A stretch of 64,000 bases of DNA from Pseudoxanthomonas sp. SL93 (lineage in GTDB: Bacteria > Pseudomonadota > Gammaproteobacteria > Xanthomonadales > Xanthomonadaceae), in assembly GCF_026625825.1 (NCBI RefSeq), contig NZ_CP113065.1, forward strand, positions 3,711,501-3,775,500, in the 5' to 3' direction. This document shows, in pieces, positions 1 through 64,000 of this stretch. Within the stretch, counting starts at the first letter, position 1, and the number at the start of each line of letters is the position of its first letter. The notes below the pieces were generated by a model, which searched no databases, had not been told where the DNA came from, and worked only from the letters and a program-made list of their open reading frames with translations. The translations under genes and the position numbers were made by a program.

Positions 1-106
1 TTCCGATGCCGGTGACGTGCCACTGGTCGCCGACACCAGCACCACGCTGGACCGTTACACCGCGCCGGGCCGCACGCTGTCGGCCAGTCTCTCGGTGAAC
101 TGGTAG
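1..106 (+). CDS. TonB-dependent receptor, C-terminal end (partial)
   Basis: A reading frame open from position 2 runs to a tag stop at 104-106 and encodes the last 34 residues of a protein ending TLSASLSVNW. Alternating hydrophobic residues with a terminal aromatic residue are typical of the last beta strand of outer-membrane barrels, and the GRT-x-SASL pattern is common at the end of TonB-dependent receptors. The next gene starts only 5 bases downstream and resembles a hemin-utilisation protein, so a heme or iron receptor is the likely identity. The rest of the gene lies outside the window. Confidence 0.6.
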   Translation, partial: SDAGDVPLVADTSTTLDRYTAPGRTLSASLSVNW

Positions 107-111
107 CCGCC

Positions 112-768
112 GTGACCCGCGTGCCGGGGCATCCGGGCAGCGTGCGCTTGCATCAGGCGGGCCGGTTGCCCACGTCCCGGCAACTGGCTGCACTGGGCAC
201 GGTGCTGTGCCTCTATCGCACGCAGCACGGCAGCGAGCTTGCCGGCTGGCACCAGGCCGTGCGCGCGGAAGTCTGCGCCGGTCTGGACAGCGATGGTCTG
301 AACGAAAGCGTGGTGTTCTTCGATGCGGCCGGTCGCTGCTGCTGGCGTCTCTGCCTGTTGCCCGACAGCGATTTCGTGGCCTGGGATCGCCTGATCGACG
401 CGCTGCCCGCACGTGCAGAGAACGCCGGCGAAGGCCTGGGCGAACGCCTGTGGCGGCGCCTGGCCGGAAGGCTGTCGAACGGGCAGTGGCGTGCCTGCGC
501 GCTGCGCCTGCATGCCGTGGCGCAGGAGGTCGCACCGCAGGCGCAAGCCACGCCATGGCTGGCGGCCAGCCTGGCAACGGTCTCGCCTCTGGGCGTGGCC
601 ACGGCGCGCAGGATCGCACTTGCCGAAGGTGCCGAGGCGGATGCGTCGATCGATGACTGTTGTTGCGCGGCATCGGCTTGCCCGGCTGGGCCGCGCGTGG
701 ATGGAAAAGGTGCGGGGGACGGCGACGTGATCCCGCTGGTCAGATTCAAACAGAGAGAAGCCTCATGA
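112..768 (+). CDS. Probable hemin transport/utilisation protein (HmuS/HemS-like)
   Basis: This 218-residue protein starts with GTG five bases after the receptor stop, so the two are probably co-transcribed. The central part (about residues 25-95) has the pattern LAALGTVLCLYRT, then FFDAAGRCCWRLCLLPDSDF, which I recall from the short hemin transport proteins encoded next to TonB receptors in xanthomonads. No signal peptide is visible, so it is probably cytoplasmic. The C-terminal third contains a run DDCCCAASACP that could bind metal or heme, but this is inference. Its end overlaps the next gene by ATGA (765-768), which indicates translational coupling. The family assignment is moderate; a plain hypothetical protein is the alternative. 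Confidence 0.5.
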   Translation: MTRVPGHPGSVRLHQAGRLPTSRQLAALGTVLCLYRTQHGSELAGWHQAVRAEVCAGLDSDGLNESVVFFDAAGRCCWRLCLLPDSDFVAWDRLIDALPARAENAGEGLGERLWRRLAGRLSNGQWRACALRLHAVAQEVAPQAQATPWLAASLATVSPLGVATARRIALAEGAEADASIDDCCCAASACPAGPRVDGKGAGDGDVIPLVRFKQREAS

Positions 769-1727
769 AGAAACCGGTAGCCGTTCTGCTTGCCACCACC
801 GCCATATGTGTTTCCACCCAGGCGGAGGCCGCGACCGATCCCGCGCGTGACCGCCAGTCGATCCTCGCGATGCAGGGTGACTATGTCGTCGATTTCGCTT
901 TCGACGAGACGGTGCTGCTGCAGCCGGGGTATGAACGCCAGGCCGCCATGCGCAGTGGTGGCGACGAGACCGTCATCGTGGTGGAAGACACGCCCACACG
1001 GATCGTGCTGCAGCACATCCTGGTGGACGCCAAGAGCGGCCACGTGACCAAGCACTGGCGCCAGGACTGGACCTACCAGGCACCGACCCGCTTCGAGTTC
1101 ACCGCCGACCAGACGTGGCATGTGCGCGCCGTCGATGCCGCGCTGAACGCGGGTGCCTGGACCCAGTGCGTCTACGAAGTCAGCGATGCGCCGCGCTACT
1201 GCGGTACGGGTCGCTGGGACTACGCCAACGGCGTGGCCACCTGGACCAGCGACGTCAGCTGGCGTCCGCTGCCGCGCCGCGAATACACCAAGCGCAGCGA
1301 CTACAACGCGCTGGCGGTGGTCAATCGCCACACGCTGACGCCGAACGGCTGGACGCACGAGCAGTTCAATACCAAGGTGTTGCGCAAGCCCGACGGCACG
1401 CAGGTGGAACTGGCGCGCGAGTTCGGCTTCAACGATTACCAGAAAACCGTCGATGTCGACTTCAAGCCGGCCCGCGACTACTGGCAGGCCACCGCCGCCT
1501 ACTGGGCCAAGGTGCGCGCGCACTGGGACGGCTTCCTGTCCAGCGCGCCGGGCGTACACCTGAAGACCAAGGTCGACGGCATGGCGATGATCATCCCGTT
1601 GTTCACCCAGGCCAGCGACGTGCAGGCAGGAAAGCCGGTGACCGATGCGCAGATCGCGGCGGTGTTCACGCAATGGGTCGACAACGCACCCGCCGAAGTA
1701 AACGCATCGGCGCGGGTGGCGAAGTAG
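765..1727 (+). CDS. DUF6607 family secreted protein
   Basis: The product is 320 residues long, with a clear signal peptide (KKPVAVLLATTAICVSTQAEA, about residues 2-22), so it is exported to the periplasm or the outer membrane. The body is rich in aromatic residues (for example HWRQDWTYQAPTRFEF and YCGTGRWDYANGVATWTSDVSWRPLPRREYTKR), consistent with a beta-sheet lipid-binding-like fold, but no catalytic motif is evident. The start is fixed by the ATGA overlap with the preceding gene and an AGAGAGAAG sequence just upstream. Proteins of this type are commonly encoded directly after a TonB receptor and a hemin protein in Xanthomonadaceae, which suggests a role in heme or iron acquisition. The biochemical function is unknown. 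Confidence 0.7.
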   Translation: MKKPVAVLLATTAICVSTQAEAATDPARDRQSILAMQGDYVVDFAFDETVLLQPGYERQAAMRSGGDETVIVVEDTPTRIVLQHILVDAKSGHVTKHWRQDWTYQAPTRFEFTADQTWHVRAVDAALNAGAWTQCVYEVSDAPRYCGTGRWDYANGVATWTSDVSWRPLPRREYTKRSDYNALAVVNRHTLTPNGWTHEQFNTKVLRKPDGTQVELAREFGFNDYQKTVDVDFKPARDYWQATAAYWAKVRAHWDGFLSSAPGVHLKTKVDGMAMIIPLFTQASDVQAGKPVTDAQIAAVFTQWVDNAPAEVNASARVAK

Positions 1728-1781
1728 GCAGGTTTGAACCGGCACAGGGACGTGCCCTTCCGTCTTCCGCACCTCGTCAAC

Positions 1782-1809
1782 AAAAAAAGCCCCCGCGTTC
1801 GGCGGGGGC
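1782..1809 (-). terminator. Rho-independent terminator of the PDZ gene
   Basis: The inverted repeat GCCCCCGC-GTTCG-GCGGGGGC (1789-1809) is flanked on its left by a run of seven A, which reads as a T-run on the minus strand. It lies 35 bases beyond the stop of the minus-strand PDZ gene and may also slow transcription coming from the plus-strand gene ending at 1727. Confidence 0.85.
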
Positions 1810-1843
1810 AGGGGATTCACGGGAGCAGGTTTCTTGTAATGGC

Positions 1844-3001
1844 TCAAAGCGGGATGGAGGCGGGCGCGGCGGCTGGCGTGTCGTTGTCTTCGAAGGTCTG
1901 CACGTTGCCATCCTGGTCGACGATGACCATGCGTCGCTTCTCGATGGCCTGGGGCGTAGTCGCGCCGTGTGGCAGCGGGTGCTGGCGCAGCGCGATGCGC
2001 GGCGCCACGGGCAGGCGCAACGGCATGGACCTGGGCACGGTGATGATGGCGGTGCGCGGCTGGCGGTCACGCAGGTACTCGATGGCCACCTTGGCGTCTT
2101 CGGGCTTGCCGCGCAGGGCATCCATCACGTCGCGTGGTGACGACACGGCCTTGCCTTCGACCTTGCGGATCACGTCGCCGGCCTGCAGTTCGTCCAGGTC
2201 GTCCCCGCGGGACAGGACCAGCACACCTGCATCGGTGCCGAAGTAGCGACCCAGCGAGGCATCCACCGTCGCGAGATTGAGGCTGCTCCAGCGGAAGGCC
2301 TCCGCCAGCAGCGGCAGCTGGCAGTCGTCGCCCTTGCAGTCCTCCAGCTTGCCCAGGCGGCGAAGTTCGCGCTGCACTTCCGGTGCGATGCCCATGCGCA
2401 GTTCATCCAGCGGCAAGGGCACGCCCTCCAGCCATGGCATGCCTGCGCCATCGCCGGGCATCGCCGACGCCGGTGCCGCGCCGACGGCGCGGCTGGAGAA
2501 CGCCATGCGCGGACTGCTCAGCGAGGGCGTAACGCGCACGGACTGCGTGCGGCCGTCGCGCTGGTAGTCCAGCGCAACCGGGGTGCCGGCAGCGAGATCG
2601 GCCAGCGCAAGGCGTGCATGCGCCAGCCTGGCTTCGGCGTCCTTGCCGGTGATCGGGTTGCCGGCGATCTTCAACACCCTGTCGCCCGCTTTCAGGCCGG
2701 CCTTGGCCGCGCCGCTGTCGGGCGTGACGCCGGTGATGCGCACGCCGGCTTCGGCGTCGCCGGCAAGCAGTACGCCCAGGCGGGGTTGGGGTCGGCTCAC
2801 GCGATCGATATGGATCGCCGCAGGCAGCGCGCCGGATTGCCGGGACAGATCGGCGACGCGTTTGGCCGCGCGCTGCAGATCGGCACGGGCGGCTTCCAGT
2901 TCCTTCTGTTTCGTTGCCGTGTCGTCCTGTTGGGCGAGGCCGTCGAACGGACACATCAGTGCGAGCGAAAGCAGGGTGGCGGTGAACAGGGTCGGTTTCA
3001 T
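1844..3001 (-). CDS. Periplasmic protein with two PDZ-like domains
   Basis: The 385-residue protein begins with a signal peptide (MKPTLFTATLLSLALMCPFDGLAQ), followed by a short coiled coil (about 28-55, KQKELEAARADLQRAAKRVADL). The first PDZ domain is about residues 73-165 (RLGVLLAGD, GVTPDSGAAKAGLKAGDRVLKI). A second PDZ-like domain is near 250-330 (LDELQAGDVIRKVEGKAVSSPRDVMDAL). No protease domain or catalytic triad is visible, so it is a binding or scaffold protein rather than a DegP/HtrA enzyme. It is the last gene of a minus-strand operon with an ECF sigma factor and an anti-sigma-like membrane protein, 31 bases after the latter. It could be the module's envelope sensor or effector; that role is inferred from position only. 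Confidence 0.75.
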   Translation of the reverse strand: MKPTLFTATLLSLALMCPFDGLAQQDDTATKQKELEAARADLQRAAKRVADLSRQSGALPAAIHIDRVSRPQPRLGVLLAGDAEAGVRITGVTPDSGAAKAGLKAGDRVLKIAGNPITGKDAEARLAHARLALADLAAGTPVALDYQRDGRTQSVRVTPSLSSPRMAFSSRAVGAAPASAMPGDGAGMPWLEGVPLPLDELRMGIAPEVQRELRRLGKLEDCKGDDCQLPLLAEAFRWSSLNLATVDASLGRYFGTDAGVLVLSRGDDLDELQAGDVIRKVEGKAVSSPRDVMDALRGKPEDAKVAIEYLRDRQPRTAIITVPRSMPLRLPVAPRIALRQHPLPHGATTPQAIEKRRMVIVDQDGNVQTFEDNDTPAAAPASIPL

Positions 3002-3032
3002 TCGGGCCTCTTGGCGTGATGCTCGTGGCGGA

Positions 3033-3794
3033 TCAATAGACGGACGGATCGGTGTGCGGCAGCTCGCCCCGCGCGACTTGCCAGCGCTGCGTGGTGGCCA
3101 CGCCGGTCAGCTGGCGCAGCGTGTCCACGCGTTGCTGCCAGAGATCGGCCTGCGCATCGGAGGACATCGCGGGCTGCGACAGGGCGGCGTCGATGCTGGC
3201 CACGCGATCCTGCAGCCCGGCGGACAGCGCTTCCGTGGCGGCATTGGCAACCTGTGAATCCGGCAGCTGCGCCAGCACGGCCTCGAGCTGCGCGGATTCG
3301 GCATACAGCGCGTCGAGGGGATCCGGCCCCGAGGGTTCAACACGTCGTGCGGCGACGACAGGCGCGTGGCCGGCCGTCGCGCGGTTGCGATCGGGCGGGG
3401 AAACCACGCCGACGTCGCCATCGACGACAGTCGCGCTCTCTGCTGCAAGGCGCGGCATTTCCTCCGATGGCGGAACCCGCGGACGTGCTTCTCCATATAT
3501 ATGTGTGGGAACCGCCGCCGGGCGCGCGCTGGCCTGGCGTTCGACGACGCCCGGCGTGGCAGGCGGTGCCGGCCGCGTGAACTGCCATGCCGGCACCGAC
3601 ACGACCACCATCACCGCGGCCATCATCGCAGCGCGGTGCCACCGGCGTTGACGGGCAGACCGTACGGACAAGGTGGGGGGCAGGCGAGCGGCCAGCGTCG
3701 ACCAGCCGTCCGATGGCGGCGTTTCCATGGGAAGTGCGGCGAGTGCGTCGCCCCAGTCGCGTGGCGCCGGGCGATGTGCGCGGGAATCAGGCAT
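3033..3794 (-). CDS. Putative anti-sigma factor (single-pass membrane protein)
   Basis: The product has 253 residues with a cytoplasmic N-terminal part of about 55 residues (DWGDALAALPMETPPSDGWSTLAARLP), one transmembrane segment (AAMMAAVMVVVSVPAWQF, about 55-72) and a proline/arginine-rich periplasmic region. The C-terminal half, about residues 160-245, is helical (LDALYAESAQLEAVLAQLP, AALSQPAMSSDAQADLWQQRVDTLRQL). The DGWSTLAARLP motif is the same kind found in the N-terminus of the other anti-sigma-like protein in this window (DLWPDLAARLA at 29544). It overlaps the preceding sigma-factor gene by 8 bases (3787-3794), as is usual for sigma/anti-sigma pairs. No zinc-binding HxxxCxxC motif is present, so it is not a ZAS-type anti-sigma factor. 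Confidence 0.7.
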   Translation of the reverse strand: MPDSRAHRPAPRDWGDALAALPMETPPSDGWSTLAARLPPTLSVRSARQRRWHRAAMMAAVMVVVSVPAWQFTRPAPPATPGVVERQASARPAAVPTHIYGEARPRVPPSEEMPRLAAESATVVDGDVGVVSPPDRNRATAGHAPVVAARRVEPSGPDPLDALYAESAQLEAVLAQLPDSQVANAATEALSAGLQDRVASIDAALSQPAMSSDAQADLWQQRVDTLRQLTGVATTQRWQVARGELPHTDPSVY

Positions 3795-4350
3795 GGGCGG
3801 GTTCCTCGATCTGCAGCAGCGCTCGCAGGCGGCGGGTGCCCCGCGACAGCTGTGACTTGGAGAAGCTGGGCGTGCGCTGCATCAGCGTGGCGATCTCGTC
3901 GTGCGTATAGCCCTCGGCGTGGTACAGCCACAGCACGCTGTGGGTGCTCGCGGGCAGTGATTCAAGCGCGCGCTGCAGCAGGGCGGCGTCGGCGGCTGCC
4001 GGTGGCGGCAGGCCGTGGTCCTCGGGCAGGTCGTCTTCGTCCACGGCGATCTCGGCGACCAGCCGCTTCTGCCGGCGCAGCCGCAGCAGTGCCTCGTTGA
4101 CGGCGATCTGTCGCAGCCAACCCCAGAACGGGCTGTCGCCGCGGAAATCGGGCAGGTGGTGGAAGAGCTTGAGCATGGTGTCCTGCAATACCTCGCTGGC
4201 CGCCTCGCGATCGCCACAGATGCGCAATGCCAAGGTGAAAACCGGACGCTCGAATCGCCGGTACAGCTGCTCGAACGCGTCCTGCCCGCCTGCACGGGCG
4301 CGGGCGACCAGGCTTTCCGGCACATCGATGGCGAACGAAGACCTTGGCAA
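3787..4350 (-). CDS. ECF-family RNA polymerase sigma factor
   Basis: The 187-residue protein has the sigma-70 region 2 signature (AFEQLYRRFERPVFTLALRICGDREAASEVLQDTMLKLFHHLPDFRGDSPFWGWLRQIAVNEALLRLRRQ broken over residues 25-95) and a region 4 helix-turn-helix near 135-180 (VLWLYHAEGYTHDEIATLM, then SKSQLSRGTRRLR). It should direct RNA polymerase to a small regulon, probably including its own operon. The first codon of the longest frame is TTG at 4350 with no good ribosome-binding site; a GTG at 4323 is an alternative start. It is the first gene of the sigma/anti-sigma/PDZ operon and is divergent from the qmcA-like gene. Confidence 0.85.
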   Translation of the reverse strand: MPRSSFAIDVPESLVARARAGGQDAFEQLYRRFERPVFTLALRICGDREAASEVLQDTMLKLFHHLPDFRGDSPFWGWLRQIAVNEALLRLRRQKRLVAEIAVDEDDLPEDHGLPPPAAADAALLQRALESLPASTHSVLWLYHAEGYTHDEIATLMQRTPSFSKSQLSRGTRRLRALLQIEEPAHA

Positions 4351-4474
4351 GCGGGCGGTTTCGGTGGGCTGTCAGGGAATAGGGATGCCGCAGCGGGCAA
4401 TACCGTCGCAGCGACCGGAAAGTTCCTCCCGCGCGTCCTTCGCCGGCCGACGCCGGGCCACCGCCGCCGAGGTC

Positions 4475-4480
4475 TATACT
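4475..4480 (+). promoter_or_regulatory. Candidate -10 element upstream of the QmcA-like gene
   Basis: TATACT sits 37 bases before the ATG at 4517 in the intergenic region shared with the divergent sigma-factor gene. No good -35 match is visible at 17 bases, so this is a tentative call. Confidence 0.35.
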
Positions 4481-4516
4481 CGACGCGTATCCGTGGATTC
4501 GAGGGGGAGAACAACG

Positions 4517-5473
4517 ATGTTCGAGACAAGCTTCGTGGCGATCGTCCTGCTGGTCGCCGGCATCATCATCCTGTTCAAGACCGTGCGGATGGTGCCGCAG
4601 GGGTTCGAATGGACCGTCGAGCGTTTCGGCAAGTACACGCACACGCTGGACCCGGGCCTGCACTTCCTGTTCCCGATCGTCTACGGCATCGGCCGCAAGA
4701 TCAACGTGATGGAACAAGTGCTGGACGTGCCCAGCCAGGACGTCATCACCAAGGACAACGCCGTGGTCAAGGTGGACGGCGTGGTGTTCTTCCAGGTGCT
4801 GGACGCGGCCAAGGCTGCGTATGAAGTCTCCAACCTGGAGCAGGCCACCATCGCGCTGGTGCAGACCAACATCCGTACCGTGATCGGCTCGATGGACCTG
4901 GACGAGTCGCTGAGCCAGCGCGAAACCATCAACGCCCAGCTGCTCAACGTGGTCGACCAGGCCACCAATCCCTGGGGCATCAAGGTCAACCGCATCGAGA
5001 TCCGCGACATCCAGCCGCCGCGCGACCTGGTGGATGCCATGGCGCGGCAGATGAAGGCCGAGCGCGAGAAGCGCGCGCAGATCCTGGAGGCGGAGGGTTC
5101 GCGCCAGTCCGAGATCCTGCGCGCCGAAGGCGAGAAGCAGGCGGCGGTGCTGGAAGCCGAGGGCCGCAAGGAGGCCGCGTTCCGCGATGCCGAGGCGCGC
5201 GAGCGCCTGGCCGAAGCGGAAGCCAAGGCTACCCAGATGGTCAGCGATGCCATCGCGAAGGGCGACGTGCAGGCGATCAACTACTTCATCGCGCAGAAGT
5301 ACGTGGAAGCCTTCAAGGAACTGGCCACGGCGCCCAATCAGAAGTTCGTGCTGATGCCGATGGAAAGCAGCGGCATCATCGGCTCGATCGCCGGCATCGC
5401 CGAACTGGCCAAGGAAGCGCTGACCAAGCAGCAGGCCGCGCCCCCGCGCGTGCCGCCGCGGGCGGGGGGCTGA
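4517..5473 (+). CDS. qmcA: SPFH/band-7 membrane protein, QmcA-like
   Basis: The start ATG at 4517 follows a strong Shine-Dalgarno (GAGGGGGAGA, 4501-4510) and gives 318 residues. An N-terminal membrane segment (SFVAIVLLVAGIIILF, about 4-19) is followed by the SPFH domain (VRMVPQGFEWTVERFGKYTHTLDPGLHFLFP to NRIEIRDIQPP, about 22-180). A long charged alanine/glutamate-rich coiled coil follows (AEREKRAQILEAEGSRQSEILRAEGEKQ, about 185-245). This matches stomatin/QmcA proteins, which form microdomain scaffolds in the inner membrane and modulate FtsH-type proteolysis. It is followed at three bases by an NfeD gene, the usual partner. Confidence 0.9.
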   Translation: MFETSFVAIVLLVAGIIILFKTVRMVPQGFEWTVERFGKYTHTLDPGLHFLFPIVYGIGRKINVMEQVLDVPSQDVITKDNAVVKVDGVVFFQVLDAAKAAYEVSNLEQATIALVQTNIRTVIGSMDLDESLSQRETINAQLLNVVDQATNPWGIKVNRIEIRDIQPPRDLVDAMARQMKAEREKRAQILEAEGSRQSEILRAEGEKQAAVLEAEGRKEAAFRDAEARERLAEAEAKATQMVSDAIAKGDVQAINYFIAQKYVEAFKELATAPNQKFVLMPMESSGIIGSIAGIAELAKEALTKQQAAPPRVPPRAGG

Positions 5474-5476
5474 GCC

Positions 5477-5908
5477 ATGCGCTGGGATGTGGCGGGTTGG
5501 GCCGCGGTGGCCTTGCTGCTGTTCGCGGCGGAAACGATGGCGCCGGGCGCCTTCATGCTGTGGATGGGATTCGCGGCGGCGCTGGTCTTCCTGGGCGTGC
5601 TGCTGGTGGATGGCATTCCGCTGCTGGCACAGGTGGCGGCCTTCGTCGTGCTCAGCTTCATTTCCATCCAGATCTATCGCACCTGGTTCCGCGGCAAGGC
5701 ACGCGAGAGCGACAAGCCCTTGCTCAACCGCCGTGCCGAACAGCTGGTCGGCAAGGTCGCGACACTGGACCAGGCCATCATGGGCGGCCGCGGCCGGGTC
5801 AAGATCGACGATGCGTTCTGGGTAGTGGATGGCCCCGACCTGCCGGTGGGCACGCGCGTGCGTGTGGTGGCCGTGGACGGAATGACGCTGAAGGTCCAGG
5901 AGGCCTGA
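5477..5908 (+). CDS. NfeD family membrane protein
   Basis: The product has 143 residues with two or three transmembrane helices in the first 70 residues (AAVALLLFAAETMAPGAFMLWMGFAAALVFLGVLL and VAAFVVLSFISIQIY). A C-terminal OB-fold-like domain follows (LNRRAEQLVGKVATLDQAIMGGRGRVKIDDAFWVVDG to RVRVVAVDGMTLKVQ). This is the short NfeD type that works with an SPFH protein. It starts three bases after the stop of the QmcA-like gene, so co-transcription and complex formation are very likely. Role in membrane protein quality control is inferred from the family. Confidence 0.88.
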   Translation: MRWDVAGWAAVALLLFAAETMAPGAFMLWMGFAAALVFLGVLLVDGIPLLAQVAAFVVLSFISIQIYRTWFRGKARESDKPLLNRRAEQLVGKVATLDQAIMGGRGRVKIDDAFWVVDGPDLPVGTRVRVVAVDGMTLKVQEA

Positions 5909-5911
5909 GCC

Positions 5912-6424
5912 ATGCGCACGGCGATGCTCGGTTGGCTGACATCGCTGCTGGCTGCTTCGCCCACCGCCACACCGGAACTGGTGGGCAAGGTGGTACCGCC
6001 GTACCCGGAGGGGCTGCAGGACATCGGCGGCAGCTGCGTGTCCGATTCCGCCGACCCGGCGCGCGTCTGCGATTACGCCATCACCCTGCTGGCATCGACG
6101 CCCCTCGAGGATGACGTGGTGCCCGAGCCGCGCTACGTGATGGCGGGAAAGATGGTCGGCCGCGATGGTGCACGCGCGCGCTGGCAGGTCACCGACGCGG
6201 TGCCGTATCCGCGGGTGGCGCCAGGCTATTACCTGCAGTTCGGTACGTGCCGCCTGCAGGGCCGGAACGATGCCCGCGTCGCCGCCATCGTGCGCCAGCA
6301 CGGCATGCAGGCGTGGCTCGACGACGTCGCCTGGGCCGGTCGCCTTGAGCTGCCTGCCGGGCGCTTCACCGTGCTCGATACCCGGGCCGTCGACTGCATC
6401 AACGAGGCCTACGACGGCCTGTAG
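5912..6424 (+). CDS. Hypothetical exported protein
   Basis: The 170-residue product begins with a probable signal peptide ([19 protein letters not shown]). The mature part contains four cysteines (near residues 42, 53, 111 and 163) that could form disulfides in the periplasm. Recognisable stretches are [54 protein letters not shown] and [23 protein letters not shown] do not recognise a family. It starts three bases after the NfeD stop, so it is the third gene of that transcription unit. Codon composition matches its neighbours, which supports a real gene. Confidence 0.65.
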
Positions 6425-6455
6425 CAGGCAATCCGCGCGCGCGGCGGGCTTCTGG

Positions 6456-6461
6456 GATAAT
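6456..6461 (+). promoter_or_regulatory. Candidate -10 element of gcvT
   Basis: GATAAT, close to the TATAAT consensus, lies about 25 bases before the ATG at 6487. If used, transcription would begin near 6468. That argues against the upstream ATG at 6460 as the gcvT start. The -35 region is GC-rich and not convincing. Confidence 0.4.
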
Positions 6462-6486
6462 GCGCTTCTTTGTCCCGGACGCCGTC

Positions 6487-7623
<1,137 letters not shown>

Positions 7624-7631
7624 GCGGCGTC

Positions 7632-8252
7632 GTGGCGGCCACGGTCGACTACTTCTTCTCGCTGGTATCGCCGTATGCCTACCTCGGGCATGCGGCGTTC
7701 CTGGAGGTCGCCCGCCGGCATGGCGTGGCCGTTCGCTACCGTCCCGTGCACATGCTGGAAGTGTTCGCCGCCGCCGGAGGCGTCCCGTTGGGGCAACGCC
7801 CCGCATCGCGCCAGCGCTACCGCCTGCTTGAACTGCAGCGCTGGCGGGCCGCACGCGATCTCCCGCTGAACCTGCATCCCCGCTTCTTCCCGGTGGACGC
7901 GTCGCTGGCCGACCGCGCCGCCATCGCGCTGCTGCATGCGGACCGGGATCCTGCCGACTACATGCTGTCGGTGTTCCGTGCGCTGTGGGTGGAAGACGCC
8001 GACATCGCCGACCCGCAGGTGCTGGCGACATGCCTGGCCATGCAGGGCCATGACGCCGCGAAGGTGCTCGCGTCCGCCGGGGCGGATGGCGTCCATGCCG
8101 AGTATCAGGCCAACACCGAAGCGGCGATGAGGGCGGACCTGCCCGGCGTGCCCGGCTATGTGCGCGACGGCGAAGCCTTCTGGGGGCAGGACCGCATCGC
8201 GCAGCTGGACGACGCGCTGCGCAGTGGACGCGCGGCCTTCCTGCCCACCTGA
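7632..8252 (+). CDS. 2-hydroxychromene-2-carboxylate isomerase / DsbA-family thioredoxin-fold protein
   Basis: The product has 206 residues and starts with GTG, 8 bases after the gcvT stop. The N-terminus VDYFFSLVSPYAYLG is the hallmark of the kappa-class GST/HCCA isomerase branch of the DsbA fold: a serine (SPYAY) replaces the redox cysteines. The C-terminal part has the expected cis-proline region (ADLPGVPGYVRDGEAFWGQDRIAQLDDAL). The family isomerises 2-hydroxychromene-2-carboxylate with glutathione in naphthalene degradation, but many members have other glutathione-linked functions. The position between gcvT and gcvH does not explain its substrate. Confidence 0.85.
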   Translation: MAATVDYFFSLVSPYAYLGHAAFLEVARRHGVAVRYRPVHMLEVFAAAGGVPLGQRPASRQRYRLLELQRWRAARDLPLNLHPRFFPVDASLADRAAIALLHADRDPADYMLSVFRALWVEDADIADPQVLATCLAMQGHDAAKVLASAGADGVHAEYQANTEAAMRADLPGVPGYVRDGEAFWGQDRIAQLDDALRSGRAAFLPT

Positions 8253-8277
8253 CAGGCGGTGCTTCCTTCACCGCCTG
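8253..8277 (+). terminator. Hairpin after the isomerase gene
   Basis: A perfect inverted repeat, CAGGCGGTG and CACCGCCTG with a 7-base loop, begins right at the isomerase stop. The following bases (CTTACTC) are only weakly T-rich, so termination may be partial and gcvH may get some read-through. Confidence 0.5.
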
Positions 8278-8336
8278 CTTACTCCGCTAAACTATCGTTC
8301 CTGTCCCGACCCACTGTTCGAATCCGGAGTAGCCCC

Positions 8337-8732
8337 ATGAGTGAGATTCCTGGCGATCTTAAATTCCTCAAGTCCCATGAATGGGCGCGCGTCGAAGGTG
8401 GTGGCCGCATCACCGTCGGCATTTCCGACCACGCGCAGGGCCTGCTGGGCGACCTGGTCTATGTCGAACTGCCCAACGTGGGCGACCGCATCGAAGCCGG
8501 CAACGCCAGCGCCGTCGTCGAGTCGGTGAAGGCCGCTTCGGACGTCTACAGCCCGGTCACCGGCAAGGTCGTCGAGGTGAACACCGCCCTCAGCGACAAG
8601 CCCGAGACCATCAACGAGGACGCCTACGGCGAAGGCTGGATCTTCGTGATCGAAGCCGAAGAGCCCGACCAGCTCAACGAGCTGCTGTCGCCGGACGACT
8701 ACGCCGAACTGCTGGAAGACGAAGACCACTAA
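8337..8732 (+). CDS. gcvH: Glycine cleavage system H protein
   Basis: The 131-residue lipoyl carrier has the complete GcvH pattern. It starts [18 protein letters not shown], with [19 protein letters not shown], and the lipoylation lysine in [16 protein letters not shown] (K65). It ends with [14 protein letters not shown]. The lipoamide arm shuttles the aminomethyl group between the P, T and L proteins. The start ATG at 8337 matches the family length. The gene has its own upstream spacer of 84 bases after a hairpin, so it may be separately transcribed from gcvT. It is followed by a very strong terminator. Confidence 0.98.
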
Positions 8733-8755
8733 GCCGGTCTTCCCTGCGGATACCC

Positions 8756-8812
8756 GGGGAGCCGGGAGTGGTGGATCGACGATCCGCCATTCCCTGGCTC
8801 CCCGTTTCGTTT
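8756..8812 (+). terminator. Long terminator hairpin of gcvH
   Basis: GGGGAGCC at 8756-8763 pairs with GGCTCCCC at 8796-8803, and the 32 bases between them fold into a continuing stem with G-T wobbles around GGATCG/CGATCC. A T-rich tail (GTTTCGTTT, 8804-8812) follows. The 48-base stem-loop is unusually long for a simple terminator but is well placed 24 bases after the gcvH stop. Confidence 0.85.
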
Positions 8813-9434
8813 CCGGAAGCGTGGCGACATGCCAGGGACGTGACATGCCGTTCGTCGGCAGCGGTGCGCTGGAGCCAGGCGCGCCAGATGATTGACGCGC
8901 ACATCACCGCGTCGGCCGCGCGCGGCGCCATCATCGAGCGGCGTTCGGGACGGATCGCCCATGCCGCTGGCCGAGATCCGTGCGCAAGGCGAGTGGCGAC
9001 GTCGTGCTTCGCCAAGGGCATCGAAGGTCACGCCGCACGGTGCCGATGTGTCGCTCGTCGCGTCGCTGCGGTGCGTCGGCACGCCGCGATCGGCTGCCGA
9101 CGATGCCTTCGGCGGCGAAAAATTCTTGCGCAAATCGACGCATTCCGGCTTGTGCGACGCGAAATCCGGCACCCCCTGCGAAAGTTTTTTTTAGCCGCCG
9201 TTCAACCCTGCAGGACGCCTTCGAAGGTCGCGCGTCCGCGACCCGAGGCATCGCCTCCATGATGCGTGCGCATCGCACGCGAAAAAAAAACATGCGTTTT
9301 CCCGATGTTTTTTTACAAGGGCTTCCTGCATGGGTGCGCATGACGCCTTCGTTGCCGGCACGGGCGACGACCGCGGGCGTGTCGAACGACCGGGTGGCGC
9401 GACGCCCGCTCCCGAAAAAAGTTTCGCTAAAGTG
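8813..9434. other. Non-coding stretch with A/T tracts
   Basis: No open frame in this region has a ribosome-binding site, recognisable motif or xanthomonad-like codon pattern; the short frames on both strands are arginine/serine-rich shadows. Embedded in GC-rich DNA are homopolymer tracts: T8 near 9186-9193, A9 near 9280-9288 and T7 near 9308-9314, plus GCGAAAAATTCTTGCGCAAA near 9115. They may be bent-DNA or protein-binding tracts ahead of the strong promoter at 9435, but this is not established. Confidence 0.5.
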
Positions 9435-9463
9435 TTGACACCTTGAAAAACCGTGATTAGGTT
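9435..9463 (+). promoter_or_regulatory. Sigma-70 promoter upstream of candidate sRNA / H1-like gene
   Basis: A perfect -35 TTGACA (9435-9440) is followed after 17 bases by TAGGTT (9458-9463) as -10. Predicted start is near 9470. It precedes a roughly 170-base segment that ends in a terminator hairpin. Confidence 0.6.
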
Positions 9464-9469
9464 TCGCCC

Positions 9470-9640
9470 CAGCAGAGCATGCTGCGGAAGCGAGTGAGTC
9501 GAATCAACACGACAGCGCGAGAGACAACAAGGCCAATCGTCCGCACCGGGATCTCGGTGGACGCAGGGTTCGCTTCCCCCCGAAAAACGCATCGCCCCAT
9601 TTCCAGAGCACCCGTGTCGCCGCGCGACGCGGGTGTTTTC
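9470..9640 (+). ncRNA. Candidate small RNA (or terminated leader of the H1-like gene)
   Basis: The segment between a good promoter and a strong terminator has no open frame with a start signal and contains several potential hairpins. These are GCAG-AGCATG-CTGC near 9472, GTCG-AATCAACA-CGAC near 9498, CACCG-GGATCT-CGGTG near 9545 and the terminal stem. C-rich single-stranded stretches (CCCCC near 9577 and GCCCC near 9594) resemble the C-rich loops of xanthomonad sRNAs that target G-rich ribosome-binding sites. I could not match it confidently to 6S RNA or sX13. It could instead be a leader with premature termination for the downstream gene at 9826. Confidence 0.4.
9609..9639 (+). terminator. 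Terminator closing the candidate sRNA
   Basis: CACCCGTGTCGC (9609-9620) pairs with GCGACGCGGGTG (9624-9635) with a single G-T wobble and a 3-base loop, followed by TTTTCGTATTT. It is a strong rho-independent terminator far from any coding stop. Confidence 0.75.
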
Positions 9641-9825
9641 GTATTTGTAGGGAGCCGGGTTTCGCACGCCCGACCCCCTGGAGAATCCGCACTGCCGCGC
9701 TGGTCGCGGTGGCGGCTGCCGGCGGGTCCGACTCCCGCGGCGTTTCTTGCAACTGGGCCTGCCTGCGGGCAGATGTGCTGTAACCAGATGTACCAATCCA
9801 TAGTTCATTGACGAGGAGCCATCAC

Positions 9826-10260
9826 ATGGCAACGAAGAAAGCTGCGAAAAAGAAACCGGCTGCCAAAAAGGCCGCCAAGAAGGCCACCAAGAAGTCGGCG
9901 GCCAAGAAGACCGTGAAGAAGGCAGTGAAGAAGGCTGCCAAGAAGGTCGCCAAGAAGGTCGCCAAGGCCAAGAAGGCAGTGAAGAAGGTCGCCAAGAAGG
10001 CTGCGAAGAAAGTAGCCAAGAAGCCGGCGAAGAAGGCTGCCAAGAAGACCGCCAAGAAGGCCACCAAGAAGGCTGCCAAGAAAGTAGCCAAGAAGCCTGC
10101 CAAGAAGGCTGCCAAGAAGACCGCGAAGAAGGCTGCCAAGAAAGTAGCCAAGAAGCCGGCCAAGAAGGCCGCGAAGAAGGCCGCCAAGAAGCCTGCCAAG
10201 AAGTCCAAGAAGAAAGCGGCCCCGGTCGCGCTGCCGGCAACTCCGGCTCCGCTGATCTAA
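9826..10260 (+). CDS. AlgP/histone H1-like lysine-alanine-rich DNA-binding protein
   Basis: The 144-residue protein is almost entirely lysine and alanine arranged as AAKK, VAKK, PAKK and TAKK repeats, from MATKKAAKKKPAAKKAAKK to a non-repetitive tail VALPATPAPLI. This composition is that of AlgP-type and H1-like proteins, which bind DNA non-specifically and affect nucleoid structure or transcription. The ATG at 9826 follows GAGGAG (9813-9818); the TTG at 9808 in the same frame is unlikely. The gene lies downstream of the candidate sRNA terminator, so it may use its own promoter or depend on read-through. A strong terminator follows its stop. Confidence 0.9.
   Translation: MATKKAAKKKPAAKKAAKKATKKSAAKKTVKKAVKKAAKKVAKKVAKAKKAVKKVAKKAAKKVAKKPAKKAAKKTAKKATKKAAKKVAKKPAKKAAKKTAKKAAKKVAKKPAKKAAKKAAKKPAKKSKKKAAPVALPATPAPLI
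10012..10203 (+). repeat. In-frame tandem blocks inside the H1-like gene
   Basis: Three blocks each begin GTAGCCAAGAAGC at 10012, 10084 and 10144 (periods 72 and 60 bases). They encode VAKKPAKKAAKKTAKKATKKAAKK-type units. The 12-base length difference is exactly one four-residue TKKA-type unit. Repeats of this kind change copy number by slippage or recombination, so protein length probably varies between strains. Confidence 0.7.
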
Positions 10261-10289
10261 GCCAACCCCGATTAGCCGTAACACCATGG

Positions 10290-10327
10290 ACTCTCTCCCC
10301 GATGCCCAGCGGGGGGAGAGTTTTTTT
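10290..10327 (+). terminator. Terminator of the H1-like gene
   Basis: ACTCTCTCCCC and GGGGGGAGAGT form a stem around GATGCCCAGC and are followed by TTTTTTT (10321-10327). It is 29 bases after the stop at 10260. Confidence 0.9.
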
Positions 10328-10376
10328 ATGGGCGACCGGTTAGCCTGTCGCCGTCCGTGACCGGGAGGAGAGACGC

Positions 10377-10910
10377 ATGAGGATCATCAAGTGGGTGTTG
10401 GCCGTGATCGTCGGCCTGGGCTTGCTGGCGGGGGTAGGCAGCCTGCTGCTGCCGGCCAGCACGCACGTCGAGCGGGCCATCACCATCGACCGCAGCCCGG
10501 AGCAGGTCTACGCCACGCTCAACTCGTTCGAGCGCTTCTCCGCCTGGTCGCCCTGGGCCGAATACGACCCGCAGGCCAGGTACACCTTCGAGGGACCGGC
10601 CAGCGGCGTGGGCGCGCGCATGCGCTGGGTGGGAAATCGTTCGGTGGGCAGCGGCAGCCAGCAGATCACCGAAAGCATCCCGCACCGGAAGATCGTGGTG
10701 GCCTTGGACTTCGATGGCAGTGTGGCCCGCGCCACCTACCTGATCGAACCCGCAGGCAGCGGCACGCGGTTGACCTGGGCCTTCGACAGCGACCATGGAT
10801 ACAACCCGTTCGGCCGCTGGCTGGGCCTGCTGTTCGACCGGATGATCGGTGCGGACTACGAGAAGGGCTTGTTGAAGCTGAAGGGCCTGCTGGAAAGCAC
10901 GCAGGCCTGA
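10377..10910 (+). CDS. SRPBCC family protein, membrane-anchored
   Basis: The 177-residue protein has an N-terminal membrane anchor or signal segment (IIKWVLAVIVGLGLLAGVGSLLL). It is followed by an SRPBCC (START-like, polyketide-cyclase) domain: HVERAITIDRSPEQVYATLNSFERFSAWSPWAEYDP, then ASGVGARMRWVGN, and a C-terminal long helix FGRWLGLLFDRMIGADYEKGLLKLKGLLE. The fold binds hydrophobic ligands, but the ligand here is unknown. The ATG at 10377 follows GGGAGGAGAG. It stands alone between a terminator and a convergent serine hydrolase gene. Confidence 0.85.
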   Translation: MRIIKWVLAVIVGLGLLAGVGSLLLPASTHVERAITIDRSPEQVYATLNSFERFSAWSPWAEYDPQARYTFEGPASGVGARMRWVGNRSVGSGSQQITESIPHRKIVVALDFDGSVARATYLIEPAGSGTRLTWAFDSDHGYNPFGRWLGLLFDRMIGADYEKGLLKLKGLLESTQA

Positions 10911-10965
10911 GCGGCAGCGCCACGCGCGTACCACCGCCGTGCGGCGGTACGGGCGACTCGGGAAC

Positions 10966-12375
10966 TTACTGGGGCGTCGCCTTGGCCCGCTGCGAGGACG
11001 TGCCGCTCTCTTCGTTTGGCGGCATGGCCGGTGAGTCGGCCATCAGCAGGTCGTAATCGCTCGGCGTATCGACCCACGGTTGCCCAGGGATGCCCATCGC
11101 GCGATCCAGGATGGTAGGCAGCAGGCCTGAGGGCAGCGAACTGTCGCTGTTCCAGACGATCGCCACGCCCAGGTCGCGTTCCGGCAACAAGGCCACCAGA
11201 CCGCGGTAGCCCTGCACGGCGCCGGCATGGAACACCACCGGCTGTCCCGCGTAGTCGAACACCCGCCAGCCCAGCGCGTAGCTGGCCGCATGCAGGCGTT
11301 CGCGACGCCAACCGGCGCGCATTTCGCCGGGCGTGGAGATGATGGGCGCGTGCAGCGTGGCCAGCAGCGGTGCGGGCAACACGTCGGTGCGGTGGCCGGT
11401 CTGCGCCAGCAACCATTGCGCCAGGTCGCTGGCGCTGGCGTTGACGCCGGCGGCCGGTGGCAGGCGGTAGTAGGTGGGCTTGGGCGTCAGCGACACCCAG
11501 CCGTTGCGGCTGCGCACGTGCGGGCGCGCCCAGCGCGTGCTGCCCTGGATGCCGGAGAGCCCCACGCTGGCGTCATTCATGCCCAGCGGCTTGAAGATGC
11601 GGCGGTCGAGCGCCTGGTCGTAGAACGTGCCCGACGCAGCGAACACCACGTCGCCCACCAGGCTGAAGGCCACATTCTGGTAGGCATAGCACTGGCCCGG
11701 TGCGCACTTCAGCGGGGCGTAGGCCAGCTTGCGGGTGACGTCGTAGTAATCGGCGTTGCCCTCGATGTCGCGGTCGAACGCGTTGTGCGACTGCAGGCCG
11801 ACGCGGTGGCTCAGCAGATCGGCCACGGTCACCCGCGATGCCGCGGCCGAATCGCTGAGCTGGAAGCCCGGCACGTACTGGCTGACCTTGCTGTCCCATC
11901 GCAGCGAACCGTCGTTGACCATCAGGCCGGTCAGCGTGCTGGCGAACGCCTTGGACAGCGAAGCCAGGCGGAACACGGTGTGCGAATCCACCGCCTGCGG
12001 TGCGGCCACGTCGGTGACCCCGTAACCGCGCGCACTCAGCACGCGGCCGTTGTGCACGATGGCCATCGCCATGCCGGGCACGCGCTGGCCCACCGTCAGC
12101 TGCTGCGCCATCCTCTCGAAGCTGGCAACGTCAAAGCCCTGAGCCAATGGCAACATCCGCTGCTCGGCCAGTGCGGTACGGTAGGGGCGTGGCTGCGTGG
12201 GCGAGGAGTAGTGCGTGCCCGTGCTGACCGGGGCAGCGCTGGTGGTCGCCGGACTGGCGGTGTCGTTCCAGCGCAATGGCGTCTGTGCGGTGGAGGACAG
12301 CGTCAGGGGCAACAGCATGCCGACCAGCCCGAACCTGAGGGACTGCATCGTCCGCCGTGTACCCTTGTGTTTCAT
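10966..12375 (-). CDS. Serine hydrolase, class C beta-lactamase/esterase family
   Basis: From the ATG at 12375 the product is 469 residues with a basic n-region and signal peptide (RFGLVGMLLPLTLSSTAQT). The penicillin-binding-protein fold motifs are complete: nucleophile SLSK in FRLASLSKAFAST, YQN in CYAYQNVAFSLVG as the YxN motif, and HAG in VVFHAGAVQGYRG replacing KTG. It is thus a periplasmic beta-lactamase-related D-aminopeptidase or esterase rather than a proven antibiotic-resistance enzyme. Alternative in-frame starts are 12393 and 12348; the choice affects only the n-region. It is divergent from lemA, with which it shares an 81-base intergenic region. Confidence 0.88.
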   Translation of the reverse strand: MKHKGTRRTMQSLRFGLVGMLLPLTLSSTAQTPLRWNDTASPATTSAAPVSTGTHYSSPTQPRPYRTALAEQRMLPLAQGFDVASFERMAQQLTVGQRVPGMAMAIVHNGRVLSARGYGVTDVAAPQAVDSHTVFRLASLSKAFASTLTGLMVNDGSLRWDSKVSQYVPGFQLSDSAAASRVTVADLLSHRVGLQSHNAFDRDIEGNADYYDVTRKLAYAPLKCAPGQCYAYQNVAFSLVGDVVFAASGTFYDQALDRRIFKPLGMNDASVGLSGIQGSTRWARPHVRSRNGWVSLTPKPTYYRLPPAAGVNASASDLAQWLLAQTGHRTDVLPAPLLATLHAPIISTPGEMRAGWRRERLHAASYALGWRVFDYAGQPVVFHAGAVQGYRGLVALLPERDLGVAIVWNSDSSLPSGLLPTILDRAMGIPGQPWVDTPSDYDLLMADSPAMPPNEESGTSSQRAKATPQ

Positions 12376-12456
12376 TTTGCGCGTGGCCTGCATGAGCTCT
12401 TGCTGTCGGGGATCATAACGCCGCTTTTTTCGATTGCACAAACCGGGAGAAGTTCC

Positions 12457-13062
12457 ATGTCCATGTTGTTCATCCTGCTTCTGATTATGGGTGTGGCGGC
12501 CGTCGCAGTTATCTGGGGCGTTGGCATCCATAACGGCCTGGTGGCGGCACGCAACGCATTCAGGAATGCTTTCGCGCAGATCGATGTCCAGCTGCAGCGG
12601 CGCTTCGACCTGATTCCCAATCTGGTGGAGACGGCCAAGGGCTATCTGAACCACGAGCGCGAAACCCTGGAATCCGTGGTGGCGGCGCGTTCAGCGGCGC
12701 AATCGGGCCTGGCGGCGGCCAAGGCCCATCCTGGCGATCCTGGTGCCATGGCGCAGCTGGCGGCGGCGCAGGGGCAGCTGAACGCGGGTCTGGGCCGCCT
12801 GCTCGCGGTGGCGGAGGCCTATCCGGATCTGAAGGCCAACCAGAACATGATGCAGCTGACGGAGGAGCTGACCTCCACCGAGAATAAGGTGGCGTTCGCG
12901 CGCCAGGCCTACAACGATGCGGTGATGGCCTACAACAACAGGCGCGAGATGTTTCCCTCCAGCGTGGTGGCGGGTGCGTTCAACTTCACCCCCGCCGCGT
13001 TGCTGGACATCCCGGCGGAGAAGGTCGCCCAGGTGCGCGAGGCGCCGAGGGTGCAGTTCTGA
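12457..13062 (+). CDS. lemA: LemA family protein
   Basis: The 201-residue protein has an N-terminal transmembrane helix (MLFILLLIMGVAAVAVIWGVGIHN). The LemA core follows: NGLVAARNAFRNAFAQIDVQLQRRFDLIPNLVETAKGY, TSTENKVAFARQAYNDAVMAYNNRREMFPSSVVA, and the terminal AALLDIPAEKVAQVREAPRVQF. LemA proteins are helical membrane proteins of unknown exact function, often encoded with peptidases or a TPM-domain protein. Here the next gene, 118 bases downstream, is an M48 metalloprotease, a frequent partner. Ribosome-binding site GGGAGA is 7 bases before the ATG. Confidence 0.95.
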   Translation: MSMLFILLLIMGVAAVAVIWGVGIHNGLVAARNAFRNAFAQIDVQLQRRFDLIPNLVETAKGYLNHERETLESVVAARSAAQSGLAAAKAHPGDPGAMAQLAAAQGQLNAGLGRLLAVAEAYPDLKANQNMMQLTEELTSTENKVAFARQAYNDAVMAYNNRREMFPSSVVAGAFNFTPAALLDIPAEKVAQVREAPRVQF

Positions 13063-13180
13063 TCCGTCGCCCGGCGTGACGGCGTGCATGCGTCCTGTGC
13101 GGGGAGCGCCGGACGCGGGGAACCAGGCGACGAGTGCAGGCCCGGCGTGGCAGGGCAGATTGGACAAGGGGAATGATGCG

Positions 13181-15100
13181 ATGAATTTCTTCGAGCACCA
13201 GGCCGCGGCACGGCGTGGATCGTGGCGGATGGTCATGCTGTTCGCGCTGGCCGTGGCGGGCATCGTCGCGGTGGTGGATGTGGTGGTGCTGGTGCTGCTC
13301 GGCAGCCAGCTGTGGGACGGTGGCGAAGGCAGTGGCTCGGTCGTCGGCGTGTTGCTGCTGGCCACGCTGGGCACGCTGGCGGTGATCGGGTTGGGTTCGC
13401 TTTACCGGCTGGCCTCGCTGCGCACGGGCGGCGAAGCGGTAGCCCAGCAGATGGGGGGCAGCGAAGTGCCGCCGCAGACCACGGATCCCTCGTTGCGCCG
13501 GCTGCGCAACGTGGTGGAGGAGATCGCGATCGCCTCCGGCGTGCCGGTGCCGCGGGTGTATGTGCTGGAGAACGAAGCCGCGATCAATGCCTTCGCCGCC
13601 GGCTATTCGCCCGCCGACGCGGCGGTGGCCGTCACCCGCGGCGCGCTGGACCGCTTGAACCGCGACGAGCTGCAGGGCGTCATCGCGCACGAGTTCAGCC
13701 ACATCCTCAATGGCGACATGCGGCTGAACATCCGACTGATGGGCGTGCTGTTCGGCATCATGATGCTGGGCATCGTCGGTCAGCGCGTGCTGGTCTACGG
13801 ACGTGGCGCGCGCGGCAGGGACGGCGTGGCCGTGCTGGGGATCGCGATGGCGGCAATGGTGGCCGGCGGCGTGGGGCTGTTCTTCGGCCGCATGATCAAG
13901 GCGGGTGTGAGCCGTCAGCGCGAACTGCTGGCGGATGCGTCCGCCGTGCAGTTCACCCGGCAGACGGCGGGGCTGGCCGGCGCGCTGAAGAAAATCGGCG
14001 GCCTGTCCGCCGGTTCGACACTGGAGGACAAGGGCAAGGTGGAGGAAGTCAGCCACATGCTGTTCGGCGAGGGGCGTGCGTTCTCGCGCCTGTTCGCCAC
14101 CCATCCGCCCCTGCTGCAGCGCATCCGCATGCTGGACCCGCTGTTCGGCAAACAGCAACTGGACGACCTGACCCGCCGTTGGGCGGTCTCGCCCCCGGAC
14201 GGGCGGCAGGAAGACATCGCGAAAGGGCTGGCCGCACGCGAGCCTTCCGCATTGCCGCCGCCATCGACTTCCATCCCGCTGACGCCGGCGATGGTCGCCG
14301 CGCAGGTCGCCACGCCCACGCCCGACGACTACCGCCGCGCCCACGTCATCGCCACCGAGCTGCCGGAGCAACTGCACGCGCTGGCGCGCGACCGCGAACA
14401 GGTCATGCCCTTGCTGCTGGGCCTGGTGCTCGATGCCGCGGAAACGGTGGCCGCCCGCCAGCGTTTCGAGATCGCGGCACGCCTCGGCGCGCCCATGGCC
14501 GAGCGCGCCGTCGCGCTGCGCGAGACGCACCTGCGCCACCTGCACCCCATGCTGCGGCTGCCCCTGGCAGCGCTCGCCTTCCCGCTGCTGCGCCGCTTCC
14601 CGCGGCCGGAACTGGATGCCTTCATCGATACCGTCGACGCTGCGGCGCATGCCGACGGCAGCGTGTCGTTGTTCGAATACTGCCTGGCGCGGCTGTTGCA
14701 GGTGCAGGTGCGCGAAGCCCTCTCACCCGGCCGCGACAGACCGTTCGGGCGGCGCAAACCGCGCGATGTGCGCCAGCCGTTCGCCACGTTGCTGGCCGTC
14801 ATCGCCCAGGCCGGGCACGACTCGCCGGCGAGGGCGCAACAGGCCTACCTGGCCGGCCTGCAGCGCGTGCTTCCACGCGACCATCTGCCCTACACGCCCC
14901 CGACGGGAGGCGTGCAGGCGCTGGATGAGGTCTGGGAGCCGCTGGATGGCCTGGATCCGCTGGCGAAGGAGCTGCTGGTGGAGGCCGTGGTCGCCGCGGT
15001 GAGCCATGACGGCCAGGTACGCGTGGAGGAAGCCGAGCTGCTGCGCACCGTCTGTGCGGTGCTGCATTGCCCCCTGCCCGCCATGCTGGAAGGCAAGTAA
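13181..15100 (+). CDS. M48-family zinc metalloprotease with C-terminal helical domain
   Basis: From the ATG at 13181 the protein is 639 residues. Two transmembrane helices lie near 16-45 and 55-75. The protease domain has the zinc motif HEFSH (170-174) in GVIAHEFSHILNGDMRLN, the third-ligand motif ELLADASAVQFTR, and two further helices between them. This matches HtpX/Ste24-type M48 peptidases of the type paired with LemA. Residues from about 380 onward form an additional region found in long members (ADGSVSLFEYCLARLLQVQV, then VSHDGQVRVEEAELLRTVCAVL) that resembles a TerB-like tellurite-resistance fold. It probably degrades misfolded membrane proteins; substrates are unknown. Confidence 0.9.
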   Translation: MNFFEHQAAARRGSWRMVMLFALAVAGIVAVVDVVVLVLLGSQLWDGGEGSGSVVGVLLLATLGTLAVIGLGSLYRLASLRTGGEAVAQQMGGSEVPPQTTDPSLRRLRNVVEEIAIASGVPVPRVYVLENEAAINAFAAGYSPADAAVAVTRGALDRLNRDELQGVIAHEFSHILNGDMRLNIRLMGVLFGIMMLGIVGQRVLVYGRGARGRDGVAVLGIAMAAMVAGGVGLFFGRMIKAGVSRQRELLADASAVQFTRQTAGLAGALKKIGGLSAGSTLEDKGKVEEVSHMLFGEGRAFSRLFATHPPLLQRIRMLDPLFGKQQLDDLTRRWAVSPPDGRQEDIAKGLAAREPSALPPPSTSIPLTPAMVAAQVATPTPDDYRRAHVIATELPEQLHALARDREQVMPLLLGLVLDAAETVAARQRFEIAARLGAPMAERAVALRETHLRHLHPMLRLPLAALAFPLLRRFPRPELDAFIDTVDAAAHADGSVSLFEYCLARLLQVQVREALSPGRDRPFGRRKPRDVRQPFATLLAVIAQAGHDSPARAQQAYLAGLQRVLPRDHLPYTPPTGGVQALDEVWEPLDGLDPLAKELLVEAVVAAVSHDGQVRVEEAELLRTVCAVLHCPLPAMLEGK

Positions 15101-15103
15101 TCG

Positions 15104-16747
15104 TCAGGCCGTCAGCGCGGGGTGCGGTGCGGCCTGCGGCACGACGGGTGTCGCTGAAGACAGGGGCACCCGCCCCCGGATCAGGTCCGAGGCCCGCTCG
15201 GCGATCATGATGGTGGGCGCGTTGGTGTTGCCGCCGATCAGGCGCGGCATCACCGAGGCGTCCACCACGCGCAGGCCCTGCAGGCCCTGCACGCGCAGCT
15301 CCGTATCCACCACCGCGCCGTCGTCGCTGCCCATGCGGCAGGTGCCGATCGGGTGGTAGACGGTTTCGGCCTTGGCACGGATGAAGTCCATCAACTCGGC
15401 GTCCGACAGATTGGTGCGGGCGGGATGGATGGGGGCGCCGCGGTAGGCGTCGAAGGCCTTCTGCGCGAACAGCTCGCGCGACAGCTTGGCGCATTCGACC
15501 ATCATCTTCATGTCGAAGCCGTCCGGATCGCCCAGGTAATTGGCCTGGATGCGGGCGTCGGCGCGTGGATCGGCGCTGGCCAGGGTCACCTCGCCGCGGC
15601 TGCGCGGACGCAGGAAGCACGCATGCAGGGTATAGCCGTCGCCGGCCAGCCGGTTGCGGCCGTGGTCGTCCAGCATCGCCGGGACGAAATGCAGCTGGAT
15701 GTCGGCGCGCTCGTCGGGTGCCAGCGCCGAACGTACGAACGCACCGCCTTCGGCGATGTTGCTGGTGCCGGGGCCGCGATGGCCGCGCAGGAAGTAATCG
15801 AAGGCGGTCTTCAGCTCGCTGGTACGGTCGTAGGTCACGCGTTGCGTCGAATGCTGCAGCGTGCAGATATCCAGGTGGTCCTGCAGATTGCGCCCGACGG
15901 CGGGCAGGTCATGCCTCACCGTGATGCCATGTTCGCGCAGGTGGTCGGCCGGGCCGATGCCCGACAGCATCAGCAGCTGCGGCGAATTGATGGCGCCACC
16001 GCTCACCAGTACCTCGCGCTCGCAGCGCACGGTCACCTCGTGTCCGCTGCGGGCGTAGGCCACGCCCACCGCGCGACCGTTCTCCAGCAGGATGCGCCGC
16101 ACCAGCGCGCCGGTGACGATGTCCAGGTTCTGGCGGTCGCGCGCCGGGTTGAGGTAAGCCACGGCGCTTGAACAGCGGGCGCCGTCCTTCTGGGTGACCT
16201 GGTAGAAGCCGAAGCCTTCCTGCCGCGGACCATTGAAGTCGGCGGTGAGCGCGAAGCCCGCCTGCTCACCGGCCTGCAGGAAGGCCGATGACAGCGGGTT
16301 GGTGTAACGCAGGTCGGATACATGCAGCGGGCCGTCGCCGCCATGCAGCGCATCCGCGCCGCGGCTGTTGCGCTCGGAGCGCTTGAAGTACGGCAGCACG
16401 CTGGCCCAGTCCCAGCCCTCCGCGCCCGCTTCCGCCCAGTCGTCGTAATCGCCGGGCACGCCGCGGATGTAGCACATGGCGTTGATGGAACTCGAACCGC
16501 CCAGGACCTTGCCGCGCGGCCACCACAGCCGGCGTCCGTCGAGATGCGGTTCGGGCGCGGTGTCGTAGTTCCAGTTGACACCCTTCTGCCCGACCAGCTT
16601 GGCCAGGCCCGCCGGCATGTGGATGAAGGGGTGCCAGTCGCGCGGACCCGCTTCCAGCAGCAGCACGCGGCAGCTGGGATCTTCGGACAGGCGGTGGGCC
16701 AGCACGCAACCGGCGGAGCCGGCACCGATAATGACGAAGTCGTACAC
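15104..16747 (-). CDS. GMC oxidoreductase (choline/alcohol dehydrogenase family)
   Basis: The 547-residue flavoprotein begins with the FAD-binding Rossmann motif YDFVIIGAGSAGCVLAHRLSED and contains GKVLGGSSSINAMCYIRG (GMC signature 1), GGAINSPQLLMLSGIGP (signature 2), and the catalytic His/Asn region YHPIGTCRMG and GGNTNAPTIMIAERA. It oxidises primary alcohols, and choline dehydrogenase (BetA) is the nearest named relative. No betB or betI is nearby, so the substrate is open; a polyethylene-glycol or aliphatic alcohol dehydrogenase is equally possible. Its stop lies 3 bases from the convergent M48 stop with no terminator between. Confidence 0.9.
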   Translation of the reverse strand: MYDFVIIGAGSAGCVLAHRLSEDPSCRVLLLEAGPRDWHPFIHMPAGLAKLVGQKGVNWNYDTAPEPHLDGRRLWWPRGKVLGGSSSINAMCYIRGVPGDYDDWAEAGAEGWDWASVLPYFKRSERNSRGADALHGGDGPLHVSDLRYTNPLSSAFLQAGEQAGFALTADFNGPRQEGFGFYQVTQKDGARCSSAVAYLNPARDRQNLDIVTGALVRRILLENGRAVGVAYARSGHEVTVRCEREVLVSGGAINSPQLLMLSGIGPADHLREHGITVRHDLPAVGRNLQDHLDICTLQHSTQRVTYDRTSELKTAFDYFLRGHRGPGTSNIAEGGAFVRSALAPDERADIQLHFVPAMLDDHGRNRLAGDGYTLHACFLRPRSRGEVTLASADPRADARIQANYLGDPDGFDMKMMVECAKLSRELFAQKAFDAYRGAPIHPARTNLSDAELMDFIRAKAETVYHPIGTCRMGSDDGAVVDTELRVQGLQGLRVVDASVMPRLIGGNTNAPTIMIAERASDLIRGRVPLSSATPVVPQAAPHPALTA

Positions 16748-16967
16748 GCGTGGACCTGTTCCAGAGACCGACCGAACCTAGCCGCCGGGCATAGAGCAAA
16801 TGCTCTGCCGCCGTGCCGGGCGCGCCGTGTCACACAACCGCGGGCGCTGTGGCGCCTGCCGCCTGCGCAAAGCTCTGGCGATGTTGCAGTGCATCGGATA
16901 CCTTGCGCGCCAAGGCGGACCGGCGGGTCGCCCATCCCCTCCGCTTGCGCAGGAACTGCCCACGTTC

Positions 16968-18329
16968 ATGAACGCGTCCGACGCTGCCTCGTCCCGGTTC
17001 GGCCGGTTGCGTACCGCCATGGACGAGTCGCCGCCGCTGCTGTGGTCGTTCGTCTACTTCTTCTGCCTGCTCAGCGGCTACTACGTGCTGCGGCCGGTGC
17101 GCGAGGCGATGGCCGCGTCCAGTGACATCGAGGCGGTGTTCCCGCCGGCGATGATCGCGTTCTTTGCCGACCGGGGCGTGGCGTTGAACGAATTCACCCT
17201 GCAGGTGATCTTCAGCCTGGTCTTCGTGATCATGCTGTTGCTGCAGCCCGTCTACGGGTGGCTGGTCAGCCGTTTCCCGCGCCGGGTCTTCCTGCCGGTG
17301 ATCTACCTGTTCTTCATCGCCACGCTGCTGCTGTTCTACGCCATGTTCGACAGCGGCATCGCCGGGCGCGGGCTGGCTTTCATCCTGTGGATCACGGTGT
17401 TCAACCTGTTCGCCGTCGCCGTGTTCTGGAGTTTCATGGCCGACGTGTTCACCAATGCCGAAGCACGCCGGTACTACGGCTACATCGGTGCGGCCGGCAC
17501 GGTGGGCGCGTTCCTCGGCCCGGCGCTGACCAAGGCGCTGGTCGAGCGGGTCGGGATCGCCAACATGATGCTGGTGTCGGCGTTCCTGTTCTCCGTCTGC
17601 GTGGTGTGCATCTTCAAGCTCAGGACCTGGGCGGTGGCGCGCGAAGCGGCGCGGAAGCAGGTCAGCGGCGAGATTCCGATGGGGGGCGAGGTGCTCGCCG
17701 GCCTGAAGCTGATCGCGCGCGAGCCGCTGCTGCGCTGGCTGGCCGTCATGGTGGTCATGGGGGTGGGCGTGGGCACGCTGCTGTACAACGAGCAGAACGC
17801 CATCGCCCGCACCATGTTCAGCTCGGCCGAAGCGCGCGCCAGCTATTTCGCCACGCTCGACCTGGCGGTCAATTCGCTGACCCTGGTGGTGCAGCTGCTG
17901 GTGACGCGCGCGTTGCTGTCGCGCTACGGCATTGCACCGGCGCTGCTGATCCCGGGCTGCGCGATCATCCTCGGCTTCTCGATTCTTTCGGCATCGCCGT
18001 TGCCGCTGATGGTGGCCATCGTGCAGGTGGTGACGCGCGCCAGCGAGTTCTCACTGGCCAAGCCCGCGCGCGAGACCATCTACACCCGCGTGGGGCGCGA
18101 GTGGCGCTACAAGGCGGGCGCCGCCATCGACACGGTCATCTACCGCGGCGGCGATCTGACCTTCGTCTGGCTGCACAAGCTGCTGTCGGCCTTCGGGTCC
18201 AGCGTGGTGTTCGGCGCCGGCCTGCTGGTGGCCAGCGGCATGACGTTCGCGGCGTGGCGCCTGCTGCGTGAAGAAGCACGGCTGCCCTCGGAGCGGGCCA
18301 CGCCGGCGCCTGCTGCCAACGCCCCCTGA
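16968..18329 (+). CDS. MFS transporter of the NTP/NDP-exchange-like (Npt1/Npt2) family
   Basis: The 453-residue membrane protein starts at ATG 16968 after AGGAAC. It has about twelve hydrophobic segments. The first is SPPLLWSFVYFFCLLSGYYVLRPVREAMA, which contains the family-typical YYVLRPVREAMG-like motif of translocases related to ATP/ADP carriers. Conserved charged loops include FPRRVFLPVIY and TRASEFSLAKPARETIYTRVGREWRYKAGAAIDTVIYRGGD. Although the family name refers to nucleotide exchange, free-living bacterial members are not shown to import ATP, so the substrate is uncertain. It is divergent from the GMC oxidoreductase across 220 bases. Confidence 0.85.
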   Translation: MNASDAASSRFGRLRTAMDESPPLLWSFVYFFCLLSGYYVLRPVREAMAASSDIEAVFPPAMIAFFADRGVALNEFTLQVIFSLVFVIMLLLQPVYGWLVSRFPRRVFLPVIYLFFIATLLLFYAMFDSGIAGRGLAFILWITVFNLFAVAVFWSFMADVFTNAEARRYYGYIGAAGTVGAFLGPALTKALVERVGIANMMLVSAFLFSVCVVCIFKLRTWAVAREAARKQVSGEIPMGGEVLAGLKLIAREPLLRWLAVMVVMGVGVGTLLYNEQNAIARTMFSSAEARASYFATLDLAVNSLTLVVQLLVTRALLSRYGIAPALLIPGCAIILGFSILSASPLPLMVAIVQVVTRASEFSLAKPARETIYTRVGREWRYKAGAAIDTVIYRGGDLTFVWLHKLLSAFGSSVVFGAGLLVASGMTFAAWRLLREEARLPSERATPAPAANAP

Positions 18330-18387
18330 ACCTGCATCGTGGGCGGGGCGGCGCTATGCTGCGCCGTGCCCTTCAAGGAGTGATTGA

Positions 18388-18747
18388 ATGACCCTGGTTG
18401 CGTCCGTCCTGGTGGTGCTGGTCGCCCTGCTGCACGTGTATTTCCTGGTGCTGGAAATGTTCCTTTGGACCAGGCCCGTTGGCCTGAAGACCTTCCGCAA
18501 CACGCCGGAGAAGGCGGAAACCACGCGCGTGCTGGCCGCCAACCAGGGGCTCTACAACGGCTTCCTGGCGGCCGGCCTGCTGTGGGGCCTGTGGACCGGC
18601 CAATGGAACGTGGTGGTGTTCTTCCTCGGTTGCGTGATCGTGGCGGCGCTGTACGGCGCGTGGAGCGTCAACAAGCGCATTCTCTATGTGCAGGGTGTGC
18701 CGGCCATCGCGGCACTGGCGGCTGTGCTTGTTGTGGGAGCGACGTGA
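18388..18747 (+). CDS. DUF1304 family membrane protein
   Basis: The 119-residue protein is very hydrophobic with four predicted membrane segments. It carries the DUF1304 pattern HVYFLVLEMFLWTRPVGLKTFRNTPEKAETTRVLAANQGLYNGFLAAGL and GAWSVNKRILYVQGVPAIAALA. Function is unknown. The last codons (encoding VGAT and stop) lie inside a REP palindrome, so the C-terminus is supplied by the repeat. It starts 58 bases after the transporter stop and may be co-transcribed with it. Ribosome-binding site is AAGGAG at 18374-18379. Confidence 0.92.
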   Translation: MTLVASVLVVLVALLHVYFLVLEMFLWTRPVGLKTFRNTPEKAETTRVLAANQGLYNGFLAAGLLWGLWTGQWNVVVFFLGCVIVAALYGAWSVNKRILYVQGVPAIAALAAVLVVGAT

Positions 18748-18797
18748 GTCGCGACAACCTGTCCGTAACGCCTCATCGCGACCCACGTCGCTCCCAC
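18733..18797. repeat. REP-type palindromic element
   Basis: GTGGGAGCGACGTGAGTCGC (18733 on) is repeated in inverted orientation ending GTCGCTCCCAC at 18797, with a 21-base centre. The gtgggagcgacgt core is a familiar dispersed REP in Xanthomonadaceae. Its left arm overlaps the end of the DUF1304 gene and supplies the TGA stop; the right arm ends 9 bases before the convergent gene. It can act as a bidirectional terminator. Confidence 0.8.
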
Positions 18798-18805
18798 GAT
18801 CGGGA

Positions 18806-19186
18806 TCAGCGAAGGAACAGCGGCAGCGCGAACAGCAGTGCGCCCAGCACGAACAGGGCGGTCAACGCATGCACCAGTGGCCGGTTGATGCGCAGGAAAA
18901 CGAACTGTTCCATCGTGCGCCCCACCCAGAACAGCGACATGAAGCCCAGCACGGCGTGGCCCAGCACGGTGCGCGCCAGCTCATCGGTGAACACGAAGCA
19001 GGCGGCGGCCACGCCCAGGAAAAAATAGATCAGCCGCAGGTTGAGGATCTGCATGATGGCGCGGTTGGCCACGCTGCTGCGGGCCAGGGTGTGCTTCCAG
19101 TCGAACAGTTTCCAGAAGCCCAGATGGAACAGCGCAAACGAAAGGCTGTGCAGGCCTGCCAGCTGGATCAACAGTTCAGGCGTCAC
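18806..19186 (-). CDS. Small integral membrane protein, unknown function
   Basis: The 126-residue product starts with GTG and has four hydrophobic helices: PELLIQLAGLHSLSFALFHLGFWKLF, LRLIYFFLGVAAACFVF, TVLGHAVLGFMSLFWVGRTM and ALTALFVLGALLFALPLF. A charged loop with two histidines (KLFDWKHTLARSSVANRAIMQILN) lies between the first two. I do not recognise a named family, although the layout resembles small DUF membrane proteins of xanthomonads. It is the last gene of the minus-strand fatty-acid unit, 28 bases after the hotdog gene. Confidence 0.65.
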   Translation of the reverse strand: MTPELLIQLAGLHSLSFALFHLGFWKLFDWKHTLARSSVANRAIMQILNLRLIYFFLGVAAACFVFTDELARTVLGHAVLGFMSLFWVGRTMEQFVFLRINRPLVHALTALFVLGALLFALPLFLR

Positions 19187-19214
19187 GTCGCGGGTGGTCC
19201 GTGGTCCGCAGTAC

Positions 19215-19697
19215 TCAGCGCGTTTCGCGCGCGGGCTTCGGAGACACCCACATGCTGATGCGTGCGCGGAACACAGGCTCGCCCTGCGGATCGCTGACCA
19301 CCACGTCCATCGGCAGGTCGTAGCCTTCCGCCGATTCGCGGGGTTCGAACGCCGGCGTGGCGACGGCGGACAGAGTGCCCACCGCCTTCTTCAGGTATTC
19401 CACCGTCATGCCCTTGGGAATCCAGCGCATCGACCGCGGAATGCTGACGTCGGTGGTCAGCCCGCCGACGAATTCGGCCAGGTTGCACATCGCGATGGCG
19501 TGCACGGTGCCCAGGTGGTTGGTGACGGCGCGCCGATGGCGCAGGGTCGCTTCACCGCGGCCGGGTTCCAGCCGCACCATGCGCGGGCCGATGCTGCCGA
19601 AGTACGGCGCCTTGAAGCAGATCAGGCGCGAGAACAGCCAGTTGCCCAGCGGTTTCCGGCTCAGGTTGCGGTAGATCTTCAGGACATCCGCGCTCAT
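19215..19697 (-). CDS. DUF4442/hotdog-fold thioesterase-like protein
   Basis: The 160-residue protein has the PaaI/DUF4442 hotdog layout: YFGSIGPRMVRLEPGRGEATLRHRRAVTNHLGTVHAIAMCNLAEFVGGLTT spread over residues 32-84, with the active-site-like region NHLGTVHAIAMCNLAE. A beta-rich second half follows (MTVEYLKKAVGTLSAVATP, PVFRARISMWVS). Members bind or hydrolyse acyl-CoA-type thioesters. It lies directly downstream of fadE in the same direction, which fits a role in acyl-CoA turnover. Confidence 0.8.
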   Translation of the reverse strand: MSADVLKIYRNLSRKPLGNWLFSRLICFKAPYFGSIGPRMVRLEPGRGEATLRHRRAVTNHLGTVHAIAMCNLAEFVGGLTTDVSIPRSMRWIPKGMTVEYLKKAVGTLSAVATPAFEPRESAEGYDLPMDVVVSDPQGEPVFRARISMWVSPKPARETR

Positions 19698-19713
19698 CGT
19701 GGGCTCCTCTCGC

Positions 19714-19742
19714 GACGACGGCGGGACATGCCCGCCGTCGTC
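19714..19742 (-). promoter_or_regulatory. Strong hairpin between fadE and the hotdog gene
   Basis: GACGACGGCGGG (19714-19725) and CCCGCCGTCGTC (19731-19742) form a perfect 12-bp stem with a 5-base loop. No T-run follows on the minus strand, so it is more likely a processing or mRNA-stabilising hairpin, or an imperfect terminator, than a clean terminator. Confidence 0.5.
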
Positions 19743-19761
19743 GTGTCAGCTGGTGTGGGCG

Positions 19762-22239
19762 TCAGGCCGCTTCGCGCGGCTGGCGCTGGTTCTGCGGCAG
19801 GTCGTAGTAGCTGGCCGCACGCAACTCGTGCACGTCGAAGTCGTCCACGGTGATGGTCTCCAACGTGATGGCGCGCAGTTCTTCCAGCTGCTTGCGCTCC
19901 TCCACGGTGATCCAGCCTTCGCGCACGCCTTCATCCAGCTGCGATGCGTAGTCCAGCGCCTCGATGCCCTTGGTCTTCAAGGCCTTCTGGAACTTTCGCT
20001 CCACCGGCTCGGCGGCAATGGCCGCAGCCAGGTAACTGTCGATGCGGCCACCGGGGTTGTTCGCGCACGGGGTGAGGAATACACCCTGCGCCAGGCGGTC
20101 GCGCGCTTCGTTGGGCGCCATCAGCAGCGCAGCGACGCGGTGCCCCAGGCGATCGCCAGGCGCTTCGGCACGACGGCCCCACGGGAAGATCAGCGCCCAC
20201 ATCAACCAGCCCACCGGACGGATCGGGAAGTTGCGCAGCGCGGCCGACAGCGCCAGTTCGATCTGGTGCACGCTGTCGTGGAAGGCCCACGCCAGCAGCG
20301 GCTGGTCGGCCTGCGGCGCACCTTCGTCGTGGTAGCGCTTGAGCATGGCGCTGGTCATGTAGATATGGCTCAGCACGTCGCCCAGGCGGCCGGACAGCGA
20401 TTCCTTGAACTTCAGCTTGCCGCCCAGCATCAGCATGGACACGTCGGCCATCAGCGCCAGGTTGGCGGAATAGCGGTCCAGCTTGCGGAAGTAGCGGCGC
20501 GTGTAGTCGTCGCCCGGTGCCGCACCGATCTTCGCGCCGGTCAGGCCGAACCAGAACGAACGCACCGCGTTGGAAATCGCGAAGCCGACGTGGCCGAACA
20601 GGTTGCGGTCGAACTCTTCCACGCCCGCGTTGAAGTCCGGGTTCTGCGCGGCCTTCATTTCCTTCATCACCCACGGGTGGCAGAGGATCGCGCCCTGGCC
20701 GAAGATCAGCAGGCTGCGGGTCATGATGTTGGCGCCTTCCACCGTGATGGCGATGGGCGCGGCCTGCCAGCTGCGGCCGGCGAAGTTGCGCGGCCCCAGG
20801 ATGATGCCCTTGCCACCCACCACGTCCATCACGTCGCGGATGACTTCGCGGCTCATGTTGGTGCAGTGGTACTTGGCGATAGCCGACGGCACCGAGGGCA
20901 CGTCGCCGCGGTCGACGGCGGCCGCGGTGGCCTGCGACAGCGCGCTGATGGCATAGGCCTTGCCGCCGATGCGGGCCAGGGCTTCCTCAACGCCTTCGAA
21001 GCGGCCGACCGACAGGCCGAACTGCTTGCGGATGCGCGCATACGCACCGGTGACCACGGCGCCGGCCTTGGCACCGCCGCTGGCGGTGGAGGGCAGGGTG
21101 ATGGAGCGGCCCACGGCCAGGCACTCGTTGAGCATGTTCCAGCCCTTGCCGGCCATTTCCACGCCACCGATCAGCTGGCTCAGCGGGATGAACACCTCGC
21201 GGCCATGGATGGGGCCGTTCTGGAACGGCGAGTTGAGCGGGAAGTGGCGACGGCCGATCTCCACGCCGGGCGTGTCGCGCGGCAGCAGCGCCAGCGAGAT
21301 GCCGATGTCGTTGGTGTCGCCGATCAGGCCGTCCGGGTCGTACATGCGGAAGGCCAGGCCCACCAGCGAGGCGACGGGCGCCAGCGTGATGTAGCGCTTG
21401 TCGAACGTCAGCTTCACGCCCAGCACGTTGGCGCCATTCCATTCGCCCTTGCAGACGATGCCGTAGTCCGGGATGGAGGTGGCATCGGAGCCGGCGAACG
21501 GACCGGTCAGGCCGAAGCAGGGTACTTCCTGGCCGATGGCCAGCCGCGGCAGGTAGTAGTCCTTCTGTTCCTGCGTGCCGTAATGGTTGAGCAGTTCACC
21601 CGGGCCCAGCGAGTTGGGCACGCCGACCGTGGAGCTGACCACGCTGCTGACCGACGCCAGCTTCTGGATCACCTTGTGGTGCGCCAGCGCGCTGAAGCCC
21701 AGGCCGCCGTACTGCTTGGGGATGATCATGCCGAAGAACTTGTTCTTCTTGATGTAGTCCCACAGTTCCGGCGGCAGGTCGGCGTGGACGTGGGTGATCT
21801 CCCAGTCGTTGACCATCTTGCACAGCTCTTCGACCGGGCCATCAAGGAAGGCCTGCTCTTCCGCGGTCAGCTGCGGCTTGGGGTAGTTGAGCAGCGTGTT
21901 CCAGTCCGGGTCGCCGGTGAACAGTTCGCCCTCGAAACCCACCGAGCCGGTCTCCAGCGCGATGCGCTCGGTCTGCGACAGCGGCGGCAATACCTTGCGG
22001 AAGAACTTCAGCATCGGCGCGGTGATCAGCGGCTTGCGGATGGCGGGGATCAGCAGCGGCACCGCGATGGCCGCGACGAGCAGCGCCGCGATGATCGTGG
22101 CCGTCGGGTTGGCGCCCAGCAGCCAGCACGCGACCAGCACGCTGGCGGTGATGGCGGCCCAGTAGGCGAGCCGCAGGCGGTGATAGGCGGCAAAGGCACC
22201 CACCAGCAGGAAGGCGAGGAAGGGGATGGCGATGCTCAT
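19762..22239 (-). CDS. fadE: Long acyl-CoA dehydrogenase FadE
   Basis: The ATG at 22239 gives 825 residues, the size of the long FadE class. Two or three N-terminal membrane helices (IPFLAFLLVGAFAAY, YWAAITASVLVACWLLG, IIAALLVAAIAVPLLIPAI) are followed by the acyl-CoA dehydrogenase domain. That domain includes ELWDYIKKNKFFGMIIPKQYGGLGFSALAHHKVI, CFGLTGPFAGSDATSIPD, and VMDVVGGKGIILGPRNFAGRSW. The C-terminal DUF1974 region includes FHDSVHQIELALSAALRNFP and LAQGVFLTPCANNPGG. It performs the first, FAD-dependent step of fatty acid beta-oxidation. It overlaps the preceding hydrolase gene by ATGA (22236-22239). Confidence 0.96.
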   Translation of the reverse strand: MSIAIPFLAFLLVGAFAAYHRLRLAYWAAITASVLVACWLLGANPTATIIAALLVAAIAVPLLIPAIRKPLITAPMLKFFRKVLPPLSQTERIALETGSVGFEGELFTGDPDWNTLLNYPKPQLTAEEQAFLDGPVEELCKMVNDWEITHVHADLPPELWDYIKKNKFFGMIIPKQYGGLGFSALAHHKVIQKLASVSSVVSSTVGVPNSLGPGELLNHYGTQEQKDYYLPRLAIGQEVPCFGLTGPFAGSDATSIPDYGIVCKGEWNGANVLGVKLTFDKRYITLAPVASLVGLAFRMYDPDGLIGDTNDIGISLALLPRDTPGVEIGRRHFPLNSPFQNGPIHGREVFIPLSQLIGGVEMAGKGWNMLNECLAVGRSITLPSTASGGAKAGAVVTGAYARIRKQFGLSVGRFEGVEEALARIGGKAYAISALSQATAAAVDRGDVPSVPSAIAKYHCTNMSREVIRDVMDVVGGKGIILGPRNFAGRSWQAAPIAITVEGANIMTRSLLIFGQGAILCHPWVMKEMKAAQNPDFNAGVEEFDRNLFGHVGFAISNAVRSFWFGLTGAKIGAAPGDDYTRRYFRKLDRYSANLALMADVSMLMLGGKLKFKESLSGRLGDVLSHIYMTSAMLKRYHDEGAPQADQPLLAWAFHDSVHQIELALSAALRNFPIRPVGWLMWALIFPWGRRAEAPGDRLGHRVAALLMAPNEARDRLAQGVFLTPCANNPGGRIDSYLAAAIAAEPVERKFQKALKTKGIEALDYASQLDEGVREGWITVEERKQLEELRAITLETITVDDFDVHELRAASYYDLPQNQRQPREAA

Positions 22240-23195
22240 GGGGCGGCTCCGGGAACGGATTCGGTTGTTTCGGGTTCGGCGGTGCCTGGCGCGGCGGACA
22301 GGCCGGCCAGGTATTCCAGCACGGTGGCGGTAAACGCGTCGTTGTCGTCGCCGGCCACCATGTGCGTGGCCTGCGGCAGATGGACATGACGCGCATGCGG
22401 TACCAGTTGCTTGAATTCTTCGACGGTCTTTTCCGAGACCAGGTCGCTGCGCCCGCCGCTGATCAGCAGCACCGGGCACTGCACGCGGCGCGCGGCCTCG
22501 GCGATGGCGTCCTGGTGCTGTGCGCTGTCGCGCGCCAGCTCGTCGACCAGGCGCGGGTCCCAGTGCCAGCGCCAGCGACCGTCGTCGCCTTCGCGCAGCA
22601 GTTCGCGCAGGTCGTCGGGCGTCTTGCGGGTGCGACGCTGCGGCTGGTAGGCCGCGATCACGTCGGCGGCATGCTCGAGCGACGCGAAGCCGTCCGGGAA
22701 CGCGGTCATGAAGCCCAGGATGCGCTGCAGCCCCGCCGATTCCCAGCGCGGGGTGATGTCCACCAGCACCATGGCGCGGAACAGCCCGGGCCAGCGCGAT
22801 TCGGCGATCAGGCCGAACAGCCCGCCCATCGACGCGCCCACCAGCACGGGTGGCTCCGGCTGTTCGCCCGCCACCACGATCAGGTCATCGGCGAACTGGT
22901 CGCCCGCATAGGCGATGTCCGCCGGATTGCGATCCGATTCGCCATGGCCGCGCGCGTCGTATGCCAGCCCGCCATACCCGTGTTCGGCCATCCGCTGCGC
23001 GGTGCGCGTCCACGCACCGCGCGTCTGGCCGAAGCCATGCGCGTAGATCAGGGCGGGGTCGGCCTGCAGCGTGGCCGGTGAGGCGAAGCGGCTTACCGCC
23101 AGCGCGAAATCCGCCTGCCCCGCATAGATGCGGTCGACGGCACGGTCATCCCGTCCGGCGCGCGTGGAAGTGGCAAGGGGGAGGGGGTTCACCAT
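22236..23195 (-). CDS. Alpha/beta hydrolase (esterase/thioesterase-like)
   Basis: The 319-residue protein has the alpha/beta hydrolase motifs YAHGFGQTRGAW (oxyanion region), LAYDARGHGESDR, nucleophile serine in LVGASMGGLFGL, acid region LLISGGRSDLVSEKT, and catalytic histidine in LPQATHMVAGDDNDAF. No signal peptide is visible, so it is cytoplasmic. The gene is the first of the fadE operon and divergent from a tetR gene, suggesting control by that regulator and a role in releasing fatty acids or acyl groups for beta-oxidation. The exact substrate cannot be read from sequence. The start codon overlaps an inverted repeat that could be an operator. Confidence 0.9.
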   Translation of the reverse strand: MVNPLPLATSTRAGRDDRAVDRIYAGQADFALAVSRFASPATLQADPALIYAHGFGQTRGAWTRTAQRMAEHGYGGLAYDARGHGESDRNPADIAYAGDQFADDLIVVAGEQPEPPVLVGASMGGLFGLIAESRWPGLFRAMVLVDITPRWESAGLQRILGFMTAFPDGFASLEHAADVIAAYQPQRRTRKTPDDLRELLREGDDGRWRWHWDPRLVDELARDSAQHQDAIAEAARRVQCPVLLISGGRSDLVSEKTVEEFKQLVPHARHVHLPQATHMVAGDDNDAFTATVLEYLAGLSAAPGTAEPETTESVPGAAP

Positions 23196-23209
23196 ACGGG
23201 CTAGTATGG
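23192..23209. promoter_or_regulatory. Inverted repeat, candidate TetR operator
   Basis: CCATAC-GGGCTA-GTATGG overlaps the start codon of the hydrolase gene. A further half-site GTATGG occurs near 23323, ten bases before the tetR start. TetR-family operators are typically such palindromes in the divergent intergenic region. Confidence 0.4.
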
Positions 23210-23332
23210 GTTTTCACTTTTAGAGTAGTCAATCGGTTTGACCGTCATTCCTGTCAATGCAAGCGATTGATTTCACTTTATTTCTTGTGCGGCGCAGCAA
23301 ACGTACCGCAACACACCACGGCGTATGGTTAA

Positions 23333-23941
23333 ATGCGGCACATGACGACGCCCAGCCCTGACGCCCCGCCCGCCGCTCCCGCCCGCAATGCGCGCCTGAG
23401 CGCCGACGACTGGGCGCAGGCCGCGCTGGACCTGATCGCCGAGCAGGGCGTGTCCGCGGTCGCGGTGGAGCCCCTGGCCCGCCGGCTGGGCGTGACCAAG
23501 GGGAGCTTCTACTGGCATTTCCCGTCGCGCGATGCGCTGCTGCAGGCCGCGCTGGAGCGTTGGGAGGTGGTGGAGCAGGAAAGCGTGTTCGGCAATCTGG
23601 AAAAGGTCCCCGATCCGCGTGAACGCCTGCGCGCGCTGTTCCAGCTGGTCGGCCATGAAGTGAAGCCGCACATCATCTACAGCGAGTTGCTGAAGGCGCT
23701 GGACCATCCCTCCGTGCAGCCGGTGATCGACCGCGTCTCGCAGCGTCGCCTGGAGTACCTGGTGGCGTCATTCCGCCAGGCCGGGCTGGCGCGCCAGGAT
23801 GCCCTGCACCGCGCGCGCCTCACTTACGCGGCCTATGTCGGCTTCCTGCAGCTGTCGCTGCAACTGCAGCAGCCACGCATGACCCACGAAGAGTTCGAGG
23901 CTTACCTCGAGCACGTCATCTCGACGCTGATCCCGGAGTAA
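23333..23941 (+). CDS. TetR family transcriptional regulator
   Basis: The product is 202 residues from ATG 23333 (199 from ATG 23342; both are plausible). The N-terminal HTH is clear: WAQAALDLIAEQGVSAVAVEPLARRLGVTKGSFYWHFPSRDALLQAALERW, residues about 27-80. The C-terminal ligand-binding domain has the pattern VFGNLEKVPDPRERLRALFQLV and YLVASFRQAGLARQDA. It is divergent from the hydrolase-fadE operon with 137 bases between, the classic arrangement for a repressor that senses acyl-CoA or fatty acid. The effector is inferred only from the context. Confidence 0.92.
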   Translation: MRHMTTPSPDAPPAAPARNARLSADDWAQAALDLIAEQGVSAVAVEPLARRLGVTKGSFYWHFPSRDALLQAALERWEVVEQESVFGNLEKVPDPRERLRALFQLVGHEVKPHIIYSELLKALDHPSVQPVIDRVSQRRLEYLVASFRQAGLARQDALHRARLTYAAYVGFLQLSLQLQQPRMTHEEFEAYLEHVISTLIPE

Positions 23942-23957
23942 GGGTTCGCGCAGTAGG

Positions 23958-24386
23958 TTACGACCCGGTCTGCGTGGATGTGGGCGGGGCGGCGCGTTTC
24001 AGTTCCGAAAGTCGCACCACCACATACGCCAGCAAGGCCACCGCGAAGAACGCCAGCAGCATCCAGGCGATGCCCTGCAGTGTCTCGATGACGGTGCGGT
24101 ACACCTCTAGCACCCAGCGCTCGGTCGTCAGCGCGATGATCTCCGTCTTGCCCTTCTCTATCCATTGCGGCGCGGTGATGTAGCGCTCCAGGGCATGGAT
24201 GCGCACGCCGGAAGACACGCCGACGACGAGGATCGCGAACTTCATGTAGCGCAGCCATGCCTGGCTGATGTCATCGGCGATGATCCGGGTCAGGATCCGC
24301 TCGATGGGCTTGGAGAACATCCACGTCACGCCCCAGGCGACGGCGGCGGACAGCAGCAGGGTGATGACAAGCAGGGTCAGGAACAT
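23958..24386 (-). CDS. Small membrane protein, unknown function
   Basis: The 142-residue product has three hydrophobic segments (LTLLVITLLLSAAVAWGVTWMF, MKFAILVVGVSSGV, LQGIAWMLLAFFAVALLAYVVVRL). The central soluble part is RIIADDISQAWLRYMKFAI, then ALERYITAPQWIEKGKTEIIALTTERWVLEVYRTVIET. It has a good ribosome-binding site (GAGGAGAG) before the ATG at 24386. I do not recognise a family. It follows the DUF2145 gene at 20 bases and probably shares its transcript. Confidence 0.65.
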   Translation of the reverse strand: MFLTLLVITLLLSAAVAWGVTWMFSKPIERILTRIIADDISQAWLRYMKFAILVVGVSSGVRIHALERYITAPQWIEKGKTEIIALTTERWVLEVYRTVIETLQGIAWMLLAFFAVALLAYVVVRLSELKRAAPPTSTQTGS

Positions 24387-24406
24387 GTCGCTCTCCTCGG
24401 AAGATG

Positions 24407-25225
24407 TCAGGCCGGCCCCATCGCCGCCTGCAGCACGCCACTACGCCACTCCCGCTGCTCGCGCACATGACCGCCGCGTTCCAGCCAGCGGAAGATCGCG
24501 CGCACGGTGACCACCGGATAGTGGCCTGACAGTCGCGTGCCGACGGGATGGTCGGTGAAGTCGGTATTGGCGGAAAACAGGCCGCCCAGCACGCGCTTGG
24601 AATAGGCGACGTGCACCGTGTCCGGCACGAAGCCGTCGCCCCGCGCGAACGCGTAGGCGCTGCGGCGGTCGTAAATGCCACGGTCGGCCAGCGCCGCCGC
24701 CATCACCTCCACGATCCACGCGGTGGAGTTCTGGTAATCCTCGCTGCCGGGTCGTGCGATCAGGTTGTAGCGCGGGTGGTGCAGGCTGTGGCGCGGCATC
24801 TGTTGCAGGCGCGCGGCAAGCCGGTTGGCGACGTCGGGGGTGAACCACACGATGCGCAGGTCCTGGTTCACCAGGTCGTCGGCGAAGAAGTTCACCAATC
24901 CCTGCGCGTACAGGCCGGAGCGGTCGCTGCCGCATTCATTGAGCAGGTGCACCACCGTCCAGCGGCCGTGCGCGTGGTCGCGCACGGCGAAACCGGCGTG
25001 GCTGTAGACCAGGCCCTGCTTGGACAGGTCGGTACCGACGCGTGCCAGCAGCGCCACCGGCGCATCCACTTCGTCGAGTTGCTCCGCGGCCAGCAGCGCG
25101 GTGCGGGCTGCTTCCGCCACCTTGTGCGGCGGCATCTCCATTTGCCTGCAGGCATCGCCCGCGCGCGCCGTCCCTGGCAGCGCGAGGACGAAGACGAAAC
25201 CCAGAATCGCGAGCGCGCGCACCAC
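24407..25225 (-). CDS. DUF2145 family exported protein
   Basis: With GTG at 25225 as start the product is 272 residues with a signal peptide (VRALAILGFVFVLALPGTARA). The mature protein has VALLARVGTDLSKQGLVYSHAGFAVRDHAHGRWTVVHLLNECGSDRSGLY, the pattern I associate with DUF2145, and a serine/histidine-containing FADDLVNQDLRIVWF region. The fold resembles a papain/NlpC-like enzyme of unknown substrate; the conserved SHAGF suggests a His-containing active site, which is inference. An upstream ATG at 25300 would add a poor N-terminus overlapping the previous gene by 71 bases, so GTG, five bases from that gene's stop, was preferred. Confidence 0.75.
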   Translation of the reverse strand: MVRALAILGFVFVLALPGTARAGDACRQMEMPPHKVAEAARTALLAAEQLDEVDAPVALLARVGTDLSKQGLVYSHAGFAVRDHAHGRWTVVHLLNECGSDRSGLYAQGLVNFFADDLVNQDLRIVWFTPDVANRLAARLQQMPRHSLHHPRYNLIARPGSEDYQNSTAWIVEVMAAALADRGIYDRRSAYAFARGDGFVPDTVHVAYSKRVLGGLFSANTDFTDHPVGTRLSGHYPVVTVRAIFRWLERGGHVREQREWRSGVLQAAMGPA

Positions 25226-25229
25226 GCGA

Positions 25230-25676
25230 TCACCCGCCGTAGCGATGGCTGTGGATGTGCGGGCGCGCGGCGTCGTTTGCGATGAAGCACAGCGCTTCAC
25301 CTGCGGCGCTGAGGATCCATCCCGTCGCCACCACGGTGACGCTGATCGCCGTGCCCACCGCGATGCCCAGGCGCCGGATCGCCTCCACGCTCAGGTAGAC
25401 CACGAACGACGCCCCCGCCACCACGCCCGCCGCGGCCACGGAGACCGTCACCGCCACGCTGCCGGCGATCACCGCCACGCCGGTGACCACCGCGGACGCG
25501 CCATGGCCCAGCGCATGGATCACCGCCACCGGCACCTCGATGGACGCCTCCAGGCTGGCCTGCGACATTCGGCTGGCGCCGTCGGATTGCGGTGCGGCGT
25601 GGGTGGGAAGCGCGACGCCGCCGGAAAGCGCGGTGGCCAGGGCCAGGGTCAGTGAGCGGACGATCAGGCGGCGCAT
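25230..25676 (-). CDS. Hypothetical exported protein, glycine/valine-rich
   Basis: The ATG at 25676 gives 148 residues with a signal peptide (RRLIVRSLTLALATALSGGVALPTHA). The body contains two long valine/alanine-rich segments (GASAVVTGVAVIAGSVAVTVSVAAAGVVAGASFVVYLSVEA in pieces, and VGTAISVTVVATGWILSAAG) that could insert in a membrane, and ends HIHSHRYGG. It precedes the DUF2145 gene in the same operon, an association I recall from related genomes. Function is unknown. Confidence 0.65.
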   Translation of the reverse strand: MRRLIVRSLTLALATALSGGVALPTHAAPQSDGASRMSQASLEASIEVPVAVIHALGHGASAVVTGVAVIAGSVAVTVSVAAAGVVAGASFVVYLSVEAIRRLGIAVGTAISVTVVATGWILSAAGEALCFIANDAARPHIHSHRYGG

Positions 25677-25785
25677 GCGGGGTTCCTCCGGGGACGCCGG
25701 AGGGTGGGCGCAGGCTTCGCAGGGATTCAAGGATCATCGACAAGGTAAGCTCTGGCGGAACGACAGGTATAGGAATCCGCTACCC

Positions 25786-26529
25786 ATGGCCGTCTCGGTG
25801 GACCTGATTGATGCACTGAAGCGTTGCCTGCGCGCGCAGGACATGACCTACCGCGACCTGGCGGCGCGCATCCGCATGAGCGAAGCGGCGGTGAAGCGCA
25901 TGTTCTCCCGCCGCGCGATGAGCCTGCAGCGGCTGGAGCAGGTCTGCGACGTGCTGGACGTGGGCCTGGCCGAACTCAGCGCCGAAGCCTCGCGCGGGCG
26001 CAAGGCGATGGCGCAGTTGAGCGAGGCACAGGAGCAGGCGCTGGTGGACGATCCGCCGCTGCTGATGGCGCTGTTCCTCACCCTCAACCGCTGGCGCGAG
26101 GATGACGTGATGGGGCACTTCGGCTTCACCCCCGCGCAGTGGACCGGCCTGCTGGTGAAGCTGGACCGGCTGGGCATCATCGAACTGATGCCCGGCAACC
26201 GCGGTCGCGCACTCACCGCGCGCAACTTCCGCTGGCGCGCCGACGGCCCGATGGAACGCTACTTCCGGCTGACCCTGCTGACCGACTACTTCGCCGATCC
26301 GTTCGATGGCGAGCAGGACGCGCTGCTCCTGCTCAGCGGCAGTCTGAGCATCGACGGGGTGAAGCAGGTGCGGCAGCGGCTGGAAGAAGTCGCGCGCGAG
26401 TTCGATGCGCTGCTGGCGCGTGACGCCACGCTGCCGGCGGAGGATCGCGTCGGCGTCAGCCTGGTGCTGGCGCAGAAGCCCTGGCTGCTGCAGCTGTTCA
26501 ATCCCTACCGGCGTTCGCGCGAGGGGTGA
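25786..26529 (+). CDS. XRE-family helix-turn-helix regulator with C-terminal domain
   Basis: The 247-residue protein has an N-terminal HTH at residues 5-60 (LIDALKRCLRAQDMTYRDLAARIRMSEAAVKRMFSRRAMSLQRLEQVCDVLDVGLAEL). The remainder is a predicted mixed helical region with EDDVMGHFGFTPAQWTGLLVKLDRLGIIELMPGNRGRALTARNFRW, which looks like a second winged-helix unit. The C-terminal part ends VGVSLVLAQKPWLLQLFNPYRR. It is divergent from the DUF2145 operon and may regulate it. A 42-bp tandem-repeat array begins about 45 bases downstream of its stop. Confidence 0.85.
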   Translation: MAVSVDLIDALKRCLRAQDMTYRDLAARIRMSEAAVKRMFSRRAMSLQRLEQVCDVLDVGLAELSAEASRGRKAMAQLSEAQEQALVDDPPLLMALFLTLNRWREDDVMGHFGFTPAQWTGLLVKLDRLGIIELMPGNRGRALTARNFRWRADGPMERYFRLTLLTDYFADPFDGEQDALLLLSGSLSIDGVKQVRQRLEEVAREFDALLARDATLPAEDRVGVSLVLAQKPWLLQLFNPYRRSREG

Positions 26530-26575
26530 GCGTCGGCGCGCGGAGGGGGCGCTGACCTGTCGATCGCGCTCTGGA

Positions 26576-26807
26576 CACCGTCGATGGCTTTCCCAGGGCG
26601 ATCGATGGCTTTCCGGACCCCAGCGATGGCATTCCAGAAGCGATCGATGGCTTTCCGCACCCCGTCGATGGGATTCCGGAAGCGATCGATGGCTTTCCGA
26701 GCCCCATCGATGGGATTCCGGGAGCGATCGATGGCTCTCCGGACCCCATCGCCGGCGTTCCAGAAGCGATCCATGGCTCTCCAAGCCCCATCTACAAGGC
26801 TCCAAGC
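26576..26807. repeat. 42-bp tandem repeat array (five units plus a half unit)
   Basis: Units beginning GCGATCGATGGCTTTCCG start at 26598, 26640, 26682, 26724 and 26766, exactly 42 bases apart, with a partial unit before the first. Each unit is itself two diverged 21-base halves (GATCGATGGCTTTCC and TCGATGGGATTCC). The last unit is the most degenerate. Because 21 is a multiple of three, all frames stay open, giving heptad-repeat peptides such as MAFRTPS/MGFRKRS (plus strand, ATG at 26584) with no convincing ribosome-binding site. The rest of the gap 26530-26983 shows only the pckG upstream region. Confidence 0.9.
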
Positions 26808-26950
26808 CCCGCTCTCCGCTGTTCTCTTGGCTGCGTGAGACTGCGCACCCTTTCCTGCACCGTGGACTGCTCCCTCGCCGTTTACCTGCCGCGGGCTGAC
26901 CGTCGGGCGGCCCCGGCCGCGTTCTTCTCGTCACGGGGACAGGACATTGG

Positions 26951-26956
26951 TATCAT
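26951..26956 (+). promoter_or_regulatory. Candidate -10 element of pckG
   Basis: TATCAT lies 28 bases upstream of the pckG ATG in an AT-richer patch (TTGGTATCATTTTGG). No convincing -35 is visible. Confidence 0.35.
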
Positions 26957-26983
26957 TTTGGTCTCACTTTTCGAGGGCAGGGC

Positions 26984-28774
26984 ATGAACGCAGCGGTCGA
27001 TGTTTTCAAACGCAACGATTTTCCGGGCAGTTCGCTGCACGCATTGAATGCCTGGGTTGCCGAGGTCGCCGCGCTCACCCAACCCGACCATATCCACTGG
27101 TGCGACGGCAGCGATGCCGAGAACGCGCTGCTGACCAAGCAGATGCTGGCCGACGGCACCCTGCTGCCGCTGAACCCCGAAACCCATCCGCATAGCTGGC
27201 TGCACCGCTCCAGCCCGAGCGACGTCGCACGCGTGGAGCACCTGACCTTCGTCTGCACCCCGCAGCAGGAAGACGCCGGTCCCAACAACCACTGGATGGC
27301 CCCGGCCGAGGCGCACGCGAAGATGGATGCGCTGTTCGCCGGCTGCATGCGCGGGCGCACGCTGTACGTGATCCCCTACTGCATGGGCCCGATCGATTCG
27401 CCGCTGTCGCGCTGCGGCGTGGAGATCACCGATTCGCCGTACGTGGTGGCCAACATGCGCATCATGACCCGCATGGGCGCGCCGGCGCTGGCGCGCATCG
27501 AGCGCGAAGGGACGTTCGTGAAGGGCCTGCACTCCACCGGCGAGCTGGATCCGGACCGCCGCTTCATCATGCATTTCCCGGACGAGCTGACCATCAAGAG
27601 CTTCGGCTCCGGCTACGGCGGCAACGCGCTGCTGGGCAAGAAGTGCCACGCGCTCCGCATCGCCTCGCACCAGGCGCGCCACGAAGGCTGGCTGGCCGAG
27701 CACATGCTGATCGTCGGCATCGAGAACCCGCAGGGCGAAACGCACTACATCGCCGCGGCGTTCCCGTCGGCGTGCGGCAAGACCAACCTGGCCATGCTGA
27801 TTCCGCCGGAGGGCTACCGCCAGGCCGGCTGGAAGGTGTGGACGGTCGGCGACGACATCTGCTGGATGCGCCCCGGCGCCGACGGCCGCCTGTATGCGAT
27901 CAACCCGGAAGCCGGCTTCTTCGGCGTGGCGCCGGGCACCTCGGACAGTTCCAACCCGAATGCGCTGGCCACCATCAGCCACCACACCATCTTCACCAAT
28001 GTCGCCGTCACCGACGACCAGGAGCCGTGGTGGGAAGGCCTGGACAAGCGCACGCCGGCGCTGGACTGGCAGGGCCGTCCGTACGATCCGGCGAATGGCC
28101 CGGCCGCGCATCCCAATTCGCGGTTCACCGTGTCCGCGCGCCAGTGCCCCAGCTACTCGGCCAAGGCGGAAGACCCGCAGGGCGTGCCGATTTCCGCCAT
28201 CGTCTTCGGCGGCCGCCGTGCCTCGCTGGTGCCGCTGGTGTTCGAAGCGCGCGACTGGACGCACGGCGTGCTGGTCGGCGCGGCGATGGGTTCCGAGACC
28301 ACCGCCGCCGCGACCGGTGCGGTGGGCGTGATGCGTCGCGACCCGATGGCGATGAAGCCGTTCTGCGGCTACAACTTCGCCGACTACTTCGCCCACTGGC
28401 TGTCGTTCGGCGAGGCCAGCGCTAAGCTTCCCAAGATCTTCCACGTCAACTGGTTCCGCAAGGGCGGCGACGGCACGTTCCTGTGGCCCGGCTTCGGCGA
28501 GAACCTGCGCGTGCTGGAGTGGATGATCCAGCGCGTCGAGGGCAAGGCCGACGCGGTGGAAACGCCGATCGGCCACCTGCCGCGTGCGGAAGACCTCAAC
28601 CTGGACGGCGTCGCGCTGAGCGACGAGGCCCATGAGCTGCTGTTCGGCTTCGACCGCGCCGGCTGGCAGGCCGAGTTCGCCAGCATCGGCGAGTACCTGG
28701 AGGAGTTCGGCGCCCGCACCCCGCAGGCGCTGAAGGACGAGCAGCAGCGCATCGCCGCCCGCCTGGCAGGCTGA
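26984..28774 (+). CDS. pckG: Phosphoenolpyruvate carboxykinase (GTP)
   Basis: The 596-residue enzyme has the GTP-type PEPCK hallmarks. These are the C-rich P-loop FPSACGKTNLAMLIPP with the hyper-reactive cysteine (C264), GGNALLGKKCHALRIAS, GDDICWMRPGADGRLYAINPEAGFFGVAPGTS, and FGGRRASLVPLV. It converts oxaloacetate and GTP to PEP, GDP and carbon dioxide, the entry step of gluconeogenesis. The ATG at 26984 follows GAGGG. The gene stands alone with a strong terminator behind it. The presence of the GTP-dependent rather than ATP-dependent enzyme agrees with xanthomonads. Confidence 0.98.
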   Translation: MNAAVDVFKRNDFPGSSLHALNAWVAEVAALTQPDHIHWCDGSDAENALLTKQMLADGTLLPLNPETHPHSWLHRSSPSDVARVEHLTFVCTPQQEDAGPNNHWMAPAEAHAKMDALFAGCMRGRTLYVIPYCMGPIDSPLSRCGVEITDSPYVVANMRIMTRMGAPALARIEREGTFVKGLHSTGELDPDRRFIMHFPDELTIKSFGSGYGGNALLGKKCHALRIASHQARHEGWLAEHMLIVGIENPQGETHYIAAAFPSACGKTNLAMLIPPEGYRQAGWKVWTVGDDICWMRPGADGRLYAINPEAGFFGVAPGTSDSSNPNALATISHHTIFTNVAVTDDQEPWWEGLDKRTPALDWQGRPYDPANGPAAHPNSRFTVSARQCPSYSAKAEDPQGVPISAIVFGGRRASLVPLVFEARDWTHGVLVGAAMGSETTAAATGAVGVMRRDPMAMKPFCGYNFADYFAHWLSFGEASAKLPKIFHVNWFRKGGDGTFLWPGFGENLRVLEWMIQRVEGKADAVETPIGHLPRAEDLNLDGVALSDEAHELLFGFDRAGWQAEFASIGEYLEEFGARTPQALKDEQQRIAARLAG

Positions 28775-28806
28775 AGAACCCCGCCTCGCGCACGGCATTC
28801 CTGCGC

Positions 28807-28838
28807 AGCCCCGCGTGTGTCATCCGCGGGGCTTTTTT
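28807..28838 (+). terminator. Terminator of pckG
   Basis: AGCCCCGCG (28807-28815) and CGCGGGGCT (28825-28833) form a stem with a 9-base loop followed by six T. Confidence 0.92.
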
Positions 28839-28956
28839 ATGGGCGGTGTTTTCCGGTGGCGAACAGCATCCAGGGGGTAACCCGGGTGGGGACGGGGTCG
28901 TCAGAAATTTTCCCGTCCCTCTAAACCTCCGTGCCCGTCCCGGCATCCTAGTCAGT

Positions 28957-29547
28957 ATGCTGAATGCCGTGATCGAACCCATCGCCGACAGCGTCGCCCC
29001 GGAGGCGGCCGCCGCCCAGGACACCGCGCTGGCCCGTTCGGCCGCGGGTGGCGACATGCGGGCCTTCGAGGCGCTGTACCGCCGCCATGCGGGCCGCGTG
29101 CATGGCGTCATCCAGCGGCTGGTGGGCGCGCAAGGCGTGCGGGCGGAAGACCTGACGCAGGAAGCGTTCGTGCGAGCCTGGCAGGCGTTGCCGGCGTTCC
29201 GCTTCGAAAGCGCCTTCTCCACCTGGCTGCACCGCCTGGCGGTGACCACCGCGCTGATGGAACTGCGCAGCCGTCGCAGCGGTCCGCGTTTCGACGATGA
29301 CGAGGATGCGCTGGACGACCTGGGCATGGCAGACAGCGCGGGCCATGGCACGGCGCTGTCGCTGGACCTGGAGCGCGCCGTCGCCACGTTGCCGCCACGC
29401 GCGCGTGCCGTGCTGGTGCTGTACGACGTGGAAGGCTGGAAGCACGAGGAGATCGCCACCGAGCTGGGCATGGCGGTCGGAAGTTCGAAAGCACAGTTGC
29501 ACCGTGCGCGGCACCTGCTGCGCGAGCGTTTAGGAGGACACGCATGA
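28957..29547 (+). CDS. ECF-family RNA polymerase sigma factor
   Basis: The ATG at 28957 gives 196 residues. Region 2 is AFEALYRRHAGRVHGVIQRLVGAQGVRAEDLTQEAFVRAWQALPAFRFESAFSTWLHRLAVTTALMELR (about 36-104). Region 4 is LPPRARAVLVLYDVEGWKHEEIATELGMAVGSSKAQLHRARHLLRERL (about 146-193). An acidic linker (DDDEDALDDLG) joins them. The start of the anti-sigma-like gene overlaps its stop by ATGA, so the pair is translationally coupled. The downstream target is probably its own operon, which ends with a DUF4097 exported protein. Confidence 0.92.
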   Translation: MLNAVIEPIADSVAPEAAAAQDTALARSAAGGDMRAFEALYRRHAGRVHGVIQRLVGAQGVRAEDLTQEAFVRAWQALPAFRFESAFSTWLHRLAVTTALMELRSRRSGPRFDDDEDALDDLGMADSAGHGTALSLDLERAVATLPPRARAVLVLYDVEGWKHEEIATELGMAVGSSKAQLHRARHLLRERLGGHA

Positions 29548-30023
29548 CCCCCCATGATCCCACCCCCATTTCCGACGACGCACTGCGCTGGCAGCTGCGC
29601 GCGCTGCGGCAGGACACGCCGCCGTCGCGAGACCTGTGGCCGGACCTGGCCGCGCGCCTGGCCGCCACGCCGCAGCAGGCCGTGGCACCGCCACGCCGCC
29701 GCATGGCGCCGTTCGCCCTGGCCGCCTCCGTGCTGCTCGCGGTCACCGTGACCTGGCAGCTGCAGAAAGCGCCGCAAGGCGATGCGCTGATCCAGCGCGA
29801 AGCCGCCGCGCTGACCCGCGACTACACCGGCACGCTGGCGCAACTGGATACGCAGGTGCAGACCGCACCCGAGATCGCCCCGGCGCTGCATGCGCTGGAT
29901 GAAAGCGCCGCCCAGATCCGCCACGCCATCGCCACCGAACCCAACGCGCACTTCCTGCTGAACCAGTTGCGCCGCACCTATGCACGACGCCTCGCGCTGA
30001 CCCAGCGCGCGGCCATGACCTGA
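29544..30023 (+). CDS. Putative anti-sigma factor (single-pass membrane protein)
   Basis: The 159-residue product has an N-terminal cytoplasmic region (ALRWQLRALRQDTPPSRDLWPDLAARLAATP), a membrane segment (MAPFALAASVLLAVTVTWQL, about 54-73) and a helical periplasmic part (REAAALTRDYTGTLAQLDTQVQ to AHFLLNQLRRTYARRLALTQRA). The short N-terminal motif RDLWPDLAARL is shared with the protein at 3033-3794, which supports a common anti-sigma role. No zinc-binding motif is present. It overlaps the sigma gene by ATGA and precedes the DUF4097 gene by 11 bases. Confidence 0.8.
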   Translation: MTPHDPTPISDDALRWQLRALRQDTPPSRDLWPDLAARLAATPQQAVAPPRRRMAPFALAASVLLAVTVTWQLQKAPQGDALIQREAAALTRDYTGTLAQLDTQVQTAPEIAPALHALDESAAQIRHAIATEPNAHFLLNQLRRTYARRLALTQRAAMT

Positions 30024-30034
30024 GGAGCTTCCCC

Positions 30035-30934
30035 ATGCGTACCACCTTCGTTTTCCCGCTGCTGCTGGGCAGCGCACTGCTGGCGCCCACGGCGCTGGCG
30101 CAGACCGCCATCAACGAAACCCGGCCACTGGATGCCCGGGGCCGGGTGGACATCAGCAACCTCAAGGGCCGCATCGAAGTGCGCGGCTGGGAGCGCGACG
30201 AGGTCAAGATCACCGGCACGCTGGGCAAGGGCGTGGAGCGCCTGGAGGTGGACGGCGGCGGCCCGCACCTGAGCGTGGAAGTCCGCTACCCGAAGAGTAG
30301 CGGCTGGGGTGGCAACAAGACCGGACCGACCGACCTGGTGTTGATGGTGCCGCTGCGTGCCGACCTGGACATCGAGTCGGTGGCGGCCGATGTCGACGTC
30401 AACGGCGTCGCCCCGTCCGAACTGTCCATCGCCACCGTCAGCGGCAGCGTGGTGGCAGCTGCCGCACCGCGGAAGGCCGGCATCGAAACGGTCAGTGGCA
30501 GCGCCAACCTGACGTTGAACAGCGAGGACGTGGACGTGCAGACGGTCAGCGGCGGCATCGTGCTGCGCGGTCGGCTGAACGGCGACATCAGCACCGAGAC
30601 CGTCTCCGGCCGCATCGAAGTCACCGTCACCGGCGAGCAGGTGCGCGACCTCAGCGCCAGCACCGTCAGCGGCACCGCCAGCGTCAACACCGCGCTGGCG
30701 CCCGGTGGCGAGATCAGCATGGAATCGGTCAGCGGCGACCTGCTGCTGCGCCTGCCGAAGGGCGTCTCCGCGCAGGTCAGCGGCGAGAGCTTCAGCGGCG
30801 ACCTGAAGGCCACCGGCGTCACCATCGAGAAGCAGCGCGGACCCGGTTCCAGTTTCACCACCCGCTACGGCAGCGGCAGCGGCCGGGTGACGGTGGAGAC
30901 GTTCTCGGGCAGTGCGGAAGTGCGGGTGGAGTAA
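30035..30934 (+). CDS. DUF4097 family exported beta-helix-like protein
   Basis: The 299-residue protein has a signal peptide (RTTFVFPLLLGSALLAPTALA) and then a repetitive beta-rich body. Short strands end in TVSG or similar motifs: ATVSGSVV, ETVSGSANL, QTVSGGIVL, ETVSGRIEV, STVSGTASV, ESVSGDLLL, ESFSGDLKA and ETFSGSAEV. This is the typical DUF4097/putative adhesin pattern, expected to form a right-handed beta helix or beta sandwich. It is the effector-like third gene of the sigma/anti-sigma operon, parallel to the PDZ gene in the first module. Its function in the envelope is unknown. Confidence 0.88.
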   Translation: MRTTFVFPLLLGSALLAPTALAQTAINETRPLDARGRVDISNLKGRIEVRGWERDEVKITGTLGKGVERLEVDGGGPHLSVEVRYPKSSGWGGNKTGPTDLVLMVPLRADLDIESVAADVDVNGVAPSELSIATVSGSVVAAAAPRKAGIETVSGSANLTLNSEDVDVQTVSGGIVLRGRLNGDISTETVSGRIEVTVTGEQVRDLSASTVSGTASVNTALAPGGEISMESVSGDLLLRLPKGVSAQVSGESFSGDLKATGVTIEKQRGPGSSFTTRYGSGSGRVTVETFSGSAEVRVE

Positions 30935-30953
30935 GCATGCCGACGGCCTGGGC

Positions 30954-30959
30954 TATGAT
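30954..30959 (+). promoter_or_regulatory. Candidate -10 element of the sulfotransferase gene
   Basis: TATGAT lies in the 117-base gap before the sulfotransferase ATG; it is the only good -10 match there. The -35 region is not convincing. Confidence 0.35.
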
Positions 30960-31051
30960 GACGATGCCCTCCCGGGTCCTGTAAGCACCGTTTTTTCCAT
31001 GGCGGCGAAGGGTACGCGGGGCAGGGTACGCGCCCTTCCCCGGAAACCTCC

Positions 31052-32677
31052 ATGTCGGTATCGCACCCTGCCTTGTCCGCTGTTTCGCCTGCCACGCTGC
31101 GCCAGCTGGACGGACAACTGACTGCAGGGCGCGTCGACGAGGTGATCGTCGCCTGCAGGGACCTGCTGCACGGGCATCCCGATCATGCACCGGTCCTGTT
31201 GCTGCTTTCGCGCGCCCTTTCGCGTGGGGGACGGCATCGCCAGGCGCGTGACGCCACATTGCAGGCCTGGGCGACGCGGCCGCGGGACCCTGCCGTGCTG
31301 TTCGAGACCGGTCGGCGCCTGCGTTACTTCAACGAGTACGAAGCGGTGGCCACCTGTTATGGCATGCCCGACTTTACGGATCGCGCCCCCGCGCAGGCCC
31401 TGACAGAGGCCGCGTTGTCGCTCAGTTCCATCGGCTTGAACGAGCAGGCGCTGGCGCTGTTGGAAAAGGCGATCTCCTCTACCCCCAAGCTGGCCGTCGC
31501 GTACTACATGCGCGGCAACATCCGCTCGTTCATGGGGGACTTCGAGGCAGCCGATGCCGACTACGAGCGCAGTCTTGCCGAAGACCCGCGCCTGTTCCAG
31601 GCCGCCTGGATGCAGTCGGGCCTGAGGACGCAGACACCCGAGTCCAACCACGTCGAGCGACTGGTCAGGCAATTGCAGGCAGCTACGCCTGGCGGCAAGG
31701 GCGAGGTGTACCTGGAATTCGCGCTGCACAAGGAACTGCACGACCTGGGTCGGCACGATGACGCCTGGCGGCACCTGGCGGCGGGTTGCCGCAAGAAGCG
31801 TGCGCAGCTCACCTATCGTGCCGATGCCGCAAGGCACCTGTTCTCCCGGTTGAAGAAGGTCTGCACGGCGCGATTCGTCTCCGAATCCGCCTCACCTGTG
31901 TCGATGCCCGTGCCGATCTTCGTGGTGGGCATGCATCGCAGCGGCACCACGCTGATCGAGCGCGTACTGGGGGGCCATTCGCAGGTGCGGGATGCGGGCG
32001 AGACATATGCCTTCGCGGAAGAAATGAAGCTGGCCACCAACCAGGCCAACAGCCTGGTGCTCGACGCCGCGCTGGTGGATGCCGCCGCCGGGGTGGACTA
32101 TGCCAAGGTGGCGGCGGGCTACGCAGCGCGCGCCAGATGGCTGGCCCAGGGCAAAGCGTTCTTCACCGAGAAGCTACCCAGCAATTTCCTGCATGCCGGA
32201 TTCATCGCCAAGGCGTTGCCGGACGCGAAGATCATCCATCTCGCGCGCAATCCGATGGACACCGCATTCTCCAACCTGCGCACCCTGTTCTCCGAGGCGG
32301 CTCCGTATTCCTACGATCAAGCCGAACTGGCCGACTACATCGCCGAAAGCCACCGCTTGATGACGTGGTGGCAGGAAGTGGTGGGCGACCGTCTGCTGGT
32401 GGTGGACTACGCTCGCCTGGTCGCCGATTTCGACACCGAGGTGCGCCGCATCGCCGCCTTCTGCGGCCTGCCGTTCGAGCCCGCCATGCTGGATGTGGGT
32501 CGCGGTGGCGGTGCGGTCACTACGGCCAGCGCCGTGCAGTTGCGTGACGGCCTGCGCAAGGACCGTGGCGCGGCATGGCTGCCTTATGCCGAACCCTTGG
32601 CGCCCTTGCGCACGGCGCTGCAGGCCCAGCATGTCCTCCCCGATTGGCTGCATCGAGACCACGTACATGAGCGCTGA
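31052..32677 (+). CDS. TPR-containing sulfotransferase
   Basis: The 541-residue protein has an N-terminal TPR-like helical region (about 10-265). It includes VLLLLSRALSRGGRHRQARDATLQAWATRP, LSSIGLNEQALALLEKAISSTP and GNIRSFMGDFEAADADYERSLAEDP. A sulfotransferase domain follows, with the PAPS 5'-phosphate loop GMHRSGTTLIERVL (293-306) and the 3'-phosphate motif IHLARNPMDTAFSNLRTLF. It transfers sulfate from PAPS to an unknown acceptor, possibly a peptide or glycan held by the TPRs. The adjacent oxygenase gene starts 11 bases before its stop. PAPS-forming genes are not in the window. Confidence 0.9.
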   Translation: MSVSHPALSAVSPATLRQLDGQLTAGRVDEVIVACRDLLHGHPDHAPVLLLLSRALSRGGRHRQARDATLQAWATRPRDPAVLFETGRRLRYFNEYEAVATCYGMPDFTDRAPAQALTEAALSLSSIGLNEQALALLEKAISSTPKLAVAYYMRGNIRSFMGDFEAADADYERSLAEDPRLFQAAWMQSGLRTQTPESNHVERLVRQLQAATPGGKGEVYLEFALHKELHDLGRHDDAWRHLAAGCRKKRAQLTYRADAARHLFSRLKKVCTARFVSESASPVSMPVPIFVVGMHRSGTTLIERVLGGHSQVRDAGETYAFAEEMKLATNQANSLVLDAALVDAAAGVDYAKVAAGYAARARWLAQGKAFFTEKLPSNFLHAGFIAKALPDAKIIHLARNPMDTAFSNLRTLFSEAAPYSYDQAELADYIAESHRLMTWWQEVVGDRLLVVDYARLVADFDTEVRRIAAFCGLPFEPAMLDVGRGGGAVTTASAVQLRDGLRKDRGAAWLPYAEPLAPLRTALQAQHVLPDWLHRDHVHER

Positions 32678-33251
32678 CATCACCGGAGCATTGCCCCACC
32701 ATCGGGAAGTGCTGGTGGAAGGAAGGCGCGTCCGCGTCTTCGACGGTTACCTGCCCAATGCCGCGGAGTACGTGGCCGAACTGGCGAAGATGCCCTTTAC
32801 CCGCACCGAAGTGGCACGTCCTGAGACAGCGGGGTACAAGCACTGGGTCAGTGAACTGCGCATCGAGGCGCTGTTGCGCCAACCCATCATGGCGCTCACC
32901 CACCGCGCGGTGAAGGGTTTCGCCGCGCCGGGCACGGCGTACCGTCCGTACCGCGCGTACACCAACGTCGCCGGCTACGGCGACATGCTGTTCACCCACG
33001 TGGACTGCCTGCCGGGACAGGGCGAACTGACCGCGCTCTGGTACCTGTGCGATCGCTGGGACCTGGAGTGGGGCGGCGAGACCATGTTCTTCGATGCGCA
33101 GGGTGATGCCGTATGCGCGGTGACTCCCAGGCCGGGACGTCTGGTCGTGTTCGACGGCGACATCGTGCATGTCGGGCGACCGCCCAACCGCATCTGCTAT
33201 GTGCCGCGCTATACCTTCGCGATCAAGCTTGAGCGCATGGCCGCCGCGTGA
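32667..33251 (+). CDS. 2-oxoglutarate/Fe(II)-dependent oxygenase (prolyl-hydroxylase-like)
   Basis: The ATG at 32667 overlaps the sulfotransferase stop by 11 bases and gives 194 residues. The double-stranded beta-helix iron motif is HVD (111-113) in GDMLFTHVDCLPGQGELTALWYL and the distal histidine 168 in LVVFDGDIVHVGRPPN, with a 2OG-binding arginine in the following strand (RICYVPRYTFAIK). It resembles the small Rps23/P4H-type hydroxylases (WDLEWGGETMFFDAQGDAVCAVTPRPGRLVVFDG). It probably hydroxylates a protein or peptide, and overlap with the TPR-sulfotransferase suggests both act on the same acceptor; the acceptor is unknown. Confidence 0.88.
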   Translation: MSADITGALPHHREVLVEGRRVRVFDGYLPNAAEYVAELAKMPFTRTEVARPETAGYKHWVSELRIEALLRQPIMALTHRAVKGFAAPGTAYRPYRAYTNVAGYGDMLFTHVDCLPGQGELTALWYLCDRWDLEWGGETMFFDAQGDAVCAVTPRPGRLVVFDGDIVHVGRPPNRICYVPRYTFAIKLERMAAA

Positions 33252-33273
33252 GCGATCGCGGCCGGCAGCGGTC

Positions 33274-33951
33274 TCAGCCCTTCCGTCCAAACCAGCAGTT
33301 GAACGCGATGGTGATGCGTTCGTCATCGCCGTAGAACGGCAGCACGTCGTGCGACAGCCATGACGGGAAAAGCACCAGCTGGCCCGGCTGCAGCAGCAGG
33401 TTCCAGGTGCCGTGGTGGTAGGGGGCCTGCGGGCGCAGGTTGCCCGGATCCAGGAACATGTTGCTGTAGTAATGCGGGTTGTGGAAACGCAATGCGCCCG
33501 AATCGGGCCGTTCGGGAACGCTCTGCCCAGGCGACACGCAGTACACGCCCGACCACGACGCCATGGGATGGGTGTGCGCGATGGTGAAACCGCCGCGACG
33601 GGTAACGTGGTACCAGGTGTGCGAATAGATCTGCAGTGCCTGCATGTCCTGCGGGCTGTAGCGATTGAGTTCCTGCACAGTGCGCCACAACGAGGCCCAG
33701 CAGAACTGCTTCAGTCGCTGGATGCAGTCCTCTTTCCATGAGAACAGTTCGAAATCGCTCTCGAAGACTTCCTTCTGCTGTGTCAGCGACGGGGTGGGAT
33801 TCGCATGCCGTGCGCCCTCGGCTTCGCGCGCCAGCAGCAGCGCTTTCAGGTCGCGGTTCAGTGCGTCGGGTTCGGGGAAGAAATCCTGTGCCATGGGCAC
33901 GGCGAACGCCGGATAGATCGCGTACTGACGGGGGTCGTTGTCGGTGGTCAT
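33274..33951 (-). CDS. TIGR02466-type putative 2OG-Fe(II) oxygenase
   Basis: The 225-residue protein has the TIGR02466 layout: an N-terminal YAIYPAFAVPMAQDFFPEPDALNRDLKALLL. The jelly-roll iron motif lies in GGFTIAHTHPMASWSGVYCVSPG and the distal histidine in LVLFPSWLSHDVLPFYGDDERITIAFN, with arginine RIT as 2OG ligand candidate. It faces the oxygenase/sulfotransferase pair, their stops 23 bases apart, and it is on the same strand as the two TonB receptors. Members of this family are often found with TPR proteins in aquatic and plant-associated bacteria. Substrate unknown. Confidence 0.85.
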   Translation of the reverse strand: MTTDNDPRQYAIYPAFAVPMAQDFFPEPDALNRDLKALLLAREAEGARHANPTPSLTQQKEVFESDFELFSWKEDCIQRLKQFCWASLWRTVQELNRYSPQDMQALQIYSHTWYHVTRRGGFTIAHTHPMASWSGVYCVSPGQSVPERPDSGALRFHNPHYYSNMFLDPGNLRPQAPYHHGTWNLLLQPGQLVLFPSWLSHDVLPFYGDDERITIAFNCWFGRKG

Positions 33952-33978
33952 GCCGCCGATTCTGCGGGCTATTCCCGC

Positions 33979-34008
33979 AAAAAACTACGGCCCCGAAAGG
34001 GGCCGTAG
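33979..34008 (-). terminator. Terminator of the first TonB receptor gene
   Basis: CTACGGCCCC and GGGGCCGTAG surround GAAA (33985-34008) with a run of six A at 33979-33984 that reads as T on the minus strand. It lies 25 bases past the receptor stop, leaving the TIGR02466 gene as a separate unit. Confidence 0.92.
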
Positions 34009-34032
34009 CAAGGTTCCAGGGTTCCGGATGGA

Positions 34033-36891
34033 TCAGAACTTCTGGTTGTACTGCAGGTACATGAAGCGACCCGGCACGTCGTACTGCGGATCGAAGCTGT
34101 TGGCGAACGTGCTGTAGGACACCGGCGGATCCTTGTCCAGGATGTTGTTCACACCCAGGGTGATCTTGGCGTTCCACGGAGCCTTCCAGTACACGCTGGC
34201 GTCGTGATAGGTCGCACCGCCCAAACGGTTCTGGGCAGCGTTGACCGGGCCTTCCGGTGTATCGATGTAGCGGTCCGGATCCGAGCAGAGGTCGGCGTAG
34301 CCGTAGTCCACCATGGTCTGGCAGTTCTCGTCCTGCTTGGAGTAGAAGCGAGCGGCCCAGGTAGCGCCCCAGTCGCCCATTTCCCAACGGGTCAGCAGGT
34401 TGGAACGGATGCGCCAGTTGTTGGCGGTGTTGGCATCGTCGTATTCGCCAACCTGGTTGTTGCCATCGCCGTTCTCTTCGTAGCTGGCGTAGTACGTGGT
34501 ATCCCACGAGAACGAGAAGCTGCCCCACGCGGTTTCCGGCAGACGGTAGTTGACCGTCAGGTCATAGCCTTCCGCCTCGATCACATCCAGGTTCAGGCCG
34601 GCCGCCAGCAGGGTGTCGATGTTGCCGCCACCGCTGCGGTTGTACAGGCCGCAAGCCTGGGTGTTGTTGTTGCGGATGCAGTCATCCAAGATTTCCTGGC
34701 CGGAGAACGCCGTGATGGCGCCTTCGATTTCGATGTTCCACCAGTCCAGCGAGATGTCGAAGCCGCTCAGGAACGTCGGGCTCCACACCATGCCGAAGGT
34801 CTTGCTGGTCGAGGTTTCCGGCAGCAGGTTCGGGTTGCCGCCGACGCTGATGCGGATCTGCGAGTTACCCTGGTCGTAGCCGCCGACCGGCACGCCCTGG
34901 CCATGGCAGCGGGCGCGCTGATCCGGGGTCAAACCGTTGTAGCCGCCACCGAAGGTGGTGGAGCAGGGATCGGCGATCTGCTGGAACGAATCAGCGACGC
35001 CCGAGTACAGCTCGGAGATCGACGGCGCGCGGAAGCCTTCCGCCCAGCTACCACGGACCAACAGCTGATCGAACGGCTTCCACTTGAAGCCGAACTTGCT
35101 GTTCAACGTGTCGCCGAAGGTGTCGTAGTCGGAGTAACGGGTGGCGACGCTCAGTTCCAGCTCGCGGGCCAGGAACACGTCACGCAGCAGCGGGGCCGAC
35201 AGTTCCAGGTAGGCTTCATCCAGCGAGTACTGGCCGCTGGTCGGCGTGCGCGAGTTGCCCGTGGTGTTGCCCGAAGCGATCAGGGCGTCCGGGGAGTCGT
35301 AGCCCGATTCCGTGCGGTGTTCCAGGCCGGCCGCGAAGGCCAGCATGCCGCCGGGCAGCTCGAACAGTTCGCCGGACACATTGGCGAACCACTGCTTCAT
35401 CTCGTACTGGAATTCGTCGTGCGCGACGAAGGTGGAGTACGCCAGCATTTCCGGGGTGATCGAGCCGACGCCACCCAGCAGGTTCAGCGGGACGCAGCCT
35501 TCGATGATCGCGCCGGCCGTGCCGCAGCGGGCCACGCCGCCGCCGTCAATGAACGACGGACCGAGGGCATTGCGCAGGGCCAGGATGTTGAATAGGCCGT
35601 TGGTGGTGTCGTTCTGGTCGTTGCGGCCGTAGCTGTAGCCCACGTCCCACGAGAAGTAACGGTCGGCGATTTCGAAGTTGCCTTCCAACGCGCCCACGAA
35701 GCCGAAGGTATCGACATTCTGGTTAAAGCTGCGGCCACCGGTTTCAACCGCGCGGCGCTGGATGCGAGACACGGTTTGGCCGAACGGGTTGTACACGCTG
35801 TTCGGGCTGATGGAGATGGTACGGGCCTGCACGCCAGCGCCCGGGCCGGTACCCAGCACGATCGGCATGGCAGCCAGCAGCTGTTCCGAACGACGGTTGT
35901 TGTAGGTGCCGGTGGCGGTGAAGCGCACGTTGTCGGTGATGTCGAACGAAGCTTGGCCGAAGATCGACTTGCGCTCCTGCGGCGTCAGCAAGTAGTTGTC
36001 CGGCGCGAAGTTGTAGACGTCGTTGACGCCGGCACCCCACGGGCGCCACTGGGCCGGGGTCTGGCCTTCGTCGTATCCGAACTGGCCGACGACACCGTTG
36101 GGACGGGTCTGGTCCACGGAGCAGGCGCCGGAGGTGAAGACACCCGAGCAGAGGGCGAAGCGGCCATTGGGGCTGGTGGTGCTGCCGAAATCCGAACCGG
36201 TGTTGAAGATCGGCACCGCGGAAATTTCGCGGTCACCGGCCATGACCGGGTTTTCCTTCACGTAGGCCGCACCGAACATCGCGCTGAAGCGCTCGCCGCT
36301 GCTGCCGATGGTGATGTCATAGGACTCACGCGAGCCGTCGCCCTGGCTGAACTGGCCGTAGTAGGCATTCAGTTCGGCACCGTCGAAGTCGGTACGCAGG
36401 ATCACGTTGACCACACCGGCGATGGCGTCGGAGCCGTAGATCGCCGAGGCGCCGTCCTTCAGCACTTCGATGCGCTCGACCGCGGCGGTCGGGATGGTGT
36501 TCAGGTCGGTCGCACCGCCCAGACCGGTACCGGCCACCCAGCGACGGCCATTCACCAGCACCAGGGTGCGGTTGGCGCCGAGGTTGCGCAGGCTGACGCG
36601 GGTTTCGCCGTTGCCGCCGTTGTTGAATGTGGCGTTGAGGGTGGAGCCGTTGGCCGTCAGGTTCTGGATGACGTCACCAATGGAGGTCAAGCCCTGTGCC
36701 TGGATGTCTTCACGGCTCAGGCTGAACACCGGCTGGGAAGTTTCAACGTCGGTGCGCTTGATGCGCGAACCGGTGACTTCCACCTTGTCCAGCGTGGTGG
36801 CTTCCTGTGCGAAAGCGGCGCCGGTGGCAGAGGCACTTACAACGAGCGCGAGGCTAATCGCGTCGCGAAGCTTGCTGGTTTTGCAATTCAT
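34033..36891 (-). CDS. TonB-dependent receptor 1
   Basis: The ATG at 36891 follows a GAGAGAGAGA ribosome-binding run and gives 952 residues. A signal peptide (SKLRDAISLALVVSASATGAAFA) precedes a TonB-box-like stretch (TTLDKVEVTGSRIKRTDVE). The plug domain includes VFSLSREDIQAQGLTSIGDVIQNL, VSLRNLGANRTLVLVNGRRW, AAVERIEVLKDGASAIYGSDAIAGVVN. The barrel ends VPGRFMYLQYNQKF with terminal phenylalanine. There is no N-terminal signalling domain, so it is not part of a FecIR-type relay. It imports an unidentified substrate across the outer membrane. It is a close paralogue of receptor 2; both have C-terminal domains with paired cysteines in loops. Confidence 0.95.
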   Translation of the reverse strand: MNCKTSKLRDAISLALVVSASATGAAFAQEATTLDKVEVTGSRIKRTDVETSQPVFSLSREDIQAQGLTSIGDVIQNLTANGSTLNATFNNGGNGETRVSLRNLGANRTLVLVNGRRWVAGTGLGGATDLNTIPTAAVERIEVLKDGASAIYGSDAIAGVVNVILRTDFDGAELNAYYGQFSQGDGSRESYDITIGSSGERFSAMFGAAYVKENPVMAGDREISAVPIFNTGSDFGSTTSPNGRFALCSGVFTSGACSVDQTRPNGVVGQFGYDEGQTPAQWRPWGAGVNDVYNFAPDNYLLTPQERKSIFGQASFDITDNVRFTATGTYNNRRSEQLLAAMPIVLGTGPGAGVQARTISISPNSVYNPFGQTVSRIQRRAVETGGRSFNQNVDTFGFVGALEGNFEIADRYFSWDVGYSYGRNDQNDTTNGLFNILALRNALGPSFIDGGGVARCGTAGAIIEGCVPLNLLGGVGSITPEMLAYSTFVAHDEFQYEMKQWFANVSGELFELPGGMLAFAAGLEHRTESGYDSPDALIASGNTTGNSRTPTSGQYSLDEAYLELSAPLLRDVFLARELELSVATRYSDYDTFGDTLNSKFGFKWKPFDQLLVRGSWAEGFRAPSISELYSGVADSFQQIADPCSTTFGGGYNGLTPDQRARCHGQGVPVGGYDQGNSQIRISVGGNPNLLPETSTSKTFGMVWSPTFLSGFDISLDWWNIEIEGAITAFSGQEILDDCIRNNNTQACGLYNRSGGGNIDTLLAAGLNLDVIEAEGYDLTVNYRLPETAWGSFSFSWDTTYYASYEENGDGNNQVGEYDDANTANNWRIRSNLLTRWEMGDWGATWAARFYSKQDENCQTMVDYGYADLCSDPDRYIDTPEGPVNAAQNRLGGATYHDASVYWKAPWNAKITLGVNNILDKDPPVSYSTFANSFDPQYDVPGRFMYLQYNQKF

Positions 36892-36980
36892 TCTCTCTCT
36901 CTCCAAAGTGAGGTCGATTCAAGCCCTAGGGACCCTGCTGGCAGACCAAAGGACGGCCACCAAAAAGCGGGGGTAGCCCG

Positions 36981-37009
36981 ATCATAGACGGGCTATCCAA
37001 AGAATTAAA
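36981..37009 (-). promoter_or_regulatory. Promoter of TonB receptor 1 with overlapping inverted repeat
   Basis: On the minus strand TTTAAT (37004-37009) and TATGAT (36981-36986) are 17 bases apart. The -10 lies inside the spacer of an inverted repeat, TAGCCCG (36974-36980) and CGGGCTA (36989-36995). The same TTTAATTC-type -35 with 17-base spacing occurs at receptor 2. A regulator could bind the repeat. Confidence 0.5.
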
Positions 37010-37144
37010 GTGTTGTTAAGTCGCAAATCGGGGCAAATCCGTCCGTTCCCATCGGCACAGGCTCCGGACAGGGTCGGCAAGGTCAAGCTGAACAGGGGTG
37101 GCCCCCAGGAGGCAGCACGGACAGCCGGTCGGCGGGGGTCGCCC

Positions 37145-37174
37145 AAAAGAACACGGCCCCTTTCGGGGCCGTGT
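37145..37174 (-). terminator. Terminator of TonB receptor 2
   Basis: ACACGGCCCC and GGGGCCGTGT form a perfect stem (37151-37174) around TTTC with an A-rich flank AAAAGA on the left, read as TCTTTT on the minus strand. It lies 27 bases past the receptor stop. Confidence 0.85.
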
Positions 37175-37200
37175 GTGGTTACTGCCTTCTGACCGTGCGA

Positions 37201-40146
37201 TCAGAACTTCTGCTGGTACTTCATGTACAGGAAGCGGCCCACATCGTACTGGCCGTGGTAGGACACGTTGGCGCTGGGCTGGCTGTAGAACTGGGCACCT
37301 TCGCGGTCGAACACGTTGTTCGCACCGATCGCGACGGTGGCATTCCACGGCGAGCTCCAACGCAGCTCGAGGTCGTTGAACGTGATGGAGCCCATCTTGT
37401 TGATCGGACGGGTCTGAGCCGGATTGGCAGCAACGAAGCCCGGATCCGTGCACTCCTGCGGGAACAACGAGGCGGACAGGCAGGTTTCCTTCTGCGAGGA
37501 GTAGTAACGCGCACCCCACGTCAGGCCCCAGGCGCCCATGTTCCAGGTCACGTTCGCGTTGGAGCGGATGCGATGCGTGCCCAGGAAGCCCGGCGACGTG
37601 GCGTAACCGACCAGCTGCTGAGGCAGGGAGGTCGGGCTGGTGTCGGTCTTGATCTCGTCCTTGCTGGTGTAGGTGGTCTGCCAGGTCAGGTTGAACGTGC
37701 CGAAACCTTCCGTCGCCAGACGGTAGCTCAGGTCCAGGTCGAAGCCTTCCGTCTCGCGGAAGCCGGCGTTGATGCCGGTGAAGGTCAGGCTGTTGACGTA
37801 GCCCTGTGCCGCATCACGCGTGAAGTTCGCGCAGCGGGCAGCGACGCCCAGGATGTAGCAGTCGTTCAGCATCTGGGTCGGGCTGTCGGCCACGATCGTG
37901 TCTTCGATACGGATGTTCCACCAGTCCAGGCTCACGTTCAGGCCTTCCAGGAAGCCCGGGCTCCACACCACGCCCAGCGTCTTGGATTCCGAGGTTTCCG
38001 GGATCAGGTTTTCGTTGGCGCCCGAGAAGAACGCCACCGGGGTCTGGGCGTTGCCCGAACCCACTGGCGTCAGACCCTGGCCCAACTGGCGGTACGTGTT
38101 GGCGATGGCACCCATCGCGGCCACGCAGTTCGCACGCGTGGTCGCATTGGTACGCGAGCTGCCGAAGTTGGTGTCGCAGGGATCGGTGAAGAACGAGAAC
38201 GTCTGCGAACCGCCGCCGTACAGGTCGGCGATGGTCGGCGCACGGAAGCCCTCGGCGTAGGTGCCGCGGAACAGCAGCGACTCGATCGGGCGCCACTTGA
38301 AGCCGAACTTGCTGTTCAGCGTATCGCCGAAGGTGTCGTAGTCCGAGTAACGCGTGGCGACACTGAAGCTCAGTTCCTGCGCGCCCGGCAGGTCGGCCAG
38401 CACGGGGATCGCCAACTCGGCGAAGATTTCATCCACCTTGTAGCTGCCATCGGTCGGACCGGCCGACAGCGTGGTGGAATTGCCGGTGACGGCCATGGCG
38501 TCGGGGATGAACTCGCCCGATTCCTTGCGGCTTTCCACGCCCACGGCGAAGCCCAGGTCACCACCCGGCAGGGCAAACAGGCTGCCCGACAGGTTGGCGC
38601 TGAAGACTTCGGTTTCGGTCTCACCCGAGGAGTTCAGGGTCTGGAACAGGAAATCCTGCAGCGCCTGGTTGCCGGTCAGGCCACCATCGCCCACGCGGCC
38701 GAACGGGATGAACGGATTCCACGGCACGCAGCTGGCCAGCGGGATCGGATTGGCAGCCGTGCCGCACTGGACCACGCCCTGCGCATTGAGGAACGACGGA
38801 CCCACGGCCTGGCCAACGCGCGCGATGTTGAGGTTGCCGTAGTTTTCCTGCGTGACCTTGTTGTTGTTGTACAGGTAGCCCACGTCCCAGTCGAAGATGC
38901 GCTCGCCCACGTCGAAGCTGCCTTCCAGACCGGCCGAGAAGCGCCAGTTGGTGGTCGTCGGGCGGTCGACGCGCGGGACTTCCCAGGTGCGACGCCAGTA
39001 GTTGACGGCCTGCGGCGTGGCGAAGCCGTGATACGTACCGACCGGGTTGTAGTAGCTGTTGACCGCCATCGTGGTGCCCGGGAAGGCAGTGCTCTGGAAC
39101 GGATAGCCGGCGACCTGACGCTCGGCATCGCGCTGGCTGTACATCATGTTGCTGCGGAAGCGCACCGAATCGTTGATGTCGAACACGCCATCGACGAACA
39201 GCGAGCGGCTTTCCAGCGGCGTACGCAGGTGTGTCTGCTGGTTGGTGTTGCTCTTGTCGACGGTGGAGCCGTTGGGGTCCGCCGCGGTCGTGCCGGTGTT
39301 GGTGTTGAGCGCGTGGAAGTTGGTGATGCTGCGCCAGTCAGCGCCCGTGTTGAGCACGCGGTTGCCGCCGAGCGCGGCGGGCAGGTTGATCACGCCCCAC
39401 TGGCTGACGGTGGTCCAGCCGCGGGTCGGGTGCCACTGGCCCTGCGGGTACGCGGAGTACTCGCGGTCGCCGGACATCACTTCCTCTTCCTTGCGGTATT
39501 CCACGGCGGCGGTCACCGAACCCCGGTCACCGGTGAAGCCCATGACGAAATCGGCGCGGGTGGTCTCGCCGTCGCCTTCGTCGTACTGGCCGTAATAGAC
39601 CTGTGCGGACGCACCTTCGAAGTTGGAGCGGGTGATGATGTTGACCACGCCGGCGATGGCGTCGGAGCCGTAGATCGACGACGCGCCGTCCTTCAGCACT
39701 TCGATGCGTTCGACAGCGGCGGTCGGGATCAGCGAGATGTCCTGCAGGCCGCTGGTGCTGATGCCCAGGCGCTTGCCGTTGACGAGGATCAGGGTGCGCG
39801 TGGCACCCAGGTTGCGCATGCTGATGAACTGGCCACCGACGTTTTCACCGGCCGACAGCGGCTGTGCGCGGCTGATGGCGGGTGCGCCGACGGCAGAGAT
39901 GTTCTGCAGGATGTCGGCGACCGACTGGAAGCCCTGCTTCTCGATGTCGGCCCGGGTGATGGTCAGCACCGGGGCGGCGTTCTCGACGTCGACCTGGCGG
40001 ATGCGCGAACCGGTGACTTCGATGCGGTCCAGCGTGGTGGTTTCAGCTTCCTGGGCAAAGGCAACGCCGGTGCCCAGGGTCGAAATGGTGCCGGCCGCGA
40101 GTGCGAAGGTGATCGCGTCGCGCAGCTTGTTCGTCTTGCGGTTCAT
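37201..40146 (-). CDS. TonB-dependent receptor 2
   Basis: The ATG at 40146 follows a GAGAGAGAGAG run and gives 981 residues. The signal peptide is NKLRDAITFALAAGTISTLGTGVAFA; then TTTLDRIEVTGSRIRQVDVE, plug (TITRADIEKQGFQSVADILQNI, FISMRNLGATRTLILVNGKRLG, AAVERIEVLKDGASSIYGSDAIAGVVNIITR) and a barrel ending DVGRFLYMKYQQKF. It shares its layout and many segments with receptor 1 (for example RYSDYDTFGDTLNSKFGFKW), so the two arose by duplication with divergence in the loops. An upstream ATG at 40164 in the same frame is possible but poorly placed. Substrate unknown. Confidence 0.95.
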   Translation of the reverse strand: MNRKTNKLRDAITFALAAGTISTLGTGVAFAQEAETTTLDRIEVTGSRIRQVDVENAAPVLTITRADIEKQGFQSVADILQNISAVGAPAISRAQPLSAGENVGGQFISMRNLGATRTLILVNGKRLGISTSGLQDISLIPTAAVERIEVLKDGASSIYGSDAIAGVVNIITRSNFEGASAQVYYGQYDEGDGETTRADFVMGFTGDRGSVTAAVEYRKEEEVMSGDREYSAYPQGQWHPTRGWTTVSQWGVINLPAALGGNRVLNTGADWRSITNFHALNTNTGTTAADPNGSTVDKSNTNQQTHLRTPLESRSLFVDGVFDINDSVRFRSNMMYSQRDAERQVAGYPFQSTAFPGTTMAVNSYYNPVGTYHGFATPQAVNYWRRTWEVPRVDRPTTTNWRFSAGLEGSFDVGERIFDWDVGYLYNNNKVTQENYGNLNIARVGQAVGPSFLNAQGVVQCGTAANPIPLASCVPWNPFIPFGRVGDGGLTGNQALQDFLFQTLNSSGETETEVFSANLSGSLFALPGGDLGFAVGVESRKESGEFIPDAMAVTGNSTTLSAGPTDGSYKVDEIFAELAIPVLADLPGAQELSFSVATRYSDYDTFGDTLNSKFGFKWRPIESLLFRGTYAEGFRAPTIADLYGGGSQTFSFFTDPCDTNFGSSRTNATTRANCVAAMGAIANTYRQLGQGLTPVGSGNAQTPVAFFSGANENLIPETSESKTLGVVWSPGFLEGLNVSLDWWNIRIEDTIVADSPTQMLNDCYILGVAARCANFTRDAAQGYVNSLTFTGINAGFRETEGFDLDLSYRLATEGFGTFNLTWQTTYTSKDEIKTDTSPTSLPQQLVGYATSPGFLGTHRIRSNANVTWNMGAWGLTWGARYYSSQKETCLSASLFPQECTDPGFVAANPAQTRPINKMGSITFNDLELRWSSPWNATVAIGANNVFDREGAQFYSQPSANVSYHGQYDVGRFLYMKYQQKF

Positions 40147-40232
40147 AAGCTCTCTCTCTCCCATGAGGGGGTGATCCAAGGTGTCCCTCAGCACGATCAA
40201 AAATGAAGTGATCGAAAAATAAGGGTGCCCGG

Positions 40233-40261
40233 ATACTAGTCCGCTTCTGACTTGAATTAAA
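40233..40261 (-). promoter_or_regulatory. Promoter of TonB receptor 2
   Basis: On the minus strand TTTAAT (40256-40261) and TAGTAT (40233-40238) are separated by 17 bases. The 5' TTTAATTC octamer and the spacing are identical to the receptor 1 promoter, and the distance from -10 to start codon (87 versus 90 bases) is nearly the same. Confidence 0.5.
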
Positions 40262-40348
40262 CCCATGTCAAAAGTATGGAAAAGAAAAGTAAAGAAAATT
40301 ACAGGTGCGCACCCGCCTGAACGGGGCGAATTACGTGCGCTGCGTCCC

Positions 40349-40378
40349 AAAAAAAGTTCACGCCCCGCATGCGGTGCG
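40349..40378 (-). terminator. Probable terminator of the receptor-like gene
   Basis: On the minus strand CGC-A-CCGCATGCGG-G-GCG folds into a stem with one mismatch, followed after a few bases by seven T (A-run 40349-40355). It is about 65 bases downstream of the stop at 40443. Confidence 0.5.
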
Positions 40379-40442
40379 CCGTTTGTCGGCAGACAAGTGG
40401 TGCTCGTCGGTGGGACTCGCGCGCGTCGCGCGCCGTTGCAGG

Positions 40443-41318
40443 TTAGAGATCCTGCTCGTACCGGACGTAGGGCACGGTGCCCTCGTCTGCGTTTTCGTTG
40501 GTCAACGAAAACGGATTCTTGCCGCGGGTGATGACGTTCTCGGCACCCACGGTGAGCTGGCCGCTCCAGGGTGTGCGCCATGTCAGGCCCAGACCCAGGC
40601 CTTCCCATTTGCCCGGCTGGCCGGGTACGTCGACCACGCGGCCGACAATGTTGGCGCTGAACGGGCCAAAGCCCCCGCCCACCGTCAGGCTCTTGCTGTT
40701 CCAGCGGTCCGCCAGTGCGGGAAGGTCCGACGCGGGCACCAGGCGCGCCTTGGCCACCGCGCCGCCGATGGAAACGAAACCTTCGCGGCCGATGTTCTTT
40801 TGGCCGAACACCGCCAGGTCATTCTGTTCGATGCGGCCGCTGGCCGCCTTGCCGCCCGACAGCCACGCGGGCAGGGTGTCGCGGCCGGTACCGGCCGACA
40901 GTCCCAGCTTGCCGCCCGGGCGGCTGAGCGCCGCACCTGCCGTGAGGCGCTGGCTGTCGTTGTCGTTCTCGTCGCCGAGGGTGGCCAGCATGCAGTGGCT
41001 GGCGAGGTTGCCGATGTTGCCGACGATGCCACTGTTGCGGTTGCAGACCAGGCCCAGGGAGTCCTCGGCATCCAGCCCGAAAGCAGCACTCAGGGTGTTG
41101 CGGCCCATGCGCCAGCGGGCGCCGGCGGTGGCTTCGCCCGTGGGCTCCAGCAGCAGCAGGGCTTCGACCTTGCCGTCGTTGTTCCAGATGGGCAGGGCCG
41201 TGGCCCGGGATTCTGCGGCAGGCTTGCGCTGCGGCTTGCCCTGCGCATGCGCGTCCGTCGCCACGCCGGACACGGCGAGCAGAAGGGCGAATGACAGTGG
41301 CAGGCAACGCAGGTTCAT
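40443..41318 (-). CDS. Exported receptor-like small beta-barrel protein
   Basis: The 291-residue protein has a signal peptide (RCLPLSFALLLAVSGVATDAHA) and a beta-rich body of alternating strands (ALLLLEPTGEATAGARWRMGRNTLSAAFGL, LTAGAALSRPGGKLGLSAG, SLTVGGGFGPFSANIVGRV). Its end, GQLTVGAENVITRGKNPFSLTNENADEGTVPYVRYEQDL, mirrors the C-terminal segment of TonB receptors (GANNVFDREG to FLYMKYQQKF). It lacks plug and TonB box, and the middle contains two cysteines in LVCNRNSGIVGNIGNLASHC. It may be an outer-membrane barrel accessory to the receptors, encoded in the same direction upstream of receptor 2. I do not recognise a named family. Confidence 0.65.
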   Translation of the reverse strand: MNLRCLPLSFALLLAVSGVATDAHAQGKPQRKPAAESRATALPIWNNDGKVEALLLLEPTGEATAGARWRMGRNTLSAAFGLDAEDSLGLVCNRNSGIVGNIGNLASHCMLATLGDENDNDSQRLTAGAALSRPGGKLGLSAGTGRDTLPAWLSGGKAASGRIEQNDLAVFGQKNIGREGFVSIGGAVAKARLVPASDLPALADRWNSKSLTVGGGFGPFSANIVGRVVDVPGQPGKWEGLGLGLTWRTPWSGQLTVGAENVITRGKNPFSLTNENADEGTVPYVRYEQDL

Positions 41319-41433
41319 GGCTCGCTTCAGACTCCGTTGGACCGATGGAGTTCCCCTCCCGAAGGGGAACTGATGCTATGCCGTTTATGTTTCTTTAACA
41401 AGTCCCCGGGGCGCCCAAGCCCTCGATTTCAGC

Positions 41434-42330
41434 CTACTGAAGCCTTGCCGGTGCCTCCACTCCGACCGGCGGCAGGACGAAAAGTTCCGCGATCTCTGCC
41501 GGCGTGAAGCGGTAGCGCTGGCCACAGAATTCACAACGCACCTCGGCCACCCCATCGGCCAGGGCTGCGGTGGCTTCTTCCTCCCCCAGCGACTGCAGCA
41601 TGCTCGCAACCCGCTCGTGGGAACAAGAGCAGCCGAAGCGAACTGGGCGCTCTGTCAGGATTTGCGGGGTTTCCTCGTGGAACAGGCGGTGCAGCAGCAC
41701 CGGGACCGGGGTGGACAGCAGCTCCGCTTCGCCCAGGGTGTCGAACAGGGCGCCGGCGCGGGTCCAGCCGTCGGCATCGCCTTCGTCGCCCGGCAGTTTC
41801 TGCAGCATCAGCCCGGCCGCGCGCTGGCCGTCGGCAGCCAGCAGCAGGCGGGTGGGCAGCTGCTCGGACTGACGGAAGTAGTCCTCGAAGGCCTCCGCCA
41901 GCCGGCTGGCCTGCAGGCCGACCAGGCTCTGGTAGCGCTGCGGTTCGCGCGGGTCCAGGCCGGGGTTCTCGATGGTGATGGCCAGCAAGGCGTCCTCGCC
42001 GAGCTCACGCAGGTCGCGCGGTGCGTCTTCACCTTCGCTGAGCTGGGCGATGCCGCGCACGGTGCCCGCTGCGGTGCATTCGGCGAACAGCGTGCGCAGC
42101 GCGCCCTGACTGCGCAGTTGGATGGACAGCCGTCCGTCCACCTTGGTGTGGCCAGTGAACAGCACCGTGGCCGCAGAGGCTTCACCCAGAAGCTCGCGCG
42201 CGGAGGGCGGGTACTCGGCGCGCCCCGCCACGGTCTGCCAGGTATCGTCGAGCTGCACGCCGATGCCACGCACGCCGGCGGCGGGCAACAGGAAGCGGGT
42301 CAGCGTGTCGTGGGAGGGGTCGTGGCTCAC
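41434..42330 (-). CDS. hslO: Redox-regulated chaperone Hsp33
   Basis: With GTG at 42330 the product is 298 residues, the normal Hsp33 length; the ATG at 42375 would add 15 residues. The chaperone domain has [43 protein letters not shown] and [11 protein letters not shown]. The zinc centre cysteines are C234 and C236 ([10 protein letters not shown]) and C266 and C269 ([10 protein letters not shown]), arranged CxC and CxxC. Oxidation of these releases zinc and activates holdase function. It is divergent from mtgA. Confidence 0.96.
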
Positions 42331-42448
42331 GTGGGTTCCAGGGAATGGGTGCGGGGCGACGCGTCCGCTCGGCATAATGCGGACACGTCAGTCAAGGAAA
42401 CATCACGATGGGGGCACCGAAGGCCATCCTCAAGACAGGGATGGCGAC

Positions 42449-43189
42449 ATGAGCCAGCCTGCCGCCGCGCCGCGCGGACGCTTCCGGCGCTGGTTCCGAT
42501 GGCTGCTGGCGCTGCCGTTCCTGTTCGCCGCCGCCAGCATCCTGCAGGTGGCGGTGCTGCGCTTCGTCGACCCTCCTTTCAGCGCCTTCATGGTGGCGCG
42601 TCAGTTGGAGGGCTTGAGCCAGGGTGACTGGCGCTTCGGCGTGTCCTACGACTGGCGTGACCTGGACCGGATCGCGCCCACGCTTCCGCTGTCGATGGTG
42701 GCGGCGGAAGACCAGAACTTCGCCAGCCACCACGGCTTCGACCTGCGCGCCATCGAGAAGGCCCGGGTGCACAACGCCAAGGGCCGCAAGGTGCGGGGTG
42801 CGAGCACCATCAGCCAGCAGGTCGCCAAGAACCTCTTCCTGTGGCAGGGGCAGAGTCGCCCGTCCCGTTGGCTCCGCAAGGGCTTCGAGGTCTGGTACAC
42901 GCTGCTGATCGAGGTGATGTGGCCGAAGGCGCGCATTCTGGAGGTCTACGCCAACGTGGCCGAACTGGGCGACGGCGTCTACGGTGCGCAGGCGGCAGCC
43001 CGGCGCTTCTGGGGCAAGGATGCGTCGCGCCTCACCGCGAGCGAGAGCGCCCGCCTGGCGGCGGTGCTGCCGGCCCCCCGCCGTTACAGCGCGCGCAATC
43101 CGGGCCCCTACGTGCAGCGCCGTGCACGCTGGATACAGCGCCAGGTCAACCAGATCGGCGGCGCCTCCTACCTGACGACGCTGGACTGA
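42449..43189 (+). CDS. mtgA: Monofunctional peptidoglycan glycosyltransferase
   Basis: The ATG at 42449 gives 246 residues with an N-terminal membrane anchor ([20 protein letters not shown]). The GT51 domain has the five-motif pattern with the catalytic glutamate in [15 protein letters not shown], then [17 protein letters not shown], the basic [48 protein letters not shown], and [20 protein letters not shown]. It polymerises lipid II into glycan strands in the periplasm without transpeptidase activity. The next gene begins 8 bases later. Confidence 0.97.
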
Positions 43190-43197
43190 GCGCCGCG

Positions 43198-44229
43198 ATG
43201 ACAAGACCTGTCCTGACCGTCGTCGTGGCGGCCTTCAACGAAGCTGAGGCCCTGCCGCTGATGCATCCGCGCATCGCTTCGGCCCTGGATGCGCTGGCCG
43301 ACGTGGAAGGCCGCATCCTGTATGTGGACGATGGCAGTACCGATGCCACGTGGGCGGTGCTGCGCGTGCTGGCGGCATCCGATTCCCGCGTCGCGCTGCT
43401 GCGCCTGTCGCGCAACTTCGGCAAGGAAGCGGCGCTGACGGCCGGGCTGGACCGGGTGGACACCGGTGCCGCGCTGATCCTGGATGCGGATGGGCAGGAT
43501 CCGCCGGAGCTGATCGGGGAATTCGTCCGGCAATGGCAGGCGGGCTACGACAACGTGCATGGCACCCGCATCCAGCGCGAAGGCGAAAGCTGGTTGAAGC
43601 GATCCACCGCGCATGCGTTCTACCGCGTGATCGGTCGCCTGTCGAAGACACCGATTCCTGCCGACACCGGCGACTTCCGCCTGCTGTCGCCGCGTGCGCT
43701 GGCCGCGTTGCGCGAACTGCGCGAGCGCCATCGTTTCATGAAGGGCCTGTTCGGCTGGGTGGGCTTCAACCAGGTCGCCGTGCCTTACCACCGCGAACCG
43801 CGCCTGGCGGGGGAGAGCAACTTCGGTTTCTGGCGGTTGTGGAACTTCGCGCTGGAAGGCATCACCAGTTTCTCCACCGCGCCCCTGCGCGCCGCCACCT
43901 ACCTGGGTGTGCTGACGGCGCTGCTGGCGTTCGCCTTCGCCATCTGGGTGATGCTGAAGGCGATGCTGTGGGGCGATCCGGTGGCCGGCTGGCCGACCAT
44001 GATGACGGTCATCCTGTTCCTGGGCGGGGTGCAGCTGATGGCGCTGGGGTTGATCGGCGAGTACCTGGGGCGCCTGTACGAGGAATCCAAGCAGCGTCCG
44101 CTCTACCTGATCGATGCGTGGCAACCGGGCGGGGCAGGAGTATCCTTGCCCCAGCCCGATCGACCCTCTCTCCCATCCGGAGGCCGCCATGCGCACGGTT
44201 CGTCAGTTGCTGGGGTCCAAGACCCCTGA
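43198..44229 (+). CDS. Family 2 glycosyltransferase (polyprenyl-phosphate type, two TM helices)
   Basis: The 343-residue protein begins with the GT-A core (LTVVVAAFNEAEALPLM, GRILYVDDGSTDATWAVL, RNFGKEAALTAGLD, ILDADGQDPPELI) and has the acceptor motif ADTGDFRLLSPRAL. Two C-terminal transmembrane helices follow (TYLGVLTALLAFAFAIWVMLKAML and MMTVILFLGGVQLMALGLIGEYLGRLYEE). This is the GtrB/DPM1-like class that loads a sugar onto polyprenyl phosphate for envelope polysaccharide modification. It has a 40-residue tail after the second helix; its last 41 bases overlap the CBS gene start. No gtrA flippase gene is adjacent. Confidence 0.9.
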   Translation: MTRPVLTVVVAAFNEAEALPLMHPRIASALDALADVEGRILYVDDGSTDATWAVLRVLAASDSRVALLRLSRNFGKEAALTAGLDRVDTGAALILDADGQDPPELIGEFVRQWQAGYDNVHGTRIQREGESWLKRSTAHAFYRVIGRLSKTPIPADTGDFRLLSPRALAALRELRERHRFMKGLFGWVGFNQVAVPYHREPRLAGESNFGFWRLWNFALEGITSFSTAPLRAATYLGVLTALLAFAFAIWVMLKAMLWGDPVAGWPTMMTVILFLGGVQLMALGLIGEYLGRLYEESKQRPLYLIDAWQPGGAGVSLPQPDRPSLPSGGRHAHGSSVAGVQDP

Positions 44230-44617
44230 AGTCTTTTCGGTATCCCCTGATTCCTCGGTCCTCGATGCGATCAAGCTGATGGCGGAGAAAGGCGTGGGTG
44301 CGGTCCTGGCCATGCAGGGGCCACGCCTCGCCGGCATCGTGTCCGAGCGCGACTACGCCCGCAAGGTGGTCCTGCAGGGGCGCTCCTCGGCGAATACGCC
44401 GGTGCGCGACATCATGACCGCGAAGGTGGTGACGGTGCGGCTGGACGATTCGGTCGACCACTGCATGCAGGTGGTCACCGAGCACCGCATCCGCCACCTG
44501 CCGGTCGTGGAGGGCGACAGCGTGGTGGGCGTGGTGTCCATCGGCGACCTGGTCAAGGCGGTCATCGAAGACCAGCAGGTGGAACTGGACCAGTTGCAGC
44601 GGTACATCGCCAGCTGA
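44189..44617 (+). CDS. CBS-domain protein
   Basis: The ATG at 44189 follows GGAGG and gives 142 residues with two CBS motifs: EVFSVSPDSSVLDAIKLMAEKGVGAVLAM, then IVSERDYARKVVLQG (about 12-68), and IMTAKVVTVRLDDSVDHCMQVVTEHRIRHLPVVEGDSVVGVVSIGDLVKAVI (about 77-128). This stand-alone CBS pair probably binds AMP/ATP or another nucleotide as an energy sensor. Partner unknown. Its start is 41 bases before the glycosyltransferase stop. Confidence 0.93.
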   Translation: MRTVRQLLGSKTPEVFSVSPDSSVLDAIKLMAEKGVGAVLAMQGPRLAGIVSERDYARKVVLQGRSSANTPVRDIMTAKVVTVRLDDSVDHCMQVVTEHRIRHLPVVEGDSVVGVVSIGDLVKAVIEDQQVELDQLQRYIAS

Positions 44618-44630
44618 TCGCGCATCGCGG

Positions 44631-46583
44631 TCACTTCGCGTACTGGCCGCCGCAATTGCTGTCTTCGCCCGGGCCGACTTCGATCGTGGCCAGCAGTGCC
44701 GCGGGCGGCGCGATGCTTCCCAGTGCAAGGGCGGTCGCGCCACGCAGGCCCAAGCGTTTGAAATCCGGGCGGAAAGACGGGTCCTTGAACGTCCCGCCGA
44801 CCACCAGGGGTGAACGCAGCGCCAGGATGCTGCGGTCCTTGGGGCGCGGACGCAGCTCCAGATCCAGCGCCTCATCCTTCAGATTGATGGTGCCCTTGCC
44901 GACGATGAGCGTGTCGCTGGAATCGAACGCCAGTGCGCGTGCCTGCATCATCCCGTCCTTGACCGCGAAATCGCCGAAGGCGCAACGGATCGGTACCGTG
45001 CGGTCCTTCGTCACCAGGAATTTCAGGGCTTCGGCGATATCCAGGCCGGCCAGTTCCATCAACAGGTTGCTGATGCGTCCCTGGCCCATGCCCAGCGCGA
45101 TGTCGCCATCGGCGCTTCCCAGGATGCCGGCGATGGAGTTGCCGGTACCGGTGATGGTGATGTCGCCGCCCACGCGCCCGACCGCATCGCGCGTCAGCGC
45201 CACGTTCGGGAACAACTTGCCCAGGTCCAGCCTGCGGGCAGTGATCCTCGCGCGTGTACGGATGGTGTCTTCCCGCGCGTCCATCTGGATGGTTGAGCGG
45301 ATGTCGCCATCGGCCACGCCGAAGTTGAGGGGTTCCAGTCGCAGCAGTCCGGCATCCAGCAACAGGTGGGCGTCCATGTCTTCGATCGGCAGCCCCGGCG
45401 CATTGATGCGTTGCGCTTTCAGGCGCACGTCCGCATCCATGGCGCGCAGTTTGGTCAGGTCGTAGGGCGTATCCGGCAGCAGCCGCGCATCGGCGGCGAG
45501 TTGGGCCGATTCGGCCTTCTGCTCCGGATTGCTGGCTTCCTTCCCACCGGTTTCGGGCGGTGCGCCGATGAAGCCGGACAGGTCATCCAGGTCCAGCCGC
45601 TTGGACACCAGGTTCGCCTTCAGCAGGGGTCGCGCGCGCCCCATGGTGACACTGGCCGAACCGCCCAGGTCGCTGTCGCCGACGACGCCAGTGAAGTCGT
45701 TGTAGTGCCAGGTGGCGCCATCGCGGCTGAAGCGTCCATCCAGCTTGTAAGGAGGCGTCGACGGGGTTGCCACCCCGATCAGCGGGAAAAGGTCCTCCAG
45801 GTCCTGGCCCGCCAGCATCAGGCGCAGGTCGAAGTCGCGCAGTCGGAACGGGTCAAGCAAGGTGCCGCGTGCGTGGGCCCGAGTACGGCCGGCGGTGGCG
45901 CGCACGTCGATCCGGTACGGTCGCTCGGTGTCGCGCAGCGCCAGCGGGGTTTCCGCCTGACCGGCCAGCGTGAACGCATTGCCGGCCCAGCGCCCTTTTC
46001 CTTTCACGTCCACCACCGGCGTATCGGTCGCGCGCGCAGGGGTGGCGCTGTCCAGTTGCAGGTCGATGTCGGTCTTCCGGCGCGGATCGAGATAGAGCAG
46101 CCTGCCGTCTTCTATCCATAGCCGGCGTAGCAGGAGCTTGCCGTCTCCCCCGTCGCCGAACACCCAGTTGCCCACTCCGTCGGGACCGGTTTCCAGCCGC
46201 AGACGCGGTTTGTCCAACCGGATCTCGGGGATGCGCGTTTCGCGTTTGAAGAAGAAGGGGAACACTTCCACGCGCAGCTCGGCGCGGTCCGCCGATGCCA
46301 TGGTGGCCACTTTCGACCACGGGGCATTGCCGAATTCCAGCGCATCGGCACGGATGGTCGTGGTGCGCCCAAGGTCCACGTCCAGGTTGCCGCCGATATG
46401 GAACGTGCGACCGGTCTGCGCCTTCACCACGTATTCCACCGGGCGGCGCAGCCAGTTCCATTCGAACAGCAATACGAAGGCCACGATCACCGCCACCACG
46501 ATGCCCAACACGATGGACGTGGTGCGCGAGAGCGGGCGCAGGGTGAAGCGCGGACGGAGCTTGGCCTGGCTCATGGCGCCCAT
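44631..46583 (-). CDS. AsmA family protein
   Basis: The product is 650 residues from ATG 46583 (647 from 46574). It has an N-terminal membrane helix (SIVLGIVVAVIVAFVLLFEWNWLRRPVEY), then the AsmA N-terminal pattern (GRTFHIGGNLDVDLGRTTTIRADALEFGNAPWSKVATMASADRAEL, in pieces). The C-terminal AsmA_2 region contains RTRARITARRLDLGKLFPN, GKGTINLKDEALDLELRPRPKDRSILALRSPLVVGGTFKDPSFRPDF. It is expected to sit in the inner membrane with its body in the periplasm and to affect outer-membrane assembly or lipid transport. It is convergent with the CBS gene. Confidence 0.92.
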   Translation of the reverse strand: MGAMSQAKLRPRFTLRPLSRTTSIVLGIVVAVIVAFVLLFEWNWLRRPVEYVVKAQTGRTFHIGGNLDVDLGRTTTIRADALEFGNAPWSKVATMASADRAELRVEVFPFFFKRETRIPEIRLDKPRLRLETGPDGVGNWVFGDGGDGKLLLRRLWIEDGRLLYLDPRRKTDIDLQLDSATPARATDTPVVDVKGKGRWAGNAFTLAGQAETPLALRDTERPYRIDVRATAGRTRAHARGTLLDPFRLRDFDLRLMLAGQDLEDLFPLIGVATPSTPPYKLDGRFSRDGATWHYNDFTGVVGDSDLGGSASVTMGRARPLLKANLVSKRLDLDDLSGFIGAPPETGGKEASNPEQKAESAQLAADARLLPDTPYDLTKLRAMDADVRLKAQRINAPGLPIEDMDAHLLLDAGLLRLEPLNFGVADGDIRSTIQMDAREDTIRTRARITARRLDLGKLFPNVALTRDAVGRVGGDITITGTGNSIAGILGSADGDIALGMGQGRISNLLMELAGLDIAEALKFLVTKDRTVPIRCAFGDFAVKDGMMQARALAFDSSDTLIVGKGTINLKDEALDLELRPRPKDRSILALRSPLVVGGTFKDPSFRPDFKRLGLRGATALALGSIAPPAALLATIEVGPGEDSNCGGQYAK

Positions 46584-46668
46584 GGTTGGGAACCACGTGT
46601 TCAGGGAATGCGAAGCAAGGCGTCAGGGGTTCATGTTCCGGACATGAACGATTCAGCGCCGGGCCGTG

Positions 46669-47364
46669 TCAGCCGCCCATGCGTGGCATCAGCACTTGTT
46701 CGGTCACCGCGATGAAATGGCACACGCTGCCGGCGATCACGAACAGGTGCCAGATGGCGTGCGAATAGCGAATCGATTCGCGGTGGTAGAAGAACGTGCC
46801 CAACGTGTAGAAAACGCCACCGGCCAGCAGCCAGCCCAGCGTCCACGCATCCAGCGACTGCAGCAGCGGCTTGATGGCGACGATCACCAGCCAGCCCATC
46901 GCGATGTAGATGATCGTCGACAGCAGCTTGAAGCGGCCCGTGTAGAACAGCTTGAACACCACGCCCGCCACCGCCAGTGTCCAGATCGCGGCGAACAGGC
47001 CCCAGCCCCATGGGCCGCGCAGGCCGATCAGCGTGAAGGGCGTGTAGGTACCGGCGATCAGCAGGTAGATGGCACAGTGATCGAATACCTTCAGCCGGCC
47101 CTTTGCGACCGGGTGCTGAATGGCGTGGTAAAGCGTGGACGCCGTGTACAGCAGCAACAGCGTGATCCCGAACACGATGGATGCGCCCAGTTGCCACGCA
47201 TCGCCATGGATCGCCGCCAGCGTGATCAGCACGGCGCCACCGGCCAGCGCGGCGACGGCGCCCAGGCCATGGGTCAGTGCACTGGCGATCTCGTCGCGCA
47301 TGTCGGCCAGATGGTCGGCGCGCTTGCGCTCGCGCAATGTCCGGAAAGGTGTCGGGTCACTCAT
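46669..47364 (-). CDS. Hemolysin III / PAQR family membrane protein
   Basis: The 231-residue protein has seven hydrophobic helices with PAQR motifs. These include ADMRDEIASALTHGLGAVAALAGGAVLI, TASTLYHAIQHPVAKGRLKVFDHCAIYLLIAGTYTPFTLI, and HRESIRYSHAIWHLFVIAGSVCHFIAV with the metal-binding histidines. Such proteins are called hemolysin III but act more probably as metal-dependent hydrolases or lipid-related membrane proteins; pore-forming activity should not be assumed. It sits 85 bases past the asmA start in the same direction. Confidence 0.92.
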   Translation of the reverse strand: MSDPTPFRTLRERKRADHLADMRDEIASALTHGLGAVAALAGGAVLITLAAIHGDAWQLGASIVFGITLLLLYTASTLYHAIQHPVAKGRLKVFDHCAIYLLIAGTYTPFTLIGLRGPWGWGLFAAIWTLAVAGVVFKLFYTGRFKLLSTIIYIAMGWLVIVAIKPLLQSLDAWTLGWLLAGGVFYTLGTFFYHRESIRYSHAIWHLFVIAGSVCHFIAVTEQVLMPRMGG

Positions 47365-47468
47365 GTGCGCACGTTACCGCAACGCAGCATGGCTTGCATC
47401 AGGCGCCAGCGGCCCGGTCGAGGCGGGGGCGACCGCCGTGCGCGGATGCCCTCGCATGCATCAACGGC

Positions 47469-47726
47469 TCAGACCGCGCCGACGCCCGAAAGCGCGGCCA
47501 TGTCGGGACGGAACACGATGCAGAGCGCCACGCCGACCAGGAACAGGATGAGCGGCACCTTGTTCTCGGCGAAGTTCTTGATGCCGTAATAGATCGTGTA
47601 GAAGCGGCAGATGAAGCACAGGATCGCCGCCACTGCGCCATCCTTCTTGGCGGCGTTGACGGTCATCCAGATGGCGCCGACCAGTGCGGCGATCGCTCCC
47701 AGAAAATACATGCCCCATTTCCCCAT
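47469..47726 (-). CDS. Small membrane protein, unknown function
   Basis: The 85-residue product has two or three helices (YFLGAIAALVGAIWMTVNAA, AVAAILCFICRFYTIYYGIKNF, VPLILFLVGVALCIVF). A motif with two cysteines and aromatic residues (CFICRFYTIYYGIKNFAENK) resembles short DUF membrane proteins. ATG at 47726 follows GGGAAATGGGG. It lies between hlyIII and prfC on the minus strand with a hairpin upstream. Confidence 0.65.
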   Translation of the reverse strand: MGKWGMYFLGAIAALVGAIWMTVNAAKKDGAVAAILCFICRFYTIYYGIKNFAENKVPLILFLVGVALCIVFRPDMAALSGVGAV

Positions 47727-47818
47727 GAGTGGCCGCGAATGCGGCAGGGCAAGCCCAGCCGACGGGTCGCCACGCCGGGAATGGGTGGGTCTGGTCGCCC
47801 GGGACGAACGTAACCCGG

Positions 47819-47843
47819 GAAACGCCGCGCGGGCGCGCGGCGT
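47819..47843 (-). terminator. Probable terminator of prfC
   Basis: ACGCCGCGC and GCGCGGCGT form a perfect stem around GGGC (47822-47843), followed on the minus strand by a short TTTCCC. It begins within 5 bases of the prfC stop, so the stem is close to the coding end. Confidence 0.5.
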
Positions 47844-47845
47844 CG

Positions 47846-49450
<1,605 letters not shown>

Positions 49451-49531
49451 GGAAACGACGCCCGCGGGGGCGCTGGTCGGCTGGGGAGGGCGGCATTATA
49501 GCGGCTGCGGGCAGGGCGGCCGCCTGCGGTG

Positions 49532-50461
49532 TCAGCGGCTGGAGGGGAACTGCAGCTGCCCCAGCGGCCCGAACATCCTGAACGGCACCGATTCCAGCCG
49601 CATGCCACGGTTGGCCTGCACCACGAAGTGCAGGTGCGGCGCAGTGGAGAAGCCGGTATTGCCCGACAGCCCGATGTATTGGCCCTTGCGTACGTACTGG
49701 CCCACCCGCACCTGCGCGCCTTCCGGCTGCAGGTGCGCGTACAGCGCCATGCTGCCGTCGCTGTGCAGGATGCGGATGAAATTGGCGCGGCCGCCGTACT
49801 TTTCGCGGTTCAGCCCGGCTTTCTCGAAATCCGATTCCACCTGCATCACCAGGCCCTCGCGCGAGGCCACGATCCGCGTGCCTTCGGGCACGGCGAAATC
49901 CACCGCATGCAGGTTCTGCGCATCGCTGTGGCTGAAGCGTCCGCCCGGGCCTTGGTCCACGCGCACGCGGCCGTACTCGAACGGCAGGCGGTAGTCGTAG
50001 TCCTGCGGCTGGCTGGACGGATCGCCCGGCATGCCATCCAGCGACAGCTCGAAATCGCCGCCGCGCAAGGGGTCGGTCACGCTGATCTCGGCCACCAGCA
50101 CGCTGCTGCGCGCCGGCACCACCGCGCGTGCGGGCAGGCCGGGCGCGCTGCGGACGTCACGCTGGCGGCGGAAGCCCAGCAGCACTTCCACCGGCCCATG
50201 CATCAGATTGTCGGCCCAGGCCTGGTAACGCAGCCCTGCACGCTCCAGGCGCAGGCGGACCAGCGCGCTGGGCGGGTTGCGGAAGCGCATCACGTCCAGG
50301 TCGCCGCCGGCCACCTGGTCGGGTTGCGGCGGCTGGTCACCGTATTGCGTGTAGCCCTGCTTGTCCTTCCACCGGTACAGGCGCGCCGCATCGGCAGGCG
50401 ACGCCACGCACAGCACGAGCAGTGCCATGCAGCCCGCCCGCGCGGCACGCCATGCGTTCAC
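49532..50461 (-). CDS. M23-family metallopeptidase with N-terminal DUF4124-like domain
   Basis: The GTG at 50461 overlaps the upstream stop by four bases (GTGA) and gives 309 residues. A signal peptide (MALLVLCVASPADA, about 12-25) is followed by a DUF4124-like WKDKQGYTQYGDQPP stretch. The M23/LytM domain lies in the second half, with zinc ligands in NLHAVDFAVPEGTRIVASREG and HLHFVVQ (APHLHF). Bordering motifs are ADFEKAGLNREKYGG-like text and SDGSMALYAHLQPEGAQVRVGQYVRKGQ. It should cleave peptidoglycan cross-links or act as an activator of amidases. Coupled translation with the lipoprotein gene suggests joint action. Confidence 0.88.
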   Translation of the reverse strand: MNAWRAARAGCMALLVLCVASPADAARLYRWKDKQGYTQYGDQPPQPDQVAGGDLDVMRFRNPPSALVRLRLERAGLRYQAWADNLMHGPVEVLLGFRRQRDVRSAPGLPARAVVPARSSVLVAEISVTDPLRGGDFELSLDGMPGDPSSQPQDYDYRLPFEYGRVRVDQGPGGRFSHSDAQNLHAVDFAVPEGTRIVASREGLVMQVESDFEKAGLNREKYGGRANFIRILHSDGSMALYAHLQPEGAQVRVGQYVRKGQYIGLSGNTGFSTAPHLHFVVQANRGMRLESVPFRMFGPLGQLQFPSSR

Positions 50462-51549
50462 CGGCGGCAGTCTTCCCGTAGGTCCAGCGCGTTGGCGATG
50501 TCGCGCAGGTCGAACGCCGCCAGCGACACGTCGTTGTGCAGGGCAAACAGCGCGCCCGCCGGGAAGCGCGGGGTGGGCATGGCGTAGAGGGTTTCGCCAT
50601 CCGTGTTGGCGGTGACCCGCCCGGAGAACACGCCGCGGGGCGCGAGCGTTTCGCGGTCGAACACGCGGAAGCGCGTCGGCGTCAGCTGGTCCACCGCGAC
50701 CCAGTAACCGTCGTCGGCGTTGCAGGCCCACAGCGCGATGCCTTCCGCGTCGGCGTCGAACACCGGCAGGCTGTAGCCACGGTAGCCACCGTCCAGACCG
50801 TAGTCGCGCAGGGTGGAGCCCACGCGCCGGTCCTCTTCGGCGATCAGCAGGCGCCGATGCGTGGGGTCGCCGGCGATCGATTCCACCATGCGCAGCGCGC
50901 CGGCCTCGTCGGTATCGCCGAAGGTGCCGGCCAGTTCCGCCTGCAGCCTGCCCGCGGCATCCAGCTGGACGCGGAAGCGCTTCACCCGGCGGTCCAGTTC
51001 GGCCATCGGCGGCAGCTTGCCGGTGCGGAAGTCCGCCATGAAGCTGTCGGTGACGAACACGTCCAGCTGCCCCGGGCCGGTTTCCTGCAGCCACAGGCCA
51101 TACGGCGCACCCAGCACGTCATCGCCGAACGTGCCGAGCGGGGTGAAGTCGGGCAGCCGGAACGCCTGCACGCGATGGTTGTCGCGCTCTGCCACGAACA
51201 GCAGGTCACCGAACACGGCGATGCCGTTGGGGCGGTTGAACTGGCCCGGCGCGGTGCCCTGGCTCCCGACGGTACGCAGGCGCGTGCCGGTGTCGGCGTC
51301 GTACAGCGCCAGGTGGTGGGTGGCCTTGGCGGTGGCGATCAGCCAGACCGGACCTTCTTCTGTTGGCCAGGCCACCAGCGAGTCCAGCTCGTCCCCGGCC
51401 ACCGGCTCGGAGACCCATGCCTCGGCGATCACCGCGTCGGCGGGCGTCTTCGGCGCAGGGGCCGGCGGGGTGGAGGTACGCAGGGGGGCGGCGCTGCAGG
51501 CGGCCAGCAGGGCGGCGCAAAGCCCGCCCATCAGGAAATTTCGTGTCAT
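50458..51549 (-). CDS. Lipoprotein with NHL/phytase-like beta-propeller
   Basis: The 363-residue protein has a lipoprotein signal (NFLMGGLCAALLAACSAAP, lipobox LLAAC), then a proline-rich linker. Propeller-like repeats follow: SLVAWPTEEGPVWLIATAKATHHLALYDADTGTRLRTVG, APGQFNRPNGIAVFGDLLFVAERDNHRVQAFRLPDFTPLGTFG, GGYRGYSLPVFDADAEGIALWACNADDGYWVAVDQ. Aspartate-rich blades resemble beta-propeller phytases (calcium-binding) and NHL proteins. Phytase activity is possible but not proven from sequence. It is translated with the M23 peptidase by a GTGA overlap and is divergent from the methionine operon. Confidence 0.75.
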   Translation of the reverse strand: MTRNFLMGGLCAALLAACSAAPLRTSTPPAPAPKTPADAVIAEAWVSEPVAGDELDSLVAWPTEEGPVWLIATAKATHHLALYDADTGTRLRTVGSQGTAPGQFNRPNGIAVFGDLLFVAERDNHRVQAFRLPDFTPLGTFGDDVLGAPYGLWLQETGPGQLDVFVTDSFMADFRTGKLPPMAELDRRVKRFRVQLDAAGRLQAELAGTFGDTDEAGALRMVESIAGDPTHRRLLIAEEDRRVGSTLRDYGLDGGYRGYSLPVFDADAEGIALWACNADDGYWVAVDQLTPTRFRVFDRETLAPRGVFSGRVTANTDGETLYAMPTPRFPAGALFALHNDVSLAAFDLRDIANALDLREDCRR

Positions 51550-51627
51550 GTGAGGAATTATGCGGCATCGCCGCAGGCGGCGGCGAGGCGGATCCGGTTA
51601 TTCCATCGCTCTATCCGAATAAAGCGA

Positions 51628-51656
51628 TTGACAAGTGCGGAAACCGGCGGCAGAGT
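51628..51656 (+). promoter_or_regulatory. Promoter of the methionine operon
   Basis: TTGACA (51628-51633) is followed by CAGAGT at 17 bases (51651-51656) as a weak -10. The predicted start falls just before the riboswitch P1 stem at 51663. The -35 is perfect; the -10 is poor. Confidence 0.45.
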
Positions 51657-51662
51657 AGCGTC

Positions 51663-51775
51663 ACCATCGAGACCGGCAGAGGGACAGGCCCGAAGAAGCC
51701 GGGGCAGCCAGCGACGCGCAAGCGCCGTGTAGGTGCCAAATCCTGCGGGGACCTCAGCGTCTGCCGGAAGATGGT
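51663..51775 (+). promoter_or_regulatory. SAM-I (S-box) riboswitch
   Basis: P1 pairs ACCATC (51663-51668) with GATGGT (51770-51775). Between them are the SAM-I core elements: CGAGACCGGCAGAGGGACAG, GGCCCGAAGAAGCCGGGGCA then GCC (P2/P3 region and kink-turn), AGGTGCCAAATCCTGC (J3/4 and P4) and the closing GGAAG. It senses S-adenosylmethionine and should turn the downstream metX-metB-hom operon off when SAM is high. The roughly 90 bases before the metX ATG contain two hairpins, CGAGCT/AGCTCG (51803-51820) and CCGTG/CACGG (51781-51795), but no T-run, so control is likely translational. Confidence 0.9.
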
Positions 51776-51867
51776 TCGTACCGTGTCCTCGCACGGCGAA
51801 CGCGAGCTCCGCGAAGCTCGGTGGTGCAGTCCCGTCCCGCAAGGGATCACGCCCACCGGATGCCGCC

Positions 51868-52914
51868 ATGAGCTTCGTCAGTCCTTCGCTCCATCGCCTT
51901 GCCGAGCCTTCGTCGCTCGAGGGCCTCCCGCTGTCTTCCACGCAGGACGATGCGCCCCGCGCCCTTCGCGGCGAAGTGGTGGTGGAACTGGCCATGCGCC
52001 ATGCCGGCACGCGTGCGGTGACGCTGCGTTACGAACTGCAGGGGCCAGTGGGCGCACCGGTGGTCTTCGTGGCCGGCGGCATTTCCGCGCACCGCCACCT
52101 GACCGCCAGCCACGTATTCCCTGAAAGTGGCTGGCTGAACGAGCTGGTCGCTGCTGGCCGCGCGCTGGATCCGGCGCAGCGGCAGCTGCTGGCATTCGAC
52201 TTCATCGGCGCCGACGGCCGCCTCGACGCGCCAATCGACTCCGCCGACCAGGCCGATGCCATCGCCAAGCTGCTGGGCGCACTGGGCATCGCGCGCCTGG
52301 AAACCTTCGTCGGTTATTCGTATGGCGCGCTGGTGGGCCTGCAGTTCGCCGCCCGCCATCCCGAACGCGTGAAGAAGCTGGTCGCCGTCAGTGGTGCCCA
52401 TCGCGCGCATCCGTATGCGGCCGCCTGGCGTGCCCTGCAACGGCGTGCCGTCACGCTGGGCCAGTTGCAGTGCGCCGACGCGCAGGGGCTGTCGCTGGCG
52501 CGGCAGTTCGCGATGCTCAGCTACCGCACGCCGGAGGAATTCGGCGAGCGCTTCGACAGCGCGCCCGAGATCGTCAACGGCCGCGTGCGCGTGGCCGCCG
52601 AAGACTACCTGGACGCCGCCGGCGCGCAGTACGTCGCGCGCACGCCGGTCATTGCCTACGTGCGCCTGTCCGAGTCCATCGACCTGCACCGCGTCGACCC
52701 CGCCGACATCCGCGTGCCCACGCTGGTGGTCGCGGTGGAAGGCGACCGCCTGGTGCCGCTGTCCGATTCCGTGGCGCTGGTGGAAGGCCTCGGCACGCTG
52801 GGCCAGCTGCGCGTGCTGCGCTCGCCCTACGGCCATGACGCCTTCCTGAAAGAAACCGACCGCATCGATTCCATCCTCACCTCGGCCCTGCGCGCCGCCG
52901 GAGACCTCGCATGA
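51868..52914 (+). CDS. metX: Homoserine O-acyltransferase (MetX family)
   Basis: The ATG at 51868 gives 348 residues, slightly shorter than typical MetX (about 370). The alpha/beta-hydrolase transferase core has PVVFVAGGISAHRHLTASHVFPESGW, nucleophile serine in FVGYSYGALVGLQFAARHPERVKK, acid region VEGDRLVPLSDSV and histidine in YGHDAFLKE. It acylates homoserine for entry into methionine synthesis; succinyl rather than acetyl transfer is likely because xanthomonad enzymes of this type often use succinyl-CoA. A serine O-succinyltransferase role is a less likely alternative, because the operon contains metB and hom under a SAM riboswitch. Overlaps metB by ATGA. Confidence 0.85.
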   Translation: MSFVSPSLHRLAEPSSLEGLPLSSTQDDAPRALRGEVVVELAMRHAGTRAVTLRYELQGPVGAPVVFVAGGISAHRHLTASHVFPESGWLNELVAAGRALDPAQRQLLAFDFIGADGRLDAPIDSADQADAIAKLLGALGIARLETFVGYSYGALVGLQFAARHPERVKKLVAVSGAHRAHPYAAAWRALQRRAVTLGQLQCADAQGLSLARQFAMLSYRTPEEFGERFDSAPEIVNGRVRVAAEDYLDAAGAQYVARTPVIAYVRLSESIDLHRVDPADIRVPTLVVAVEGDRLVPLSDSVALVEGLGTLGQLRVLRSPYGHDAFLKETDRIDSILTSALRAAGDLA

Positions 52915-54135
52915 GCAGCTTCATCCCCACCGACGCCGACACCGCCTGTCGTCCCGCCACCGCCGCCGTGCGCGCCGGCATCGACCGCGATAACCGCCTA
53001 CGGTGCCGTCACGCCGCCCATCGTGCTCTCGTCCAACTTCAGCTTCGCCGGCTTCGCGCAGAAGCGCGAATACGACTACACGCGCAGCGGCAACCCCACG
53101 CGCGACCTGCTGGCCGAGGCGCTGTCCGAACTGGAAGGCGGCGCAGGCGCCGTCATCACCGCGACCGGCATGGGTGCGATCACGCTGGTGCTCAACGCGC
53201 TGCTGGAGCCGGGCGACCGCCTGGTGGTGCCGCATGACGCGTACGGCGGCAGCTGGCGCCTGTTCAACGCGCTGGCGAAGAAGGGCCACTTCGAACTGAT
53301 CACCGCCGACCTGACCGATCCGCGCTCGCTGGCCGATGCGCTGGCACAGTCGCCCAAGCTGGTGCTGATCGAAACCCCGTCCAATCCGCTGCTGCGCATC
53401 ACCGACCTGCGCTTCGTCATCGAAGCCGCACACAAGGCCGGCGCGCGCACGGTGGTGGACAACACCTTCCTGTCGCCCGCGCTGCAGACGCCGATCGAAT
53501 TCGGCGCCGATGTCGTGCTGCATTCCACCACCAAGTACATCAACGGCCACAGCGACGTGGTCGGTGGCGCGGTGGTGGCGCGCGATGCGGAAACCCACCA
53601 GCAGCTGGTCTGGTGGGCGAATGCGCTGGGCCTGACCGGATCGCCGTTCGACAGCTTCCTGACGCTGCGCGGGCTGCGCACGCTGGATGCGCGCCTGCGC
53701 GTGCACCAGGAGAATGCCGATGCCATCGCGGCCTTGCTGGATGGGCATCCGGTGGTGTCGAAGGTGTACTTCCCGGGCCTGGCGACGCATCCGGGGCATG
53801 CGGTCGCCGCGCGTCAGCAGAAGGGTTTCGGCGCCATGCTGAGCGTCGAGCTGGAGGGCGGCGAAGAAGCCGTGCGCGCCTTCGTCGAAGGCCTGCGTTA
53901 CTTCACGCTGGCCGAGTCGCTGGGCGGGGTGGAAAGCCTGGTCGCGCATCCGGCGACGATGACGCATGCGGCGATGACCCCGGAAGCGCGCGCCAAGGCC
54001 GGCATCTCCGACGGCCTGCTGCGCCTGTCGGTGGGCATCGAATCCACCGATGACCTGCTGGCCGACATCGGTGCCGCCCTGGCGCGCGCCGAAGCCGTGG
54101 TGGCGGACTCCAAACGCAGGCTCGCCGACGCATGA
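52911..54135 (+). pseudogene. metB: Cystathionine gamma-synthase metB with a one-base insertion frameshift
   Basis: The ATG at 52911 (ATGA overlap with metX) begins MSSFIPTDADTACRPATAAVRAGIDRD, and the matching continuation YGAVTPPIVLSSNFSF appears one frame later. Deleting one A of the AA at 52992-52993 restores a continuous frame of about 407 residues. The downstream part has all PLP-enzyme motifs: YDYTRSGNPTRDLLAEALSELEGG, VVPHDAYGGSWRLF, the lysine in STTKYINGHSD (K208 in the restored frame) and TLAESLGGVESLV. As written, translation could only restart at GTG 53023, losing about 37 residues. Either a sequencing error or a real mutation; the function would be O-succinylhomoserine plus cysteine to cystathionine. 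Confidence 0.88.
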
Positions 54136-55205
54136 GCACCGTCGTCCGGCTGGCGACCGCGCCGCGTGCCGCACCGAAACTGGCGCTGTTGGGCACGGGC
54201 GTGGTGGGCAGTGCGTTCGTCGCGCGCTACCAGCGCCTGCAGGAGCGCGCATTGCCGGTGCCCACGCTGGCGTGGCTGGCCAACTCGCGCGCCTTGCAGC
54301 CCTGCGACGTATCCGCACGTCAGGCGCTGGACGACGCCAACCAGGCTGCCGCCCGTACAGACGATCTGCCCCCGTGGGCCGAAGGCGAAGCGTTGCGTGC
54401 AGGCGATATCGTGGTCGACGCCACCGCCAGCGAAACGGTCGCCGACTGGCATGCGGAGTGGCTGTCGCGGGGCGTGCATGTGGTGACGGCCAACAAGCTG
54501 GGAAGCGGCAGCTCGCTGCCGCGCGCGCAGGCCATCGCGCGGGCACGCGCGGATTCCGGCGCGCGCTACGGCGATGCCGCCACCGTCGGCGCGGGACTGC
54601 CGCTGCTGCGCAGCCTGCGTGCGCTGGTGGCCGGTGGCGACCGCATCCATCGCGTCGAAGGCGTGCTTTCGGGTTCACTGGCGTGGCTGTTCAACCATTA
54701 CGACGGCATGCGCGCGTTCTCCGGTTTCGTCCGGCAGGCGCGACAGGCGGGTTTCACGGAGCCCGACCCGCGGCTGGACCTGTCCGGCGAGGACGTGCGG
54801 CGCAAGTTGCTGATCCTGGCGCGTGCGGCGGGGTTCCCGTTGCACGCCGAAGATGTGCGCGTGGAATCGCTGGTGCCGGCGGAACTTGCCGCACTGCCGC
54901 TAGCGGAACTGGACGCCGCGCTGCCCCAGCTGGATGCGCCGCTGGCGACGCGTTTCAAGGACGCATACCGGAACGGTGCGCGCCTGCGTTTCCTCGGCCG
55001 CTTCGATGCCGAACGCGCCAGCGTCGGCCTGCAGGCATTGCCGGCCGATCATCCGCTGTGCGGCGGTGGCGGCACCGACAACCGCGTGGCGATCTACAGC
55101 GACCGCTACCCCGAACAGCCGCTGGTGGTGCAGGGTCCGGGCGCCGGCGCGGACGTCACCGCGGCGGCGCTGCTGGATGACGTGCTGGCCATCTCGCGGG
55201 CGTAG
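54132..55205 (+). CDS. hom: Homoserine dehydrogenase (monofunctional)
   Basis: The 357-residue NADPH-dependent dehydrogenase has the N-terminal dinucleotide motif LALLGTGVVGSAFVARYQRL, VVDATASETVADWH, HVVTANKLGSGSS and GARYGDAATVGAGLPLLRSLRAL. The homoserine-DH signature IHRVEGVLSGSLAWLFNHYD is followed by GFTEPDPRLDLSGEDVRRKLLILAR. No ACT or aspartokinase domain is fused, so feedback control may be through the riboswitch. It makes homoserine from aspartate semialdehyde, the substrate of metX in the same operon. It overlaps the metB stop by ATGA. Confidence 0.95.
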   Translation: MSTVVRLATAPRAAPKLALLGTGVVGSAFVARYQRLQERALPVPTLAWLANSRALQPCDVSARQALDDANQAAARTDDLPPWAEGEALRAGDIVVDATASETVADWHAEWLSRGVHVVTANKLGSGSSLPRAQAIARARADSGARYGDAATVGAGLPLLRSLRALVAGGDRIHRVEGVLSGSLAWLFNHYDGMRAFSGFVRQARQAGFTEPDPRLDLSGEDVRRKLLILARAAGFPLHAEDVRVESLVPAELAALPLAELDAALPQLDAPLATRFKDAYRNGARLRFLGRFDAERASVGLQALPADHPLCGGGGTDNRVAIYSDRYPEQPLVVQGPGAGADVTAAALLDDVLAISRA

Positions 55206-55220
55206 TCGCTGCGGGACGTG

Positions 55221-56216
55221 TCAGGGTTTCAAGCCCGCCAGCAACGCCGTGTTAAACCGCTCCGGGGCCTCCACCTGCGGTGAATGCCCCAGATCATCGA
55301 ATTCGACCAGCGCCGCGCCGGGAATCGCCGTGGCGGCACGCCTGCCAAGCGCAGGGTAGTCGCCCAGCCGCTTCGCCAGCTCGGGCGGCGCCAGATCCTT
55401 GCCGATGGCGGTGCGGTCCTTCTGGCCGATGAAGAGGGTCGTCGGTACGTTGATCCGCGGAAATTCGTGGACGACGGGCTGGTTGAACACCATGTCGGAC
55501 GTCAGTGCCTGGCTCCAGGCCACCGCCGCCTTGCCTTCACCCGCGTACATGCCGCCGAGCATCCGCACCCAGCGCTCGTACTCCGGCTTCCATTCACCGC
55601 CGTAATACACGGTGCGCTGGTAATCGCGGATGGTGTCGAACGAGGTCTTCAGTTCGCGCGCGTACCAGGCGTCGATGCTCCGCCATGGCACGCCGCTGGC
55701 CTTCCAGTCTTCCAGCCCGATCGGATTGACCAGCACCAACTGCTGCGTGGCCTGCGGATACTGCAACGCGTAGCGGGTGGCCAGCATGCCGCCCATCGAA
55801 TGTCCGACGATCACCGCGCGCTCGATGCCGAGCCCCGTGAGCAGCGCATGCGTGTTGGCGGCCAGCTGGTCGAACGAGTACTGGTAGCGCGGCGGCTTGG
55901 CTGACTTGCAGAACCCGATCTGGTCCGGCGCTATCACGCGATAGCCCGCCGCCGTCAACGCGGTGATCGCCGATGCCCAGGTGGCGGCGCAGAAGTTCTT
56001 GCCGTGCAGCAGCACCACGGTCCGGCCGTTGGGGGTTGCCGGTGCGACATCCAGGTAGGCCATCTGCAGCGCCTGGTCCTGCGACGCGAAGTCGAAGTAC
56101 CGCACCGGATGCGGATAGTCGAATCCTTCCAGTCGTGCGCCGTAGGTCGTGGTGGTGGGCGTCTGTGCGGAGGCGGTGGCCGCCAGCAGCATCAGCGCGA
56201 TGGCAGGGATCTTCAT
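55221..56216 (-). CDS. Exported alpha/beta hydrolase
   Basis: The ATG at 56216 gives 331 residues with a signal peptide (KIPAIALMLLAATASA). The hydrolase motifs are VVLLHGKNFCAATWASAI, nucleophile serine in VIVGHSMGGMLATRYAL, IGLEDWKASGVPWRS, acid region TLFIGQKDRTAIGK and histidine in DDLGHSPQVEAPE. It is a periplasmic or secreted esterase/lipase-type enzyme of unknown substrate. It is convergent with hom (15 bases between stops) and follows the GGDEF gene in the same direction. Confidence 0.85.
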   Translation of the reverse strand: MKIPAIALMLLAATASAQTPTTTTYGARLEGFDYPHPVRYFDFASQDQALQMAYLDVAPATPNGRTVVLLHGKNFCAATWASAITALTAAGYRVIAPDQIGFCKSAKPPRYQYSFDQLAANTHALLTGLGIERAVIVGHSMGGMLATRYALQYPQATQQLVLVNPIGLEDWKASGVPWRSIDAWYARELKTSFDTIRDYQRTVYYGGEWKPEYERWVRMLGGMYAGEGKAAVAWSQALTSDMVFNQPVVHEFPRINVPTTLFIGQKDRTAIGKDLAPPELAKRLGDYPALGRRAATAIPGAALVEFDDLGHSPQVEAPERFNTALLAGLKP

Positions 56217-56305
56217 CGTGGGGTAGACCTGTTGCGGGAAGCCGGCAAGCCTAGCGTGCATGCCGCCCGCGCGTGTCAATACGGCGTTGCCTGGGCGGAC
56301 GCTGT

Positions 56306-59300
56306 CTATTGGCCCGGGTGATGCGGCCCGTGCAGTTGCAGGCAGCCCGCGCGCACCAGTTCCGCCGGATCGCGGCGCAGCGTGTCTTCGCCCAGGTCGG
56401 GCAGGGGTGCCGTACCGAGGGCGTAGTGCGCCCAACCGTTCCTGCCATCGGCCTTGACCTGGTACAGCGCGCGATCGGCCAAGGAAACCAACTGCTCCCA
56501 GCCGAGCAGGTCGGGTGCCTGCGGAAAGGGGGGATAGCCGATCAGTCCCAGCGACGCGGTGACCTTGAGGGTTTCCTGGCCGGTTTCCACCGGGGTGCAC
56601 GCGATGGTGGTGCAGATGCGCCGCCCCATTGCATGCAGTTCATGGCGCGGCATCGGGCGGAACACCAGCAGGAATTCCTCGCCGCCCCAGCGGATGACGT
56701 AATCGCCCTCGCGCGCCAGCGTGCGCAGGCGATGCGCGATGGCCTGCAGGACGCGATCGCCGGCCTGATGGCCGTGGCTGTCGTTGATGGATTTGAAGTG
56801 GTCGATGTCCAGCAGCGCGAATGCCAGCACGTCCGCGCCGGCAGCAAAACCGCGGTGCCGCTGGTAGTAGGCGATGTCGATGGGCAACTGCTGGGCCAGG
56901 TAGCGCCGGTTGTGCAGCCCGGTCAGCGGATCGGTCAGGCTGATCGCCTGCAGCCGCTGGTTGGCCTGCTGAAGATCCACCGTGCGCTGCTGGACCAGTT
57001 TCTCCAGCACCGTGCGCTGCCGCGTATGCCGGCGCAGCAGCCAGCGGTTCCACAGCATCACCAGCCCCGCCAGCACCAGCCCGAGCAGGGCATAGAACCA
57101 GGCGCTCTCGAAGAAGCGCGGTGCGATGCTGAAGGGCAGTCTTGCCGATACGCGGCTGGACAGGCCGCTGTTGTTCGTCCCGATGACTTCGAAGACGTAC
57201 TCGCCCGCCGGCAGGTTGGTGTAGGTCGCGCTGCGCTGATGCGGGTCGTCGAGCAGTTTCCAGTCGGTGTCGTAACCATCCAGGCGGTAGCGGATGTCGA
57301 TGTGGTCGGCCGCCTGGAAGCTGAGCGTGGTGAACTCGAAACGCAGGTCGCGCGTGGTGCTGGGCAGCGACCAGTCGGCCGCGGTATCGGCCGCCCGCCA
57401 CTGGCCGGAGACCTGCACGCGTTCGATCACCGATTCCGGCAGGTAGTCGTTGGCCAGGTCCTGGTCGGTCTCCATCACCACCACGCCATCGCGCGTGGGC
57501 AGCCACAGGGCGTGGTCGACGAGGAAGCCGCGACTGTTGCCCGCGCCGTTGCAGCAGTCGCCCTTCTGCCCGCCGTGGCGGTCGCCGCGTTCGTTCAACA
57601 GGGTCCTGGCCTCGATCCGGAAGGCGGGATCCTCGGCGGCCATCAGCACGTCGGCCACGGCAACCCGGTAGATGCCCCGCAATCCGCCGACCCACAGGAA
57701 GCCGTCGTCCTCTTCAGCGAAGAAGAACGGCGCATTGGCGGGAATGCCGCGGCGCTTGTCCAGCCGCGTCCAGCGCTGTCCGTTGAACAGCAGCATCACT
57801 TCTTCCGACAGCGCGCCGGCCACCCATTGGCCACCGGCGAGTTCGTGCAGCGCGACGATATGCGGCGCTTCAAGGCCCGATCCGGTCAATGGAATGCGTT
57901 GCAGCCGCTCGTCGATGAATTCGTACAGGCCGCTCTGCGTGCCGACCAGCAGCCGTCCATCCCGCGTCTCCATCAGCACGCGCACGCGGATGTCCTGCAG
58001 TCCGGCCTCGCCGGCGTAGTGGCGCAGGCGTTCGCCGCCGTCCCAGCGGAACAGGCCCTTGCTGGTGGCGAACCACAACCGTTTCTGCTGGTCGCGCAGC
58101 ATGCCGTTGATCTGGGCGGCATCCATGGGTGCCAGGAAACCAGGCCGCTGCACGCGGCCGTCGCGGTAGAGCGCGGCACCATCGCGCGTGCCGATCCAGG
58201 TCTGGTCCTGTTCGGCCAGCAGCGTGTAGGCGGCAGGGTGGGGCAGGTCCTTGCCCTGCGCCACGCTGCGGAAGCGCCCGCCCTCGAACACACTGACGCC
58301 ATCGTCGCTGCCCACCCAGGTGCGTCCCTGCGGGTCCTGGGCGATGGACCAGAGCAACGGTTGGGCGAGGCCTTCGGCGCGGCTGAAGCGCCGGGTCCAC
58401 CCGTTCCACACCCGGCTGGCGCCTTCACTGTTGCTGCCCAGCCAGAGGTTGGATTCGCGGTCCTCGTAGAACACGCGGATCTCGGCGAGTGCACCGCTGG
58501 CGCCGATGCGTTCCATCAGTCGCCCACCGCGCATGCGATACAGGGTGTCCTTGGTGCTCGCCCACAGGATGCCGTCGCGGTCCTCGTGCAGGGCCTGCAC
58601 GCCGCCATTGGTGGCCGGCACGTCGGCCTGGGGCCGCCAATGGTCGCCTTCAAGCACGTAAAGGCCGGTATCGCCGCCGGCCCACCAACGGCCGTCATGC
58701 CGGGCCAGCGAAGTGACCGTCGCCGCCTCGGCACCGGCGGGCAGGCGCAGGGCGCGCGCCTCGCGACCTCCGAAGACGTGCACGCGGCCACGCCCGCCCA
58801 CCCAGAGCTGCTCCGCCTCGTCCACCCGCAACGACAGCGCGCCACCCTCGTCCATGGCATGCAGGGTGCGCAGCGCATCGGCTTCCACGATCATCACGCC
58901 GCGGTCGGTGGCCGCCAGCACCCGTCCCTGGGCGTCCAGCTGCAACGCGCGGACGTCGACCACGCCGGCGGCCTCTCCCGCTGCCAGCGGCACGGCCGTG
59001 ACCTGGTTGCCGCGGCGCACGGCCAACCCCTGCGGCGTGCCGATCCACAGGCGCCCCTGCCGGTCCGACTGCAGCGCCTGGATCCACGTGCTGGGCAGTC
59101 CGGGCGTGTTGTCCAGGTCGAAATTGGTGAAGCGCACGCCGTCGAAGCGGCTCAGGCCGGCCTGGGTGCCGAACCACAGGTAGCCGGGCCGGTCCTGCGC
59201 AATGGCGATGACGCTCAGCTGGGGCAGGCCCTGTTCCAGGTTCCAGCTGTTGCGCACGTAGTGGTGGAACGATTTCGACGGGTCCAGCGCGTGCGCCGTC

Positions 59301-59317
59301 GGGCAAAGCGCGGCCAT
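56306..59317 (-). CDS. Two-component-regulator-propeller diguanylate cyclase (GGDEF)
   Basis: The 1003 residues from ATG 59317 cover seven-bladed Reg_prop propeller repeats (for example GYLWFGTQAGLSRFDGVRF, GRLWIGTPQGLAV, RTWVGSDDGVSVFEGG), a Y_Y_Y domain (FTTLSFQAADHIDIRYRLDGYDTDWKLL), one transmembrane segment (ESAWFYALLGLVLAGLVMLW), a coiled coil and an active GGDEF domain with GGEEF at 878-882. It should make c-di-GMP in response to a periplasmic ligand. The ATG gives only ten residues before a signal cleavage-like site (CPTAHALDP); 39 in-frame codons upstream (RRLAVWCLPLLGG) look like the rest of a signal peptide but lack ATG, GTG or TTG, so the start is uncertain. Confidence 0.9.
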   Translation of the reverse strand: MAALCPTAHALDPSKSFHHYVRNSWNLEQGLPQLSVIAIAQDRPGYLWFGTQAGLSRFDGVRFTNFDLDNTPGLPSTWIQALQSDRQGRLWIGTPQGLAVRRGNQVTAVPLAAGEAAGVVDVRALQLDAQGRVLAATDRGVMIVEADALRTLHAMDEGGALSLRVDEAEQLWVGGRGRVHVFGGREARALRLPAGAEAATVTSLARHDGRWWAGGDTGLYVLEGDHWRPQADVPATNGGVQALHEDRDGILWASTKDTLYRMRGGRLMERIGASGALAEIRVFYEDRESNLWLGSNSEGASRVWNGWTRRFSRAEGLAQPLLWSIAQDPQGRTWVGSDDGVSVFEGGRFRSVAQGKDLPHPAAYTLLAEQDQTWIGTRDGAALYRDGRVQRPGFLAPMDAAQINGMLRDQQKRLWFATSKGLFRWDGGERLRHYAGEAGLQDIRVRVLMETRDGRLLVGTQSGLYEFIDERLQRIPLTGSGLEAPHIVALHELAGGQWVAGALSEEVMLLFNGQRWTRLDKRRGIPANAPFFFAEEDDGFLWVGGLRGIYRVAVADVLMAAEDPAFRIEARTLLNERGDRHGGQKGDCCNGAGNSRGFLVDHALWLPTRDGVVVMETDQDLANDYLPESVIERVQVSGQWRAADTAADWSLPSTTRDLRFEFTTLSFQAADHIDIRYRLDGYDTDWKLLDDPHQRSATYTNLPAGEYVFEVIGTNNSGLSSRVSARLPFSIAPRFFESAWFYALLGLVLAGLVMLWNRWLLRRHTRQRTVLEKLVQQRTVDLQQANQRLQAISLTDPLTGLHNRRYLAQQLPIDIAYYQRHRGFAAGADVLAFALLDIDHFKSINDSHGHQAGDRVLQAIAHRLRTLAREGDYVIRWGGEEFLLVFRPMPRHELHAMGRRICTTIACTPVETGQETLKVTASLGLIGYPPFPQAPDLLGWEQLVSLADRALYQVKADGRNGWAHYALGTAPLPDLGEDTLRRDPAELVRAGCLQLHGPHHPGQ

Positions 59318-59649
59318 CCCGCCCAGCAGGGGCAGGCACCAGACCGCCAGCCTGCGCCGCCAGGAAGGCCGGTCGAGGCTGGCCTCGTCCGCGTGGCTGG
59401 ACAGGGCCGTTCTCCGGTAAGCGTGTTTACCAATCTACGGTATCGGCGCGTGCACGCCACGCTAAAGGGGGCGGGCGCTCTTGTGCCACGGTCGGGCACC
59501 GCTCACGGGAGGTCGTGCAGGGCGCCGGGGCTGCGCCTCGGTCCTGGGTCTTCGCCGATCTGTCTACCGGGCCGGTGGGGAGGTGTCCCGGCGGGCGCCG
59601 GCCCACGGCCCGCCTCGTATCGCCATCGGCGGAGGCCGGAGCCGGCCCG
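59318..59649. other. Intergenic region between sdaA and the GGDEF gene
   Basis: The 332 bases hold the missing N-terminal coding sequence of the GGDEF gene (about 59318-59433) and an inverted repeat GGCGGGC (59590-59596)/GCCCGCC (59608-59614) that may end sdaA transcription on the minus strand, without a T-run. No other gene is seen. Confidence 0.5.
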
Positions 59650-61032
59650 TCAGCACTCGATGACGTTCACCGCCAGTCCGCCGCGACTGGTTTCCTTGTA
59701 CTTGTCCTGCATGTCGCGGCCGGTGTCGCGCATGGTCTTGATGACCTTGTCCAGGCTCACCTTGTGCTTGCCGTCGCCGCGCATGGCCATGCGGCTGGCG
59801 TTGATCGCCTTCACCGCGCCCATCGCGTTGCGCTCGATGCACGGGATCTGCACCAGCCCGCCGATTGGGTCGCAGGTCAGGCCCAGGTTGTGTTCCATGC
59901 CGATCTCGGCGGCGTTCTCGATCTGGCTGGGGGTGCCGCCGAGCGCGGCGACCAGGCCGCCGGCAGCCATCGAGCACGCCACGCCTACTTCGCCCTGGCA
60001 GCCGACTTCGGCACCGCTGATGCTGGCGTTCTCCTTGTAGAGAATGCCGATGGCGGCGGCGGTCAGCAGGAAGTCGAACACGCGCTGCTCGCTGGCGCCG
60101 GGGCAGAAGCGGTCGAAGTAGTGCAGCACCGAGGGAATGATGCCGGCCGCGCCGTTGGTGGGCGCGGTGACCACGCGGCCACCCGCGGCGTTTTCCTCGT
60201 TCACCGCCAAGGCGTACAGGTTGACCCAGTCCAGCACCGTCAGCGGGTCGCGCATCGCCGCTTCCGGCTTGCTGGACAGTTCGCGGTGCAGCGCCGGTGC
60301 GCGCCTCGACACGTGCAGGCCGCCGGGCAGGGTGCCTTCCTCGCGGATGCCGCGTGCCACGCATGACTGCATGGCGATCCAGATGGCGCGCAGGCCGTCG
60401 CGGATCTCTTCCTCGCTGCGCCAGCAGGTTTCGTTCTCGAACATCATCTGGGCGATGCTCAACCCGCTGCGCTGGCACTGGGCCAGCAGTTCGTCGCCGC
60501 TCTTGAACGGATAGGGCAGCGGCGTCTCGTCGGCAACGATGCGGTCCGAGGCGGCATCATCCTGGTTCACCACGAAGCCGCCGCCCACCGAGTAGTAGTC
60601 GCGCGTGGCGATCACCTCATCCTGCGCGTCGTAGGCGGTGAACCGCATGCCGTTGGTGTGGTAGGGCAGCTTCTGCCGCTTGTTCATCAGCAGGTCGCGC
60701 TTCTCGTCGAAGGCGATCGCATGCGTGCCGCCCAGCTGCAGCTGCTTCGCACCGCGGATGCGTTCCAGCGCGGGCGGAATGATGTCGGGGTCGATCTCGT
60801 TCGGGTAATGGCCCTCCAGCCCCATCAGCACGGCCTTGTCTGTGCCGTGGCCGCGGCCGGTCAGCGCCAGCGAGCCGAAGACTTCGGCGCGGATGCGGAC
60901 CACGTCGTGCAGGCGGCCGGGTTCGGCCAGCCAGCGGGCGACAAAACGCGCGGCGGCCCGCATGGGGCCGACCGTGTGGGAGGAACTGGGACCGATGCCG
61001 ATCTTGAAAAGGTCGAAAGTGCTGACTGCCAT
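59650..61032 (-). CDS. sdaA: L-serine ammonia-lyase (serine deaminase)
   Basis: The 460-residue enzyme starts [29 protein letters not shown], the SdaA beta-domain signature. It contains the iron-sulfur cysteine motifs of the alpha domain (for example [24 protein letters not shown] and [33 protein letters not shown]). It converts L-serine to pyruvate and ammonia with a 4Fe-4S cluster. It is divergent from the glutaredoxin-like gene across 64 bases. It links serine, which can be formed from glycine, with the glycine cleavage genes at 6.5-8.7 kb functionally, though not physically. Confidence 0.96.
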
Positions 61033-61096
61033 GCGGCGTATTCTATGCTGCCGGCGCGGACAACCCTTCCCGCGTCGCAGCAGATGGCCTGGACCG

Positions 61097-61327
61097 ATGA
61101 CGCCGATGCCCCTGATCCTCTACCAGCGCGACGATTGCCATCTCTGCGACCTCGCGCTGGAAGTACTGGCGCAGGCCCGGGTACCCGAGTTCGACAGCGT
61201 GTTCATCGACGGCGATGACGCCCTGGAGGCGCGGTATGGCGTGCGGGTTCCCGTGGTGCGTCGGAGCGACACGGGCATGGAACTCGACTGGCCGTTCGAT
61301 GCCGATACCGTGCGTGCATTGCTGTAG
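61097..61327 (+). CDS. Glutaredoxin-like protein (CxxC, DUF836 type)
   Basis: The ATG at 61097 gives 76 residues. It begins [51 protein letters not shown], a short thioredoxin-fold protein with the CHLC redox pair (about residues 14-17) and the cis-proline VPVV. It is the DUF836/YbbN-related small glutaredoxin class. Redox partner unknown. It is divergent from sdaA. Confidence 0.85.
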
Positions 61328-61424
61328 GGCGAAGCTGTCCCCCCGCGGAACTTGCGACCAGGAGCGTGCCGTGTCGTCCGGCCGTCAGGGTAGGCTCCAC
61401 CATTTCTGTACCGAGGGTGTCCCC

Positions 61425-62012
61425 ATGCCGAGGATGCGGTGGCGGCTGCTGGCGTTCGTGGTCGTCGTGGCGACCGCACCGGCTGCGATCAGGAGCAATG
61501 CGAATGAAGGCAACGCGGCCCTGCTCCGGATGCACGGCGAATTCGTCGATGCCTTTGTGGACAGCCAGGGCTTCGGGATGCGGCGCGTCACGCCGATGAT
61601 GGCACGCATGCGCCATTATCAGTTCGAAGGGTTTGGCGAGGCCGCCCAATGTGTCTTCGACGTGGAACTGGTGGGCGTTGCGCGGCACGATCCTCCCGTC
61701 GTCCATGCTGCGACGTTCATGGGTTTCCAGCACAGTGACGGCGATGCCGGCGCGATGGCGCCATCCCCTTCGGTCCGCGGCTTTCAGGCGTGGGAGCGGA
61801 ATGGGTTGTCCCGGCTCATGGCCGGCGGAGACATCGTCGTGCAGGCCACCCCCCGTGGTGAGCGCATGATGGGTCCCATCCGCGCACGCCCAGACTGCTT
61901 GTCCTGCCACCGCGGCCACCGTGAGGGCGACGTACTGGGTGCCCTCAGCTACGGCCTTGGGCACATCGTGGCATCGCCGGACGATCCTGGCCGGCGTTCC
62001 TGTCGCCCGTGA
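61425..62012 (+). CDS. DUF3365-like heme-binding exported protein
   Basis: The 195-residue product has a signal peptide (RWRLLAFVVVVATAPAAIRSNA). It has a single heme c motif CLSCHRG near residue 163 in RPDCLSCHRGHREGDVLGALSYGL, preceded by PRGERMMGPI. This layout (heme-attaching CxxCH then GALSY) matches the Tll0287-like/DUF3365 family of sensor or electron-transfer proteins. ATG 61425 has a weak ribosome-binding site. It converges with the YceI gene (5 bases between stops). Confidence 0.75.
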   Translation: MPRMRWRLLAFVVVVATAPAAIRSNANEGNAALLRMHGEFVDAFVDSQGFGMRRVTPMMARMRHYQFEGFGEAAQCVFDVELVGVARHDPPVVHAATFMGFQHSDGDAGAMAPSPSVRGFQAWERNGLSRLMAGGDIVVQATPRGERMMGPIRARPDCLSCHRGHREGDVLGALSYGLGHIVASPDDPGRRSCRP

Positions 62013-62016
62013 AGGA

Positions 62017-62574
62017 TCAACGTGGCTTGAACACGACCTTCGTGCTGATCGCCACGTCATTCGGCAGGGTCGCGGTGTCGGCCCATTCGCCACCGCCAAC
62101 GCCGAAATCGAGGCGCTTGACCGTGGCCTTGCCACTGAGCACCGGCTGGGCGCCGGGGGTCCAGGTGAAGGTCAGCGTGACCGGCTTGCTGACGCCGCGT
62201 AGGGTCAGCGTGCCGTCGGCGGCGTACTGGTTGCCGCCCAGCGCGCGGAACTTGCTGGCCGTGTAGCGCGCCTGCGCGAACTTGGCGACATTGAAGAAAT
62301 CGGCGGTCGACAACGTTTCGTCGCGGTCACCGTTGCCGGTCTTGGTGCCGGCAAGCTGGATCACCACATCCAGTCGCGAGGCCGCCAGCTGCTTGGGGTC
62401 GAAGTTCGTCGTGGTGGCGAAACTGCCGAACCTGCCGGTGAACGTCTCGCCCTGGTAGTTGCTGGCGAACACCAGCGAAGAGCCGGGCGCCTGCACGTAA
62501 TCGGCGGCGATCGCCGGCGCGCTGGCCAGCAGCAGGAAGGCAAGCGCGACGCGCGCGCGGTCAGACAGTTTCAT
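62017..62574 (-). CDS. YceI family protein 1
   Basis: The ATG at 62574 overlaps the cytochrome b561 stop region by 14 bases and gives 185 residues. A signal peptide (RARVALAFLLLASAPAIA) precedes the YceI lipocalin-like fold: YVQAPGSSLVFASNYQGETFTGRFGSF, DETLSTADFFNVAKFAQARYTASKFRALGGNQYAADGTLTLRGVSKPVTLTF. YceI proteins bind isoprenoid lipids such as polyisoprenyl quinone in the periplasm. The pairing with cytochrome b561 and a second YceI is a known layout. Confidence 0.92.
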   Translation of the reverse strand: MKLSDRARVALAFLLLASAPAIAADYVQAPGSSLVFASNYQGETFTGRFGSFATTTNFDPKQLAASRLDVVIQLAGTKTGNGDRDETLSTADFFNVAKFAQARYTASKFRALGGNQYAADGTLTLRGVSKPVTLTFTWTPGAQPVLSGKATVKRLDFGVGGGEWADTATLPNDVAISTKVVFKPR

Positions 62575-63172
62575 CGGGAGCATCCTGGGAGGGGGAAGGA
62601 GAAGCCGGTGCCGGCGTGGCCACCGTGCGTCGGGCGGGCAGCATGCGCCGTAGCGTGGCGTCGTTCTGGAACAGGTGGTGGTAGAGCGCGGCCGCGGCAT
62701 GCGCAAGTACCAGGGCAACCAGCACCCAGAACAGGAATTCGTGCGCACCTTCCGCGGCCTCGTGCACGGCCTCGCTGCGGCCGGTGATCGCCGGCAGGTT
62801 GAACAGCTTGAACCACTGCAGCGGATAGCCCGCGGCAGAGTTCAGCACCCAGCCGGACACCGGGATCGCGAACAGCAGCGCGTACAGCAGCCCGTGCGTC
62901 ACCGACGCGATGCGCTGCTGCCAGGTCGGCGTGCCGGGCACCGGCGCCGGCGCACCTGCATACAGGCGCCACGCCACGCGCAGTGCGACCAGCGCCAGGA
63001 TGGTCAGTCCGATGGACTTGTGCAGCGCATAGATGTTGATCTTGCGCGGGCCGTTGGGCAGGTCACCCATGGTCAGGCCCAGGTACGCCATCACCAGGAT
63101 CAACACTACGATCAGCCAATGGAATGCCTGGCTGATCGCGCCCCAGCGCTCGTCGGTGTTCTTGAGGGTCAT
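62561..63172 (-). CDS. Cytochrome b561 family protein
   Basis: The 203-residue protein has four helices with heme-ligand histidines. These are in ISQAFHWLIVVLILVMAYLGL, INIYALHKSIGLTILALVALRVAWRLY, ASVTHGLLYALLFAIPVSGWVL and EGAHEFLFWVLVALVLAHAAAALYHHLFQND. It transfers electrons between membrane quinol and an unknown acceptor. It overlaps the upstream YceI gene by ATGA (63169-63172) and the downstream one by 14 bases, so all three are translationally coupled. Confidence 0.93.
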   Translation of the reverse strand: MTLKNTDERWGAISQAFHWLIVVLILVMAYLGLTMGDLPNGPRKINIYALHKSIGLTILALVALRVAWRLYAGAPAPVPGTPTWQQRIASVTHGLLYALLFAIPVSGWVLNSAAGYPLQWFKLFNLPAITGRSEAVHEAAEGAHEFLFWVLVALVLAHAAAALYHHLFQNDATLRRMLPARRTVATPAPASPSPSQDAPDETV

Positions 63173-63870
63173 GGCGTCGGCTCCGGGGTGGCGGGTGGAA
63201 TGTCTTCGTTGCCGGTCGCGGTTTCTTCCCGGTCGGCCTTGCCGCCGTAGGTGGCTTCGGCTTCGATGCGCAGTTCGACGTCGTCGCCGATCACCGATTT
63301 CCAGGCGGTGATGCCGAAGTCCGCGCGGCTGATGCGGGTGGTGGCGGAAAAACCTGCCGTGCGCCGGAAGGGCGGCATCGGGTGGCGCTTGACGGCATTC
63401 AGGGTGACGTCGAGCTTCACTTCACGGGACACGCCACGCAGGGTCAACGTGCCATACACCGTGGCGCGGCGCGCATCGACCGGTTCCACACGCGTGGACA
63501 CGAAGCGCGCAGTGGGGTGTTCTTCCGCGTCCAGCAGCGAACGCGCCAGCGTGGCTTCATTCCATTTGGCATCGCCCAGGTCCACGCGCGCCATCGGTAC
63601 GGTGGCTTCCAGGCGCGCATGCGTCCAGTCCGCCTCGTCGAACACCAGCGTGCCCGTACTACCTGAGACGGTGCCGAGGGCGCGCGAAAAACCGGCATGC
63701 TCCACCGCGAACATCACCCGCGTATGCACCGGGTCCAGCTGGTACTCGGCGGCGCCTTCCGTGCGGGCCAGTGCAGGCAGCGACGAAAACGCCAGCACCA
63801 GGCCGCACAGCAGTCGGGCAGCGAAGCCGGTGCGTGGACGAGCGCGACGGGGGGCGGGGAGGGCGAACAT
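63169..63870 (-). CDS. YceI family protein 2
   Basis: The ATG at 63870 (preferred over 63921) gives 233 residues with a long basic n-region and signal segment (FAARLLCGLVLAFSSLPALA). The YceI core is EYQLDPVHTRVMFAVEHAGFSRALGTVSGSTGTLVFD, then ARLEATVPMARVDLGDAKWNEATLARSLLDAEEHPTARFVST and TLTLRGVSREVKLDVTLN. A charged tail follows (EEATGNEDIPPATPEPT-like). It is the first gene of the YceI-b561-YceI operon. Bases 63871-64000 hold its upstream region; no other gene is seen. Confidence 0.92.
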   Translation of the reverse strand: MFALPAPRRARPRTGFAARLLCGLVLAFSSLPALARTEGAAEYQLDPVHTRVMFAVEHAGFSRALGTVSGSTGTLVFDEADWTHARLEATVPMARVDLGDAKWNEATLARSLLDAEEHPTARFVSTRVEPVDARRATVYGTLTLRGVSREVKLDVTLNAVKRHPMPPFRRTAGFSATTRISRADFGITAWKSVIGDDVELRIEAEATYGGKADREETATGNEDIPPATPEPTP

Positions 63871-64000
63871 GGCGCAGATTCTAGGGGCCGGACCATGAAG
63901 ATACCCCGCTTGCACATGCAACGGTCCGTTGCGACGATGCCCGAGGGGCGAAGGCCGGGATGGAAGGCGGGGCGGGATGACGATGCGTGCGTGGTGGTTG

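Follow-up and report, generated by a model that had tools for sequence, protein, structure and literature searches.

A one-base offset at positions 52990-52995 (+ strand) of the window, a 64-kb stretch of a one-contig Pseudoxanthomonas chromosome, splits metB, the cystathionine gamma-synthase gene of the methionine operon, into two reading frames. The offset is there in the sequence, it is absent from every relative in which the gene could be read, and no other damage accompanies it. On balance, we lean towards considering the metB of this species an ordinary, functional gene and the offset probably an error left behind by sequencing or assembly that does not exist in the living cell, in which case the chromosome itself would carry an intact metB. 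A real and very recent null mutation of the strain is quite possible, if less probable. Both weightings are a matter of judgement and not of computation.

The met operon and the break in metB

The chromosome is 3,845,069 bases long (3.85-Mb), in a genome that is 100% complete with a contamination value of 0.05; the GC content of the window is 0.673. A SAM riboswitch, metX, metB and hom follow one another in this order, with ATGA overlaps at both metB joints. The first-pass annotation had placed metB between intact metX and hom behind a SAM riboswitch, and all of these parts were recovered (P0001 is the intact protein described in the next section):

51661-51777, + strand: SAM riboswitch (RF00162), leader of the met operon; 67.1 bits against a gathering score of 44.4, over the whole model (1-108)
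51868-52914, + strand: metX, homoserine O-succinyltransferase, intact; NF006449, 558.1 bits (cut-off 296); its stop overlaps the metB start
52911-53237, + strand: frame opened by the normal metB ATG; native from 52911 to 52991 (residues 1-27 identical to P0001), out of frame after 52991, stop at 53235-53237
52990-52995, + strand: one-base frame break, found in the sequence, the alignment and the mapping of P0001
52993-54135, + strand: body of metB, coding for cystathionine gamma-synthase / O-succinylhomoserine (thiol)-lyase; its translation equals residues 28-407 of P0001
54132-55205, + strand: hom, intact gene of homoserine dehydrogenase; start ATG and metB stop overlap in ATGA

The same gene order is described for the metXB-hom (met) operon of Xanthomonas campestris pv. 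campestris (XC1251-XC1253), in which the first gene is named metA and the 5' leader is SAM-I-like, where the window has RF00162 (PMC6230763); the window's metB belongs to the same family and has ATGA overlaps with its neighbours. The window differs in that its metB is split by one base, unlike the intact gene of the relatives examined. A role of the operon in cysteine synthesis, with MetX acting as a serine O-succinyltransferase, was considered and is not supported: MetX carries Ser-Tyr in the motif GYSYGA, a pair tied to homoserine rather than serine (PMC9506716), and of the 20 amino acids only methionine is reported to rescue the Xanthomonas operon mutant (PMC6230763).

The first 27 codons of metB, counted from ATG 52911, lie in a different frame from the remainder of the gene. 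The frame from this ATG reads MSSFIPTDADTACRPATAAVRAGIDRD and then runs off the metB frame until the stop at 53235-53237, while the main frame, which ends at 54135, includes TAYGAVTPPIVLSSNFSF. In an alignment with ten relatives the window has one additional base at 52990-52995 with respect to each of the ten, and P0001 maps onto the window's own genome in two different frames, with residues 1-28 in one and 25-407 in the other; with identities of 96% and 99% to a single protein, these two matches exclude chance. The frame is thus interrupted relative to intact orthologues, as in a frameshifted pseudogene. An offset of one between the two metB frames at this very place had been proposed in the first-pass annotation, together with the idea that joining the frames restores a normal family N-terminus; translation, alignment and mapping confirmed the former with its coordinates, and P0001 equals both frames end to end.

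The break lies at a mere AA and not in a homopolymer run. The main frame is open from 52915 onwards as 406 codons that begin right after the metX stop and contain no other stop; it is also the frame of metX, from which the metX stop at 52912-52914 alone separates it. Its earliest ATG, GTG or TTG codon is GTG 53023, within the conserved N-terminal segment. The region 53023-54135 scored 753.9 bits against NF006450 (cut-off 730) and 552.8 bits against TIGR02080 (cut-off 504.55), the intact P0001 reaching 815.1 and 588.6 bits, respectively; by these curated cut-offs the predicted product of the metB body belongs to the cystathionine gamma-synthase / O-succinylhomoserine (thiol)-lyase family. Residues 40-408 of the cystathionine gamma-synthase structures 6ld7 and 6ld9 (408 aa) match the main frame (E 1e-207 to 1e-208), whereas the N-terminal 39 residues, which in that protein belong to the same chain, are found in the separate frame in the window. 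A full N-terminus in a single frame, absent from the window, is present in 114 of 118 loci compared.

Intact metB in relatives and in an identical allele

The 118 loci comprised 110 from the searches for metB relatives and for genomes of the genus, plus eight more. One continuous metB frame, from an in-frame start through the body, was found in 114 of them (111 distinct, given three duplicate pairs), and none of the 114 had the two-frame arrangement. The other four were the window's own copy (L086), two copies cut by contig ends (L063 and L110) and a paralogue with 44% identity from the reduced genome G024 (L215), with the inclusion of which a recount gave 115 continuous frames. The genus search returned 38 genomes, and metB was continuous in 35 of the 37 other than the window's, the exceptions being G015, cut by a contig end, and G024, without an orthologue; metB is a core gene here. 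The closest named relatives by metB were Pseudoxanthomonas sp. Root630 and P. japonensis, in a comparison from which the genome's own records may be omitted. Judged from these sequences, the frame break is private to the window genome.

Two records deserve separate mention. Genome G024 (Pseudoxanthomonas, 2.0 Mb, 94% complete) had no metB orthologue among the matches, only the paralogue L215 at 44-45% identity, and either natural loss or incompleteness of the genome is possible. A contig titled Bacillus subtilis SK7B5 carries a metB about 80% identical to that of the window, and this record looks mislabelled or contaminated.

A protein search in which 8,000 candidates were scored gave 4,225 matches, of which the best 120 were listed. 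The best of these, P0001 (407 aa, encoded on a contig of 32,361 bases), is identical over its whole length to the first 27 codons of the window's metB followed by the main frame from 52993. Because P0001 equals both window frames end to end, an intact copy of the same allele exists; it may come from another strain, or from the same strain sequenced otherwise. Among the 120 matches listed, 118 were 407 aa long, one 404 and one 398, and none was as short as the 370-aa frame.

The body of the gene bears no sign of decay. Against three relatives, the dN/dS of the metB main frame was 0.033, 0.037 and 0.033, compared with 0.065-0.079 for metX, 0.054-0.090 for hom and 0.056-0.087 for the nearby control sdaA, all above the metB main frame; neither a further lesion nor a relaxed dN/dS was found in that frame in these comparisons. 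With its body undamaged and its dN/dS low, the event must therefore be very recent, or must never have happened. Since metB is a core gene without decay, an identical intact allele exists and the offset occurs in no relative, we favour an error over a mutation.

Relatives sharing the two frames, which the first-pass annotation had named as evidence against its own reading, were thus looked for and not found, and the same comparison supports its two principal options, an error or a strain-specific mutation. Its third option was programmed frameshifting, which it had itself thought less likely; for such frameshifting, conserved in the lineage, nothing speaks beyond the two overlapping frames, the arrangement occurs in none of the 114 continuous relatives, and we reject it as the least credible of all the explanations considered.

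It is extremely unlikely that the offset is real but tolerated, with enough MetB still made by occasional frame slippage, from a start within the main frame or by reading through the stop of metX. The MetB body now lies in the metX frame, so that readthrough of 52912-52914 would yield a MetX-MetB fusion with a proline-rich linker, and the 406 open codons right after that stop would accommodate it. But before 52993 the open stretch reads a normal metB start out of frame, which in a genome of 67% GC calls for no special explanation; moreover, neither a recognised slippery site nor a Shine-Dalgarno (SD) sequence is present, and the arrangement occurs in no relative. Production of a working, truncated enzyme from GTG 53023 is likewise unlikely: this codon has no SD-like site (best duplex -3.0 kcal/mol, against a background median of -3.2), and the protein would miss the conserved segment YGAVTPPI.

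Frame breaks elsewhere in the chromosome

We compared 424 kb of the chromosome with the corresponding regions of three relatives, looking in conserved coding contexts for private indels that change the frame, and a second 400 kb with one relative (241 kb aligned), a total of 824 kb or about one fifth of the chromosome. In the first sample, no frame break other than that in metB was seen in clearly coding sequence; in the second, no frame was broken in the own genome. A first screen and a phase screen both missed metB itself, because the relatives have long upstream open frames, whereas a local test found it; by this test 2,587 of 6,000 random positions were scannable (about 43%, or ~183 kb of the 424 kb).

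Private phase changes in all three comparisons numbered four in the own genome by the phase screen, against 1, 0 and 2 in the three relatives. In conserved contexts free of stops, the local test gave 19 private indels that change the frame, against 2, 4 and 1. Being the outgroup among these four genomes, the own genome is expected to have a higher count. Of the 19, metB and the following three passed the coding criteria:

61090: lies upstream of sdaA, which starts at 61032
3784290 (chromosome position): upstream of an intact start
3794479: in an open frame of 135 codons without coding-like composition, the sole candidate remaining as a possible break

Fourteen places (eight plus six) were checked by translation; the others among the 19 were assessed on coding criteria alone. 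Most translated places fell before an intact start or past the end of a gene, and some, e.g. 218852 and 309472 (sample coordinates), have the look of non-coding or antisense sequence. Restricted to the most conserved contexts, the counts of private indels were six in the own genome and 1, 0 and 0 in the relatives. One of the six, at 51791, is common to G022 and hence not private in the wider genus: there, in the operon leader, the window has one base fewer than G020, G017, G027 and Root630, and G022 is without this base too. Just two places, metB and 218852-218858, were broken in the own genome in each of the three comparisons, the latter with antisense-like composition, while 103251, 156263 and 156695, seen in one or two comparisons, are intergenic.

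An error-rich assembly is therefore not supported in the sampled parts, where metB is the sole clear coding break and the assembly looks clean. Either a low rate of residual errors or a single real mutation could account for one event in the fifth of the chromosome that was sampled. Frame errors that mimic gaps in amino acid synthesis have been described for HisD of Azospirillum brasilense and AroC of Shewanella oneidensis (PMC7311316); as in the window, a biosynthetic gene is split in an otherwise good genome, with the difference that here an error is no more than the likelier explanation of the split.

Methionine synthesis with and without metB

Were the insertion real, it would inactivate metB, so that no cystathionine would be made from O-succinylhomoserine and the strain would need methionine (or homocysteine or cystathionine). 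About 0.9 kb between 53237 and hom would be left untranslated, and loss of translational coupling together with polarity would weaken hom. Threonine should still be made, as a bifunctional thrA-like aspartokinase-homoserine dehydrogenase encoded elsewhere in the genome should cover the loss. Several observations are in line with such a mutation: the sequence as given, the clean sampled assembly in one contig of a complete genome, a site that is not a homopolymer and an internal GTG poorly suited as a start, as well as the lack of a metB orthologue among the matches of the reduced genome G024. Against it stand the missing second lesion and unraised dN/dS, the intact P0001 and the rarity of fixed loss of a conserved core gene, seen in none of the 35 other readable genomes of the genus.

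The gene content of the genome bears on the outcome. A search with PF01053 gave five matches, three above the cut-off and two full-length, metB and a gene of cystathionine gamma-lyase type. The latter (L001 1447-2631, about 3603601-3604785) adjoins a cystathionine beta-synthase gene, resembles cystathionine gamma-lyases most among proteins of solved structure and scored 544.1 (cut-off 513) against NF005871, a model named cystathionine gamma-synthase; as a bypass of MetB it is conceivable. An O-succinylhomoserine sulfhydrylase elsewhere in the genome, the search for which had been suggested by the first-pass annotation, was not among these matches as a separate gene, nor was an O-acetylhomoserine sulfhydrylase. 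Methionine synthases of the MetE and MetH types are encoded; no MetQ of the methionine importer was detected. When the first gene of the X. campestris operon carries an insertion, the strain becomes a methionine auxotroph (PMC6230763); as the mutation blocks the whole operon, it is no test of metB alone. Together with the two full-length PF01053 genes, this auxotrophy makes plausible the earlier expectation that loss of metB would block methionine synthesis. A strain that has the offset and is still a prototroph, through the MetX-MetB readthrough fusion or through cystathionine made by the gamma-lyase paralogue, is very unlikely, and would imply a recent rewiring of a core pathway.

Many Stenotrophomonas maltophilia strains need methionine. 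Within the family, methionine auxotrophs have been reported among Lysobacter, in six isolates and in two of five type strains tested (PMC7104288), so that a null mutation is not implausible on this account.

The finding is ordinary under either reading and has little significance outside annotation. If the offset is an error, automatic pathway prediction would wrongly label the strain a methionine auxotroph. If it is real, methionine auxotrophy would be expected, because the only other full-length paralogue found is of the cystathionine gamma-lyase type, and the strain would add another recent loss of methionine synthesis to a family with a reported methionine requirement in Lysobacter (PMC7104288).
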